Below are positions 1 to 64,000 of a DNA stretch of 64,000 nt, one piece after another. This stretch comes from Schistocephalus solidus (Eukaryota; Platyhelminthes; Cestoda; Diphyllobothriidea; Diphyllobothriidae): NCBI GenBank assembly GCA_017591395.1, contig WEDG01000322.1, forward strand, positions 121,654 to 185,653, written 5' to 3'. A model generated the notes under the pieces. That model searched no databases. It was not told the origin of the DNA and saw only the letters and a list, made by a program, of their open reading frames with translations. The stretch's first letter is position 1; every line of letters begins with the position of its first letter. The translations under genes and the position numbers were made by a program.

Positions 1-3000
1 CCTTGGTTGCTTTATATCCAATCCATTTACGAAGGAGATATGCCTGCCTTTCAAACGCTGAGCATTCCTAAACGCTGCTGATGGAGATGCAAAATAGCTG
101 CTGTACTTTCATTCAGAGAGGGTTATTAGACCTTTGAACGACAGTAGACTTGCAGTTAATACTATACTTAAGTGTAACTGATAGAAGAAGCAAACGTGAC
201 AATATTCGTACTTTTCAATCCGTTTTTAGGGATGAATTCTAATTTAAAGACGACGAAAAGGTTATTCACAGTGAATGATACGTTTACTTAATACTAACTT
301 ATTAGAATAAGGGTTTCTGATTCATGACTGTGTCCTACGCCAACACAAAGTTTGTCCACAGAAAATTGCGTTTTCCATGGATCACCCAGATGCATCTGTA
401 TTCGCGAAGTTCGGCGATTTTAAAAGGCTAACCTGTAGTCTTCTTAAAACGAACAGATGTCACTAAGAATATACACAATAGATGTTTAGTTGGCGTACTT
501 GGTTGTTACAAGCTTTGCTCCTATTATTAATGTCATCAAACGTAAGCTACATTAATGTGGTAATAGGACGTTTTGTGAATATTTGTGTTTTTTACGAATA
601 ATAAAGATTTGAACGAGGTCCAAATGCAACTCAAGTATGCAATTTGAATGCTCCCTTCTTTTATCTTAATAATGGTAGGTCTTACCGTTTTTAAAAGTAA
701 CTTTCTACATTATTTTAATTGCATAATTTCCAGGGGTGTGTTTCGAGCTGCAGAGGTATGCGGGAGATAACAGTTTGTACCAAGTTGTTATCATACTTGA
801 GAGCGTTAAAGTTTATATATATACTTTTTATATCATTCCGCTGTTTTACAAGCACTATAAATGTCTTTCCAGCTTTTGGGCCACAGTTGCTGACCTAAAA
901 GTAAGTTTTATCTGTGCCTTTCTCTACACGCAATTTTTAACATAGCTTGAAATATATCAACTTCTAAGTTAAACGTTGAGCTTTATTCTATCTACTATGT
1001 GAACATACTTCAAGAGGTCTATTGGTATTTTAACAGCATGCAACTGCAACTATCAATTTTAATTTAAAAGATGATCACAGATACCTTAGGTTTTAATGTA
1101 TTATGAGACAGATTGTGCCTTTTTCGAAGTACAAACTAAGTTGATGGGATCCTTCAGATTTTTGAAAGTGGGTAGTATTTGTAAATTTATTGCCCTAAAG
1201 ATATGTGTGAGATAATATCTGCTTCCAAGATTTAGTTTTTGAATCTTGCAGGCTGCATTAATATATGAAGTGAAGTATCTTTCCTTGCGTTTGGTTTAGT
1301 AATGATCGGTTTTACCAAAATCTGTATTGGTTTCAAAAATCGATAAAAACAGATCAATTACCTTTTCTAATATTAAAAAAAGACATTATATCCTAGAAAA
1401 ATACACTAAAGAGCTAGAGTTTTCATAATCTTTAAAGAAACTTACATCATCTTATAAAGTTACTCAATGTTCTGTTAAAAATCATGATTTATATAATAAA
1501 GGTGTATGGAGTGAATGCGAACACCGCCCTTTATCGTTGGCTTAAATGCCTTGTTCTATCCAGTTACCAATTCTAATGTTAGTCCTTTTACTTGGCACGC
1601 ATCTCTTCCAGTTTTCCTTTTACTTTAAATGTCCTCGTTGAATAACCCGACAGACATTATTAAGGATATTTTCCATACGACAAACTTGATTATACACGTC
1701 CGTATTGAAACAATGCAAAAAGTTTTGCTGCTGGTCTAGATCAAGGCAAGTTTGTACGAAAGGTTGAAGAGAAATATGGGTCTCGTTTATTAAAATAAAA
1801 TACTGAATAATCTTTGAGATTGCAATAAGGCTAAATATGCACCTTCCGTAATTTCAGAGAAAGGAGTGCTGTACATGGCGTACTCTCTAGTTGGATGATT
1901 TCTATCGTCTGTGAAGGTCAGTTTGGTTGTGTGCGATAAGCCCAATAGATGGATATCCACCCGCCAAAATGAAGATCCAATAACTAATTGAGAGAAGGTG
2001 CGTTTGGTTTTTAAGAAAAGGATAGGTCAAATGGTGTGACATATAAAACATGTCAGGTAACAATGCATAAATTTTTAATTTGGTTAGAGTTGGTGGGAAC
2101 ATTTGATATTCACGGTGTCGAGACGTGGAGGTATCTGGAGAAGTTAAATGCTTAATTCTGTTTTTCCAGGAGCTATGTGATTACTCATCTTACTTATGTA
2201 CTTCCAGGTGCTTCCTATATCAGTCGATGGGACAAAGGACCGCAGTCCAGGCAGGAGGACACTTCTATCATTAATGAGATTGGAATTCTGTAGTGAAATT
2301 ATTTTTATCCCTACCTGATGGCTAACAACCTTGAAGTTATTATCACTCTGCTATTAATGTATTCACTGGGAAAAATTCTTCGTTATAATGCAGAAATTGC
2401 ATCTGGTGCCCATACCCTCATTAAAGGCTTCTCCATCTTTTCAATTATACAGAACTCTAGGTAAAATAAACCCTTTTTAAAATTCTGATAATTACTGGTA
2501 ATAGAAATCCTGTCGTTTATAAAGAAAAGAAAAAGGGTCTGCATATAGAATATATGATTTCAAAGTGAGATTTCATCACATACCCTTCCTTATTTTGCAG
2601 CTATAAATTTCCCCGCCATAGTAGCAGTATTCACCATCCATTCGAGTGTATTTGTTCAAAGCCTGAAAACGCAATGCCATCAAATGTGAATCACTCTGTG
2701 CATGTGTGTGTGTTAAATTTAAAATCTCTTAGCCCAAATTTCTGTTTGTCTACAGAAGCAATATGCGAGCAATTTAGTCAAAGCACACGAAATCTTCTGC
2801 GGTGATTATCGACAGTTCAAATACTGATTCCGACGCTGACCACTGTATGCTCCACAGCACTGGAATATAGTGAGATTATACTTTTTGAATCTTCTTTACG
2901 TCCTGTTTCACTCCACCTACCTTTATCCAACATCAAGCAAGATTCAAAAAGACAAGAGCTGGGAGGCGGCTTCCTGGTCAGAGCTGCCAACCACACAGTT

Positions 3001-4245
3001 AATTTGATAAATAAAAAAAATACTAGAAAAACAATTTAATACACGGAATATTGTCAAAAATGCCACTTGACGTGAAAAAAGTGAACAATTTCCCATATAA
3101 GTGCTACTGAGAATGCGCCAGACAAAATGAATCTTAAACTAACCACATTACGACGTCACCGGTATCTCAGAAGGGAGACGCATGTATCTGATCCCTGATA
3201 TTGTGGATATTTTGTAGACTCGTTGCCAATCAAGTCATCTTTTTGACAACATTTTAGGGATGCGTCTGAGCGGAAAGCCTGTTTAAACATTTTCTGATCA
3301 TCACTGATGCAGTGTGAGCATTACTTATTACATATTACAAACCTGACGATTTGATCATCACTAGTGATGACGTTTTATGTGTCGCACATTATGGTTGCAA
3401 CACTGATGACTTGTGATAAGAATAATTTATATTGAAGCTGTCTTCCTGTACCTGTCCGAATTCTTTGGCACGACAATGCTATGAAGAATGGATCTGGGTG
3501 TGAATACAATAGCAACCAAAGTTAAAAACCCGTCTACACCTGTCAAAAACATCCTTGTCCTCACAATAGGTAAACACTACCAGTTGAATTCTATGCACTC
3601 GAAAGTCCGAACGTCGCGATCGACAGCCTCTATAGCATACCCATTGAATATTTGCTGATGCCATGCGCTGAATTTATAAATATTTTGGCAGACGTAGATG
3701 GCATCGGACTCGGACGCTCTTCTGTCTATCCCGTTGAACTCCTGCGGCACCGCAGTGGTAAAATTACGGAAAGTGGGTTGAGGGGCAGTAAGCACAAATT
3801 ATGAACAGCACGTCAAGGCCTTCAGCACTAGTCCTCATAGGTTGCTAGCGAACTGTTGATTTACTAGGATACTGTTGCTGCCATGGCATGATGGACTCTG
3901 AGTTATTCTTGCAACGTGTATTCTCGACAGCAGTTTTGGCAAGAGCTTTGACTCAGTGCAGGCCAAAACCCTCGAAACCTAACTTTTGGTCAACCGCGTT
4001 TGCGGCGTTGTCACTTGAACGGGATTGGTGGCTCATTTTCTCCCGCACGCAGTGAGTTCGTCGTTGGAGGGTGACAGTGCGGGATACTTACCTTCGATTT
4101 GACCGTTTGTTTTGCGATTTTACACGGAGTGAGGCAAACATTTATAAGCAACGGAAATGCAATGTCTGTTGATAGAGTTTTAATGTTACTCTCTCTTATG
4201 TTTTGAGCTTGCCCCACCTAAAGATGATTGTTCTCTGAAATTAAT
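1..4245. other. Intergenic stretch, no gene recognised
   Basis: AT-rich sequence with many stops in all frames. Short open frames, for example 736-945 (+) and 3577-3795 (-), show no recognisable domain, and no splice-consistent exon chain was found. A 16-bp perfect palindrome lies at 3355-3370 with no context that explains it. Confidence 0.5.
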
Positions 4246-4255
4246 AGTGAGTTAG

Positions 4256-4635
4256 TTGCATCGAGCGTTTACGAATTACCTGGTAAGTCTGTGTTCAAGA
4301 ACTTAAAACGACTCGTTATCTTTTTAGCCGAACCGAATCTCGTAGTGCCACATCCGTAGATGCTGAGCTTGAATGGACCTTAAGACCCAGCCGTGGCAGA
4401 GTCAGTGGACTTATTTTTAGCCAATATTTTAGAAATAATCCAAGAGGTTGCATCGAGCGTTTACGAATTACCTGGTACGTCTGTGGCCAGTTACTTTAAA
4501 GGACCCGTCATCTATTTGTCCGAACCGTATTTTGAAGTGACACATCGGCAGACTGTGAGCTTGAATCGTACCTTAGGTTGACCGTATAACCAAGCCGTGG
4601 CAGAGACGGTGGGCTGGTTTTAAGACATTATTTCA
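4256..4635. repeat. Two-copy diverged tandem duplication, period about 192 bp
   Basis: The block starting GTTGCATCGAGCGTTTACGA at 4255 recurs at 4447. Each copy continues with similar text, including a CCGTGGCAGAG block near 4390 and again near 4596. The copies differ by many substitutions and small indels, so the duplication is old. No coding content was recognised. Confidence 0.7.
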
Positions 4636-4644
4636 GAGAAAATC

Positions 4645-4850
4645 CCCAACGTATTCTTGTAGATGAGTCTTCTCCATAAATAATAACCCAGGGCACCCAC
4701 ACCTGCGGACGGGTATGGCTAGCTGACGAGGGATACTGCGCCAGAAATGAACACAGTCTTTGTGGTATTCGTCGGGACTCACTTTCATTAAGGCACTTCG
4801 ATGTAGTGCTCCGTGCTAATGTATCGTTTAGTATCAGTTTTTGACTGCTT
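4645..4850 (+). mobile_element. Diverged copy of the tRNA-derived SINE (body portion)
   Basis: The segment around 4700-4775 aligns by eye with the body of the SINE seen at 10601 and 49453. Shared landmarks, in order, are a GGGTATGG block, GCTGACGA, GCCAGAAATG, and the GTCTTTGT / TCGTCGGGAC block. The tRNA-like head is hardly recognisable. It represents an old insertion of the same or a sister SINE family. Confidence 0.5.
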
Positions 4851-5082
4851 TCTTGTGGAATGTCTGGGGAGGTATTTGCTTGATTCCGCACACACCATAC
4901 TACCCAGTCAAATGGGTGACGGATATTCTTCTAAGCCACAGGTGCCAACCGACTGAAGCAATGCTCTTGCCAACTTACTGAGAAGCCCCTCTGCTCTGAC
5001 ATTCGACAACAACCAATCCAGTCAATCTTTTATGCTCTCTTTGTTGCTTTTAAGGGAACTAAGTGCTTTTGGCCAGTGCAGA

Positions 5083-5350
5083 TGTCAGATGAAAACAATA
5101 AGTCAGGTTATCCATAAAAACCAAGGATAAGATTCAAGTCAAGTCAAGCCATTAGCTTTTTTCGCAAGTTGATTGTGACTTGTACAAGCGTGCTCTGGGT
5201 ATCTAAAGCATCAAGAACCATTGGTCCGTCGTGCTGACCGCACCCTGAGAAGAGAGCTTCCTCCCAGTACTGTGTAACTTCAACCTCGTTTTACTTCGTG
5301 AATGGGGTACTGTTTACTGGGTACCAGTCTTGTAAAGCGGCAGACTACGA
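5083..5350 (+). repeat. Dispersed repeat, arm of an inverted pair with 9229-9489
   Basis: About 265 bp matches the reverse complement of 9229-9489 with scattered differences. Landmarks are GTACTGTTTACTGGGTACCA (about 5309) and TTGTACAAGCGTGCTC (about 5182). No open frame is conserved between the copies, so this looks like a non-coding interspersed repeat of unknown class. Confidence 0.75.
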
Positions 5351-8144
5351 AACGGTGGACTTTTAAGAAATATCTGCAAAGACAATTTACCGTTTTTATG
5401 GGAAACGCCTTTTGGCAATATCAGAAGGATAGAAGCAGAGGACTAACAAAGGCAACCAAGTATTCGCAATAATTTCGACTGAGCGTCTTCAAGAGAGCGA
5501 GTAAATATAACAAAACTAATCATGCATAGGTCAAATGCATTTTGGAATTACAACTGTCCTTGTACTTCAAGCAAATATTCAAAAAGAGCGATTACGATGA
5601 TATATTGGAAACCCAGTTTAAGCTAAACTAATGTGCAAACATTTTATGAACAATTTGGGAATTAGTTGCAATTTCTAGTAATATGTATGCAAATTCTCAC
5701 GTCCTAATATGTCTTCCTTATATCTCGAAAATGAGATCGTACTAAGTTGCTACTTTAATTTCGTAGTGTTAACATCAATATTATGATCTATTCCTCTAAG
5801 TTTTGACGTATGAAAAACTTGCAGAGCATAGTTTTTAAACCTTGAGACATACCTTAGGCTTAAAATCCATGAAGGCTAAAAAGGTATCTGACTTTGAGTT
5901 GAGCTGGTACGTTCCGTTGTACATTTCACTAAGTCCAGACCACGTTTCTACAAGTCAGAAATTTCATTTGATATTATTCGTCATTGATGGTCTTTAAAAT
6001 CCCTATTGTATATATTTACAGATATATATTCAAATATACATCAGAGAGCAGTGAATGATTGATACGTCAAGTTCAATTGTTCTTAGCAAGGTACAAAATT
6101 TTAAAATATTTAAATGAGGAATTACAAGGCCACTTTGTGTCTGCTTTATCCTATGCCAGCATAAGTCCTATATTTTCAGTAAGCTGACCTACAGACAAGC
6201 TAATTTCAGGCAATTGCATTTGCACTTACCTTCAATATCGTCCTTGGCTAATCAAAAAAAATTATATTTTTTAATGTACTGATTCAAAAATAAAAGCATA
6301 CCTTTAAATGGAATAAATAAACAGTCCTTTGTAGATAACCAACCAAAATGTTTGTGGTTCTATGCCATTCTCCAGTGTTTTACAATCATCTTTCAGACCA
6401 GAATTATATGTGTGGTAAGCTTAGTGGCTTACTGATATTTTAGATTGAAAACAATCAGCACGTCTTAACCTTTCGATATTAATTGAGTATTCGCATTGTA
6501 TAAAGTAAAAGTGAACAGCGGAACTCATGAAATTATAATTAAGTTTTAGTGTGCAATCAACTGGATTTTAATGCGCTGGATCTGAATGCGCTATAAGTCA
6601 GCTACCGGTGAGACGATCAGCTTACTGCTAAAGTTTAATTAGTCTTTGAGGCAAACAGTTCAATAAATGACACGTAATACGTTCTTGGCAATTTGATGAA
6701 TTGAGATGGTTATTTATTTTAACCGTAATGTTGTTTCTCCTAAAATAAAATGGGTCTGCCGTGTTTAATAGCAAGGGTTACCGGATACGTCCACTGATAT
6801 TAAATAAACTGCTATAAATTCACCACGGAAAAAATCTCAAACGGTCTTTTATTAGAATACGGAGTTTGTATGCTTATTTCAGCCATGTGGTGTCAAACTA
6901 AATCAAATTGGAATACTAATTTTTATATAACGTACACCGACAAAGAGGCTTTTTATATCCCTTCTGATGTTTGCATTTTAATATTATTCAAGAGGTTAAA
7001 TGCAGAATGCTATTAAACCTTCAGCAGCTGAATTATGCTAACGTACCGATTTCGTAGGCATCTGAAATATACAAGGCAGTTTAAACTAACAATCAATTAA
7101 TGGTCAGCATTGTTTCTATTGATGTTAATTGATGAATTTTTTCACCGTTAGATACGCAGTCTCAAGAGCATCAAACCTAAGGATAAACCTTCAATTTTTT
7201 AATTATTCTGAAATTACTGGAAGGAATTTGTGTATTAATTTACCATGCAATTGAATTTTTCCAGGTCTTTTTTTGTGAAACGTCTACACCACAGGCAATG
7301 TCAATTTTTTTCAGCAAATCTTTTATCGCATCTTTGCTTAATATATAATAAAGTCTGTTAAAATCTTGAGGAGGAAATTTTCATTTTCGGATAAAAAATA
7401 TTATAATGGTATTTGTAAAATTCCAAGTTTTGTCTATCTTAATTAAGAGCTTAGCTCAGATTAGCTTTTGAACCACACTCGGCGAGGCTCGGGACGGGTT
7501 CAAAGATTTCTTGTTATTTAATTACATTACTACTGAAATCGCTTTCGGTAGACATTGAAGAGAATTTGTACATTTCTGCTATTGTTATAGAAGGGAAGGG
7601 TTGGTTAGGGCAGTAATAGACTACGCCCTATTGTTGGGCCTGTGAAGCCTATTTATAATTACTGTATTACATATTGTCAGGTAGAGTTCGTTAGATATTA
7701 AAAAATTCATAATTCATTAATGTAGCAATTAGATTAGTATTTGTTGTGTACTATATAATTAAATAACCTTTGTCAGGAATTCGATAAAAATATAGATTTT
7801 GCAAGCGAGCTTTATAGGTTTGCTATGTACCAACATTCTGCAAACCTTAATATTTTATTTGTTCTTCCGTCCCATCTATTGCGAATGTGCCAGTCAGGTA
7901 TGCAAGCAAAACGATATTTACTTTTCTAGAAAATAGCTCTGCTCAACGCGTGCAGTGAATCGCAAACAAATGTATAAGCCATTGCCCTTTTTTGCCTTTT
8001 CGACCCGCAGCCAGGGTTTTTAACTCAATCGACATTATTTGCTATTCGATGTTACATGGGCGTTCATTAAGTACAAATCCTTTAAATATTCTACCAATTT
8101 CAATGTTCGCTTACCTTTTCTGCCGAAGTCAATCAGGTGTGTCA
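5351..8144. other. Intergenic stretch, no gene recognised
   Basis: AT-rich sequence without recognisable coding, RNA or mobile content. Short frames near 7992-8392 overlap the start of the dispersed repeat at 8145 and have no recognisable motif. Confidence 0.5.
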
Positions 8145-8450
8145 TGCGGCCCTTCTGTCCATTTATCGTCATCTCGCACGTAATAAATTCAAACTGGTTT
8201 GTTGTATGTGTCTTGAACACACGCTCATGTACAATCGTCCTGTCTCGGTTTTTGGTTATGGCTAGGAAGGAGGTGCTCGTTAGACAAAATATTCAACCAT
8301 TCTCTACAAAAACAATCGTCAGATTAAAACAAAGAACTGAATGTTTAATCGAGCCTTTTTTCGCTCTTTCTTGCGCTAAAATATTCATTTAAATACAATA
8401 CAAGAACCTACTTTCCGAGTAATGCCATGTTGCTTAAATTCATAGTAACC
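8145..8450. repeat. Dispersed repeat, older copy of the insertion at 9787
   Basis: About 305 bp that recurs almost unchanged at 9784-10095, beginning TGCGGCCCTTCTGTCC and ending at TTCATAGTA plus AACC. The similarity starts inside this locus at the TGC of 8145, which suggests the second copy is a 5'-truncated retrocopy of a longer repeat. No family was recognised. Confidence 0.8.
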
Positions 8451-9228
8451 TCCTGCTAGTTCAAATCACTCTAAATGTAAAAAAACAATTTATATTTCAC
8501 CGTAAAAGGTGATATGCACATCGAACGTCACTAATCGATCATCAGTTATGCATTTCAACTCGTCATAGAACAGATTATATGGAGGATATGCTGTTGAGTA
8601 GACATGCTAGGAAAACCTTTTAAACCAGTTTTTGTCTAACTACGGCATCTAAGGAAGCGCACCGCAAACTGCTTTCCGCAGTTATCGAGATTGGACCTCA
8701 TTTGACTCATTAGTTTCCACTTGTATTTTGTCAGCATTCATCAGTACCGAATAATATTTTTTTACTTGCACAAAAACAAGTTGCTAATAATTACAAAAAT
8801 AAATAGTTAAGTGAATTCGCCTAAATGGTGAGTCGTTCTGTGCACGAAGGCTTCTATTAATACTTTTGCTGCGTTCCTTACCTGACTCAACTTTCGCCTT
8901 CAAGTACTGGTTGGGGTTGTCAGCCTCCTCTGTTGGCTTGTACATATATTTTTATTATATATTTGATTAGGCAAATCGTACGTATTGGTTGGACATCCGT
9001 AGTGCAAATTTTGATGGTGAACCGAGATATGTGGGGACTGCATGTGTAGCATTAGTTTTTGGGGTAAAAACCAGTGGACAAATGCAGATGCGTTTGGAAA
9101 ATCAGGAATGGATGTTTATGGAGATGGGGTATTGGTGCTTTTGGTGAAACAAGGAGTGCATGCTGGGAGTTTCTTGGCCCTAGAAAGAGGAACTAAAATT
9201 AAAAATTGATGTTCCATTTTTCGCGTGG

Positions 9229-9489
9229 TAGTCTGCCGCTTGACAAGACTGGTACCCAGTAAACAGTACCCCATTCACGAAGTAAAACGAGGTGGAAGTT
9301 ACACAGTATTGCGAGTAAGCTCTCTTCTCAGGGTGCGTTCAGCGCGACGGACAAATGTTTCTTGATGCTATAGATACCTGGAGCACGCTTGTACAAGTCA
9401 AAATCAGCTTCAGAAACAAGCGAATGGCTTGACTTGAACCTAACCCTTGGTTATTGTGGATTACCTGACTTATTGAGTTCATCTGACAG
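9229..9489 (-). repeat. Dispersed repeat, inverted partner of 5083-5350
   Basis: This is the reverse-complement copy of the 5083-5350 repeat, with landmarks GGTACCCAGTAAACAGTACC and GAGCACGCTTGTACAA. The two arms lie about 4 kb apart in opposite orientation. Confidence 0.75.
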
Positions 9490-9750
9490 AGTGCAATCGA
9501 CTGTATAGTGCTCTGCCATATAATGGCGAGGTGTCATGCATTTCGATCTGCCTATTAAAAATGAAAACAGTGGTAAACAAAAGTGACTTGCACCGACCTG
9601 CTTCTAATTTTTCGTAATTTATAAATATTCCTGGTTGATATACCTACCCTTGCTGCTGGAGGCCTATAAAATAACTATTTTTATACTTATTTGATCCTGT
9701 TACTATATAGCAAGTTTGCGTCTTTTTTAGCTATGGTATGTGAAAATAAA

Positions 9751-10131
9751 TACGAAGTAGTAAGCAGAGGATTAACCAGTGCTTGCGGCCCTTCTGTCCA
9801 TTAATCGTCATCTCGCACGTAATAAATTCAAACTGGTTTGTTGTATGTGTCTTGAACACACGCTCATGTACAATCGTCCTGTCTTGGTATTTGGTTATGG
9901 CTAGGAAGGAGGTGCTCGTTAGACAAAATATTCAACCATTCTCTACAAACAAATCGTCGGATTAAAATAAAGAACTGAATGTTTAATCGAGCCTTTTTTC
10001 GCTCTTTCTTGCGTTAAAATATTCATTTAAATACAATACAAGAACCTATTTTCCGAGTAATGCCATGTGGCTTAAATTCATAGTAAAAAATAACCTACGA
10101 AGTAGTAAGCAGAGGATTAACCAGTGCTTGC
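9751..10131 (+). mobile_element. Retrocopy insertion with perfect 36-bp target-site duplications
   Basis: The 36-bp sequences at 9751-9786 and 10096-10131 are identical (beginning TACGAAGTAGTAAGC, ending CCAGTGCTTGC) and bracket a 309-bp insert, 9787-10095. The insert is nearly identical to 8148-8450. Near its end it carries an extra A-rich run (AAAAAT) that the older copy lacks. Three bases (TGC) are shared between the end of the duplication and the repeat at the 5' junction, as microhomology. A long duplication, an A-rich 3' end and apparent 5' truncation fit target-primed reverse transcription by a LINE-type machinery. The source family is not recognised. Confidence 0.8.
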
Positions 10132-10578
10132 AAAAAAACCGAAACTTAATTTTCTGGGATAGTAACTTACGACATTTGGCATTTCCATTATATTTTTCTT
10201 CACAGAGAACTGAATCTCGGTCGAGAACTCTCAAACCCTTAAAGTTAAAAAAGATTGGTCGTTTTTTGGATAAAAACCTTTATCAGTTTCAAAATGTTAC
10301 AGTAAAAAACAAAGAAAAATTTAGGAAAAAATCATTACTAACCCTTTTCCCCATGTTGGTGCATTTTTTCATTTAAAACATGTTATAACAGTTAATACTG
10401 TCGCTAAAAGCTGTTTTTGCTGAGGACATTAATTGGCGGTCTTTTAGTATGCATAAGTGGAGAGTTTGAGTAGGCTTTGAGCTACAAATGTAAACAATTT
10501 CTGTTTTATTTCATTAAAATATTGAAGAATATTCTTTAGAGCACCAAATAATAAACCAATCAATGAACATACATATTG

Positions 10579-10599
10579 TATATATATATATATATATAT
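10579..10599. repeat. (TA)n microsatellite bordering the SINE cluster
   Basis: Uninterrupted TA run directly abutting the tandem SINE at 10601. Confidence 0.95.
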
Positions 10600-10600
10600 G

Positions 10601-10990
10601 AAATGGAACCGACAAAGACAAGGGAGACCGGAATGGCCATTTCTGGCTTATAAGCCGTCATCAGCCAGTCATACCCAATCCCAAGTGTGGCACACCTGGG
10701 ATTCAAACCCGCAACCTTTGTTATTTGATTCGAACGCTCTACCATTGAGCCACGGGCTCGTTGTTTTGTCGGTTGTGATCGGGAATACGATGATAGTGTG
10801 GGGCTCACCGATCAGCTTAATGAACATGCATGTTCCGTTTTGTCCTGGAGCTCAGACTAGAGCTCTCGCAGGCGGTCGCATAGCGACATTTAGCATATGA
10901 TGAAATGGAACCGACAAAGACAAGGGAGACCGGAATGGCAATTTCTGGCTTATAAGCCGTCATCAGCCAGTCATACCCAATCCCAAGTCG
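10601..10990 (-). mobile_element. tRNA-derived SINE, about 1.3 head-to-tail units
   Basis: On the - strand the unit runs: a tRNA-like head with a Pol III A-box-like GTGGCTCAATGGTAGAG and B-box-like GGGTTTGAATCCC; a body with GGCTGATGACGGCT and GCCAGAAATGGCC; a TTGTCTTTGTCGG block; and a tail ending GAGCCCCACACTATCAT. The body reappears 302 bp away (10671 and 10971 share the same TCATACCCAATC text), so this is a partial tandem dimer, not a single SINE. There is no coding capacity. The same family occurs at 49146-49705, with older relatives at 4645, 16350, 26060 and 45186. (TA)n tracts lie at both ends. Confidence 0.85.
10687..10760 (-). other. tRNA-like head of the SINE (Pol III promoter boxes)
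   Basis: A- and B-box-like blocks are spaced as in a tRNA. The acceptor arms and the T-stem do not pair fully and no anticodon arm can be drawn, so this is a SINE promoter head and not a functional tRNA gene. Confidence 0.75.
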
Positions 10991-11007
10991 GATATATACC
11001 CAAGTCG

Positions 11008-11028
11008 CAATATATATATATATATATT
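11008..11028. repeat. (TA)n microsatellite between SINE and Penelope-like element
   Basis: TA run separating the SINE tandem from the Penelope-like element that starts about 11029. Confidence 0.9.
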
Positions 11029-11078
11029 GCTGATAGAAGCGAAGATGCGTGTCCCCGGACATAAATGAAAAGAAAAGG

Positions 11079-11282
11079 CGATCTCAGGGACTATAGGTGT
11101 ATTGTCCTGACGTTTCAAAATCATACAAGCTTCCATCGTCGGAGGTGAGTATCGTACCACGTCTCACAGTATTTATAGGGGGTGATAGCCATTTTTGTAA
11201 CAGCGTTGATTGGACGGGTTTACCTTAACAGTGTACACGATAGGAGTACGGGGTTGGGAAATCCTTAATTGGCTTTGGCGTT
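11079..11282 (-). repeat. Penelope terminal repeat, right-hand (3') copy, with hammerhead-like core
   Basis: On the - strand it reads CCCTATAAATACTG, then CCGACGA, a GGAAGC stem arm and GAAAC. It is the inverted partner of 12601-12803. The hammerhead core has C at the second position where U is required (CCGACGA), so it is probably dead. The helix III and cleavage triplet could not be placed cleanly. Confidence 0.65.
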
Positions 11283-11312
11283 CTTTGCCGGCATACACAC
11301 AGGAAATTGCTG

Positions 11313-12782
11313 TTATTTGACATGTCTCTGGTTGAGGGGGGCGGCCATTGTCTGGGTCCGCATTGACCTCAATTGGCGCCCTGGGTCGATAGTCATGTTT
11401 GTGTCCTGAGGGCATGCCTCCTCGTCTGTCGTGGTAGTAATTGATGCGGCGGTAATCATGACTGCGCGTTCGTCAGCCCCGAATTGTGGCGTGGTTAGGT
11501 GCATATCCGTCCTAGGTTCTTCAGCGGTGGAATTCGTGTTTGGCCTAATGACGTGTTTGCTCTTACGTACGATGAGCTTCGTCCGGAGGGCCTGGTAGGC
11601 TGCCGTAAGGGCGACACAACGGTTGATCGACTTAGGCTCCGTGTGCCAGGCTTCGATTGTTTCCCTGGTTACGCGGTCATTTCCTCGACCCAGGATTTCG
11701 GCGTTTTGGAAGGCGAACGTGTGCCCAGAGTTAGCCCAGTGTTCCGCCACCAGGGACAATGGGTCCATTCTCCTCACTGCCCGCACATGTTCGGTAACAC
11801 GGGTCTGCAACCGCTTCCCTGTCTCTCCGACGTAGTTAACTTCACAGGAGTTACATTGGATCCGGTAGATGATGTTTGACGTCTCACCTCGTGGAATGGG
11901 GGCTTTCGGTCTCATAACTAGATTCCGAATGGTTGAATCCGGTCGATGGGCGATTCTGATCCCCAGCGGTCTGAGGAGGCGGGAAACTGCCTCAGAGACG
12001 CCGTCAATGTATGGCAGTGCACGCCAGACTTTTGGCTGTTCTGTTACCAGATTTCGTCTTGGTTTGGCCAGCCTGCTGCGCTCGATGAAGTTGCGAGGGT
12101 ATCCGTTGGCCATGAAAAGGTGCTGGAGGTAGCGGAGTTCTGCCCTTTTGTCATCCGACTCGCTGCAATGTGTTTCTGCCCTTCTATAGAGAGCTCGCAC
12201 ACAGCAGCGTTTGTGGCACAACGGGTGCTTACTGTGGTAACTTAGAATTTGGCGTGTGTTGGTCGCCTTCCTATAAGCCGTAGTTTTTATGTGCCCGTTG
12301 GATTTTCGATGGACAAGAACATCCAGGAATGGCAGTTGGTTGTTAATTTCGGCCTCCATTGTGAATTGGATGTCCGAGAAGATGGAATTCAGGACACTAT
12401 GGAATTCTTTGATCATTTCTCGTTTGATGATGACGAAGGTATCGTCGACGTATCGAGTCCAAAACGTTGGCCTGTAGTTTGCAAAAACCAGAGTCTCAAG
12501 CTTTTGGAGAACTGCCTCAGCGATTAAGCCCGAGAGCGGCCATCCCATTGGTGTCCCTCTGATCTGCTCGTACATGGTCCCCTCGAAGGGGAAGTACGCC
12601 AAAACCAAAGAAGGACTCCCCCACCCCGTCCTCCTATCGTGTACACTGTTAAGGTTAACCCGTCGAATCAACAATGTGTTACAAAAATGGCTATCACCCC
12701 CTATAAATACTGTGAGACGCGGTACGATACTCAACTCCAACGATGGAAGCTTGTATGCTTTTGAAACGTCAGGACAATACAC
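11313..12782 (-). CDS. Penelope-like RT / GIY-YIG fragment (489 residues)
   Basis: An uninterrupted - strand frame. Residues 1 to about 62 are a readthrough of the inverted terminal repeat and not real protein, so the Met at 12782 is not a natural start. Element protein begins near residue 63: an RGTPMGW...LSGLIAEAV block (RT motif 4; W replaces the usual S), then YVDD (catalytic motif C) near residue 112, LPFLDVLV, and a thumb/connector region. A GIY-YIG endonuclease follows near residue 310, with NIIYRIQC, NYVGETG and RLQTRVTEH. Known Penelope-like elements couple this RT to a C-terminal GIY-YIG nuclease for target-primed insertion. The upstream RT motifs, including the first catalytic aspartate, are missing, so the product should be inactive. 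The single intact frame suggests a fairly recent insertion. Confidence 0.88.
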   Translation of the reverse strand: MYCPDVSKAYKLPSLELSIVPRLTVFIGGDSHFCNTLLIRRVNLNSVHDRRTGWGSPSLVLAYFPFEGTMYEQIRGTPMGWPLSGLIAEAVLQKLETLVFANYRPTFWTRYVDDTFVIIKREMIKEFHSVLNSIFSDIQFTMEAEINNQLPFLDVLVHRKSNGHIKTTAYRKATNTRQILSYHSKHPLCHKRCCVRALYRRAETHCSESDDKRAELRYLQHLFMANGYPRNFIERSRLAKPRRNLVTEQPKVWRALPYIDGVSEAVSRLLRPLGIRIAHRPDSTIRNLVMRPKAPIPRGETSNIIYRIQCNSCEVNYVGETGKRLQTRVTEHVRAVRRMDPLSLVAEHWANSGHTFAFQNAEILGRGNDRVTRETIEAWHTEPKSINRCVALTAAYQALRTKLIVRKSKHVIRPNTNSTAEEPRTDMHLTTPQFGADERAVMITAASITTTTDEEACPQDTNMTIDPGRQLRSMRTQTMAAPLNQRHVK

Positions 12783-12803
12783 CTATAGTCCCTGAGATCG
12801 CCT
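12601..12803 (+). repeat. Penelope terminal repeat, inverted left-end copy, with hammerhead-like core
   Basis: On the + strand it carries CCAACGA (12737-12743), a helix II GGAAGC / GCTTTT with loop TTGTAT, and GAAAC (12763-12767). Two core positions differ from CUGANGA. It lies antisense to the element's own coding direction. Confidence 0.65.
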
Positions 12804-12812
12804 TTTTCTTCT

Positions 12813-12816
<4 letters not shown>

Positions 12817-12842
<26 letters not shown>
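12817..12842. repeat. (TA)n microsatellite between Penelope-like element and hammerhead array
   Basis: Uninterrupted TA run shared as the border of both elements. Confidence 0.95.
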
Positions 12843-12843
<1 letters not shown>

Positions 12844-12880
12844 GGCAAAGACGTTATACCGTACTTCCGACATAGATACT

Positions 12881-12970
12881 AGCTAAAAGCCCAGACACGT
12901 GTTTTGCCGATGTTTCTGCTGCTGTGTAACACAGCAACGAGGGGTTCGGCTCCTCAGTGGGTCCCCAGCG
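12881..12970 (-). ncRNA. Hammerhead ribozyme, array copy 1 (defective core)
   Basis: It has the same fold as copy 2, but GAAA of the core reads AAAA (G12 to A, at about 12905). Loss of G12 is expected to abolish catalysis. Helices I, II and III are otherwise preserved. Confidence 0.8.
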
Positions 12971-13234
12971 TTCTCTATGCGGTTTCTGGTATATGGACTC
13001 CAGAGAATAATCGGGTAAATAATTTCTGAAATAATTAAGTGCAGGACATGGAGTCAGGTGATTCGGACATGACATTTTTAGGGTCAGATCCGAAATTTCA
13101 ATGAACATTTGGGTCGAAGACAATCAACCACTGTGGAATAACCACGTAATGCCCATTCTACAAACAAGTAGTACTACAAGTAGTATGAATCTTATATGGC
13201 AAAGACGTTATACCGTACTTCCGACATAGATACT

Positions 13235-13324
13235 AGCTAAAAGCCCAGACACGTGTTTCGCCGATGTTTCTGCTGCTGTGTAACACAGCAACGAGGGTTC
13301 GGCTCCTCAGTGGGTCCCCCAGCG
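13235..13324 (-). ncRNA. Hammerhead ribozyme, array copy 2 (intact core)
   Basis: Read 5'-3' on the - strand, the fold is: a helix I arm with GCT, a G run, then CCCA; core CTGAGGA; a helix II arm GCCGA; a large terminal domain with its own 9-bp hairpin (GTTGCTGTG / CACAGCAGC, loop TTA); the TCGGC arm; core GAAA; helix III AC / GT closed by ACGT; cleavage triplet GTC; and helix I TGGG, CTTTT, AGC. Helix I pairs CCCA with TGGG, then G with T wobbles, then GCT with AGC. This is a type I (open helix I) hammerhead with the minimal helix III typical of retroelement hammerheads. Cleavage is predicted 3' of C17, whose complement is at 13248. Confidence 0.9.
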
Positions 13325-13587
13325 TTCTTTATGCGGTTTCTGGTATATGGACTCCAGAGAATAATCGGGTAAATAATTTCTGAAATTATTAAGTGCAGGA
13401 CATGGAGTCAGGTGATTCGGACATGACTTTTTAGGGTCAGATCCGAAATTTCAATGAACATTTGGGTCGAAGACAATCAACCACTGTGGAATAACCACGT
13501 AATGCCCATTCTACAAACAAGTAGTACTACAAGTAGTATGAATCTTATATGGCAAAGACGTTATACCGTACTTCCGACATAGATACT

Positions 13588-13678
13588 AGCTAAAAGCCCA
13601 GACACGTGTTTTCGCCGATGTTTCTGCTGCTGTGTAACACAGCAACGAGGGGTTCGGCTCCTCAGTGGGTCCCCAGCG
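13588..13678 (-). ncRNA. Hammerhead ribozyme, array copy 3 (core insertion)
   Basis: As copy 2, but GAAA is followed by one extra A (GAAAAC instead of GAAAC). This adds a nucleotide at the helix III junction and probably weakens or abolishes activity. Confidence 0.8.
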
Positions 13679-13942
13679 TTCTCTATGCGGTTTCTGGTAT
13701 ATGGACTCCAGAGAATAATCGGGTAAATAATTTCTGAAATTATTAAGTGCAGGGACATGGAGTCAGGTGATTCGGACATGACTTTTTAGGGTCAGATCCG
13801 AAATTTCAATGAACATTTGGGTCGAAGACAATCAACCACTGTGGAATAACCACGTAATGCCCATTCTACAAACAAGTAGTACTACAAGTAGTATGAATCT
13901 TATATGGCAAAGACGTTATACCGTACTTCCGACATAGATACT

Positions 13943-14033
13943 AGCTAAAAGCCCAGACACGTGTTTCGCCGATGTTTCTGCTGCTGTGTAACACAGCAAC
14001 GAGGGGTTCGGCTCCTCAGTGGGTCCCCCAGCG
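13943..14033 (-). ncRNA. Hammerhead ribozyme, array copy 4 (intact core)
   Basis: CTGAGGA, GCCGA / TCGGC, GAAA, the ACACGTGTC helix III and triplet, and the CCCA / TGGG helix I are all present. With copy 2 it brackets copy 3, so a transcript cleaved at copies 2 and 4 would release a dimer-length RNA if copy 3 is inactive. Confidence 0.9.
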
Positions 14034-14233
14034 TTCTTTATGCGGTTTCTGGTATATGGACTCCAGAGAATAATCGGGTAAATAATTTCTGAAATTATTA
14101 AGTGCAGGACATGGAGTCAGGTGATTCGGACATGACTTTTTAGGGTCAGATCCGAAATTTCAATGAACATTTGGGTCGAAGACAATCAACCACTGTGGAA
14201 TAACCAGGTAATGCCCATTCTACAAACATACAA

Positions 14234-14243
14234 ATATATATAT
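14234..14243. repeat. Short (TA)n tract at the far end of the hammerhead array
   Basis: ATATATATATA immediately after the last, shortened unit. Confidence 0.8.
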
Positions 14244-14244
14244 A

Positions 14245-16345
14245 ATCATTGGATCTGTTTTGTTTATTTTTGCCAATTACTAACTCTTTTCTCTAGAAAG
14301 AACCTATGCAGAATTGATTTGAACCTTATGTTCCAGAAGAATATGCAAAGGGCCAATAGTTGAGAAAAATGCCGAACACTACTCCCGGATTTGCTCTTTA
14401 GGATACTCTGCCATAAACTTTCTAAACTGACCTGTAATACTGTCAAAAATTGAGAAATATTTTTATCTTTCTTTCTAACCTTTATAAACATTCTTACTGG
14501 ACTTCTTCAAATAAAGGTGTGTATAGTCTCTGGATTGTGGACAACTACAATTTCAGGATAAAAGGTATACTTGCGCAAAATTTAATAGCAACAAATAATT
14601 GTATTGTATAGTTTTTTTCCCTCATATTTATTGTTGTCATGCCAATGCAGTATCCCTTACCTCTAATGATTTGTGTTTGGTCGCGCAGCTGATATCAACG
14701 TAGGATGAGGAGGGAGATGGACAGTGCAAAAATGGTGCAGAGTACTTCGGTGAAAATAAAACTACAAAATAAAAATGATTTGATTAACTGTACTGTGTAC
14801 TGGTTTTTGGACATTTAAAATTCTAATCACTTTATGAGGTAATTTCGGGCAATACTCAGCTTTGGATTTCTTATATCTATTAGATAGTATTTTTTCCAAA
14901 AACTCACTTATAGATCAAATGCCTTAATGTTTTCAACGTGTACGGTTGACTTTGTTTTCACTCTGGTAAACTTACAAATACAATCAGTGTGTTACGTGAA
15001 AATCCACGAGACCCATTCTGTTTCTTCTAAAAATCATCTGGGGAAGCCATTTCAGGGTGCTTGAAATAGGGAATTTTGTTTTAAAGCTCTTGCTTGTGCT
15101 GAAAATATATTCAACTGCCAAATATACTTTTAAATATGGAATTGTGTGCAGTATAAGGTTTCAAGCATCTCCAGACAGGGAAACCATGCGGCGAAACATG
15201 GATTCAACCCATTTAAGGTAGTTTGTTAGCAGTGAAACTGTTGTCTGTTATTTGTTTGTGAATGCATTCGTCCCTAAAATATTTATTGTTAATAGATATA
15301 TATTCCGATTACTTGCTTCATCTGTGCATTATAATTTTAAACTTACTAATTTTAGCTTCATTGGTAAGCTAAGCTTACTTGAAACTATGCACTTTACGGC
15401 TTTTTTACCCAAATGAGAGTTGACTTTTTGGTTCAGAAAAACATCGCCGACTAGATAACTTCATTTGTGTGACTCATTTAATATTAATCCGGTTAATTGA
15501 ACTAAAAGAAATACTTTGGGTCCTGTCCTTTGGTCATCAGCACAAACGTGTCCAAATATTTGAGCTACTGTTAACCGATGGACTAAAAAAGTTATTATGA
15601 GGAGAAGAATGCCAGTATTTTTACTTATTTCGTCAGGAATTTCTCTCAATCTGCATCTTAAAACCGCTCATAAATTGCCAGTTAACTGGTTCAACTTGAA
15701 AAGTGCCTCATGTTTCATTAAGAAACTGTAATGACAGAGATGTCACAAAAATTCAGGCAATCAAATAAAGGCTATTTTGGTAATTTTAGGGAATGTTGGG
15801 AATCCTTTCGTATGATTTATCAAAATTGAAAATCTCGTTTTTGCATGGTTCTTTAAATTATGGGTTTGTAAATCATTTGTAAAAGTTTGGTAATTTTGCA
15901 TATATTTTGCTTGCAAACATGCGTCCAGGCAACAAGAGTCCTAAAAGCATCATACTTGCCTAATTTGAAAGCATTTAATTTCATGTTTCAAAAGAAGGTC
16001 AATTTTAACGTACATTGCTCCACATCTGTTAGCTGCTCCCGATAAAGAATATAAAAATGTGGGTGTTTAGGATCCGAATTGAAGAATTGAATGGTTTCAA
16101 TGTCCCTTCTGCTCACGTTGTAAATCTCAAACTTGACTAGATTTGTTCCAAGAACTAAAAAAAACATGGATTCCATATTTCGTCACAAATTATTACTTGT
16201 AAGTTGTGATCGATAAATTGGCTGGGTATGATTCCTCTTTCTTAATGAGCTACATACGAATTTGGATTACGGCACCCTATGCGTTAGATGGTAATGCCTG
16301 ATCACCATGAAAAACACAAAAGAATTCCCAGAGAAAAACATCTGC
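14245..16345. other. Intergenic stretch, no gene recognised
   Basis: AT-rich sequence. Short frames (for example 14264-14491 on the - strand and 15461-15649 on the - strand) show no domain and no convincing exon boundaries. Confidence 0.5.
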
Positions 16346-16349
16346 AACA

Positions 16350-16540
16350 TATTATAAACCGATATTCGTTAATGAACGCTCACAGGTCGCTAACGGAACT
16401 CACTTTTCCCGTCCTGCTCTGTTCAAGTCCCGCTATCAGCCACACAGAGGCCAGTAGTTTTCAAGGCAAACGAACAGTCCCGACAAAAAAGGTCATTCCG
16501 GTCATTTCGGGCTTATTTGCTGTAAGTAGCCAGGAGGGCA
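16350..16540 (-). mobile_element. Diverged SINE copy, older subfamily
   Basis: The - strand matches the SINE at 45186-45475 in its second half (GCGGGACTTGAACAG, ACGGGAAAAG, TTCCGTTAGCGA, GTGAGCGTTCATTAACGAA). In its body it has CCTGGCTACTT, AATAAGCCCGAAATG and TTTTTTGTCGGGAC. The hammerhead-like CTGATGA of the young copies is not preserved here. Confidence 0.65.
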
Positions 16541-19500
16541 TGCGCTCATGAAGTGGCAGAATATCGGTGAAACATGAGCCGGGGTTTTTAGATTGGACCT
16601 GCGCTTCCAGTATGGTGAATAATTTCATAAACCTATGGAAACATGGCACCTATCTTCAATCAACCGACGTGAATCCCCGTCTACCGTTGGAGGTCTTACT
16701 AATATGTATCCTTCCTCTATTTCCAATGCAAGTCAGTATTACCATACCCAGCGTGACAAATAAATTACCTTTGTCCGTTCTTCAATCGGTTACGAGGGTT
16801 CCAGCTTTGTAACCTTTATGATCCCAAAACCTCTAGTATATATATCGTATGTCAGCAATACCTGTTGCCTATTGCGGCAGATTTTTTCAACAAATCGGCA
16901 AAGCAGCGCAAGTAAATCTATTTATTCCAAGAGCCAGTTCCAATTTCATATGCATTGAAATTTGTTTTCAGCACATGCCTATAGTAGACTTCTCCCATTT
17001 GCCTTAATTATAATTGGTTGTCGGGTCAGAAAATCTATGTATTCTGTTCATGAAAATTAATTTGGAACATGCACTAATTCCTGTCTGTCAGATATCAGGG
17101 AAAATAGTTATCTGATTGATTCCCTGGGTAGCAGCTGTCACCAGTTTTAAGCGAAATTGCGATGAGGCACAGGTTTTGCTATTTATGTTTACTAAATTTG
17201 GCTTTGGTCCATTTAAAACTCACAAAAATAGGATGCTTGAAGCAATATTTTCTTCACGTAATAAGACAGACGTCGTCTAATTTCGATTCCAAGTAATTGG
17301 CATAGAAATAATTGGCATAGAAATAATTGGCTGAGATTAAGTGAAGACTTTCTTAGCAGTATTCGATAAAATTTTCTGATGGTTATAATACCAAACTTTT
17401 CATTAAATAAAGTGGATAGACTAGTGAAGTTACTATTTTCATCCTTAACTTATTTCTGTCTCTATAATATATTAAATTTGTCAGGGGTAAATTGAAACAA
17501 TGAATACTACTGGAAATATTGCTACCATAAGGTTCATGTAAGTGGTGCATATAAAGTGGGTTTTATTACATAAGATATTAAATACTAACCTTTTGTTTGC
17601 GTGCACTTAAGTACTTCATTTTCACTTTCACATCTGCCGTTGTCAAAGGTGAAATTATGGCCGATTGCAATTTGCTGAAAGAACGCATGAAGGATTTCAA
17701 CGCCAAAAAAATAGCAAAAGTTCAAATATTCCCACTTCCTAGTCTTTTAAGTTTAATCTGCTGTCCTGCATTAACTGCACGTGCATAAATCTTACCTGTG
17801 GGCTAAACGGAAGATAAGCCGTTACATTCGTAGGCGACTTGGCAAAGGAGAATGTTCCGTCATACTTTTCACATACAGGATCCCAAACGGCTAAAAATAA
17901 CGACGAAAAGCATTGATAGTCATACAGTCGACAACATCAAATGTTATTTATAAGTTACTTATGATATCAACCGTTTATGAGCAGTGCTAGATACCACTTA
18001 CATGTATTTCCAAGTACGAACGCTATTGCTCTCTGCGCTACGGATGGCGTCCTCAAAATTAATATTAGAGAAGCACTGCGTGTGGATAAAATCTCCAGGA
18101 TGGATGCTGTCATATTTGCCATCCGAAGGCCTTCAGAGCCTAAGGCTCCAGTCAAGATTAATTCTAGTTAATCTTCTGTTATAACTTTAGTACAACGTCT
18201 TTGCATTTCAGTAAGTAAATTTTGAAGCCATCATAATAAGTGTCCAGCAAGTGCCAAGAAAACTTGCAAACCAAGAATGTGCAAGCTATATTTCAAAAAG
18301 TCTAACAAACCGAAAAGGGGCAATTTTACGTGTAACTCTCCATATAAAAGTCACTTTGAATCCAGATCAAGAACATTTAACGTTAGATAAGGCCAATCAA
18401 TGGAAAAATGCACTTTTACTCTGTAGCTTGCCGTATGATTCATATCGAATTCTGCAGTTGGTGAGATGATCTAGTGAGTCTATTTCTGTTTTATGATTTT
18501 TGCCAAACTGCAAGCGATTTATTTTTTTTCCGTGAAAGTAGAACGCCTTATCCTTTTTGCAATGTAAAACACAAGTTTACAGTATATTTAATGTTTTCTT
18601 ATGTTTATTTTTTCAAATGCAAGCCTTGATTTAATAAGCTGATATAACCAAGCGTTTTTATATAAATGATGCAGTTTATCGTATACTTTATCGTCGAATC
18701 TTTAATGTAACAGAGAAAAGTCAGCATATAATATTTTAGTTGAATATATTTACTTCCATTTCATCGTAGCTAAATCGCCTTTCAAGGGGTATTTAGGGCA
18801 ATGCCTATTACCCTTACTTGTACGGAACCACTGAATTTAAAAAATACAGAAATCCTTTTAAAACGTGCTGCATGAAATGCGTTCAGTAAATTTAAAAATT
18901 CCAATAAATCTCACAAAAAATTAATTTCTCTTTCAGACTTCCTAGCACACGTAACTGACCCAATCTTAAGCATAACCATCAACAGGGTGTGCTCGTTAAA
19001 GCTCAGACCGCAAGTGTTTAAAGTACGATGGGGCCCACAAATACAAAGTCTGCACTTCAAACCTTCACTTCACTTCACGTTTTCCTTGGGTGAGATGATC
19101 TAGTGAGCCTATCTATATTTTGTGAATTCTTATCAAACTCTCGCAATACTTCATACAATTTTGAATGGTGGCGTTTACTGATTGCAAAACGTCATCATTA
19201 ATGACAGTAAAACTGCACAAGCCGCACTAGATGCTGAAATGTGTCTTAGTTAATTTCGACAAATATTATCTTTTATCTTTTCCAAAATATTTAATATGAA
19301 TATTTACAACCTTGCATACTTTTTCTGATGATTTCTCGTAAATGTGAACTACAATATGATAGGTTGAGCAAACACTACACATTCCATGGCACAGTTACTC
19401 GTTGTTCTTATATGCTTACTTTTGATTTGTAATTTAACTTAGAAGGTTCCGTTTCAAATGTATTTAGAATCCTTTCGTACTACCAGCAAATGTGGGTATA

Positions 19501-21860
19501 CTGACATGTGCACGAAATCAGATTACATTGAAAGCAAGTGTCGTAAATAACTTCAAACTCACTTCTTCAACGGGGTCTACATAGAAGTAACCATTATAAG
19601 GTAAAGCAGTGCAAAATCTGTCTGTGTCTTGACTTTTGCTGCATGTAAAATTGCAGAGTATTTGTGGAAAGTTTCCAGTTCATTTAACTTCAGGCATTAT
19701 CAAAGTCGAATCCACTACTATTCTAACATACAGTGTCAGCATATGGAAGGGAGCTTTTTAACCATTTTATATTCTGTTCTGTTGCCATTCTAGTTTCAAA
19801 TTTGAGATAAACGAGACTTTATGGATAGAAATAATCTTCGTATTTTTCAACAGAGAGTATTTTCAAACCTGGAGAACTCACTCGAACCAAAGTCTACAAT
19901 CTTCGTTAATACCTTCTCTTGTCTCTTTTTAGCAATGACTGCGCTAAGAGTCCTGTAGCGCTTGTTTGGAGCTTCAAATCTTGTCAAATTAAAGGAGACA
20001 GTAAGGTGGGTCTGCGAATCGTCATAAAATATGTTTTCTACAAACGGAAAACAATGTGCATTAGCCGGACTTCTACATTAAGAAAATGTTAAGCGTCTGC
20101 ATTATACTACATATTCTTACCGCATTCTCGTGTTTGGTTTCGGCCTATTTCGCATTGGATATTCTGATCCATATAAAATAGCACCTGCCCAAAATAAAAA
20201 AGGTTATATGTGTGCTCATTTGTTAACGCCTTAAAATGAAGCCTTCATAAATGCAGACTATGACGTTAATTATTAACACATACTCTCAGGTCATTATCAG
20301 AATTTAAGCGAGTTCTCAAACCAGTTACCAACTGAAGAGATTGCAACGTTCCGGTTAGCGGTTAGTTATGCTAAAGAACGTTCTCCTTGTGCCATTGGTT
20401 CCTATCAACAGATTCCGTCTGTGTGTTCTATGTGGGCATCATCCAATTTAATACGCTGGTTGGTAGAGGTTAACTTGGAAACTCTTATTTCGTTAATCGA
20501 ATGGCCAACTAGATCATAATTTCACTTTGAAGTTGGGTAACGTTCACGTAATAAGCACCCATATACTGGTGAGTCCAATAAACTCCGAAGAAAGCAAGTA
20601 GCAAAATTAACCTACTTTGGTGAGAAATGTATTCATTCCAAAGTTAGTAACATTAAAAGCGCGAACGAAAATCCCCTTGGTTAGTTCTCACCTTGATAAG
20701 GGATGCGCGAAAAAAAAACAGTGAAAGGGATAAAAGTTATTTTTAATTATTATTAGGCCACAAACCTTCAAATTGCACGCTTGGTGCGTCTTTTTTGGTA
20801 AGAGAGAAGATGGTAAAATACCATTTTTGCAAGATATAAATTTGCATGGACAAGGATGAGGATTTTGGTGCAACTGTACAGCAAGATTGCTAGTTACGCT
20901 AGATAGCTATGAATACAAAATGTTTGGTTAATAATTGACTGGGTCAGAGCTAGTAAATTTGATCCATAGGCGTAGGTGGGAGACCAGTAGACTCTCCAAA
21001 AACATGCATTCGGCACATTGTATGTCAATCAAGCAGTCCATTTGAATGGCGAGAACGAATGCCTCAGGAAGAGGAAGAGATTGGTTTAGGTGGTCAATTG
21101 TTTAAGTCGATTTCTCAAAGATGCATTGGATAGAATGCACTATTTTCCCAAAACAATGGATAAACCTCGGAGCACTTTATATAAGATATTCAGCCCGCCT
21201 TTGGTGTGTAAAACAGAGGCATACAGGCATAGGATAAGGCAATTTTGTTGACTAAAAACTCGGTATCAGAGGACAAATAGGTTAATTTTGGCCATTATCT
21301 GAAGGCTTTTGAATCACTTTAAACTTTAAACTTTGAACTTTTAGCCGTAAGATTATAATTTAATACATGCAGCCACCGCCGATGGGGGTCAGAAACATAG
21401 CCTTACCTTAACAGATTTATCCAACATATTGGCGGGAAAGACGAAGTCAACAGCGACGCCTTTTTGTTGGATATTTGGACAAAGAACGAATGGAGCGGAC
21501 GATTGCAACAAGATTTTAGCTAAAAGGACAGAGGTCATTAGTGAATGGTGGACAATCACGAATGTTTAATGATGCTGACTGATGGGCATGTTATTTTTGA
21601 TGTGCTCAAGATTAAGCCAACATTAATTTTGCACATCAATCGAAATGTGGCGTTTAGAGTAATTATTCTTGTGTTTCACAACTATAAAATTATGTCTTTG
21701 CTCTATGACTACGATGTTGATAAACTGTGGTAAGAAAATACGCTTCGTTGATAATTGGATATCTGGTTTCTTAGTGACTTTTCAGGAGAGCTTCGTAGAA
21801 AATTCTGGGTTAAACTTGTGAAATACGATGAATTCTGTGCATAAATCGCCTTTCACTCAC
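16541..21860. other. Intergenic stretch, no supported gene
   Basis: AT-rich. A 16-bp motif (AATAATTGGCATAGAA) is tandemly repeated about 2.5 times at 17294-17338. A short repeat pair sharing GTGAGATGATCTAGTGAG lies at about 18461 and 19090. Frames at 17977-18171 and 18251-18469 (+) look moderately protein-like but lack consistent splice phases or a recognised family, so no gene is called. Confidence 0.45.
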
Positions 21861-21998
21861 CATCGGATTTATCAGCAAGTGGCAGAGGTTGAAGGGCGAC
21901 TGTGGGAAAGTCTTCCAAATGACCAGATAAAACAACACTGTCAACATTGGACGTCACAACGTCATCGATTTCAAAACGCCAGAATCCGGCCTCGTGCA
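21861..21998 (-). CDS. Candidate exon of an unidentified - strand gene
   Basis: On the - strand, TTTCAATGTGCAG (acceptor) precedes an open segment reading HEAGFWRFEIDDVVTSN...PLADKSD, and GTGAGTG (donor) follows. Composition looks protein-like (acidic, few repeats) and both splice sites are good. The only open phase needs two leading bases, which does not match the phase-0 end of the candidate exon at 22121-22207. An alternative acceptor five codon positions in (GAG before GCC GGA) would restore the phase. No family was recognised. Confidence 0.35.
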
Positions 21999-22120
21999 CT
22001 GCACATTGAAATATACTATTTTTAGAAATATTAAAAAGTTCTATAAAGCTATTTAAAATATCAATTCCAACATTACGCATGCTTTTAAATAGTCCCTTAA
22101 TGGAAAGTATGCTTCCTTAC

Positions 22121-22207
22121 CTTGTGTCCGCCGGCATGTATAACGTTTAATATCTGACGCACAGTCATTTCTTCAATGGAAATTTTCTCACGTCCAATTG
22201 CTAATTT
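22121..22207 (-). CDS. Candidate 29-codon exon of an unidentified - strand gene
   Basis: Acceptor TTCTACTTTGCAG and donor AAG/GTAAGG bracket exactly 87 nt that is open in only one frame: KLAIGREKISIEEMTVRQ...IHAGGHK. The other two frames have stops. Splice sites and composition support a real exon, but no homologous family was recognised. It lies 122 nt upstream (in gene sense) of the candidate exon at 21861-21998. Confidence 0.4.
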
Positions 22208-23629
22208 CTGCAAAGTAGAATTATAATTTAAGCGGAAATAGATAAAATCAAGATTTAGTTTAAATCGCTAGATTTTTGGAGTGCAAAACCAGATGAGAAA
22301 GTTTTCCATGCACGTGCGTTTGACCGTTGTAGTCTGATAATTTCCATCGTATGCTCCACAGAAGCGTGGTGCAGGAACGGTTACTTACGCGTGAATTCGT
22401 TTTAAGTGATAGTAGACTTGCAATGCATCTATCGCACTCTTTTTTTCATACCCACCTGTACCCGTTCTCAAGACATTGTCAAGTAGACCAGAGGTGGGGT
22501 CGGACGTGGGTGCAGTATATCCCACCATTGTCATAAATGGGAACTGTGGATGGTGCAGTATGAGCCGAAACCTCCCCTCCTCATGGTTGGCATTTATTGT
22601 GGGAGCACATCTCTTATAAGGATAATGCCTTTCGTAGCCTAATTTGGCACCCGTGTTGGTCCACAGTATCTACTACGCAGCCCGTTAGGGGGCACAGAAG
22701 TTTTTCCATACAGTTAACAACATAATTCAAGTTACTTTGGATTAGTAGTACTCAAATGAGAAGTGAAAATCCAAATATCTCTAGTCGTTATTTCACGTCT
22801 GGCGTTAATTGATTGGCAACTACGGACGGAGGTGCTATGGCATGATAAGAGTTTTTGTTAATCGTCACTGTGCTTGTCGTAACCTTCAAATTCTCAAAAT
22901 GTCTGATCTTGAAAAAAAAACCTTGTTTATGGAAATCAACTTCTGTCACGGATTTCCTTTTTAGGTCATTGTGGAAATCTTTTCGTTTAGGTCCTCATTA
23001 GCACAAATCAACCGGTGAACAAATTTCATCCTCGTTTTAGGTCAAAATTGAACTGAACAATATTTATAAAATATTCACTGGTTATGGAGAAACCATTTAA
23101 ATGTCTTTAATATTTTCAGTATTTAACATTGTTATGTTTATTGAGAAGCACACATACCGAGGGAACAAAGTCAGAGTACATTTTGAGCGTTTGTGGCCTT
23201 GCAGTCTTCTTAAACGTCCCATTAAAGATTTGGCAGAGGACATCTTCGTTTACTTGAAGGCCTTTTGCATGAAGAGAAAGATAGTGGAAAGGAAAATATT
23301 CTGTATTACTGGTCGGGTTGGTTTACGCATTTTTTCGTGAATTACTGTATTAAGGACCTGCCATGGCCAAAGTATTCCATAAAAGGGTCACGTTAGATGA
23401 CCATTAAACTTATCACCATTTTTATCCGATAGAATTATCCTCAAGAAGACTGCATCTGAAATAAACTAAAATTTCGCACATAAAGCTAGCCATGAGTTGT
23501 GCTTAGTTTGACAAGGATAAGGGTAGTTTTGGTCATGAACTTGTTGAAAACTATTTTAAATGTAATGGAAATTATGAATTCGCATATTGGATATTTCTGT
23601 CGTTTTACTTTTAGCAGTCACAAACGTAC
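22208..23629. other. Non-coding stretch or introns of the weak - strand candidate
   Basis: No further exon with consistent phase was found. A more GC-rich block at about 22480-22690 may be a repeat of unknown class. The + frame at 23101-23340 has no recognised domain. Confidence 0.35.
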
Positions 23630-23650
23630 CGATCGTAACTCCAACTGAAG
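23630..23650 (-). CDS. Candidate 21-nt micro-exon
   Basis: On the - strand a strong acceptor (TTTTTATTTTTCTAG) is followed by 21 nt and then GTACGT. Joined to the signal-peptide exon at 23799-23844 it gives SSVGVTIG in frame. Symmetric micro-exons are typical of secreted micro-exon genes of parasitic flatworms, but two exons are too little to assign such a gene. Confidence 0.3.
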
Positions 23651-23798
23651 CTAGAAAAATAAAAAATTAGTAATTACTTTAATAAAATTAATAAAGCCCA
23701 ACGTTCGTGAACATGGACACAAAGGGCAAAGCAATCTGTATTAAAGTTTGTCAGATATTTTGATGAAGAGCTTGCCAAATATACTTTAATTGACTTAC

Positions 23799-23844
23799 AA
23801 ACGAAAATCAGAGCGACTGATGCTAGCATTTTCACTGTGAACAT
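23799..23844 (-). CDS. Candidate first coding exon with signal peptide
   Basis: The - strand ATG at 23844 starts MFTVKMLASVALIFV, followed by one base and a GTAAGT donor. A lysine near the start and then a hydrophobic run is what a signal peptide looks like. A second in-frame Met five codons downstream is an alternative start. Upstream frames also remain open, so the start choice is uncertain. Confidence 0.3.
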
Positions 23845-26055
23845 TTTTCGATAAAGGACTGGATTTGCGTTAGAGCCGCGTACACTACCAGTACGCATAG
23901 GTAACTGACGCCAAGAAGCGTGCGGTATTACTTAAATAAAAATAAGTTGATAGTAAATCGATTACAGTGATTGACACGGGTGGCAAAACAAGGTGTGATT
24001 GTGCTCTTATAATCACCCCTTCGTGATCACTTTTTCGCAAATCAAATGTCTGAAATATGACCTTGAATTTGAAAGGGTCCTGAATGGCTCAGTGGGAAAG
24101 GAAAAGGCAGTGAATGTTCTCGTGCCTGATGCCTAGGACTTGCAGTAGTTTAACAAAGCAGTTGGCGACACTTTCCTCCGCACATATAGGCAACTCCTGC
24201 GACAAGAGAACTTGAGGTTTATGAGCCTAGCTTTAACCTGGCTGGCCAACCCATCTCAAGAGCTCCCGAAATATTGCAAGAAACTATGAATGAAATCCTT
24301 TTTCAGCAAAATATTATTCCACGCATGCCTGCCTTCAATAGATCCTTTTACTGCCCTAACAACGATTGATAATCTATTTAATCGGGTAGAAATAGTCGAT
24401 CTTGTTCGCGTTTCTGAGCGCCGAGCATGTAACCGAATCAGGGTGAGGCGGCACATAATAATTATTATGGTAGCAAACGTACACTGCAGACTTACCAGTA
24501 TCTGTATGGATCATAGTAAGGAAGTATTAAACTAGCTTTTAATAGATCTCGTAACTTTTCTGTGACCTTAATACAGGCAGCCTGGGGAATATTTACACAA
24601 ATACAAAATAAAACTGGTTTTTTCCCCACTTATTGGAGTGCTTGAGCTGAAACCTTTGTTTTATTTAGTACGGGTTCTGTGGAATTTAACTGGATCCACA
24701 TGGTTATTTGCACGTAACCCACAACCTATACTTTTTAAATAATTTTAATTGATTGATATTTAATGAGCAGTCCAATTCCGAAAAAATATATTTCAATTGT
24801 GGCCGTGGTGCTGCAGCATTCCAACATAAGCGTAAACCAAAATGCGCGTTTGGCCAAATAAAGCATCTGAAAGGCAACCCCGCTTCTAAGGGACATCGAT
24901 TCCGCTTTTATACAGGTTTTCAAACTGGCCGGTATAAATTCTAAACCAAATCTGATCTAACTTGGAGCAAATTGGACAGACTAGAGCACCACCCGTTCAA
25001 TCACATGTTATTTAGGCTGATCAGTCTCTTCTAATCGTGGACTATATTTCTGTGTTGAACTTCAGCGAGTAATTACGATCGATAATGTAGTTCCAAGCTC
25101 AAAATGAAGCAATATAAGTTAAACGTTCAACTGCTAAGCCGCACAGTTAAAACAAAGGCAATGCCTGAAATGTCAGTTTATGATAACGAAACTAGCATCA
25201 ATTGGAGTACAGCGCGTAGCAGTTAATAAATGCCAACTTAAACAAATGTGGATAAGCGCAAGATTATGAAAGACGTAAAAATAGTGTAACCATAAAAAGT
25301 TGTGTATGAATAAAAATCTGACAAAGGGATACTCAAGGTACCCGTCACGAAGATTGAAGGCTAGCTTATAAGTGACATCGTAGGTAAATGCAATGTTAAA
25401 CACTTAAGTAATTAGGTTGGCGGGAAAGCGGACCCGACCGCCGCTTCGAGTGATGCGAATGTTGCTGGCATTGGAAGATTTAGTAGTAGGTGGTATGGGG
25501 AAATTCGGTCGAAGGTGAGCGTATAAAAGGTATAGGAGTAGGTTTCGAAATTGAAGCTGGGAATAAAAACGGAATGGCACAGCGTACGACTTCAGCACAG
25601 GTTTGTACTTGGAACAGGTCTGGCTGTTCCTTCTTGACAGCAACACTCATCCTATTGCCACAGTTCTACGGACATGCATCCTCAACGATAATTTTGTCCA
25701 ATTAACATTGATAGGCTTTTTGAGTCTGGGGGAGGACCGTAAGTCAAGATGTCGTATGTTAGACAACTAGGAAGTTGGAAAATTAAGATAGGCACGTTGA
25801 CTTAAACTGATACACTACGGACTTTTCGTATGAGCTGATTGTATGAAAAGATACTTTCTGAGAAATGTGGAAAGCTGAACATTAAAATCAATATATATTC
25901 AAAGAAACAGGTGGGAAGTCTCCTCACAGGTGCGTCCTGCTGCGTCAAAAATCTTTGAAAACTGCGGCCTTGGATGTTCGTTTGTATCCAGTCTGCGAGC
26001 ATGCGTCATCGACCAGTTTCTAGATAACGCTGACTTTCGGTTGATAGATGGGACA
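23845..26055. other. Intergenic stretch, no gene recognised
   Basis: Only short frames without recognisable domains. No repeat of the families described here was found. Confidence 0.45.
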
Positions 26056-26059
26056 TACC

Positions 26060-26215
26060 ACACTTTAACAATGATGGTAAATATAAGGGACACTAGAATT
26101 CCCATTTTGTCTCATTAACCGTCATCAATCACTCAAAACCCAACCCCAGGTGGTGCCAGCCCCAGACTTGAACACGCATTGTTCATCTACCTTGGAATTT
26201 AGCACATTACCATCC
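26060..26215 (-). mobile_element. Highly diverged SINE copy
   Basis: On the - strand the order CCTGGGG / GGGTTTTGAGTGATTGATGA / CGGTTAATGAGACAAAATGG / TAGTGTCCCTTAT follows the SINE body (GGGTATGACTGGCTGATGAC, GGCTAATAAGCCAGAAATGG, GGTCTCCCTTGT). A tRNA-like head remnant lies at about 26150-26215. Confidence 0.55.
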
Positions 26216-27540
26216 ATAAAACCGGGGTTTTCATTCTCGTATTCTACGAAGAGTAGTGGGTGTCCAGATTATAAACCAAGACGACAGGCATAAAGTGAGT
26301 CAGTGGAAAGTAAATATTACCTGCTGAAGGTAACGCAATGCGCAACACAGCGCAGATCTTACTAGGTCAATCCCCCATTGATATCACCGTATTCGGTTAG
26401 AAAATGTCAATTTCCAGCCTATTGATTCGGTTATTTGAATATATTTGCACTGCTCACATCATAGGCCAAAAACCCGACCTGTACTCAAAAAAAGAACAGC
26501 CAATAATACCTATTTCAGAACTCGAACTACATTTTGGGGAGCTGGGTTCGGACGAGGTGTCCGCTTATCGAACCTCCACCCACCGTTCATACAAGGGTCT
26601 ATGGGGCATTTATAGAAGATAGGCAACTCATGCAACAACAAAACTTAAATTTCGACTATTTTGGCATACGTAAAGAGGCTCTGTCCACAGTCAGTTCAGG
26701 CACCGTTATTTCCATGCCAATCAAAGTGACAGTGAATAAACAATGTCAGGTTATGCGACGGTTGATCGAATCGACCTCCGATTGCCAGGTGTCGATTATA
26801 TCGCTCACCATTTGCCTTCCACCCTGCCGACTATTTATGTTTTGTTTAACCTATTTCGATTAATTTTGTTGAGGCTCTGTGCGGTGACGTGTGACCGTAC
26901 AACTTTTCGCTTTAAGGCTAGAACGTGCTCATGCCTTGCGATCTTAGTCGTTCGTCGGTCATTCTGCAGTAGTTGGCCGGACAGTGAACTTAGGTGGCAC
27001 GGTAAACAACTTCTGACGCGGGTTCGGGGTTTGCTGCTCCTTTGGCCGCATCAGCAGGCACCGTTTAGTGATTGACGGACTGTGAGTGGTCCAAACATGC
27101 GCTTAGTGGGCTCAGACGTGTCACTCATGTAGAGCATGGTACGGCGTATTTAGGGCTTTTGTTTGTGCTCCCACTCGGTCTTTGTGTGCTTTCAATACAA
27201 GCATTTGTTAATGAAACCCCCCTTTATCCAGCAGAGAGTAACAGTTGCCATAGGGACTTTCGCTCTCACCGCTTCTCGGCCTGTGTGCACCTAGGTGTAT
27301 TGATGCGTAGGAAGAGCGCCCTAATGCAACTGCGTTTACGTAACAGGGGTGCATGCTGTTTTAGTGAAGAATTTTCTCGACGTCTGTCGATTTTCCAAAG
27401 AAACTTGACGCATCGATATCAAGGAAAGGCATTTACCGTCCTTTTCTTTCTATAATTGTAAATTTAATTTTGGGGAAAGTGGAGTTCAATTTACTTTGAA
27501 AGGCCTCTTTAGCGTCTTAACGCAGGATAACAAAGGTTTC
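26216..27540. other. Stretch without recognised gene; GC-richer island 26850-27360
   Basis: Frames at 26534-26863, 26743-27075 and 27072-27455 (+) are long for this AT-rich window, but they coincide with a locally GC-rich block and have no recognisable domain or splice structure. Confidence 0.4.
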
Positions 27541-28315
27541 ACCCACGTAATTTATTCATTAGTTGTTTTGTGGGTTTGAATGACTCTGGTTTTCAGGTCC
27601 TGTAGGATGATTTCCGCGAGAGAGCCGGAGATAGGGGAGCACACTGGGGTTCATTGGAATTGCTCATAGACCTGGCCGTTTAATGCAAAGTACGTGGTTT
27701 AATATTAGTCGAGCAACTACAGCACGTGCTTCCTTTTAAATGGTTTTCCTTCATCATACCCTTGCTCCAGTAGGTTGCTGATGACGCTAGTGGCTTACTC
27801 TTTAGAGGTGGATGTGAAGAGGGCGACGATGTCAAAAGATGCTATTATTTCATCGGGGGCTATTTTGACGCCTCTGAGTTTTTTCAGTAGTGTGCTAAGG
27901 ATAAACTGTGTATTTTGGAGCCATACGTCAGCTTCTTCAAACGTTTAGCATGCCCGTTTGTAGGCACGCCTTTCACTGCCGGGATTGGCAGCAAGGAAAC
28001 GTTTGGTTTGTTGAGTTTTGGCAGATCATAGACGCATACTGCAGCAGCATCCTGTGGTTTCATCTGTCGCCAATCATTTTCAGACATTGCCTGCTGGTTC
28101 CTCGTTAGATTTAGGCTGCTGTTGTTTTTGTCCATGAGTGTTTTCATGGATTCAGACTTGACAAATCTGTAGGCCTGACTATCAGTCCGTATTTCAGCTG
28201 CTTTTCAGATGAAAGCCGATTTGTTCAAGATCACAGTGGCCTATCCTTTCTCGGCTTGAATAGTCTAAATCTTATAGTCTTTCTTTAATTCCTGAAGTGT
28301 GAAAAAAGGAACAGA
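27540..28315 (-). pseudogene. Penelope-like reverse transcriptase relic
   Basis: On the - strand, in order and with several frameshifts and stops: an AEKG.ATVILNKSAF block (N-terminal DKG-x-ATV motif of Penelope RTs); VYDLPKLNKPNV (the LPKxHK motif); APDEIIASFDIVALFT (motif A, with FD before the catalytic position); and YEQFQ.TPVCSPISGSLAEIIL (motif 4). The YVDD and GIY-YIG regions are absent. It differs from the element at 11029, and no terminal repeats were found. Confidence 0.8.
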
Positions 28316-31045
28316 TCGGTCAATTACCGGAAAATTTGGATATTATTCTGATACTAACAACGCAATAAGCTGTGGATTATCCATTATGGGTCACATGGAT
28401 TGACATTGGCTTAACAAAATATTTTGAATGTTGAAACCCCTAGCACCAGGCAGCATTTTTCAAAATATGTGGCCATTTTATTACCTTATTTTCGTGAGTC
28501 ATGTGGTTAATGAGGCCAAGCAGTGTAAAAGCCAAGAGTCGTGTAACTAAAAACGGATTGTTCTCCGTCTATTTGATTGACAGAGAAACAATTATGTCTG
28601 CATTGACTGTGGACAATGCCTCCTGGTACGTACTTAAATCATTTAAATTTACTTTTTCCCGTAAATGCCTCCTAGAACCTTGCCCGAGCTCCGGGCGAAG
28701 GTCTACATAAGCGGACAACTGGTCCTAGACCGCTTTTCAAAATGTAATTCATGTTTTGTAATAGGCCTGATTGACTGTCCTCCTTTTTGAGTACAGGTCA
28801 GATTTTCGGTATAATTTGTAGGCAACATGAGTGAAAATGAATCCGAACAAAGTGGCTTTACGTAGTTTTTAGGTAAACAGAATGATTTCGAGTTAAATAT
28901 GTGAACATACCGATCAAAATCTAGGAATATTCTGGGCTGCAGCATGGTAAGTGCTCCTCAGTCATCTTTACTCCGGCTTGAATAAAATACGTGCAGAAAC
29001 CTTGCCTGGATTAGAGGAAGGAACTGCCCTTGTGTATACGCTTATTTTATTTCAATATTTATATTTTTCAATGAATTCATGTGACTCTTAAAGCGGCAAT
29101 TTTCTATTTATCAATAAAATATCTCTCCAGTTGTACAGGTTACGAATTCAGTTGATTAACATAAAGCACATTATTGTAAAACGCGTAAGAGGCATTCCTA
29201 GTGTGTCATTATTTCCGAAGTAAATTCACTGTCAGTCACCATAAAAGATTCAAATTCTTGTTAACAAACGAAATCTATTTTACAGTGTGGAAGCAATGCT
29301 ATGATTTGGACCGCCTATGACCTGGGTTTCATATTGATTTTACCTCTGTCTTCTGGACGTGGCCTCATCGGCCAGGAGTGATTCGATCTTTGAAAACTAA
29401 AAACAAGGGCGACGCCCGTTACCCTCAAAATATACAATATAATATATACAATAACATGAGAACATTGCACATCTGACATTCGGGAGGGGTCAGAGCCGGA
29501 ACTTAGTCCACTGTCTCACCAACTGCAAAAGGAGCATATGTTTTCCGGAAACGCTGAAAACTGAACGCGCCTTTTTTCTGAAACTGCGGGAAAACGTTTA
29601 CTTCCATAAGTATATCATTGGTGGAAAAAGCAAGTGTTATTCTCCACATTGACGATTAAGGAGAACTCGGTCAGTTGCCTTCTAGAATTTCGCCTGCACT
29701 CTGCTTTGCATGCACGGACCCACCTGCTAAGATATGACTTGCTTTCTCACAAACTCCACTTCTGCACCTTAATTGTTAAGATATGCAGCCTAGTCAGACT
29801 TTGTTAGTGTGGATCTAGAACTTGAGACATGTTATATTGGTCGAATGGTTAGGCAGTTATCTAAGTGGATGCGAGAGCACCGTCGTTCGTTGCTTAATCA
29901 AGGCACAGAAAATTCTATTTAGCTCACTTGCAGCCTTCTCTGTCAGCATCAATTACTAGTTAGATGTCAGCTTAGCATTCTGAGTCATCCATGACGTCCT
30001 CCCAAATCACTGTGAGTTTATGCGCTGGTGGATACGTGCGACTGGAGAGGCAATAACCATACGTCTAACTAACTCAACCGTTTGATTTGCAGAAGAGGCT
30101 AATTCAAGCTTCCAGGACTCCCTGGTCCAAGTCAAGTGCTAAGTGTTCGTACTTGCATTCTTCCTCGTCGCTTGATGGCAAAAAAATGGTTATTGCTCAC
30201 TTGACGCTCTTTCCACTAATCATTGGAGGCATTGGAATATTTCTTATGTTTATTTAACATTTTGTATAGTATCGATCAGCATAATTCGTTAAACGTACAA
30301 GTTTGGAGATTTATTTCGTATACAGCTAGCTGCGACTTCAAAGGTTATGTGAAAGATTTGCAAAAACTACGTCTTCAGCCTGACCGATGCGTATGCATAC
30401 GTTTTTCCAGCCTATAATTAACTTTTTTGCTCAGTTTGAATTCAAAAGGATTTGAATTGTCTGAGTTTCACACTTACAGGCCTTCGTTCCCGTTCAAGGC
30501 TCAGATAATTCACCATTCACGTCGATTGTATTTTCATTCTTAAAAAGGAACTTAAATCACAGTTAATTTCCAAAGTTCCTCGAAATTTCGTGACAAGCCG
30601 AATGCGATCATTCCGGAAATATGATTGGACTGATAGGCGACTGTCACTTAAGTCACGTTGGGAACCTTAGCCTTCTATACAGAGTGGATGTCATCTTTAG
30701 GATGAGATTACTGTTTCGGTTTGAACCTTTTACTCGATGTATGACCTGGTAGGTTGTTTTATTTTCTCAGAAATCAATGGGTCACTCGGAGTAAATAAGT
30801 CTATTTGACGGTTTATAGGCATAGGCTGAAAGTTGATATGAATAATTGGGCTGGCTTATATCAGCCATAACGAAATAACGGCGTTATATTGGTTAAACTG
30901 CCAACAGGCATCCAGCAGCATTTATAGGGGTTAACGTGATGCACCATATGCATATATTGATAGCTATTACCCGTGCTGGCAATATGGTGTATGGCGTAAT
31001 CCCTATAACGATCAAATTATTCCAGCACATGATAGTCTATTTATC
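28316..31045. other. Intergenic stretch, no gene recognised
   Basis: No coding, RNA or repeat feature could be supported. Small frames (28501-28710 and 30223-30417) have no recognisable domain. Confidence 0.45.
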
Positions 31046-31049
31046 CATG

Positions 31050-31730
31050 ACCTGTAAGCCTGTCTTAAAAAATTCAAACGCTTACATAGTTTTCATCAGA
31101 AAAGGTTACTCCTCCGTCTTGGCTCCTACATTTTTCCCCTTCAAAAAAAACAGCAATTAAAATTGGATGCCTTCGGCAGCCGACCTCTACTACTAGACTT
31201 CCTCGGCTTTTACTTACCAAACCGCTATCAAAAAATTTGAGGTCGGTAATCGCTCCTTGACGCCTCTTTTGAGCTCGACTGGTGTGCCTCAAGGCGTGGT
31301 TCTGGGTCCGCTACACTTACCTCCTTACATCAACAATATTTAGACAGAAATCAGAACTTCACAAATTTTCGTTTATGCCGATTATCTCCAGTGTGTTGAT
31401 TCATAGTCTAAGGACACAGTAAACATTTCTGTTGATAAAATTGCCTCCAATCTGCTCACCCTGTCAAAATGCATTTTCATATGCTTTGGTCCTGTCAAGC
31501 TTCCTGAACCCATAATCATTCAAAATAACGCAGTCTTTGCAATAAAGGACCCTGGCCAATGTTTTACCAATAAGCCTACTTTATCACCTCACGCAGATCG
31601 CATTTCTGCAAAGGCGTCGCTGTTGCATGGGTTCCTTTAACATAGTTCTTTTCTTTCAAAAAGGAAGCTAAAGACTCGAATATTGCTGTCCGTTCTTTGA
31701 TTTAATGAATGCCAGCGATCGCGGTTAATT
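31050..31730 (+). pseudogene. LINE reverse transcriptase fragment (CR1/Jockey-like)
   Basis: Across frames the + strand gives SSTGVPQGVVLGPL, PPYINNI, FVYADYLQCVDS (the YADD box, decayed), then LLTLSKCIFICFGP and SPHADRISAKA. These are the palm and thumb motifs of a LINE RT. Stops and frameshifts are frequent. The sequence resembles the - strand LINE at 33390-35445 (which reads FIYAEDLKCVD), so both derive from one family. Confidence 0.75.
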
Positions 31731-33385
31731 TGAAAATGTTAAGAGAATTTTTCCTTGAAGATTCTTCCTTTCTAGTCGATTCAGTATTTCTTCAACTATG
31801 AGATCTCAAGTAGCAAACCTTAAGATTGTATTATTAGGAGACTCGAAGCTGGCCTTTGCTTTCTGTTTCGCATTAATTCTAGCCGTAATCTTTCCACATA
31901 TTGTCCCCTCACCACAGTTGATCAGTCAAACGTCATGCCTAATTCCTCCAACGTTATTCCGCCGCATCTTTACGCTACGCCTAAGCGCTTGCTCTTTTTG
32001 CACCCAAATATGCCTTTTTTTGAATAAGCCCAAAATATCCGCATGCAAAGTAAGATTTCACAAGGAACGTAACTTCAGAAACCATATAGTCATTGTTGTT
32101 TGTTTAATTCACGAACGTTCAAATTCAACACTTTCATAAGCGTCTTCCTGTTATTTTTTGGGCAATGGTGCATGCCTTACCTATTCAAATTCAGCTTCAC
32201 AATTAGAAAGATAGATAGATGTTTTATTTGAGCATTCTGAAGGGCACTGTCATTGGAAAATTTTATATTAAAAATAGTGTGAAATCGTGTACAGTTAAGT
32301 TATGAATAGTTTGTCAGTTTTGTTTTGCGATTTAAAATGACACATAGCTGTTTGGTCAGGAAAATTGGTAAAAGAGCAGACAGGGAAAATCTCTTTGGGC
32401 ATTTTGATGGAAAAGGCATATGTTTAATGGGAGTTTGTGAGCTTAAAAAAGGAAAAAAACTGTCGCACCCGGGAGAGTAACATACGCGTGAGGTAGGACC
32501 GACATGCTGGCAAGAGCGTATGAGGGTTGCAAAACGCTCCTCATCGTGGGAATAATCATATAACGACAAGAGCTACTTTTCCCGCCACAGGTGTGATCAC
32601 AATGTGCATCAACTAGCTTTAAGCTTTACCGTCAAGGATGCTAGGCAGGGCAAACCTTCACAGGCAGCATATGTAGGCTTAGGGTCGAACAAGGAAAAGA
32701 CCGCAGAGATCTTTGAAGGTCATGTTAGAATTGCCAGTGAAGTGACCATGATAACATCATTAGTGATTTCTCAGACCATGACCGAGGAACCCGAAACGAT
32801 CGTCAACAGTCTGTATAGGGTGAAAACTGGGGAGAAGGATGGGTCGCAATCACCATCACCAAAAGGCATAGCAAATGCAATGGCGGACTTAGTCGTAGCC
32901 GTTTGCAAAGGGTCAAGAAAGAGGAGAACCGTGAGGACTAAGGGAACTATTTGAGTAGTCACTATTTCCAAATGATTGTTGAAATCGAGAGGGGATGAAA
33001 ACCGGCTGCGAAGATCGTCTTTTATAAAAATATAGGTTCAGGAAAAACAATACTGATCCAAGCGGGTTTATGAATCCGCATGGTTGGTCGCTTCTGAGTG
33101 TAGTACGAAAGGATAATGTGAGCTCCGGTAATTGACTAAGAAGAAATCCACACAATGCGCTCAGGGGTGCTAGTTGGCATGAGAATCGATGGTGAAGCTG
33201 AGCCCTGCACAGCTCAGTATTCAGAATGTAATTTTTATTATGCATATCGGCAAACAAAACGGACGTGCTTTAAAATGAATACGCAATATGACACATTTTT
33301 TGGAAATCATTTTACGGAGGCATGTGCTATGAAGATATCATAGTTCATGGGGAAAACGATACATGGAGGACATGAGTTGGAGACG
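31731..33385. other. Stretch without recognised gene
   Basis: The + frame 32604-32954 (116 codons) is the longest here but has no recognisable domain and no convincing splice sites. It may be a chance frame or part of an unknown repeat next to the LINE 3' end. Confidence 0.4.
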
Positions 33386-33389
33386 GACT

Positions 33390-35445
33390 TCTAAATTTCC
33401 GATGGTCCATTCTCAGGATCATGGAGAAAGCTGCTTGGGAAGGAAGAGGAAAATAAAAAGGTTAATTGAATCAATGTTAAAATAAATGTGCAGTCTTTGC
33501 TTAAATTAGATAGGGTAGTTGATAACCTTATATCGATTGGCAGGTTATTTCAAAGAAAGAAATACCTGGAAGCAAAGAAAAGACAGCGTTTAGATGAAGA
33601 GGATATAGTTGGAGGTATAATTAGTGAATAACGTAGGTTGTATGGAGGACTAACTGGAGTAAGGGCTGGAATTTGGGGAATATTATAACTATTATTAAGA
33701 CGGAAAAGGAGGCAGAAGCCAGTTTCCAGTTTTCCAAATCCATTGACATTTTAGGTTAGATAGCTGGCACATTTTTATGAGTAGGAGGTGGTTAAACGTG
33801 CCAGAGGTAGGTGTTTCGGAGTAAAATATCTTTGAAACTTTTCAATTTTTGAACGGTCAGACTGTCATTAAACCAAAAAATGGGCAATAATGTTCAAGAT
33901 TGGGAAGGACGAATATTCGATAAAGTCTTAATTTAATTTCAGGAAGATAGAAATTAAAAGATATAAAGCTACAAATCTGGGCAGCTTTGGCCGTTATTCT
34001 ATCGACATGAGGCGACAGATCTTATTTATTAGTGTAGCTTAAACCTCAGTCCTTGATTCTTGAACATTCAGTCAAAGGGGTGCCTTGAAAAATAACTGGT
34101 TGTGTTAATCTGTCAAGACCGAAGCACATACAACTACACTTAAAAGGTTAAAATTCCATATGGAACGTTTAGCTCCGCGCGGAAAGAGAATACAATTTTG
34201 CATGGATTTCTTGTAAGCATCGTTGGGCCGAAGATTTAGAGAAGAAATCTACGCATTTAAGATCTTCCGCGTAAATAAAAGCTTTAGACTGTTTAACTGC
34301 TGATGAAATATCATTACTTTTAATCAAAAAAAGATGACCTAGCAAGGTGCCTTGAAGGACAACGTTTACAATAGGGGTCTCAGCTGAAAATGAGGACCCC
34401 ACAACTACAATTTCTTAACGATTAGTTAGATATGACGTAATTAAATCGGTAAAGGGGACAACGAAGTCCTAGAGCTTCTAACTTAACTATGAGTCTCCTA
34501 CGAGGCCCTTTATCGAAAGACCTTGCTAAGATCAAAATAGATAAGGACCACATAAAGAAGATATATTTATAGATTTAGAAAAGACAGTTAGCTTTTTCAC
34601 AAGGTAGGAAGCCATGTTGCGAAGTGCTAAGAAGTTGATTGGTTATACAGAAATCTGTAATTTTATGGAAATACGTTTTTCAAAGAGCTAAGCAAGAGAA
34701 GGTGTTTTATGAACACTGCGATAATTGTGAAACATCCGAGCGTTAGCCAGATTTAAATACTGAAATAATAATCGAGCTTTTTTAATAATCAGGAAAGAAA
34801 CCATTCTCGAGAAAAACTGAGAGTACTTTGCTCAGAAGGGGCAAAATCACTTAGCTATTAAATAAAGGAATATGGGATGTTGTCAGTTCCAACTGAGTGT
34901 GATTGATTAAGTTGATTTATCTGTTTCTGAATATTTGTAGGTAAGAAACCAATGTTAGTGAGCAACTCAGGTGGTGCCAGGTGAATCAAAGGAATGGGAT
35001 CGGTTTCACGGGTAAAATGCTTGACAAAGAATGAATTTAGCAATATTGCTTCGTCCAAATCCCTCTGTCATGAAATTATTATTGCAATCAAGTAAGAGCA
35101 AAATGACATTTTGAGATTTGGCGTAAGGACGGGGGCGTAACACTTGAGCAGCAGATCTGGAAGTATTATCATCGCTAATTGCTCGAGACTCCCTTTGCCT
35201 ATTTCGCGCAATCCTCATTTTTTAAGCTTATTAAATATTTGTGCAAACCTTATGTGGACGGATAACGAACTTTTGGACGGATCCTTAAGCTGTTTTTGTA
35301 ATATTTTAAGTCGATTTCGTAGAAAGTGTGGGACCATGGAAGAGACAGCATTTGATATAAAGTTTGGTAGTGGAATGAAATCAAGGCCTTCTGTTAGGCC
35401 CTGCAATGTATCGTGGAAAAAAATAAGATCATTATTTGATAAAAT
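33390..35445 (-). pseudogene. Decayed CR1/Jockey-like LINE, EN-RT linker to 3' end
   Basis: In gene sense: a linker region (VHIRFAQIFNKLKK...RNRQRESRAI); RT N-terminal text LENGFLPDY and STSQHGFLPCEKA; LIYFDLSKVF (motif A); a GTLLGHLFLIKSNDISSA block (motif B); FIYAEDLKCVD (YADD box); and SPHVDRITAKAAQICSF thumb text. Many stops and frameshifts. The 3' part (33400-34160) is similar to 61250-62050, a second copy of the same family. It abuts a Gypsy fragment at about 35445. Confidence 0.8.
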
Positions 35446-37446
35446 GCTTAAATTGGCGCAAGTGCGATGCATGTTCCGCTGGCGAAGAACTTGCGACGAG
35501 TATGTCATCAATATAGACAAAGGTAAACGAAAGATCCCGCAAGACCTCATCAATAAACTGCTGGATGGAGTTGGCGGAGTTACGCAAACGGAAAAGGCAT
35601 GCGGAGAAATTCGAACAAGCCAAAACGCGGTGTAATGGGGGTCATGGGGATGTCTTCCTCAGTGACCACTATCTGATGATATGCTCTCACGAGGTCTATC
35701 TTGGAGAAAATAGTCTTCTTGGCCAACATGTGAGCAAAATCATGAATATGTGGAATGGGGTACCGATCGGGGATGGCTGCTCTGTTCAAAGCACGATAAT
35801 CCCCACATGGCCTCCAATTATCGGCCGATTTCTTTGGGGACCATGTGCAGTGGAACGGCCCATGGGCTGGAAGACGGGCGAATTATCCCCAAATTTAGCA
35901 TGTGTTCGAACTAATTTCTACCTACCCGCAGCTTTTCTGGATGAAGCCTGCGTGGATGGGCATGAACTTGTTGCCCTCTGGTAACTATCTAATGCTTAAC
36001 TGTGTGCTAAACGTTTTTCGGTTAATTAACAAGGTTTAGCGAGGGCGGATAATCCTTCAAAATTTAAGCAAATGGCGAGCTTGAAATAGTCAAGCGTATG
36101 CCAACCGAAGGTTCAGAGGTGACGGTACCGAGGGTGCAAAAGTCTGACTGCAGTTTCCATGATTCGACGATGCTTTAAATCAACTGCAAGGCCAAACTGT
36201 GAGAGAAAATCAGCTTCAATAATGGGTGACTGGGCATCGGCTTGGATAAAAACCCATTAGAAACATCGCCTCAGACCAAGGTCAAGAGTCAGGGACTTCT
36301 GTCCGAATGCGTGAATGGTGGTGTTGTTAGCAGTCTGCAATGAGAATTGCAAAGGATAGCGGTGGTTACACCTAGGAGGCGGGATAAAACTAACCTCAGC
36401 ACCGTTATCGACCAGAAAATGGAGACCGCTCGACTTATCAGTGATATAGAAGAGGCGACGGGGTCGCGGTTGGACAGCAGGAGTCGTCGCTATTACTGGC
36501 TGGCGTTGTCTTTTAACTGTTGCGGCGTCTGTGGGAATTCACACGGTGAAAAACACTTGCATGCCTTCGCGCCATAGGTACGATGGTACCAGCACATGGT
36601 CTGTGGCTGCCATCGTCGACGTCGATATGTTTGACGACTGTTCGAATGAAGATTGTTGATGATAGAACACATGTTGCTGACTTGCATGCACAAGAGGTGT
36701 ACGGTATCCTGTAATTATTCATAATCACTGCTTCGCACGATATTTGACGCTTGCGAAAGGTCGGATGGTGGTGCGGCCCATCAAAAGACCCTACAGCACG
36801 ATGATAACACCACAAAGGGAGGGTCACGTTCTGACTTCAGATTGTCTTGATGAGCAGGAGTGCCAACATTACCAGATCTTTAAGTGGAGACCGATGCCTG
36901 TTGAAGACTAGAACGTGTTGCACTGCTAGGGTAGCATTCCATGATTCTTCTGCATAAGTCGCTAGTTTTGCTTATTAGGTGTTCGTGTCAAGCATAGCCA
37001 ATACGTGCTGCATGGGCAGGGGAAGCTAATCAAGCCAGATTTCTTGGAAAATTGCACCATCCGTATGATAATCAAGCAAGCAAAGAACGCATGCGGCGCA
37101 AAAGCTGGGAGGGCGTTTGGTAGCCAAGTTCAACCTGAGTTGAAAAGCTTACGAAGCATTCGGTTGGCCGACTTAGCCACATGAGTAAATACAACATCCT
37201 TCAACCGGGTGTAAGGCTCCTGAGCAGGGATCGGATCAAGGAGATCGTCAACGTCAGCAGTAACATCGAAGGGAAGTGATTGCACTACATATGAATTAAT
37301 CGTGTGTTCACTGGTGATACGGTGTGCCGAGAATACTGTCTCGACCTGCTAAAACCATACGTGAGGGTTGCTCAGTTTAAATAGGGGTGATTTGAAAGAG
37401 GGCTATTGACATCAAGAGAGTCTCTGTTAGTCTCAGAGTCCGTCAT
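35446..37446 (-). pseudogene. Gypsy LTR retrotransposon fragment, CsRn1-like (gag-protease-RT)
   Basis: In - sense from 37446: a Gag start MTDSETNRDSLDVNS; Gag core FSAHRITSEHTINSYVVQSL and PYTRLKDVV; a zinc-finger-like CWYHRTYGAKACKCFSPC that fits the CHCC spacing of the CsRn1 group; a protease HFLVDNGAEVSFIPPP (the active-site DTG reads DNG); then [26 protein letters not shown] (motif A), FLRMPF and FVYIDDILVASS (catalytic YIDD). Frameshifts and stops interrupt it. RNase H and integrase are missing because the fragment stops at a LINE junction. Confidence 0.85.
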
Positions 37447-37945
37447 AGCAAGTGATATTATGCGTGGTGATAGACAAACGGGGTCACAAATTTTGTAGTG
37501 TAGACAAGGGTTCAAAACTGCTAAGAAACAATGTGTACAAAATTTAAAAAACGCTAAGTGGGGAATTGTGTCTAAACTACAAACGACAAAAGGACGCTAA
37601 AAATGAGAGAGGATTGTTCGAATGCAGACTCACGAAAAACGCAGCTTTTAGATAGCAAGTGTTGTTGAGGACTGTAATGAACTCTGAACTAGATCCAGGA
37701 AGCTATGCATCAAGGACGATGAGCAGAGTCAGCAGTTAAATTGAGATGGCGTTCGATAGAATGCAATCGAGAAATGAAGATCGATCGTTGCAATTGACTG
37801 CAAGTAATTAAGACAGATCAGTACAATCAGAGAGCAGTGGTGACATGCAGCAGCAAAAACAGAACTAGTCCAATATGTGGATTTAAGCTGTCTGTTTTAT
37901 TTTACTTAGCACATTAAAACAAGCGTACATAAAGATTCAAGTGCA
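37447..37945 (-). other. Possible 5' LTR / leader of the CsRn1-like element
   Basis: This non-coding stretch directly precedes the Gag start, where an LTR and leader are expected. No second LTR copy was found in the window, so the LTR assignment rests on position alone. Confidence 0.3.
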
Positions 37946-38190
37946 CAAGAAAGATGCAAACATGTAAATTGTACAAATGTCTACAAGGTCATGTATTCAC
38001 CTTTTGGAGTACGATAAGACAACATTACGACAGAAGTAACACTATTCAAGTAAAAGAAACACGATTTTTATCGGACCTAAATATCGCAACTTGCCAACGT
38101 GGCCTTCAGACCCATGTCAACTCTCTTTGTTTGTTATAATCATTTACGCGATGACGACTGCATTGGCAGAAAACTAAATATTTGCTCAAC

Positions 38191-38307
38191 ATGTATAAAC
38201 TTGATTTACCAGTTGACCGCAAGGAAGCTGCGGCAATTGAAAGACGACGAGCATTAGAAGAGCAGAGAAAAAGCAGAATTTTTAATGCAAAGAACAGACT
38301 TATTGGG
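38191..38307 (+). CDS. RIBC2: RIBC exon 1 (residues 1-39)
   Basis: Starts [17 protein letters not shown] and ends at NRLIGG-type text, GGG before donor GTACGA. Phase 0. Confidence 0.93.
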
Positions 38308-38352
38308 GTACGACGTGCTAAGTATCCTTAGTATAGGAATATTTAATTTTAC

Positions 38353-38385
<33 letters not shown>

Positions 38386-41300
38386 TAGCAGTTTGCATAA
38401 CAATCATTGTTTTCATGGTTATGCAAACCGTTGTCTGAATAATTTAGTTTCTGTCACGTATACGGAACAAGAAATTTTGATCACATTTAGTGAAAAACGC
38501 AAAAGTAAATTGGTCAATGGAATTATCATATCTAAAACTTTATAAAAGCTTTGATATGCTTCGTAGGATTCGTTAGATTCATAGAATTCTGAATTGCAGC
38601 TTGTATTATATAAAATGCCAGCTGTACATGTCATAAAAATAATTAATTGAAATTCCGATATTAAACCATTTCAGTTAAAATAAAATTGTTAAGGAGTGCT
38701 GCCTGTCAGCATCGTACATATTTATGCGAGTACATATGTCGCGATTGCAAATTTATTAAATATAAGCATGTTAACCGGTTATTTACTGACTATTCAAAAA
38801 TTAATATAAGAAGCTTACTACACACAATAAAAATAGCATCTGATTCGGGTTGTACCTAAGAATGATTGCCACACTGAATTACTATTAGAAAGACGTTAGC
38901 TTCTGTTTTTTCACTATTTGTAGAAATCCGTTTAAGTGATAAATTTCCAGTGGTTCCCCATAAAGTAGAAGTAACTCTTAAGCATTCTTTTTAATGATGA
39001 GGTGCTGCAAAACGAAATTTTATTCGCGCAAATAAGGACCTTAAAGCAAGGAACTTACCTAAAATTTAGAGGGACCATTAATTAGTAGTAATACACAGCG
39101 ACTATAGGGAACCCACGTATATGGGTTTTATTTTGATACTTCCAATAAAACTATTTGTTGTTTTCAATCTGATATAAGGTTAGAGTTGATGTCAAGCAGA
39201 TAACTGTTTTGTTGTGGCCTTGAACCAATTTTCTTGAATAAAAAAATCCATTTCCACATCTTTAACATAAAGAAACATTAATAATGGCAGCTTTTGCGTA
39301 AAATATTGAAAATAGGATACTCTCCATTACCCTAAAATGTAATTTTCTACTTAAGGTGTCATAACTTATTAAATAATAGCGGAAACCCTGAAAAGAGTAT
39401 CGCTTTTTGCTGTCTTATTTGTGTAGAAATGTAATATTTATTTTATATATGGATTGTAAGAGCCGATCCAATATTCAAAACTAAGGAGACTTCATGCAGA
39501 CCTTAATCAAAATAATTTTTGCCATCTATGGTTATAAGCGGCCTGCCTGTCAAAGTTTTTATTTTGTTAATTATGTCCCACTCCATTGCTTATGTTCAAA
39601 ACCAGGCTGTTTTTTCTTAGGAAACTATTTTTGTGTTATAAATATCAAACATCTTTGCTCTTGTTTCAGTTGGCCCCAGACAGTATTTTCTGAGTTAATG
39701 ATACTTCTTTATGCTAAGCATTATTTTTGACATTTTTTGCATTTAGGTTGATGAGCGAGCCTTGGCTCAACAACTTAGGGAAAAGAAGGAACGTGAAGAT
39801 GAAGAGCGCTGTAGGGAATTAGCATACGGTATGCCATTGAAATCTAATGTTACTTAATAATTTTTATCGTGCAAATGACAAGTGTACTTATCTGGCCAAC
39901 CTTTGTTTCTGATCTTAAATATTTTTACTTATAAACGCTCTGGGTGACGAAAACCATGCTTACTCCTTCTTGGCACTTATGTTTGGATTAAGATCAAAAA
40001 TAAATAGGTTCAGCCTAGACTTTTTAACAAATATGCTGAGCGGCAAACAAATTTTGACTTGCTTGTGTACTTTACGCGTCATCAGTAGTTTAACTGTTCG
40101 ATATTATTTCGACAAAAATTATGATTTCATGTCTTGAAGGCTTCCATTTTGGACAAATTTGCTTCTTATGTACTCGAAATTGCTGGTTTCAATCTTTTCC
40201 CACTTATTTGCAAAGTTGTTGACCCATTTATCATTGACTACATTTGTAAATATAAGGACGGATTATATTACTAATTTATATTACAACGAATAGCTGTATT
40301 TTACCCGAAGTTTTGAATTCATAGTATTTATCGGTTTGACTGATTTTAAAAACCTAACACACCTTAGTAACGTAGAAAAAACAATATTTACGAGTTTTGC
40401 CCCTTGAACGTGTTCAGTGTTCGCTACGTCCAACTAAATAATTAAGCCAAATTAAAATCCGAGAATATATTTTGAACCTTATTTTATACTGATAGAATAG
40501 TTTCAGCAAAAAATCACATCATTTCTACTTTCAATTAAACTTGTGATTATTTGCCATATTTCTGTGTCGGGTTTGTTGTTGTGCGGTGTTTAATTACACT
40601 TTTGAGAGGGCTTAACCAAGAGATTATGTTGCAAAGTGAATGCCCAAAGAATTGCTCAATGACTGTTTAGCAAAATTTTCTGGTCAAGATCTACGGATAT
40701 TGTGAACTCTTCTTCAAGCTTCCGCTTCCCTTACCGTATGCAAAGTTCTCTAAAGCAGACTTCGCAAATTTAGAGACAAAAGTCGCCCAGTTAATTTTAA
40801 CTTTTAACAGTAATACTTAGGTGCTGTATTCTTAGCTTGTTCAACAAAAAATAACATATAGGGTTGTCGTTAGCACCATATTGTGCTGCGAAGAATTGCA
40901 TTTAAAAAGCAATGGTTACGAAGGACAGCGGTCATCAGCTTTTGATATCTGCCAATGTGTGTCAAGGGTTTACCAATGCGGTATTTATGTTTTATGTTTA
41001 ACTCTATAGGTTTCCTACAACGAGCCCGATCTCATGCAAACTGCTGATTACTTTCTTTGACTGTAAAGCTGTAAGGGAAGTCTACATACAGCTCTTAAGC
41101 ATGCGCATAACATGATATGCTTAAGCTTGATTTCATGCGATCGTCACAGTGATATCGGATACTGAATATTGTGTCTATAGCCGCAGAGTACAAAAATTCA
41201 CAAGAGGAAGCAAGAATGGATAAGCATGTAATGGTGAGCTAAAAGGCAGGCACTGATTAAGTAAGTAACTGTCATTAGTAATTTTCGTGGTTAAAGAATG

Positions 41301-44300
41301 CCACTGACTAAAATTTGACCCTTTTGGGCATCGTGGTAAGCAAAGGGTTTGGGTGGGTTTAACCGTTTTGTTCACTCATAAAGGCGTGTTTTCTAGAACT
41401 TTTCAGCCCTTAAACGCATTGCTATTTTACTTTACCTGAGAGTTAAGACCCGTAGGATCTGCTAGGGCCTAACAGGCGATTCGATTGGACAAGCCTTTTT
41501 TATATTTCACTAGTGCATTCCATCGTGGCACGAAACACCAAACACTGCCGAAGGCGTAACTTTATATGATCAATCGATTTCTGCTTCCCGTAGCACACGA
41601 TGCTGAGCGATTCGACCGAATCGCCGTCCTCTGTGAGCAGCGCCAACGCAAAGATATGCGGAAGCTGGACCAATCGTTGAATGAATTTCGTTTCCTGCAT
41701 CAACAGCCGCAGAGTCGTCGAGAATTTGACCTTTATGACCCCGACGCTTTGAAGAAGGATAGACCCGCCCGGGTAACTGATGACGATCCCCGTTGCGGTG
41801 TCTCCTCAATGCAGAAGTTTATGGGTGAGGATCTAACCAGGCAGTCCCGCAACAAGTACCAAAGGGAACAGATGCAGGACTGGTTTGAACGCCAGATTGA
41901 AGAGCGTGAGTCTGCGGAGGCTGCGTACAAAGAGGCTAATAGGTCAGTGATATTTCTGTGGACTGCACGGTGGAGGGCTTTCTGTAAGACCAATTGTATT
42001 TATTTACTACCTGGGGAAAAATCTACACTAGCATACAGTCAATGACTGACCTAACGGACAAATCCTGAAATTACGTACGAGGGCCTGCAATATTTATTTC
42101 CTTGCAGCCTAATCCCACGATATGTCAAACATGCTAAAAGGTGGACTTTTGAATGCACGTCATTTAGGCCGCGTGAAGACCCCACTTATTAATAAAATGC
42201 TTACTTAATCAGTCTTATGCTTTTATTTATTTTCAATGGTCGTATGAATCTAAATCTGCTTTGTAAAAAACGCAAGTAAAAATATTCTTTCCTGTAATCA
42301 TGTGTTAGAAAATAACGTTTTCGTCCACTAGTATTTTCAAAAGCAGGGTATATTGAGGTTTTTAAAAGATTTTTATCTACGAGGCATATCTGCCGTCACA
42401 TTGACGTATAAACTTTTCAGTTTGTACACTGAAGACTTTGCCATTTAAAAGATGCCATACATAGCTCCTGAATTTTTACAATGGGTGAAGACTACGTTGT
42501 AATGTTTAAGAGGTAAATAAAAAATGGACTAGTACAGGGCTATGCGAATGGACATATTACGCTTTTAACAAAGCTCAAAAATAAGATACTTTTCAAAACA
42601 GAAATCTATCCTTTCTTTAGATATAAATTTTAATAAGTTATTGGCCATCAAGTGAACACCACATTGTGCATGTTATCTATAAAATCGGTTTAACATTAAG
42701 ACGGCATCTTTAATATATAGAAACATTGTGTATTACTCAAAGAGCCCGTTATTACAGAATGGACTCAAAGTGGACATCTTGGTGTGTCTTAAATACGATG
42801 TGAGTATGCCTCATATTTATCAGTGTTCCAACCGCATTCAAGTAATACTTCTTAAACTAAAACACATACCAGAAGTTCAGATAACAATTCTGGAAATCTG
42901 TTATTGACTGAGCAGGCTTGGCTGCGTCTCACCTTACCACTACTGCCCGGTGTTCACGTATACGGTCAGAGAAAGATGGATTGTTTGTTGCAGCCACCGT
43001 AGCCTGTATCACAACGTGCGAAAAGTAATTTTCCATATCATTTCTTTTATATTTAAAGTCAACCCCGGCTCTAGAGCCTACCAACTAATCGCAACCAGTG
43101 GCGTCAGATGAAAAATATGCGATCACTGGAAAAAGACGTTTATTGGTCTAGCGTTTCGGATTGTTGCTCAAACCCATCATCAAAGATATTATCATATAAG
43201 GGTAATAGAGGTAGTATTTATAGGGCATGACCACAGGCGTTCTACAATTAGCAACTCTCACAATCACCACTGAGGGTCGTAATTGATGCAATGATGACTT
43301 AGCAGTTCGCGTGTGAGTTGTAAATGGCTGCGATTTCATCATCCGTGTTGGATGTTGGCGTGATAATTAAGCGGCAATTTGGCTCGCCTTCGATGGAAGG
43401 ATTGGTCTCCGCCACCCTCCCCACGTGACCGATTCTCTTGCTCAGACAAAGTCTCAGCATAGAACATGGGAACGGGAGGTCATTTCGTTTTTGGACGAAC
43501 TGCAGTTCTGAGAACCATGACTTGAACAGCCCGTAGCCCACTCGTCATCGTTGATCCGATCACAGCGCACCGTGTCCAAACAGCTCACTGATAGAAGCGA
43601 AGAGGTGAGCTCCACAACTGCCTCTGATGATGGGTTCGAGCGAGAATTGGAAACGTTGGGCCAACTAAACGTCTTATTCTAGTGATAGTATCTTCTCCCT
43701 TCTGAATCGCCTCCTAGAACCCGCCTGTTCGCGTTTATCAACACAGTGGTTTGTGTTTTACGCGCTAGCTGTCTCTGGGGTTTTCTGCACCTATCTTCCA
43801 GCGAGCTGACTTCAGCCATCTACATTGGTATCAACGTGGCAAGAGACTTTGTCTTTATACCTTTATGTTCCGTCCTAGAGTTTATCAAGGTAGTTGTGCA
43901 GTAGAAACACCGGTTTTCCGAAATAAGAAAATTTACATATGGTGTTTATAGATTCAGCTGCACCATTATGCAAACCCAGTTAAGCTCTTTATTCCCTGAT
44001 CATCGTCAAATCATTCTAAACCGCTAACGGTTACCTGAAACCTGCTCTTATAAAGGAATAAGCTTTTGAATTAGTGTACTCTCTGCAGAGTTTCGTTACA
44101 ATTACGACGAAAGTAATAAAAAACCAATTTAATGCAACTTGCAGGTGTGAGCTAGGAATGAATATCAGTTGCATAAATAAAAAGGGAACCGAAGCAATTT
44201 AACTATTCGCCCGTCAAATACGTTTTAATACGGCAAAGATACAAAACGTGTAATGGTTAATGCTGTTAAATTGGGAGGTCTCTTTTTCAACTTAGAGCAG

Positions 44301-47300
44301 CTGCTACATAGTTGGAGCTGTAGCTGTTCAAAACTCTTCATGCAGCAACGTCTATTGGCAGATTGTGGCTGAATAGCGGGTTCCAAAATTCGATATCGCT
44401 GATAATTACTGTTTCCTTCACGAACGAGATAGTGCTGTCTTGTCCACTTATATGTCTCCAATGAATGACCAGTCAAGTAAGCTGTTTGCTGTGACAATTG
44501 CAGCGGATTTCACTCGCCATTAATCGTGCCTGTTGTTGACAATGTTTTGTCAACACGTTAAGATAATGTTTGCTTCCTCATTTCTTAAGGATACTACAAG
44601 GAATGACAAACGCAGAACAGAAAACGCGGACGCCATGCTGCGAACTGTCGGTTTTTGTAAGTAGCTGTGACGTGAATAGGGTACTTAAAGTCAGACGAGA
44701 ACTTGGTGAAGCAATCTAAACAATTCTTTTAAAAAGACGATAATTTCACAAAAAAGACCTCGACGAATCGTTTTTACGCATAACTTATTCTTGCGCAGAG
44801 TGAAGCTTATGACATAAAATCACGCAAGACTGGTTTGTCAAAAACGTGGTTAGTTACTGACTGAATGAAAAGGTTAATCGTTTAAAAATGGTCGCAGCCG
44901 TATTTGCTGAACAACCGGTTGTTAAAAACCGGTGTTCCAGTTAAGCCACCTCTTCTGTATTTAAATGGAATACGAGTTCGTTAAGTTACCTGGATACAAA
45001 TCTTATTGAACTTACAGTATTCTAACAATTATTTCTACTAACCCACATATTTGACTAAGTTACATAGTGAGATAAACGTCAAGGCCTGACGACAACTTAT
45101 CGAAATCTAACTTACGTTCACCAACTTGTCTTTATGTATTTTAAAAATTACTAGCGATTATTTTTCCTGATCTTAACTAGCAAGACAACGAGCACGTGGC
45201 TCAATGTTTAGGCGTTGGACATCTGGGTCAATGGGGCGCGGGCTCGAGCCTCATAGGGTTCAGTATGGCCAGGTAATGACAGCTAATGTGCCAGAAATTG
45301 AGATTTCAGTGTTCCTCGTCTTTGTCGGCATTTGTACATCTTCCTCTGCTACTACTAGCTGCTTTGTGCAGCTGCTGGCGGGGCTCGAGAGTGAGCCCCA
45401 GGGCAGAACGGAAGGAGTCAGTTTCGTTAGCGATCGGTGAGCATTCATCAACGAAGTATGAAGATACGTCACTAATTTGCCGTGTCTGGTGTCGCAGTGT
45501 GCCGCCACGGAGACTCCATAAACAGCATTGAATAAATAAATTGGTTTAAGATACCTCAGCAAATATGTCCTGGCTTGAAAAATTTGTTATGCATTCGTGC
45601 ATGTAGGCTCTATGACCTGAAACGCCGAGAACTGGATCAGCGTGCTTGCGAGCTTGCTAAGGCTGAAGAGCAGTGCAAGCGTGCAGTCAATACAGCTCTG
45701 CGCCATTACAACGAAGTTCTCGCAGCCGAGCAGGCTGAAAGAGCTCGAATAAAGAAACAGCATGACGAGGACGACAATGCGACTGAGATAGCCAATTGTA
45801 TCTACAGTGATCTCTTGACTGAGAATCCGGCTCAGGCTACTTCAGCATTTGGCCCGCATCGAATCTGTCCTGACAGATACAAAGGATTGACACAGGAACA
45901 GTTGGACCATATTAGGAAAACGCAACAACTTCAGATTGAAGAAAAGAAGGTATGTGTCTGGAATAAGTTAAACGCATTCTAAGACATTTGCCCAGCATCT
46001 ACTGACGGTTTGAGGGGAATAGTTCGGTTTCTTTGTTATTGCAGTCCATAAGTACGTTTCGGTAGGCTATCTACCGATCTATTTATTAATACATGGTCAA
46101 CAGGAGAGTCTCTTTGTTACACCTTTGCCCTTCACCCTAATTTCTGCTCCTGGTGACAGGTGTTCATGGAATCTTTGTAGGATCGTTAGAATAAATGCTA
46201 GAATGTAACTAATAGCATGCTTAATTAAAGATGCTTTACTTTAGATTTTAATCACTCCGACGCTGGAAGGTTTATTCAAATGAGCCTCGAGTGAGTGAAG
46301 GATTGATTACATTGGCATTTGTTGCCCACAGCGCTTAGCACTTTTTGAAGTCTACTTCATTGAGACTTCGTTTTCTCACAAATTTTACTTATCTTCGATT
46401 GTTTCAGGTTGATGTTAAAAACAGACTAGAGGGAGAGGAATTGCTCCTTTATTTTAGTCCGAGTGAACCTCTGGTTTAAATGCATGTATAACCTGCGCAT
46501 TCAGCGGAGAAGGGAGTGAAAGACACCCATTTAATTTATAATTTGATAACTTACTGTAAAAACAGTCTTTAGTATGATGTTGTTGACTTTAGTTTTAATA
46601 CTTGTCGTTATCTAGCGCCTAAAGGCAGAAGAGGAAGAACGTAATCGTGAGTGGGACTGCCAGCGAGTGAATTCCAACAAAGTGGGTATCTTGATTGAGC
46701 GTCAGATGGAGAGGGCAGCCCGAAATGCACGCGAAAAAATAGCTCAGGAGAATTTGCGCCTGGCCCAAGACCAAATGGCTTTCCAACAATACCTGAAGGA
46801 CGAGGTTGGTGACGTTTTTATTAACATCAGCTCTTTAAGGTTGCGTGCTCAGCTCTTTAAGGTTGCGTGCTTGTTGCGAGTCCACCATCACTGAGTCTTT
46901 GTATATTCACGTCTAGGAATGGTAGTGCATATCTTGTTGCAGCTTCATGTGTAAATTTTATAGCTGGGAAGACCCCATTCAGACTCTGGTGCAATTGCTC
47001 AACGTCACAAGTCTTTATGATAACGAATGTGTCATCTACGTAGCGGAGCCACATCTTTGGTTTGAAACGTTGTAAGACGCCTTCTTCTAGTCGCTGAAAG
47101 ACTAGTTCGGCAAGTAGCCCCGGTATTGGAGAGCCCAATAGGGTGCCCTTAACTTGTTGATAGTATTTCCCATCGAACTGGCAATAGTTCTTAAGGCAGA
47201 GTTTAAGCATGTCTGAAAAGTGCTGCTTTGGAATGCCGTATGGATTTCCCTCTAGGCATCGCTCTATGCTGTCAATGGTCAAGTCGTGCGGTATAGAGGA

Positions 47301-50300
47301 AAACAGAAAAACAACGCCGAACGATACAATACATTCGTCAGGACATTAACTCCTGGAATTTTCTGTAAGAATGCCTGCGAGTTTCTAACTCTGTATTGTG
47401 ATTCATCACTGAGGTGCGCTAGGTTCCTCTATAGCCATTTGGCAAGATTTTATGTCAGGGATCCAATAAGCGGTACTATGGTCCTCAATGGTGCATCTGT
47501 TTTGTGCACCTTTGGAAGGTCATATGCCTGTGCGACACGGGGGTCACTGAGGATCATAAATCTGGAGTCCTCGGGGCTAATGAGTTTCAATCGAGAAAGT
47601 TCGTTCACTTTCTTCTTTTCAACCGCTGCCTGCTTTTTCATTGGGTACGCATCAAGTGGGGTGTACGCTTTCCTGTCATTGAAGATCTGGTTTGCCTTTT
47701 TGACGTATTCGGTCTTGTCCAGGATAACAGTCGCGCCACCTTTATCCGCAGTCACAATGACTATACTTTATCTGTTTTCGGTTATTTTAATCCCCGCGCT
47801 TCCTCGATTATTAAGGTTTGATTATATTTGCTTTTCCGAAGGAAACCAGTGGCGCAGCTACGTATGTTCAGCCGTATGTCCTCGGGGACGGTGGGGATCA
47901 GCAGAAGGGATACAAGATTGGCTAGGAAGTTGCTCGGTGTAGCATCGGCATGGCTGAATTTTATTCCTTTAGAAAGGAGGTTTATTTCAGCGGATGTTAG
48001 ATTCCTTCCGGAAAGGTTAACAACCCTCGTTGGCATGCTGTTTTCATTTGTAGAACGGAGAAAAGATTTGAGTTTCTCTTGTAGGTCAGTTCGTTTCTTC
48101 ATTCTGGCGTCCTTGGTGGTGGCAATTATCCTTTATAGTACTTTTTCAAATAGGTTCCCGGGTACACATGAAAAGCACTGGTTATTAAGGTCAGCAATTG
48201 TGGCTTCGAAACGGCAAATACGATGGTGGACATCGGATATAACGGCACTCAAAACGCGGAATCCATATTTTTGTGCGAGTTGTTTTCCAGTCTCATTGGG
48301 TAGAGTGGGCTTGAATCGAAGTGACTTCGGAAGGATACCGCGATCGTGACAGCGGTGGAGGAGGAAACTTAGTTGTTCATAAGTCGTCGCCTATCTCTGT
48401 GCGAATTTCTCCCAACGTCTGGTAAGGATAAGCGTTTGACGCCCATAAATATGTTGAATAACGGAGGTGATTTGCATCCCGAGATAGTATAATGAAAAGA
48501 AAAATGCTCTTCGGGAAATGGAGTTGTACTCGTATATTTTCAAGTTGGTGACATCAACCCATCGTCAGACGAAATGAACAGAGGATAAAGTCAAGTAGTG
48601 CGAGTGTGATCCTTAGCACATCAGTGAGTGTCATGCACTTGTTTGATTTGTATATACCTCACTGCTGTAGGCATATGGCGTACTGATGATCGGTAACAAT
48701 TGTGAAACAGCTGTCTACGTCTTGCCTGTGGCATCTTTAGCAACGTATGTGTGCATTATATTTGGCGTGTGTTTTATAACACAACGTTCGTTTATCGCCA
48801 GTGGCTAGCTGGCGGGTGGGCAGACAGAATGAGATCGAAAGCGATCCTAACCATATCAGTGAGTGTCATGCATTCGTTTTACTTGTATATACCTCACTGC
48901 ACAATGCATATGGCGTACTGATGATCAGTAGCAACCGTGAACAGCTGTCTACGTCTTGCCTGTTGCATCTTTAGCAACAAACGTGTGCATTATATGTGGC
49001 ATATGTCTAATGACACAATGTTCGTTTATCGCCGGTGGCTAGCTGGTGGGCGGGCGGACAGAATGAGATCGAGTGCGATCCTAACCACATCAGTGAGTGT
49101 CATGCACTTGTTTGACATACATACATATATATATACATATATATATGATAGTGTGGGGCTCACCGATCTGCTTAAGGAACATGTATGTTCCGTTGTGCCT
49201 TGGAGCTCAGACTAGAGCCCTCGCAGGCGGTCGCATAGCGACGTGTAGCATATGTTGATAAGGTGGAACCGACAAAGACAAGGGAGACCGGTATAATGGC
49301 CATTTCTGGCTTATTAGCCGTCATCAGCCAGTCATACCCAATCCCAAGTGTGGCACACCTGGGATTCGAACCCGCGACCTTTGGTATTTGAGTCGAACGC
49401 TCTACCATTGAGCCACGGGCTCGTTGTTTTTGTCGGTTGTGATCGGGAATATGATGATATGCTACACGTTGCTATGCGACCGCCTGCGAGGGCTCTAGTC
49501 TGAGCTCCAGGGCACAACGGAACATACATGTTCCTTAAGCAGATCGGTGAGCCCCACACTATCATCATATTCCCGATCACAACCGACAAAACAACGAGCC
49601 CGTGGCTCAATGGTAGAGTGTTCGACTCAAATACCAAAGGTCGCGGGTTCGAATCCCAGGTGTGCCACACTTGGGATTGGGTATGACTGGCTGATGACGG
49701 CTAATATATATATATATATAAAGGCATGTCCGAATCACCTGACTCCATGTCCTGCACTTAATAATTTCAGAAATTATTTACCCGATATATATATATATAT
49801 ATGTGTGTGTGTGTACAAATTTCATAGAAAATGAGGATTACAAATGACGTTTCTCGGATTTTAAAAGTGTGCTTGCTGCATCCTCAGATCAAAGTTAAGT
49901 ACGAATAGCCTGCAACAATCTGTTCTGATTAAACATCTGAGTTTTATTTTTCCGCGGTTCTCTCATGACAGAAAAGAAAATATAAAGTATACATTTAGTC
50001 TTAGGTTAATTTCAGTAAAAGCTCTTTAAAAATTACTATAGAAAATTTAGCTGATATTAACAATAATTGAGCGTAGTTAAATTCAAAGGAATTTTATAAG
50101 GTCAATTGCCTTTCGAGTTTATCAGCTGCCATGAAATCACCCAAAGACAATCGCTTAGGCTTTTTTCTCTTACAGTTTTTCACATCGTTTCGCAGCCGGC
50201 CTAAACATCTTCATTGGTACCTGAATTTGAAAACCTGGATTGAACCTCAGTTTTTAATACAAGTATCTTCCCTTTCAAACTTGTGAGAGAAGAGCTATTG

Positions 50301-50720
50301 GGTTTCTTTACCAGAAACCACCCACTATATTTCCTACATTTACCAACCTAACCAGTAGCGAGATTTTTAGCATCAACTCCATACCTCACATTGCTTAGCA
50401 ATCCAGAAGCGACTCCTTTGAAGGGTTTGCATGTGCCGTTTAGCTTTACATTTTTTGTACCTCAGTCTCTTTTTTTGCTCATCCCCCAACAGTTTTGTCG
50501 CTTGTGTATACGGAGAATGACAAAGTAATCCAAACTGACTGACTGGGAGATTCCTCTATTTCATATAGTCAGCTTCTGATATTTACATTTTCCTCAGCTC
50601 TTATGTGTGTCGATGCTCGAGAGATGCTCAAACGTTTATTGTACGCTCATTTCATTTTAGCTCTATACTAACCAACCGACCGCGGCTTTCTTCGCCCAAT
50701 TCAATACCACTTCCCGATAA
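38191..50720 (+). CDS. RIBC2: RIB43A-like coiled-coil protein (RIBC), six coding exons, 379 residues
   Basis: Coding exons are 38191-38307, 39747-39828, 41594-41942, 45607-45949, 46616-46804 and 50661-50720. All introns are GT-AG, phases are consistent, and the spliced product is 379 residues, the usual size for RIB43A/RIBC proteins. RIBC proteins are filamentous microtubule inner proteins on the inner wall of ciliary doublets. Family signatures are an N-terminal basic helix with [13 protein letters not shown], the block [13 protein letters not shown] [38 protein letters not shown], long charged coiled coils (residues 16-60, 150-230, 270-350), and the conserved C-terminus [18 protein letters not shown] before TAA. 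RIBC2 versus RIBC1 was judged from memory and is less certain. Introns 3 and 5 are filled with retroelements and hammerhead repeats. The start is the only Met upstream of the conserved helix. Confidence 0.95.
38353..38374. repeat. (TA)n tract in RIBC intron 1
   Basis: Plain TA run with no adjoining element recognised. Confidence 0.9.
39747..39828 (+). CDS. RIBC2: RIBC exon 2 (residues 40-67, last codon split)
   Basis: Acceptor TTTGCATTTAG, protein [17 protein letters not shown], donor G/GTATGC. Phase 1 at the 3' end, completed by CA of exon 3 to give Ala. Confidence 0.93.
41594..41942 (+). CDS. RIBC2: RIBC exon 3 (central conserved block)
   Basis: Acceptor TTCCCGTAG. Encodes [18 protein letters not shown] through the family signature [17 protein letters not shown] to AAYKEAN. 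Donor AG/GTCAGT, two bases left over (Arg, completed by G of exon 4). The open frame extends upstream of the acceptor, but the splice phase with exon 2 fixes the start at 41594. Confidence 0.95.
43135..43673. mobile_element. Penelope terminal-repeat relics in RIBC intron 3, inverted pair with hammerhead-like cores
   Basis: The left part (- strand, 43135-43182) and right part (+ strand, 43624-43673) carry the same module: TGATGATGGGTT, a helix II loop, AAT.., GAAACG, then AAACGTC. The left copy also has CCCTATAAATACTACC upstream, matching the TATAAATACTG text of the Penelope terminal repeats at 11079 and 12601. CTGATAGAAGCGAAG at about 43588 also recurs at 11030. The middle holds no intact protein motif. 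This is interpreted as the fused, inverted ends of a Penelope-like element. Confidence 0.6.
43624..43673 (+). ncRNA. Hammerhead-like motif in RIBC intron 3 (sense strand)
   Basis: Core CTGATGA at 43624-43630, GAAAC at 43650-43654, and a helix III of ACGTT with AACGT ending in the triplet GTC at 43671-43673. Helix II (GGGTT / AATTG) is weakened by mismatches and helix I does not pair, so activity is doubtful. The inverted partner at 43135-43182 has a better helix II (GGGTT / AATCC) but T instead of the first core C. Confidence 0.5.
45186..45475 (+). mobile_element. Diverged SINE copy, older subfamily, with tRNA-like head
   Basis: The head has GAGCACGTGGCTCAATG (A-box-like) and GCGCGGGCTCGAGCCTC (B-box-like). 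The body has GTAATGACAGCTAATG, GCCAGAAATTG and CGTCTTTGTCGGC. The tail has GAGTGAGCCCCAGGGCAGAA and GTTAGCGATCGGTGAGC. It resembles 16350-16540 in the tail and the younger copies in the head. It sits in RIBC intron 3, shortly before exon 4. Confidence 0.7.
45607..45949 (+). CDS. RIBC2: RIBC exon 4
   Basis: Acceptor GCATGTAG. One base completes Arg, then [19 protein letters not shown] through [18 protein letters not shown] to QIEEKK. Donor AAG/GTATGT, phase 0. Heptad-like, strongly charged coiled coil. Confidence 0.95.
46616..46804 (+). CDS. RIBC2: RIBC exon 5
   Basis: Acceptor TTATCTAG, protein [18 protein letters not shown] ... FQQYLKDE, donor GAG/GTTGGT (63 codons, phase 0). A decayed Penelope-like element begins only about 65 bp beyond the donor. 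Confidence 0.93.
46828..46871. repeat. Perfect 22-bp tandem duplication at the element junction
   Basis: CAGCTCTTTAAGGTTGCGTG plus CT occurs twice in a row, 23 bp after the exon 5 donor and exactly at the truncated end of the Penelope-like element. Confidence 0.9.
46872..48560 (-). pseudogene. Penelope-like element in RIBC intron 5, 3'-truncated, antisense to the gene
   Basis: In - sense: an N-terminal region ([19 protein letters not shown] ... [18 protein letters not shown]); [19 protein letters not shown] (DKG-x-ATV motif); [18 protein letters not shown] (LPKxHK motif); a weak motif A region around [29 protein letters not shown] (motif 4); and [16 protein letters not shown] (YVDD). It ends after [19 protein letters not shown]. 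The thumb and GIY-YIG domain are missing, so truncation is at the 3' end. A few frameshifts separate the blocks. A hammerhead-like core lies upstream at about 48496-48570. Confidence 0.87.
48515..48575 (-). ncRNA. Hammerhead-like core at the 5' end of the Penelope-like element
   Basis: On the - strand: CTGACGA, helix II GGGTTG / CAACTT with loop ATGTCAC, then GAAA. Helix III, the cleavage triplet and helix I could not be assigned with confidence, so only two of the three helices are supported. The position fits the terminal hammerheads reported for Penelope-like elements. Confidence 0.5.
48677..48726 (+). ncRNA. Hammerhead ribozyme, 235-bp array copy A (intact core)
   Basis: Fold in order: helix I GGC then GTA; core CTGATGA (48683-48689); helix II CGGT / ATTG (two G-U pairs) with loop AACA; GAAA; helix III AC / GT closed by AGCT; triplet GTC, cleavage after 48715; then helix I TAC, a GTCTT internal loop, and GCC. 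All invariant core positions are present. Type I topology with minimal helix III. Confidence 0.82.
48912..48960 (+). ncRNA. Hammerhead ribozyme, 235-bp array copy B (one-base core deletion)
   Basis: Same fold as copy A, but the GAAAC core has lost one A (GTGAACAGCTGTC), which should inactivate it. Helix II here is CAGT / ACCG-like, and the two copies together suggest an ancestral ACGGT / ACCGT helix. Confidence 0.75.
49117..49147. repeat. CATA/(TA)n microsatellite bordering the 235-bp array and SINE
   Basis: Mixed CATA and TA repeats shared as a border between the hammerhead array and the inverted SINE unit. Confidence 0.9.
49146..49455 (-). mobile_element. tRNA-derived SINE, one full permuted unit, - strand arm of an inverted pair
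   Basis: In - sense it runs from TATCATCATATTCCCG through the tRNA-like head (49350-49423), the GGCTGATGACGGCTAATA / AGCCAGAAATGGCC body and the TTGTCTTTGTCGG block, to the tail ending GAGCCCCACACTATCAT. Start and end text join exactly as they do within the tandem at 10601, so this is one complete unit cut at a different point. Confidence 0.85.
49453..49703 (+). mobile_element. tRNA-derived SINE, + strand arm of the inverted pair
   Basis: Starts at the tail block ATGCTACACGTTGC and continues through CCCCACACTATCATCATATT, the tRNA-like head (49596-49668, with GTGGCTCAATGGTAGAG and GCGGGTTCGAATCCC) and GACTGGCTGATGACGGCTAA, where it breaks into a (TA)n tract. With 49146-49455 it forms a large near-palindrome. 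Confidence 0.85.
49704..49720. repeat. (TA)n tract ending the SINE arm
   Basis: TA run that replaces the rest of the SINE body. Confidence 0.9.
49724..49785 (+). repeat. 62-nt fragment of the 354-bp hammerhead unit between two (TA)n tracts
   Basis: GCATGTCCGAATCACCTGAC through AAATTATTTACCCGA matches the - strand of the array near 13007-13072. It contains no ribozyme core. TA runs lie directly on both sides. Confidence 0.85.
49786..49813. repeat. (TA)n/(TG)n microsatellite
   Basis: TA run passing into a TGTG run at 49803. Confidence 0.9.
50661..50720 (+). CDS. RIBC2: RIBC exon 6 (C-terminus and stop)
   Basis: Acceptor TTCATTTTAG, then [19 protein letters not shown] and TAA. This is the near-invariant C-terminal tail of RIB43A proteins and joins exon 5 in phase 0. 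It lies 3.86 kb beyond exon 5, across element-filled intron 5. Confidence 0.93.
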   Translation, partial: LYTNQPTAAFFAQFNTTSR

Positions 50721-52910
50721 AAATTGAGAGCGCTTCTTTGCCAGTGAGGGACAGTGCGCTTGAGATGGATGTCACTGTCAGACTCCCGGCTTACAGCGCT
50801 ACCTTTCCAATCTGACAACAGCCATAAGAGATCCACAGGAGAGCGGTCTGACAGGCACTACCTTGCTAGCATCCATTGAGCACGACCACTGGAACAATTG
50901 CTGTTTGCTTAGCCCTCTCCCTTAACTTCTTCCAATCTCCTCAACTACAGTCTTTACTATCCTTAATAGTGTTAAACTTCATATAAAGCGAATACAAGTA
51001 CCGCAACCAGTAAATTAGACTTTATCGGAGTAACTGAATTTAAAAGCCACCTTTGGACTGACTGAAGTACGATTATTGGGATGTATGAACGCCGATTTTT
51101 CATTATACAAATTAAACTGGCTATGCCCTCAAGTAAGGAGGACCGTCTTGTTTAAACGAAAACGCTATATTACAGACATTTTCCAAATACCAACAATAGC
51201 TGTTATTTGATAATAGTTAATTTAAGTTGATAACTATAACTTGTAAATGTGGTTCCAAAATGCTCCCAGATGAGTGTTTTTGAGCTTTATGCAGATACCT
51301 GGCTGGTGGCTGCAGCCGTTTAGCTCCTTTTTGGCAAAAAAAACTTTCAATGGTGATTTTCTTATTGAGAGAAAAAAGCACCCCCTAAATTTTTAAGATT
51401 TGAAACTGAGCTAAAGTGTTCGTTACGCAAGTTTTCTTGTTCAACTGACATTAGCAGGCGGAGAACGCATTACATTAAAAACTCCAGCACTTTTTTTCAT
51501 TTAACTGAACTTAGAGGGAATGGAAAGCTTTCCAGAACCTGCCCATTGTTGCACAGTTTCCAAGCAAATCTCTTCCACAAAAATCGCTGTTCTTCAACAA
51601 AATGGCCCCAAAGTTATTATGTGCTAGGCCCAATTTTTTACTGAGAACCTTCTGTCGAAGCAAACGCTATTAAATTTGGGATAACAATTATCATTAGCCT
51701 CGATGGAGCCTTTTGTAATTCAGTTCACCGAGTAGTTTCTAAAATATTCCTGTGTACTGAAGCCATAGCAAAAGATTTGATACGAATCTGTCGTAAATAA
51801 ATGTTTTCTTTGAAATGTGCTATACGTGAAGTAGAGCAAAAGCTTTCTTCTTCTCATTAAGCGGTAGAAATGGCTAGGCAGTGAGACAGGTATGCCTATT
51901 AATCGAATAAAGCTCTTTGAGAGCTTCTTCCTCAGGGTACTAAAAATGATCTCCTTTGACACTGATAAACATTGCAAAGGCGCTAAATCGATTCATGAGT
52001 TAGAAGAGCTCTCCGGTGTCGCAGGTAACACGTTCGATTTCAGGGATACTAAGACCCCGCGTAGGAATTTCTCTACGCTCCATAAAATACAACTTAGGCC
52101 TGCCTATTAGCATTAATTATGAGCCAATCTTAACGTTCAAAGCACGCACAAAACTTTGACATGCATTCGGGACTGGGGTTTATACACGTGTATTTCTGGC
52201 GTTGAATACACTTATTGGCATAGATTTGCATGATTGTCACGTATGTGGAGCAGCTTTCATTGATTCTTGTATACCTAACGTATCCTAATAGATCCTGTTT
52301 ACTGTCCTAGTGCCTGCCACCAGATATTCTGGCTATTGTTCATATCCTACAGTTTAAAAAGCATCCGTGTAGCTTATTCTAAATTTCTCCACTGAAGCAA
52401 CCACTAATCCTCACCTAATCGTTGTAAACTGAAATGCACGGCCTTGTCGACTGACCTGCGGACAATAAAGCCCGAGTCAACTCGCTGAAATCTCAATTTA
52501 CTTGGCTTACCAACTTGTTTTTATCTTGGCATTCAGTTAGAAATCAGAATATAGATGATGGTTTGTTTGGTTGTCTTGTGAATGGTATCCTTTTGGAAAA
52601 ACCAATAAAATATTTCAAACAAGGTTTTCAACCGCTTTCTGGTGTTTATTGTGCTCTTTTATATGATCCATTTCCGATTTTTCGAGGGTAGAGTATGGTA
52701 GAGGGCATCACAGGGTTCCTAATCAAGTGATGTTAACTTAACAGTTTATGAGGTCTTAAAATGAGAAATTCGGTTTTTTATAGGCCTTATTAAAAGAAAC
52801 GAAAGGACGCATTTATCAACAAAATATTTCCTATATTTGGGTTTTGCTGACATTCAAGGTTTACCCTGTTGTACCCGAGTTTGATAGAGCACGCTTGAAA
52901 CGACTATTGT
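50721..52910. other. RIBC 3' flank and intergenic stretch
   Basis: No further exon was recognised. AATAAA-like hexamers first occur about 1.1 kb on (near 51795 and 51904), so the polyadenylation site cannot be placed. The frame at 51892-52110 has no recognised domain. Confidence 0.4.
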
Positions 52911-52917
52911 TTAAAGA

Positions 52918-53387
52918 AACTATATAAGTATAAAGTCTTCTATGAATTCGACTTTTAGCTTCCGTGTCAGATCCAGATCCAGGGGAAGATTCTGCACAGT
53001 CAAATAGAGCAGGTGCTGTAACAGCTTCATCCATCTCAGACTTATCTTGTTGATGAGAATCATTCATATTAAGGATCGTCATAGTAGACAACATAGGTAT
53101 AGAGATAAAGAGATTTATTCACTGTTATAGAGTTCATGAAACGCAGAAAAATAGTAACGAGACATAATATCTAGGATAGCCTCCAATAATGAAAGCTAAT
53201 ACATAGGGTAGACTTCACCGGATAGGAAGTGTTTTAATGAGGGAATAGGGTACTGTCAGACAACAGATCCCTTGGGAGTCAAGAGGTGGTGATTAGCAGG
53301 GATTTGATTACAATCAGGGTAGTTGGGATGCATAAGAAAAAGGAAAGTGCAAGTTTTTTCAAAAACGCCGCTGGTTACTGCCCACCA
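52918..53387 (-). repeat. 3' LTR of the Gypsy element
   Basis: A direct repeat of 57478-57942 with many substitutions. Shared landmarks are ATCATTCATATTAAGGAT, TAGTAGACAACATAG, GATAGCCTCCAATAATG and ATAGGAAGTGTTT. In element sense it starts TGGTGGGCAG; the inner boundary is clear and the outer one is approximate. Confidence 0.8.
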
Positions 53388-56300
53388 TGTCCGTTCCAAT
53401 GCCCCCTCGTGAGTTTGGGCACTGTCCTCAGTGCCTTCGTCAACAAAAGTTGACGGGATAACTGCTTCAAGGGCTACGGGGGGACTTTATCTATAGGTAA
53501 CATGGGTTTAGTGTCAGGTGAGTAAGATGGAAGTCGACCGCGTTATGGTTTGAGTTTAGAAAAACGGGCTCTAAAAGTGGTCGCCTGGGATTTAACTGCA
53601 GCCCTAATCAGGACATTGGCAGGGACAAAGTTGTCTTTAAAGACGAAGAAGCCCAACAAGGGATAGTAGAACTAAAAGGCTGTGCCACAAGGTGGTACTG
53701 TGTTAAAATGTAAGACGTTGTCATCATTTTGGAAGGTTGTCCAGAACATTTACGGTCCTAGTTCCTTTTTTAAGTGTAAACGCAGCTTTGATAGAGAACT
53801 GGGCTGCATTATATGCTTTTCGAATAACTTGACGGAGGTGTGTGCCGCATTCAGTGGGTTGCATTTGATCTTTAGGGTGAAGAGGATGGGTTAAATTGCT
53901 TTAAAAGCTTAAGTTGCGTACTGTGTTCAAAAAATTTGGTGTAAAGCTGGTAGTGGAGTGGATTGAATCACGGTAGGCCACTTAGCTGAATGGGAGGTCG
54001 ATATCTCATTGATGTTGATGATCTTCGTGTAGGAAAGCCATGAGAATGTTTTTGAGAGTACTGTTAGTTTTCTTGACTAACCCGTTGCCTTCTAGTGGTA
54101 TGGGGTTTTACGAGTTTTTTGGACGTCGAGTAGTTGAAAAAACTTCTTGAAATAGTCGTGATTCGAAATTAGAATGGCAATTGGAATGGAATGACAGGGG
54201 TGTGCCCCAATAGCAAACCCATTCGCGGGTGATGGTGTTTACCACAGATTGGTTGTCTTTGTACAGCAGGGATATCGCTTGGACCCATTTAAAGAAATAA
54301 TCCATCATGACGTATATATAAAAAAGGTTTAACTATGTATAGACTGGCGCGTTCGCCCGGGAACCCAGTTATAATCGGCTGAATTAGTGTCCTTGGGGTT
54401 GAGACAGCGCACGTGTTGCCAGATGGACAGAATTGCAAGACAGGAGACCGAAGGTTGGGCCACCAAAATTGAGTTCGGACTGCCAGCTCTGTTTGTTTCT
54501 GTCCTTTTTGTCCTTACTCTTTTTGGAGGTCTGTCAACACACTTTCGACAAGTAAACCAGGTTCTAAGGGACGTAACCGCATTGTAAGGGGTTCACAGTA
54601 AAAGTTGATGTCCATCTCTAGTGTGAGGTGTGGCCAAGGATGGAGGAAGAGTCGTGCACCTTGACTGCAACCAAAAATCTCTTGTGAATTGGGTGTATGC
54701 ATGCCCTACGATATGTTTTGATATGATGTGTTGTATGATTTATGTGTCTGGGTCTACTTGTTGAGCTGAAAATCAAACATCTCTAGTCTGTTGTCCCCGA
54801 TAATTGCGTCTACTAACGGTTCTGGTGTGTCATCTTCGGCTGGGGTAGTGTACCCTAGGCTAGACAAAGTGTCTGCGTTCGTATGCTTTGAACCTTGGTG
54901 GTATTTGCATTTGAATTCAAAGTCTTGTAGAATTTCTTGCCAAGAGGCTAATTGGCCCTGTGTAGCTTTGGGTGACTGTAGCCATTTGAGCGCTCTGTGG
55001 TCGGTGTGTAGCAAGAAGCGCTTGCCTCTCAGGATATGTTGAAAATGTTGAACGAAGGTAACGATAGTCAATACTTTTCGTCAGAATGTGTAGTAGATTC
55101 TTTTTTTTTTCGAGAGTGTTTGGCTGGCAAAGCAGAGAGGGTGTTCTCACCCATGATTATCCAGCTGGAAGAAGACGGCTCCCATTGAGAAACCGCTAGC
55201 GTCGGTTTCCAGAATTAAAGGTGGAACGTCAGTTTGTGTATTGGGTAACGCAAGGACGGGTGCTGAACAGAGTGCTGATTTAAAGGTACGGAAAGCCTCA
55301 GCGCAATTAGGGGTTTATTTACAGTTACAAACTTTTTCTGTCAGTTTATGGAGGGGTGCAACTATGTACGCGAAACTATGCATGAACCGGCATTAGTACG
55401 ACGCTTAACTGACGAAACTCATTTGGGTTTGGTTCAGTGGAGTTGGCCAGGTTTGAATTCGATTTATCTTCGCGAGGAATGTAGCCGTCTGTCCCGGTGA
55501 TACCCCATAGCTAAGGAAGGTACTTCCGGACAAAACAATACGCATTTTCTAGGATTCAGTTATTCCGGCGTCTCTGGGGGCTGTGATTATTTGATTTAAT
55601 TTAGCATTTTGTTCTTTTATGGTGCGACCGAAAATGCTGATATCGTCTAAGTATATGGGACAAGTGTGGGGGGAATAGATGCCGGAGGACCTTCTGCATG
55701 AGGCCTTGGAATGTCGCGGTGGTGATACGCAAACTGAAGGGAAGTGTCTGAAATTCGAAAAGGCTCTAGGGCAGCGTGAACGCGGTTTTGTGTCGGTCTT
55801 TTGGGTCTATTTTGACCTGCCAGTTCCTGGACTTGAGATTTGGGGTTGAAAACCATCTTGTGTTGCCCAGAGCCTCTAGTGTACCACCGATATGGGGTAA
55901 CGAAAAGGAGTCATGTACGGTGACGGCGTTTAGTCGCCTGTAGTCCATGAACAACCGTGGTTAACCGTCTTTCTTGGAGACGAACGAAGTGGGTGATGCC
56001 CATGGAGAGGATTTGGTGTGGATAATGTCTGCGCTTAAGAGGTCGTCTAACAAATTCTTGGCTTCGGCCCTATACTGGAGAGGATGATGCAGGGTGGCTG
56101 CCACATTGGTTTGGCGGAACCTGTATTGATCACATGTCGCATGCTATTTGCGCGTCCGATTTATGAAGGTGCTCAAGCAAACACTTCGGGGAATGATTGC
56201 AGAATGAAATTGACCTCTGTTAGCTGGTGAGAATCTACATCGGATATTAAGGATATCAGCTCGCCAAAATTTGTTGGTGGTAACGTAACTGAGGCAATCA

Positions 56301-57477
56301 CAGCGTCATATTTCTGATCGGGGTTTGTCTCTGACGCTAATGTTTTACAGGTTTGTGTGGGTCATAATTTTAACTGTCGGTCTTTGACTTGTAAACTACA
56401 CTCTACTTTGGAATGAAGGTCGATCCCTTGTATGAAATCCTAATCGAGGTAGGGGGTGACTAAGTAGTCGTGTTGGATCGTTGTAGAGCTGAGTCGCATG
56501 GAAAACTGTAACTTACCCGTGATTTTCATCGAGGTTCTTTTTGGCAGCCTTAGGTTTCTTTTTCGTGTAAGGCCTATTTTTGCCTATTAATAGGGGTTAG
56601 GAAATCGTGGAGGCATTTCCAACTGTAACATTAGCATTTTTATCGACGAGCGCAGCTTTTGTAAATGCCACGTGGTCAAGTTCAACTGTAAGTGATGGAA
56701 ACATCGAGGGAATCTGTACACAAGCAGGGACAGCAGATATGGACTAACAGCTAGATTTGTGCCCACAGTGACGGGCTCGGGATCCAAAGGTGGCACAATT
56801 TTGGCAACCCAGGCGGTAGATCGGGAACCGGACTGGCAGTCTACGAGTCTGTCGATCTGGCGCGTCAGGCAAATTAGTGCTAACATGGCCATTTATGTTC
56901 TGGATGTCCGCACGCGACTGAAAGTTGTCATATCTCTTGCATTCACGAGTTTCCGCCGCAAGGCTGAGTGGGGATGGAGGAGAAAAATATTTGTGGCAGA
57001 ACGACCAATCATGGCCTGTCAAAAATGATGGAGTATTAGTTCATCTCGATCAAGCTGTGATAGATTAACCGAGTTCTATGGCAAATTCATCCACAGCTTG
57101 ATTGCGCTTTTGGCGAAGGTTTGAAAAACGTTGATTGGCAGTCTCATAGTTAAATGGTTGTCCAAGACGGTGGACAGCAACGGGTTCGCGGTGTGAAACG
57201 GTGTGTTTATATAAACTCCTGCAGTAAGTGCAAGTTTGCGGGTAGGGAGAGAGGGGAATCTTGACATATATTGGGTATGTTTGCCTCGGGAAACGTCGGA
57301 AAGGAAGATGGAAAGTTCAATCAGCCAATAACGAAATTGTAGGTTCAATCGGTAAGCGCCGCGGGCTAGAAGATTGTCGGGGCAGTGGTGTGACATTTTG
57401 GTAGAATGGTTGTGTGCGTGTAATTGCTGTGGCTATCAAAGGGGAGGTGAGAATGAACTGGCACTGGCTGCCACCAA
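53388..57477 (-). pseudogene. Gypsy LTR retrotransposon internal region, decayed
   Basis: In - sense: Gag (from about 57396; QAVDEFAIELG helix, then CQNCATFGSRARHC, a zinc knuckle whose H reads S); a protease region too broken to place its active site; RT (LLDDLLSADIIHTKSSPWAS, VSKKDG.PRLFMDYRRLNAV, about 56058-55900); RNase H (FLLHTDHRALKWLQSP, LASWQEILQDFEFKCKYHQG and KHTNADTLSSL, 55030-54850); and integrase core fragments (DYFFKWVQAISL, INTITREWVCYWGTPLSFHS, 54300-54150). Stops and frameshifts occur throughout. No env was seen. A TGGTGGCAGC primer-binding-like site lies just inside the 5' LTR at about 57467-57476. Confidence 0.87.
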
Positions 57478-57942
57478 TATAACGTCCTTCTTATCTGCTG
57501 CACTATAATGTTGATATTCGTCTCTCGTGTTAGATCCACATACATGGATGTTTCTTCACAGTCAGATAGAGCGGGCGTTGTAACAGATTCATTCATCACA
57601 GGCTTGCCGTGTTGATGAAAATCATTCATATTAAGGATTTTTATAGTAGACAACATAGAGATAGACATAGAGCGATTTATTTACGGTTATAGATTTCATG
57701 AAACGTAGAAAAATAGTGGTGAGGGATAATATCTACGATAGCCTCCAATAATGCAAGATAAAAATAGGTAGACTGCATCGGATAGGAAGTGTTTAACTAG
57801 TATTGTTGGATGACAGATCCCTGGAGGGTCGAGAGGTGCTAATCAGTGGGGATTCAATTACCGTCAGGGTAGATATAGTGCAGAAGGGAAAAGAAATTGC
57901 AAGTCAAGTTTTTAAAGAAATCCCGCTGGTCCGTTCCTGTCA
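57478..57942 (-). repeat. 5' LTR of the Gypsy element
   Basis: In element sense it starts TGACAGGAACGGACCAGCGG at 57942 and ends next to the TGGTGGCAGC primer-binding-like site. The strong divergence from the 3' LTR indicates an old insertion. Confidence 0.8.
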
Positions 57943-58255
57943 TTTCCGTTTCCTTAACATGCTTATATGAAGCTTTTTGTAACATTTCTGCAAAGTCGGC
58001 ATATGTTGTCATTTTAATAGTAAACGTTTCAGTTTTAGTAGGAGTGCATTTCAGTTAATTCAATATAATTTCATATACAAAAGGGAGAAAGGCAGAGATT
58101 TTGAAATCACTATTTACAGACAGACGCTATTAAAAATGCATGTGTAACATGAAGATTTGGTCACTGATGTCAACTTTATTTATGTCCATCGAGTAAAAAT
58201 GCATCAGGTTTTCTTTTAAATATTGCAACGCTCTCAGCCTGAACAACTAAATTAT
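57943..58255. other. Short spacer between Gypsy and LINE
   Basis: AT-rich, nothing recognised. Confidence 0.4.
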
Positions 58256-58259
58256 GCAG

Positions 58260-60620
58260 TAAGGTCTATTCTTTCATCACCCGGTAGGAAAAGAAGTTGG
58301 CCAACACTTCAAGTTTGGCATAGTTAGTCTTTGGTTTGTATTGGTGACCTCGGAGATTTTTCATGGTAGCCCATTCAAAAACTTTGGTCATTTTAAGAGC
58401 ACAGTCAACCTCGCTGAGACTTTTCAAGACAAATATCATATCCTTTCTGTATTGCCTATAAGACAGACGAAAAATGTGAAGCCTTTCTAGTCGGGCTTTG
58501 TAGGGTAGGCACTTTAATCCACTGACTAGTTTCGCCACCCTCCGTTGAACTTTCTTCAATAGTGTAGTCTTGATTCGTCCTTGAGTGCCATGCCTAAACG
58601 CAATATTCAAAAACCAGCCGGACAAATGTTCCAAACGCGCGACCAAAAAGCTCGTCATCAAAATTAATCGCTCCTAGGATATACATAACCTTCTTTGTTA
58701 GCTTGGCACATTGCGACGATGGTTTGAGAGTGGGCGTTATCCGCAAACCAAAGTCCTTTAGATCGTTTACCTCCGATATTTGGTGACCGTTGATGAATTA
58801 CTGCTATTCATACATCATTACTCTTCTGTCACTAGACTGTAATCGGATGACTAGGCTGTTTTTAATCAGGCTTGAAGTCCATAACTTCAGATCATCAGCG
58901 AACATGACCTTCTAGCATGTCAGACAATCAAGGCAGTCGTTTACGTATATGAGAAACAGAATGGGACCCAGAGCACTCCCCTGTGGAACCCCACTGTGAA
59001 CGGTTTCCCATAGTGACTTGGCATCACCAATACAAACACGTTGGCACCTGCCTGTGAGAAAGTCAGCCAACCATTTGAGTAGGTTGCCAGTCACATCTAT
59101 TTGACGTACCTACGATCTCAGGCGTCCATGTGGGACCTTGACGAAGGCTATGCTGAAGTCAATGTAGACGGCACCGATTGATGAACCCAATTCTTATTAT
59201 TTCATCCAGCTCTCCATGGGTGTGAGCAAGTTTGTATGGCAGGATCGACCATTTCTAAATCCATGTTGATATGAGCTTGCCAAGTTGTTCTCTTTAGTAT
59301 ACTTCTTTAGGTCATCGATGGGGTTATGTAGGCTAGCTTCCACTCAGTACGTAGAGCCCCTGCATCTTTTGATCTTCTAAAGATATTGGAGAGTGGAGAG
59401 GCAAGCTGGTCGGTGAGTCCATTTAGAATTTTTGTGGATATGCCATCCGGGCAGGGCGATTTAGTGGGCAGTATCTGTGTCCTCATTAAAAGGCGGTTCC
59501 TCTCTATACACAGAGATAAAGAAATTTGATAAGAGGATGGTCTTATCAGATTTATCGGTTAAATTGTTTCCCTGATAGTCTTTTAGAAAGGAAATAGTCC
59601 CCATTTCGTTTTGCCTTATTCAAGTTAGCAAAGAACCTTTTCAAGTTTCTGGGTATATTTTTGGACATATCCGACTCAATGGCTGATCCTTCTTTCCTCA
59701 GAAGATTTCAACACCAATTTCGATGTTTCTAAAAAGTGGAAAAGTGTTCGGGTTGTTGCTATCTGCCGTATGTTCTCCACAGTTTCCTTTTCTTCTTTAG
59801 ATTCCTTTTTAATTCCGATGTCACCCGCTCGGGTTGGGAGACTCACGATCTCCTTTTAAGTGGCCAGCAGCTATTTAACAACTGTTGAATCAAGTTACTA
59901 AAGAAGAACCAGGAAGCGTTTGGGTTAGATAAGTTTACAGTGTTCAAGTCTATCTCACTCAGTAGTTCTTTCATTTTGGCATAATCCTATTTGCAAACAT
60001 TTCTTTCCCTAACTTCTCGAAGTTCGGGTACAGAAACATGGCTGTACTCTCAAGCAAGAATATTACGATAACTTCGTCCAAGGCGTATGTGGGCACTTAG
60101 TCCAAGGATGTAATTATCATATCTACTATGGATTAGATTCAAACAGCTTGACTGCTGCCCAATTCGGAACCATGTGTTCATTGTGACGTGTTGGGTAAGA
60201 AATTCATCAGTTACCAATTGAAGTAATTTCCGTTCGAATGATTTTTCTGATTGCAAGCAGCACATGGATTTCTTTAAATTTTCAAGTTTTAATGCGTGTT
60301 TGCTATGGCAGAGTTGCTTGATCTCCGTGATGCCTGCTTCGCCCGTGTCCGTCCGTTGCCCTGTGGATCGATATACCACGGTATTATGGGGGTCTGGATG
60401 GTTTGAAACTTTAAATTTACAACTAATAATTTCGCAAAACGTGTTCCTATTTGGTGAGAAACCATCCGGAATGACGCCAATGCTATCTCGTATAAAAATT
60501 GTGATTCCTCCACCCCTACGTCCGTTTTTGTCCATAAGGACAAGCTGAAATCTGTCCAGCCTAATATCTTCGTCTGTGATTTGCTCATTTAACTAGGTTT
60601 CTGTTAGAGGTATGAAGTCG
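58260..60620 (-). pseudogene. Decayed CR1/Jockey-like LINE with endonuclease and RT
   Basis: In - sense: apurinic-type endonuclease text ITDEDIRLDRFQLV, MDKNGRRGGGITIFIRDSIG (60590-60430); RT text GNLLKWLADFLTGRCQRVC and GVPQGSALGPILFLIYVND (motif B, 59090-58930); then the C-terminal region LVARLEHLSGWFLNIAFRHG, QRRVAKLVSGLK and LSYRQYRKDMIFVLK (58660-58400), ending near HQYKPKTNYAKLEV. The coding is broken by frameshifts and lacks parts of the RT, so the copy is internally deleted. Confidence 0.82.
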
Positions 60621-60674
60621 GGTTGAAAATAGTTCACGGCCAATTTGATTTCATTATTATGTTAAGTAGACTGC

Positions 60675-60690
60675 ATATATATATATATAT
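60675..60690. repeat. (TA)n tract
   Basis: TA run about 55 bp upstream (in element sense) of the LINE endonuclease region. Confidence 0.9.
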
Positions 60691-61245
60691 GGAACATTTC
60701 TTTATGTTTATTATTTTCATCCGGGTCTCGCCCTCTCCCATAATTACCATGTGGAGGTTCCCGATGTCTTCCCTGCTTAACTATCGGCACACCTTGGTAA
60801 CAACGTGAGTTTTCACATCAGCCGAACCTGGTGGCCATAGTCCATGTGGTCTAAGAACTTTCTCCCTTGGTTTGAACCGCAACGGACCGAGGATGATCTG
60901 GGTGGATATTTCTGCCTTTTAAATCACTCAGCGGATTCTGCAACCAGCAAAGGGGAGCTTCGGGCTGCATCTTGCGCACTCTGGTGATGATCCAGGTGAC
61001 CTGCACGATGCCCCCGTCCCCCATCTCCAAGGGCGACAGTTTTTTTCTCCTAAGTGTTTATTTTTTTCACTGTCTGCTCTTTTTTTCATCTATGTTCTAC
61101 CCAGTTGGCTCATATCAATTGGCCTCGCAAACATCCCGAGATAATACTTTTTGATACCACAACTCGCATGTTGAAAAAGCGAATTCAAAGGTAACTCACC
61201 TATATCTCCCTGAAATATACTGAAACTGATTCCCGATGGTCCTTT
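60691..61245. other. Spacer between LINEs, possible unknown repeat
   Basis: A GC-richer block (60830-61035) with text such as GGTTTGAACCGCAACGGACC stands out from the AT-rich background and may be a further repeat. No class could be assigned. Confidence 0.35.
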
Positions 61246-61249
61246 CTCC

Positions 61250-62640
61250 AACTCATGAAGAAATTTTCTCGAAAAAGATGAAGAAAATCAAAGATTAATA
61301 TCAATCAATGTTAAGATGAATTTGCAGTCTTTGCATGAATGAAGATAGACTAGTTTACGACCTTATTTAAATTGGCAAGTTATTACAAAGAAAGCTATAC
61401 TTCGAAGCACATAATAATTAGCATGTAGATGTGGATGATGCAGGAGGAGGTATAATTAGGGCTGAAATTCTTAGGTTATAAGAAAAACTAACGGGGGTAA
61501 TGACAGAAAACTTGGGAAGATTTCAGCTATTATTAAGTTGAAAAAGGAGAAAAAAACTGCTTCCAGTCTCCTGACCCGAATAAATTTTAGCCTTGTCAAC
61601 TGGCATCTACCTGAGTAGGAAGTATTCGGAAGAGTTGTATACAGGAGTTTTTTGTGAAATGTCTTTGTAAATTTTCAATTTTTTAAGGGGCTAGATTCGT
61701 ACACTTAACTGAAGAAAGGGCAACAAAATTCAAGAATGGGATGCACAAACATACGATAAAGTCTTCACTTTAATTCAGGAAGGTAGAAATTATAAGAAAT
61801 GAAGTCGCAAATCTGAGCAGCTTTGGTCGTAGTTCTATCGGCGTGAGGCGAAAGATCTTATTTATTGGTGTTCAAACCCTAAATGAAGGAAAATTCAATC
61901 ATAGGACTTCCGTTAAAAGTAACTGGTTGCGGCAGCCTTACACGCCCAAAACACATGTACTGACACTTACTAGGTGAGAACTGCGTTATCAATTTGGTGC
62001 TCCACGCCAAAAGAGCGTCTTTGTCCGAATGAATTTGTTCTAGGCATTATTTGGTCATAGAATTAGAGAAGAAATGTTTAACTATAGATCAAATATAATT
62101 CATGTAAAGTAAGAACAACAAAGGACCTTACACGGTACCTTAAACGACACCACTCTCAATCGGGGTAGCACTTGCGTATGAGGAACCCACTTAAACTTTT
62201 CGTTATCGATCAGATAGGTATGATCTAATAAAGTCAGTAAGGGGACTACGAAATCCTATAGTCTCTAGTTTAGCTAGGATTTGTCTATGAGGCACTTTAT
62301 CCAATGCCTTCCTTAGATCAAAATAGATAACTGCTACAGATAGATAATCATTATGAAGAGAGGTTAGTAGAAAAGACATATGGCAGGTTTCAGAAGAGCG
62401 GTCCGGTTAAAATCCATGTTGGTAAGAGTTTAGAATTTGATTACTTATGCAAAATTCCGTAATGTTTTTGCAATTAGCTTTTAAAAGAGTTTAGCAAGAG
62501 AGGGCGTTTTATGAACAAAGTGATGGTTATAAATGTTAGAGCTGGAATTTAATTTAAAAACTGAAATTCTAATAGAAGTTTTCCAATAATTGGGGCGGAA
62601 ACCTTTTTGAAAAATACTGAGAAGAATTTTCTCAGTAAAG
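61250..62640 (-). pseudogene. Second copy of the CR1/Jockey-like LINE seen at 33390
   Basis: The 3' part (61250-62050) aligns with 33430-34160. RT text in - sense: IFQKGFRPNYWKTSIRISVF, TPSLAKLF.KLIAKTLRNFA, AVIYFDLRKALDKVPHRQIL (motif A) and LTDFIRSYLSDNEKFKWV. The YADD box region is lost to mutation. Stops are frequent. Confidence 0.8.
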
Positions 62641-62649
62641 ATGTAAAAG

Positions 62650-63900
62650 GCGGACTTTTATATCTATAGTTATAAAGTTTGGGAGGATAAACCCGGTAGT
62701 CCTGCATGCTTTGGAGACAATCAAAACACAATGCTCTAAAACATTATGACCGTTGGAATATGATATGCCTAGATCCTTAACAACTTCAGGCACATTTAGT
62801 TCATGGCCATCTATGCTAAGTTGAGGCTGATGGTCATCGCCGATAACTATAACGGAGAATTTGTGCCAAGACAGGAAAAGGCGCCAAGTGCAGCACCACT
62901 AAGTTAAGGCCGCAAGATCGTTTTTAAGGAGTTCAAACACGGTGTCGCGATCTGCCGGCTAGTACCAATAGGCAACTTTTAAATTGTCGGCATAAATAAG
63001 GGGCTTCCATTCTGAAATAAAACTGGTACATCATTGACAAAAAGGCAAAATATGAGTGGGCCAAGCACACTTCCCTGAATAACTCCAATCCTTACATGTG
63101 TGGGGTTGGAGGTCTTAACATGTTGTGTGCAGGAGTCCAGATATGATGATATCAAGTTCAGAAGTTTACTACATATGCCAAATAAGGAAAGTTTCAGGAG
63201 AAGGTGGGCATGGTCAACACAATCAAAAGCATAAGTGAAATTGAAATAGACTATGTAAAGCAAACGTGATAAAAGTAAGAGAGCTGACAGGTGTCACAAA
63301 ACCTTGTTTTGAGTAACCTATGCTGGGGCGCACTCAGAAGGTTATTCTCGGTTAAGTGAGGCATCATCTTATCGTTTATCAAAGTTTTCAAGCTGCGGAA
63401 AGTGGGTTGATTAGCTGAAGGCCGTCAAATGACGTATATTGGTTGTGTTTGGAACCAAACGGAATGTGCAATTCCTTCTGCACACTGGGATAGGTTTCAC
63501 TTTCCACAGTTCACTTTAATATTAACACGGAAGGGACGGGAACTTAGCATAGGCATGCACCTTTATAATACTGACCGAGACATCATCTGGTCCAGGACTA
63601 TGAGATTGATAAAATCGTCGAATGGCTACGGTTACGTCTCAGAGAGTAAAAGTCAGGGTTTCGACGACGGCGCCGGTCAAAACCTGGATGGTTGGAAGGG
63701 GAGCGGATGAATTTTCACTAAATTTTCTGGAAAAGAAAACGTTTAAGCTATCAGCCGTCTACTTGTCATCAACTAAAGGGTTTCCAAAGGCGTCTCAAAG
63801 GACTGTGTGCTGTGTTTTTCTGAGTGTTTTTACTGTGCGTGAAAAACTTTTCACGATATAAAGCGAATGGTTTTCAACCAAGTTGGCCGCATCGGCTAGC
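62650..63900 (-). pseudogene. LINE RT fragment of a third copy/family
   Basis: In - sense: TFRSLKTLINDKMMPHLTEN, NLLSAPQHRLLKTR, YFNFTYAFDCVDHAHLLLKL (motif A), and VIQGSVLGPLIFCLFVNDVP (motif B). It then runs into decayed thumb sequence at about 62700, where the next LINE copy begins. It lacks the endonuclease within the window. Confidence 0.78.
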
Positions 63901-64000
63901 GGCTTTTCTTTGGATCACCTGCTCAAGGATATGTCGAATCAAGGGCAGAACGGAAATATAGTTTTGCAGGTGGAATCAACGAGAGTTTGCGTAACCTACG

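What the first reader, a model, noticed from the sequence alone, without database searches (positions are those of the whole stretch)
12841..14228. Four-copy 354-bp tandem repeat encoding a complete type I hammerhead on the - strand
Seen directly: four near-identical units of 353-355 bp, each with CTGAGGA, a GCCGA/TCGGC helix II with a 9-bp inner hairpin, GAAA, a minimal AC/GT helix III, a GTC triplet, and a helix I of CCCA/TGGG plus a wobble run and GCT/AGC. All elements of a natural hammerhead are in the right order and spacing. Known: animal repeats with this design give self-cleaved monomers that are ligated into small circRNAs, and schistosomes have a hammerhead satellite. Inference: this is a non-autonomous retrozyme-like RNA mobilised by a Penelope-like element. 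The enlarged, hairpin-bearing helix II terminal domain looks unusual, since helix II of retroelement hammerheads is usually short.
Basis: partly seen in the sequence, partly recalled or inferred. Interest (0 to 1): 0.92.

Follow-up and report, generated by a model that had tools for sequence, protein, structure and literature searches.

The report
Tapeworm hammerhead retrozyme beside Penelope element
A stretch of DNA, likely from a tapeworm, holds four near-identical 354-letter repeats, two of which keep all the core parts of a self-cutting RNA (a hammerhead ribozyme); together they are likely a small jumping RNA copied by a neighbouring kind of mobile element, and the DNA around them suggests how such RNAs would find their landing sites.

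Summary
The tandem array is real: 3.9 units of 353-355 bp, 98% alike. Each unit carries a type I hammerhead motif on the - strand, with an intact core in 2 of 4 copies; one lost G12, one has an extra A. Rfam Hammerhead_1 finds all four only below its gathering score of 34 bits (22.8 for the intact copies, 16.3-16.4 for the broken), likely because loop II carries a hairpin insert. A strict scan finds these two sites and none in 300 shuffles. The host is likely a diphyllobothriidean tapeworm. The array abuts a 5'-truncated Penelope-like element (PLE). The window also holds a second hammerhead array, SINE-like blocks with a hammerhead-like motif, and a separate 70-bp piece of the 354 unit. Ten of 12 ends of these six elements lie within 25 bp of a (TA)n tract, against 0 of 32 ends of other repeats; adding a second PLE fragment and three diverged SINE-like stretches makes it 10 of 20. 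Best reading: a metazoan non-LTR retrozyme, likely mobilised by PLEs into (TA)n sites. A new member of a known kind. Cleavage and circles are untested.

The parts
12841..14228 (-). 354-bp tandem array, about 3.9 units (retrozyme-like element); left edge ambiguous by 2 bp
   Evidence: TRF; copy alignment
13875..14228 (-). Copy 4 (variant A)
13520..13874 (-). Copy 3 (variant B)
13167..13519 (-). Copy 2 (variant A)
12839..13166 (-). Copy 1 (variant B), lacks the last 28 nt of the unit
13944..14032 (-). Type I hammerhead of copy 4, core intact; predicted cleavage 3' of C at 13956
   Evidence: Rfam RF00163 22.8 bits (gathering 34)
13589..13677 (-). Hammerhead of copy 3, extra A after GAAA
   Evidence: Rfam 16.4 bits
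13236..13323 (-). Type I hammerhead of copy 2, core intact; predicted cleavage 3' of C at 13248
   Evidence: Rfam 22.8 bits
12882..12969 (-). Hammerhead of copy 1, G12 changed to A
   Evidence: Rfam 16.3 bits
12818..12843 (.). (TA)n tract at the 3' end of the array, shared with the PLE1 edge
14234..14244 (.). (TA)n tract 6 bp beyond the 5' end of the array
11065..12815 (-). Penelope-like element PLE1, 5'-truncated, between inverted repeats of 221-224 bp (pseudo-LTR-like)
   Evidence: self-BLAST; relatives
11313..12782 (-). PLE1 open frame, RVT_1 and GIY-YIG matches (both below Pfam's curated cut-offs)
11106..11146 (-). Hammerhead-like minimal motif (CCGACGA ... GAAACGTC) in the 3' terminal repeat of PLE1; one base off CUGANGA
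   Evidence: sequence
49717..49786 (+). Separate 70-bp piece of the 354 unit (from outside the ribozyme) between two (TA)n tracts
   Evidence: 97% over 70 bp; tracts; place in unit

Best explanation
It is a four-unit tandem array whose units carry a type I hammerhead motif (core intact in two of four), and it is likely a non-autonomous retrozyme copied from RNA by Penelope-like elements and inserted at (TA)n sites. Inferred working: a transcript of the - strand would cut itself 3' of GUC in the units with an intact core; the pieces would be closed into circles by a host ligase; a PLE reverse transcriptase would then copy the circle (or a multimer) several times round, starting at a nick that a GIY-YIG endonuclease makes in a (TA)n tract, where the target's TA end could pair with the AUAUA at the 3' end of the inserted sequence. 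Shown by sequence: the repeats, the two intact cores, the neighbouring PLE, the (TA)n tracts at the ends. Not shown: transcription, cleavage, circles, use of a PLE.
For: Array and hammerhead order; strict motif 2 real, 0 in 300 shuffles; Rfam Hammerhead_1 on each of 4 copies when searched closely, lower in the two with broken cores. Helix III is the 8-nt self-complementary ACACGUGU; the 234-bp array (ACAGCUGU) and the SINE-like motif in its best copy (AUGGCCAU) carry other 8-nt palindromes at the same place. Published amphibian motifs with a weak, palindrome-capped helix III work better as dimers (PMC7229834, results part 2). PLE next door with RT and GIY-YIG matches and inverted terminal repeats. 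10 of 12 ends of six hammerhead, PLE or unit-derived elements lie within 25 bp of a TA tract of 5 or more units, 0 of 32 ends of 16 other repeat segments; in all 64,000 circular shifts of the 12 ends, 6 or more coincide only at shifts of -27 to +39 bp, around the real position. The 3' end of the array is GCCATATA followed by (TA)n. A PLE protein from Anolis cuts AT-rich DNA (PMC11167929, passages). The unit has a piece at a second site between TA tracts.
Against: No Rfam match at gathering score. Two of four cores are broken. RNAfold prefers another core pairing by 1.4 to 3.2 kcal/mol in the four copies, though in the intact ones helix II and nearly all of helix I stay. In circular folds of three whole units helix II forms in 2 of 3. 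PLE1 itself is truncated, so another PLE copy would have to act. In the Anolis PLE, hammerhead mutants inserted RNA as well as before, no reads began or ended at the predicted cut, and copying started at a site not homologous to the cut DNA (PMC11167929): this speaks against a need for the ribozyme and against my TA-AU pairing step. The TA test was made after the tracts were seen; at the first threshold tried (6 or more units) 7 of 12 ends passed. Left out of the 12: three diverged SINE-like stretches and the second PLE frame, none near a tract; with them 10 of 20 pass. No relative of the unit was found outside the window, but the DNA collections searched are viral and prokaryotic. The host genome could not be searched.
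Confidence: 0.68

Rival explanations
1. A DNA-level satellite: the unit carries a relic hammerhead and the array grew by unequal crossing-over or slippage, with no recent RNA step.
For: Copies 4 and 2 share two differences (A at column 191, G at 200) against copies 3 and 1 (G, deletion), an ABAB order that duplication of a dimer would give. Two of four cores are broken.
Against: A piece of the unit sits about 35 kb away between (TA)n tracts, as do ends of other hammerhead elements; a dimeric circle copied twice would also give ABAB.
Confidence: 0.23
2. The hammerhead repeats are the pseudo-LTR of PLE1 itself, that is part of the autonomous element and not a separate one.
For: The array lies directly upstream of PLE1 on the same strand with only a (TA)n tract between; PLE pseudo-LTRs are known to carry hammerheads (PMC7761336, passages).
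Against: PLE1 has its own inverted terminal repeats with a different, minimal hammerhead-like motif, and the 354 unit shows no similarity to the 3' one.
Confidence: 0.06
3. A chance hammerhead look-alike in an ordinary tandem repeat.
For: Rfam scores stay below gathering.
Against: 0 of 300 shuffles hold the strict motif; a second tandem array with another hammerhead of its own lies in the same window.
Confidence: 0.03

Closest known systems
Metazoan non-LTR retrozymes (Cervera and de la Pena 2020, PMC7229834; abstract, results parts 1-2 of 3, discussion read)
   Same: Tandem repeats of 150-450 bp, GC below 50%, a type I hammerhead per unit, short helix III with tetraloop, PLEs in the same genome; the paper states that platyhelminths have such repeats.
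   Different: Loop II holds a 9-bp hairpin insert here (38-39 positions skipped in the Rfam alignments shown); shared (TA)n ends with a PLE are seen at this locus; expression and circles untested.
Schistosoma SMalpha / W-elements with hammerheads (PMC8490949, passages)
   Same: Flatworm repeats with hammerhead motifs; the paper reports functional evidence for some.
   Different: No sequence comparison made here; other host class. The SINE-like blocks of this window look nearer to that kind than the 354 unit does (judgement, recalled).
Minimal hammerheads of Penelope-like elements (Cervera and de la Pena 2014, not held; known through passages of PMC7761336 and PMC11167929)
   Same: PLE-linked, type I.
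   Different: Those lack helix III nucleotides and sit in pseudo-LTRs; the 354 unit has a helix III and no similarity to the PLE1 3' repeat.
Amphibian and axolotl retrozymes (PMC7229834, results part 2)
   Same: 330-353 bp units, short helix III with tetraloop, better activity as dimers; the 234-bp array here has a U-U at the base of helix II as described for HHR_Amex2.
   Different: The 354 unit has a hairpin-bearing loop II; that those of amphibians are short is recalled.

Membership tests
Type I hammerhead ribozyme | Conserved core CUGANGA ... GAAA ... UH in type I order | tested here: met
   2 of 4 copies intact; copy 1 lacks G12, copy 3 has an extra A
Type I hammerhead ribozyme | Three helices can pair | tested here: met
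   helix I 11-12 bp, II 5 bp, III 2 bp with palindromic tetraloop can be drawn in each copy; not the minimum-energy fold
Type I hammerhead ribozyme | Score at or above the Rfam gathering score (a library threshold, not a biological feature) | tested here: not met
   22.8 at best against 34
Type I hammerhead ribozyme | Self-cleavage | not testable with these tools
   needs in vitro transcription
Metazoan non-LTR retrozyme | Tandem units of about 150-450 bp with a type I hammerhead each | tested here: met
   core intact in 2 of 4
Metazoan non-LTR retrozyme | GC below 50% | tested here: met
   0.43 in three units
Metazoan non-LTR retrozyme | Non-autonomous, no coding capacity | tested here: met
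   longest open stretch in the array 89 aa, no relatives found
Metazoan non-LTR retrozyme | Lacks LTR, PBS and polypurine tract | not tested
   no search was made for these
Metazoan non-LTR retrozyme | Target-site duplication when present | tested here: inconclusive
   (TA)n and GTATG on both sides, but mostly microsatellite
Metazoan non-LTR retrozyme | Dispersed multi-copy in genome | tested here: inconclusive
Metazoan non-LTR retrozyme | Linear and circular RNAs | not testable with these tools
   needs RNA
PLE pseudo-LTR hammerhead | Unit is part of PLE ends | tested here: not met
   no similarity of the unit to the PLE1 3' terminal repeat

The most novel reading that the evidence does not exclude
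In this tapeworm one Penelope-type machinery serves a whole guild of hammerhead RNAs: two unrelated tandem retrozymes, a hammerhead-bearing SINE-like element and the PLE itself, all landing at (TA)n by pairing of AU-rich RNA with a nicked TA repeat; the 354 array records two turns round a dimeric circle (ABAB), and its present-day transcript would release a 708-nt dimer, so retrozymes here would travel as dimers.
Probability: 0.22. Interest if true: 0.72.

Novelty: new member of a known kind. Interest (0 to 1): 0.45.

Why it matters
Which enzyme moves animal retrozymes is open; PLEs are named as a strong candidate in print (PMC7229834, discussion). Here a retrozyme array, a PLE, a second hammerhead array and SINE-like blocks with a hammerhead-like motif share a rare landmark, (TA)n tracts at most of their ends, while other repeats of the window do not. 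That turns the question into a genome-wide count that can be made on any diphyllobothriidean assembly, and would add tapeworms, with a hairpin-bearing loop II, to the range of retrozyme ribozymes.

Tried and rejected
Rfam at gathering score over the whole window: nothing. A 16-base core pattern in viral contigs gave 6 hits; aligned to the array they share 16-25 bases each, E 0.02-0.07, taken as chance. A 29-base pattern of the unit in viral contigs and a 24-base one in prokaryote contigs gave nothing; a 36-base pattern of the SINE-like motif in viral contigs gave nothing. The longest open stretch of the array, 89 aa, has no protein relatives. Idea that the array is PLE1's own pseudo-LTR: rejected, no similarity to the 3' terminal repeat. 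Idea that the 354 unit, 234 unit, SINE-like element and PLE repeat share sequence: one 9-base match only, taken as chance. First energy estimate of the intact copies' hammerhead fold (-23.1 and -22.6) misplaced a bulge; corrected to -29.8 and -29.3. Rfam does not list a hammerhead in the 10.4-11.1 kb SINE-like block at E up to 10 and lists the 234-bp array only weakly (15.9 bits, E 3.2; 15.3 bits, E 0.18). tRNA origin of the SINE-like block: Rfam tRNA 14.5 bits, E 6.4, and ARAGORN finds no tRNA gene in the window, so not supported beyond resemblance. Literature: hammerhead with Fasciola (4 papers) and with tapeworm (3 papers) listed none on tapeworm retrozymes by title or abstract start; the two broader searches list only 20 of 6,249 and 15 of 51, and none of those listed is on tapeworm retrozymes by title. 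All 34 papers that hold 'retrozyme' were listed: no title names a flatworm; most were seen as listing only. Subscription papers are mostly not held.

Full report
What is there. Tandem Repeats Finder gives one array at 12839-14228, period 354, 3.9 copies, 98% matches. Aligned on the - strand the units start 354, 355 and 353 nt apart, and the last, 328 nt, lacks 28 nt. The predicted cleavage sites (3' of GTC) have C17 at 13956, 13601, 13248 and 12894, spaced 355, 353 and 354. Outside the missing end the copies differ at nine alignment columns. Two of these pair copy 4 with 2 and copy 3 with 1 (columns 191 and 200), an ABAB order; the other seven are private. Pairwise differences are 2 (4-2), 5 (4-3, 3-2, 3-1) and 6 (4-1, 2-1). 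The grouping is clear for 4-2 and weak for 3-1, because private changes in copies 3 and 1 hide it.

The ribozyme. In - strand order: GCT and a wobble run, CCCA, CTGAGGA, GCCGA, an insert with a 9-bp hairpin (GTTGCTGTG-TTA-CACAGCAGC, one G-U), TCGGC, GAAA, C-ACGT-G, TC, TGGG, CTTTTAGC. This is type I: helix I is open. The core is intact in copies 4 and 2. Copy 3 has GAAAA. Copy 1 has lost G12. In the intact copies helix I has one more G and can close as 12 pairs with one bulged A; in copies 3 and 1 there is an A-C mismatch. A strict scan finds the two intact copies only, and none in 300 shuffles. Rfam: nothing at gathering; Hammerhead_1 at 22.8 bits for copies 2 and 4 and 16.4 and 16.3 for copies 3 and 1, against a threshold of 34; in the 1.7-kb search only copy 2 was listed. 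The alignments shown skip 38-39 positions in loop II, so the insert is a plain reason for the low score (inference).

Folding. The hammerhead structure lies at -29.8, -26.9, -29.3 and -27.0 kcal/mol in copies 4, 3, 2, 1, and the free minimum at -31.9, -28.4, -32.5 and -28.4. In the intact copies the minimum keeps helix II and nearly all of helix I and pairs ACUG with CA and GU in place of helix III. In circular folds of three whole units, helix II forms in 2 of 3. Such energies leave out the tertiary contacts of a hammerhead, so this neither proves nor excludes activity, but fits a weak helix III. The eight bases ACACGUGU are self-complementary, so two hammerheads could pair through them. Published amphibian motifs with a weak, palindrome-capped helix III work better as dimers (PMC7229834, results part 2).

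Host. The PLE frame next door matches 1017 proteins; the 37 best of the 120 listed are from Spirometra erinaceieuropaei or Sparganum proliferum, the first three at 82, 85 and 79% identity over 69, 48 and 85% of the query, and the 38th is from Schistocephalus solidus. Three joined exons of a RIB43A gene at 41.6-46.8 kb are 88% identical to Spirometra sp. Aus1, 84% over 64% to S. erinaceieuropaei, and 60% to Mesocestoides corti. So the host is likely a diphyllobothriidean tapeworm (the order is recalled) other than those listed. In Sparganum and Spirometra, Penelope elements make some 10% of the assembly (PMC8166898, table passage).

The Penelope-like element. Frame 11313-12782 on the - strand matches the second half of RVT_1 (E 6e-5, 23.2 bits, cut-off 29.6) and part of GIY-YIG (E 0.006, 17.3 bits, cut-off 22.6) in Pfam. 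It begins inside the RT domain, so this copy is 5'-truncated. It lies between inverted repeats 12592-12815 and 11065-11285, 91% alike, as pseudo-LTRs of PLEs can (recalled). In the 3' repeat, - strand, a hammerhead-like minimal motif reads CCGACGA ... GAAACGTC (11106-11146), one base off the core rule. The 354 unit has no similarity to this repeat.

Other elements in the window. A 234-bp array at 48608-49116 (2.2 copies, 86%) has on the + strand CGTA-CTGATGA-TCGGTAACAATTGT-GAAA-CAGCTG-TC-TACG within 48669-48727; its second copy has lost one A of GAAA. It is antisense to the PLE frame at 46857-47345. A SINE-like element at 10594-10988, with related blocks at 49145-49706, carries GACTGG-CTGATGA-CGGCTTATAAGCCA-GAAA-TGGCCAT-T-CCGGTC on the - strand at 10626-10670, a variant at 10928-10972 whose helix III is no longer a palindrome, and one with three extra bases at 49286-49333. 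Its helix II has a mismatch at the base; Rfam lists no hammerhead there at E up to 10 and a tRNA only at E 6.4; ARAGORN finds no tRNA gene. A 70-bp piece of the 354 unit (97%) lies at 49717-49786 on the + strand, about 35 kb from the array; it covers unit positions 168-238, before the ribozyme core at 291.

The (TA)n ends. The window has 11 TA tracts of five or more units. Eight lie at ends of six elements (354 array, 234 array, 70-bp piece, PLE1, two SINE-like blocks). Ten of 12 ends are within 25 bp, where 1.06% of the window lies, and 0 of 32 ends of the 16 other segments of the self-comparison. In an exhaustive circular shift of the 12 ends, six or more coincide only at shifts of -27 to +39 bp; all other shifts give five or fewer. 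Limits: the test was made after the tracts were seen; with six or more units 7 of 12 ends pass; neighbouring elements share tracts; it is one window. The left end of the 234 array and the left end of PLE1 (38 bp away) do not pass. I had left out three diverged SINE-like stretches (4697-4749, 45164-45219, 45263-45442; 69-77% alike) and the second PLE frame, whose true ends I do not know; none is near a tract, and with them 10 of 20 pass. One of the control pairs (43114-43185, 43622-43694) itself holds a hammerhead-like motif. The array's 3' end is GCCATATA then (TA)n, and the unit itself reads GCCATATAAG there: the target's TA end could have paired with AUAUA of the RNA and primed copying (inference). 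The flanks also share GTATG next to the TA tract, which would be a target-site duplication if real. A purified PLE protein from Anolis cuts AT-rich DNA and starts copying inside its RNA, but at a site not homologous to the cut DNA, and its hammerhead was not needed for insertion in vitro (PMC11167929, passages). The first point supports the target choice; the other two speak against my pairing step and against a need for the ribozyme in the insertion step itself.

Mechanism. I hold that the array is a non-LTR retrozyme moved by PLEs. RNA cutting, ligation and PLE use are inferred from published systems, not shown here. With copies 4 and 2 intact and 3 and 1 broken, a transcript of this locus would be cut at 13956 and 13248 only, giving a 708-nt piece, a dimer. 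The lesions in copies 3 and 1 differ, so they likely arose after the array formed and cannot by themselves explain the ABAB order.

Novelty. Retrozyme-like repeats in platyhelminths are stated in print (PMC7229834). I found no paper on tapeworm retrozymes among those listed in the held library, which lacks most subscription papers. So: new member of a known kind, with an enlarged loop II and a testable lead on mobilisation.

Noticed in passing
48608-49116: Second, unrelated tandem array (234 bp, 2.2 copies) with a + strand hammerhead (within 48669-48727), palindromic helix III and a U-U at the base of helix II; its second copy has lost one A of GAAA.
   Followed up: partly
10594-10988 and 49145-49706: SINE-like element with a hammerhead-like motif (10626-10670, 10928-10972, 49286-49333); tRNA resemblance not significant; the blocks at 49.1-49.7 kb form an inverted repeat.
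   Followed up: partly
43622-43694 and 43114-43185: Short repeat pair; the first holds CTGATGA ... GAAACGTT with a 4-bp helix I, resembling minimal PLE hammerheads; its ends are not at (TA)n.
   Followed up: no
46857-47345: Second PLE reverse transcriptase frame on the - strand (RVT_1 below cut-off), just downstream of a RIB43A exon.
   Followed up: no
41560-46815: Exons of a RIB43A (RIBC2-like) host gene on the + strand, 88% identical to Spirometra sp. Aus1 (third exon read by eye).
   Followed up: partly
33395-34835 and 61229-62635: Long diverged repeat pair (67% over 1.47 kb), not identified.
   Followed up: no
38353-38374: (TA)n tract next to a short inverted repeat (GTTTGCATAAC ... GTTATGCAAAC), one of three tracts not at a hammerhead or PLE end.
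   Followed up: no
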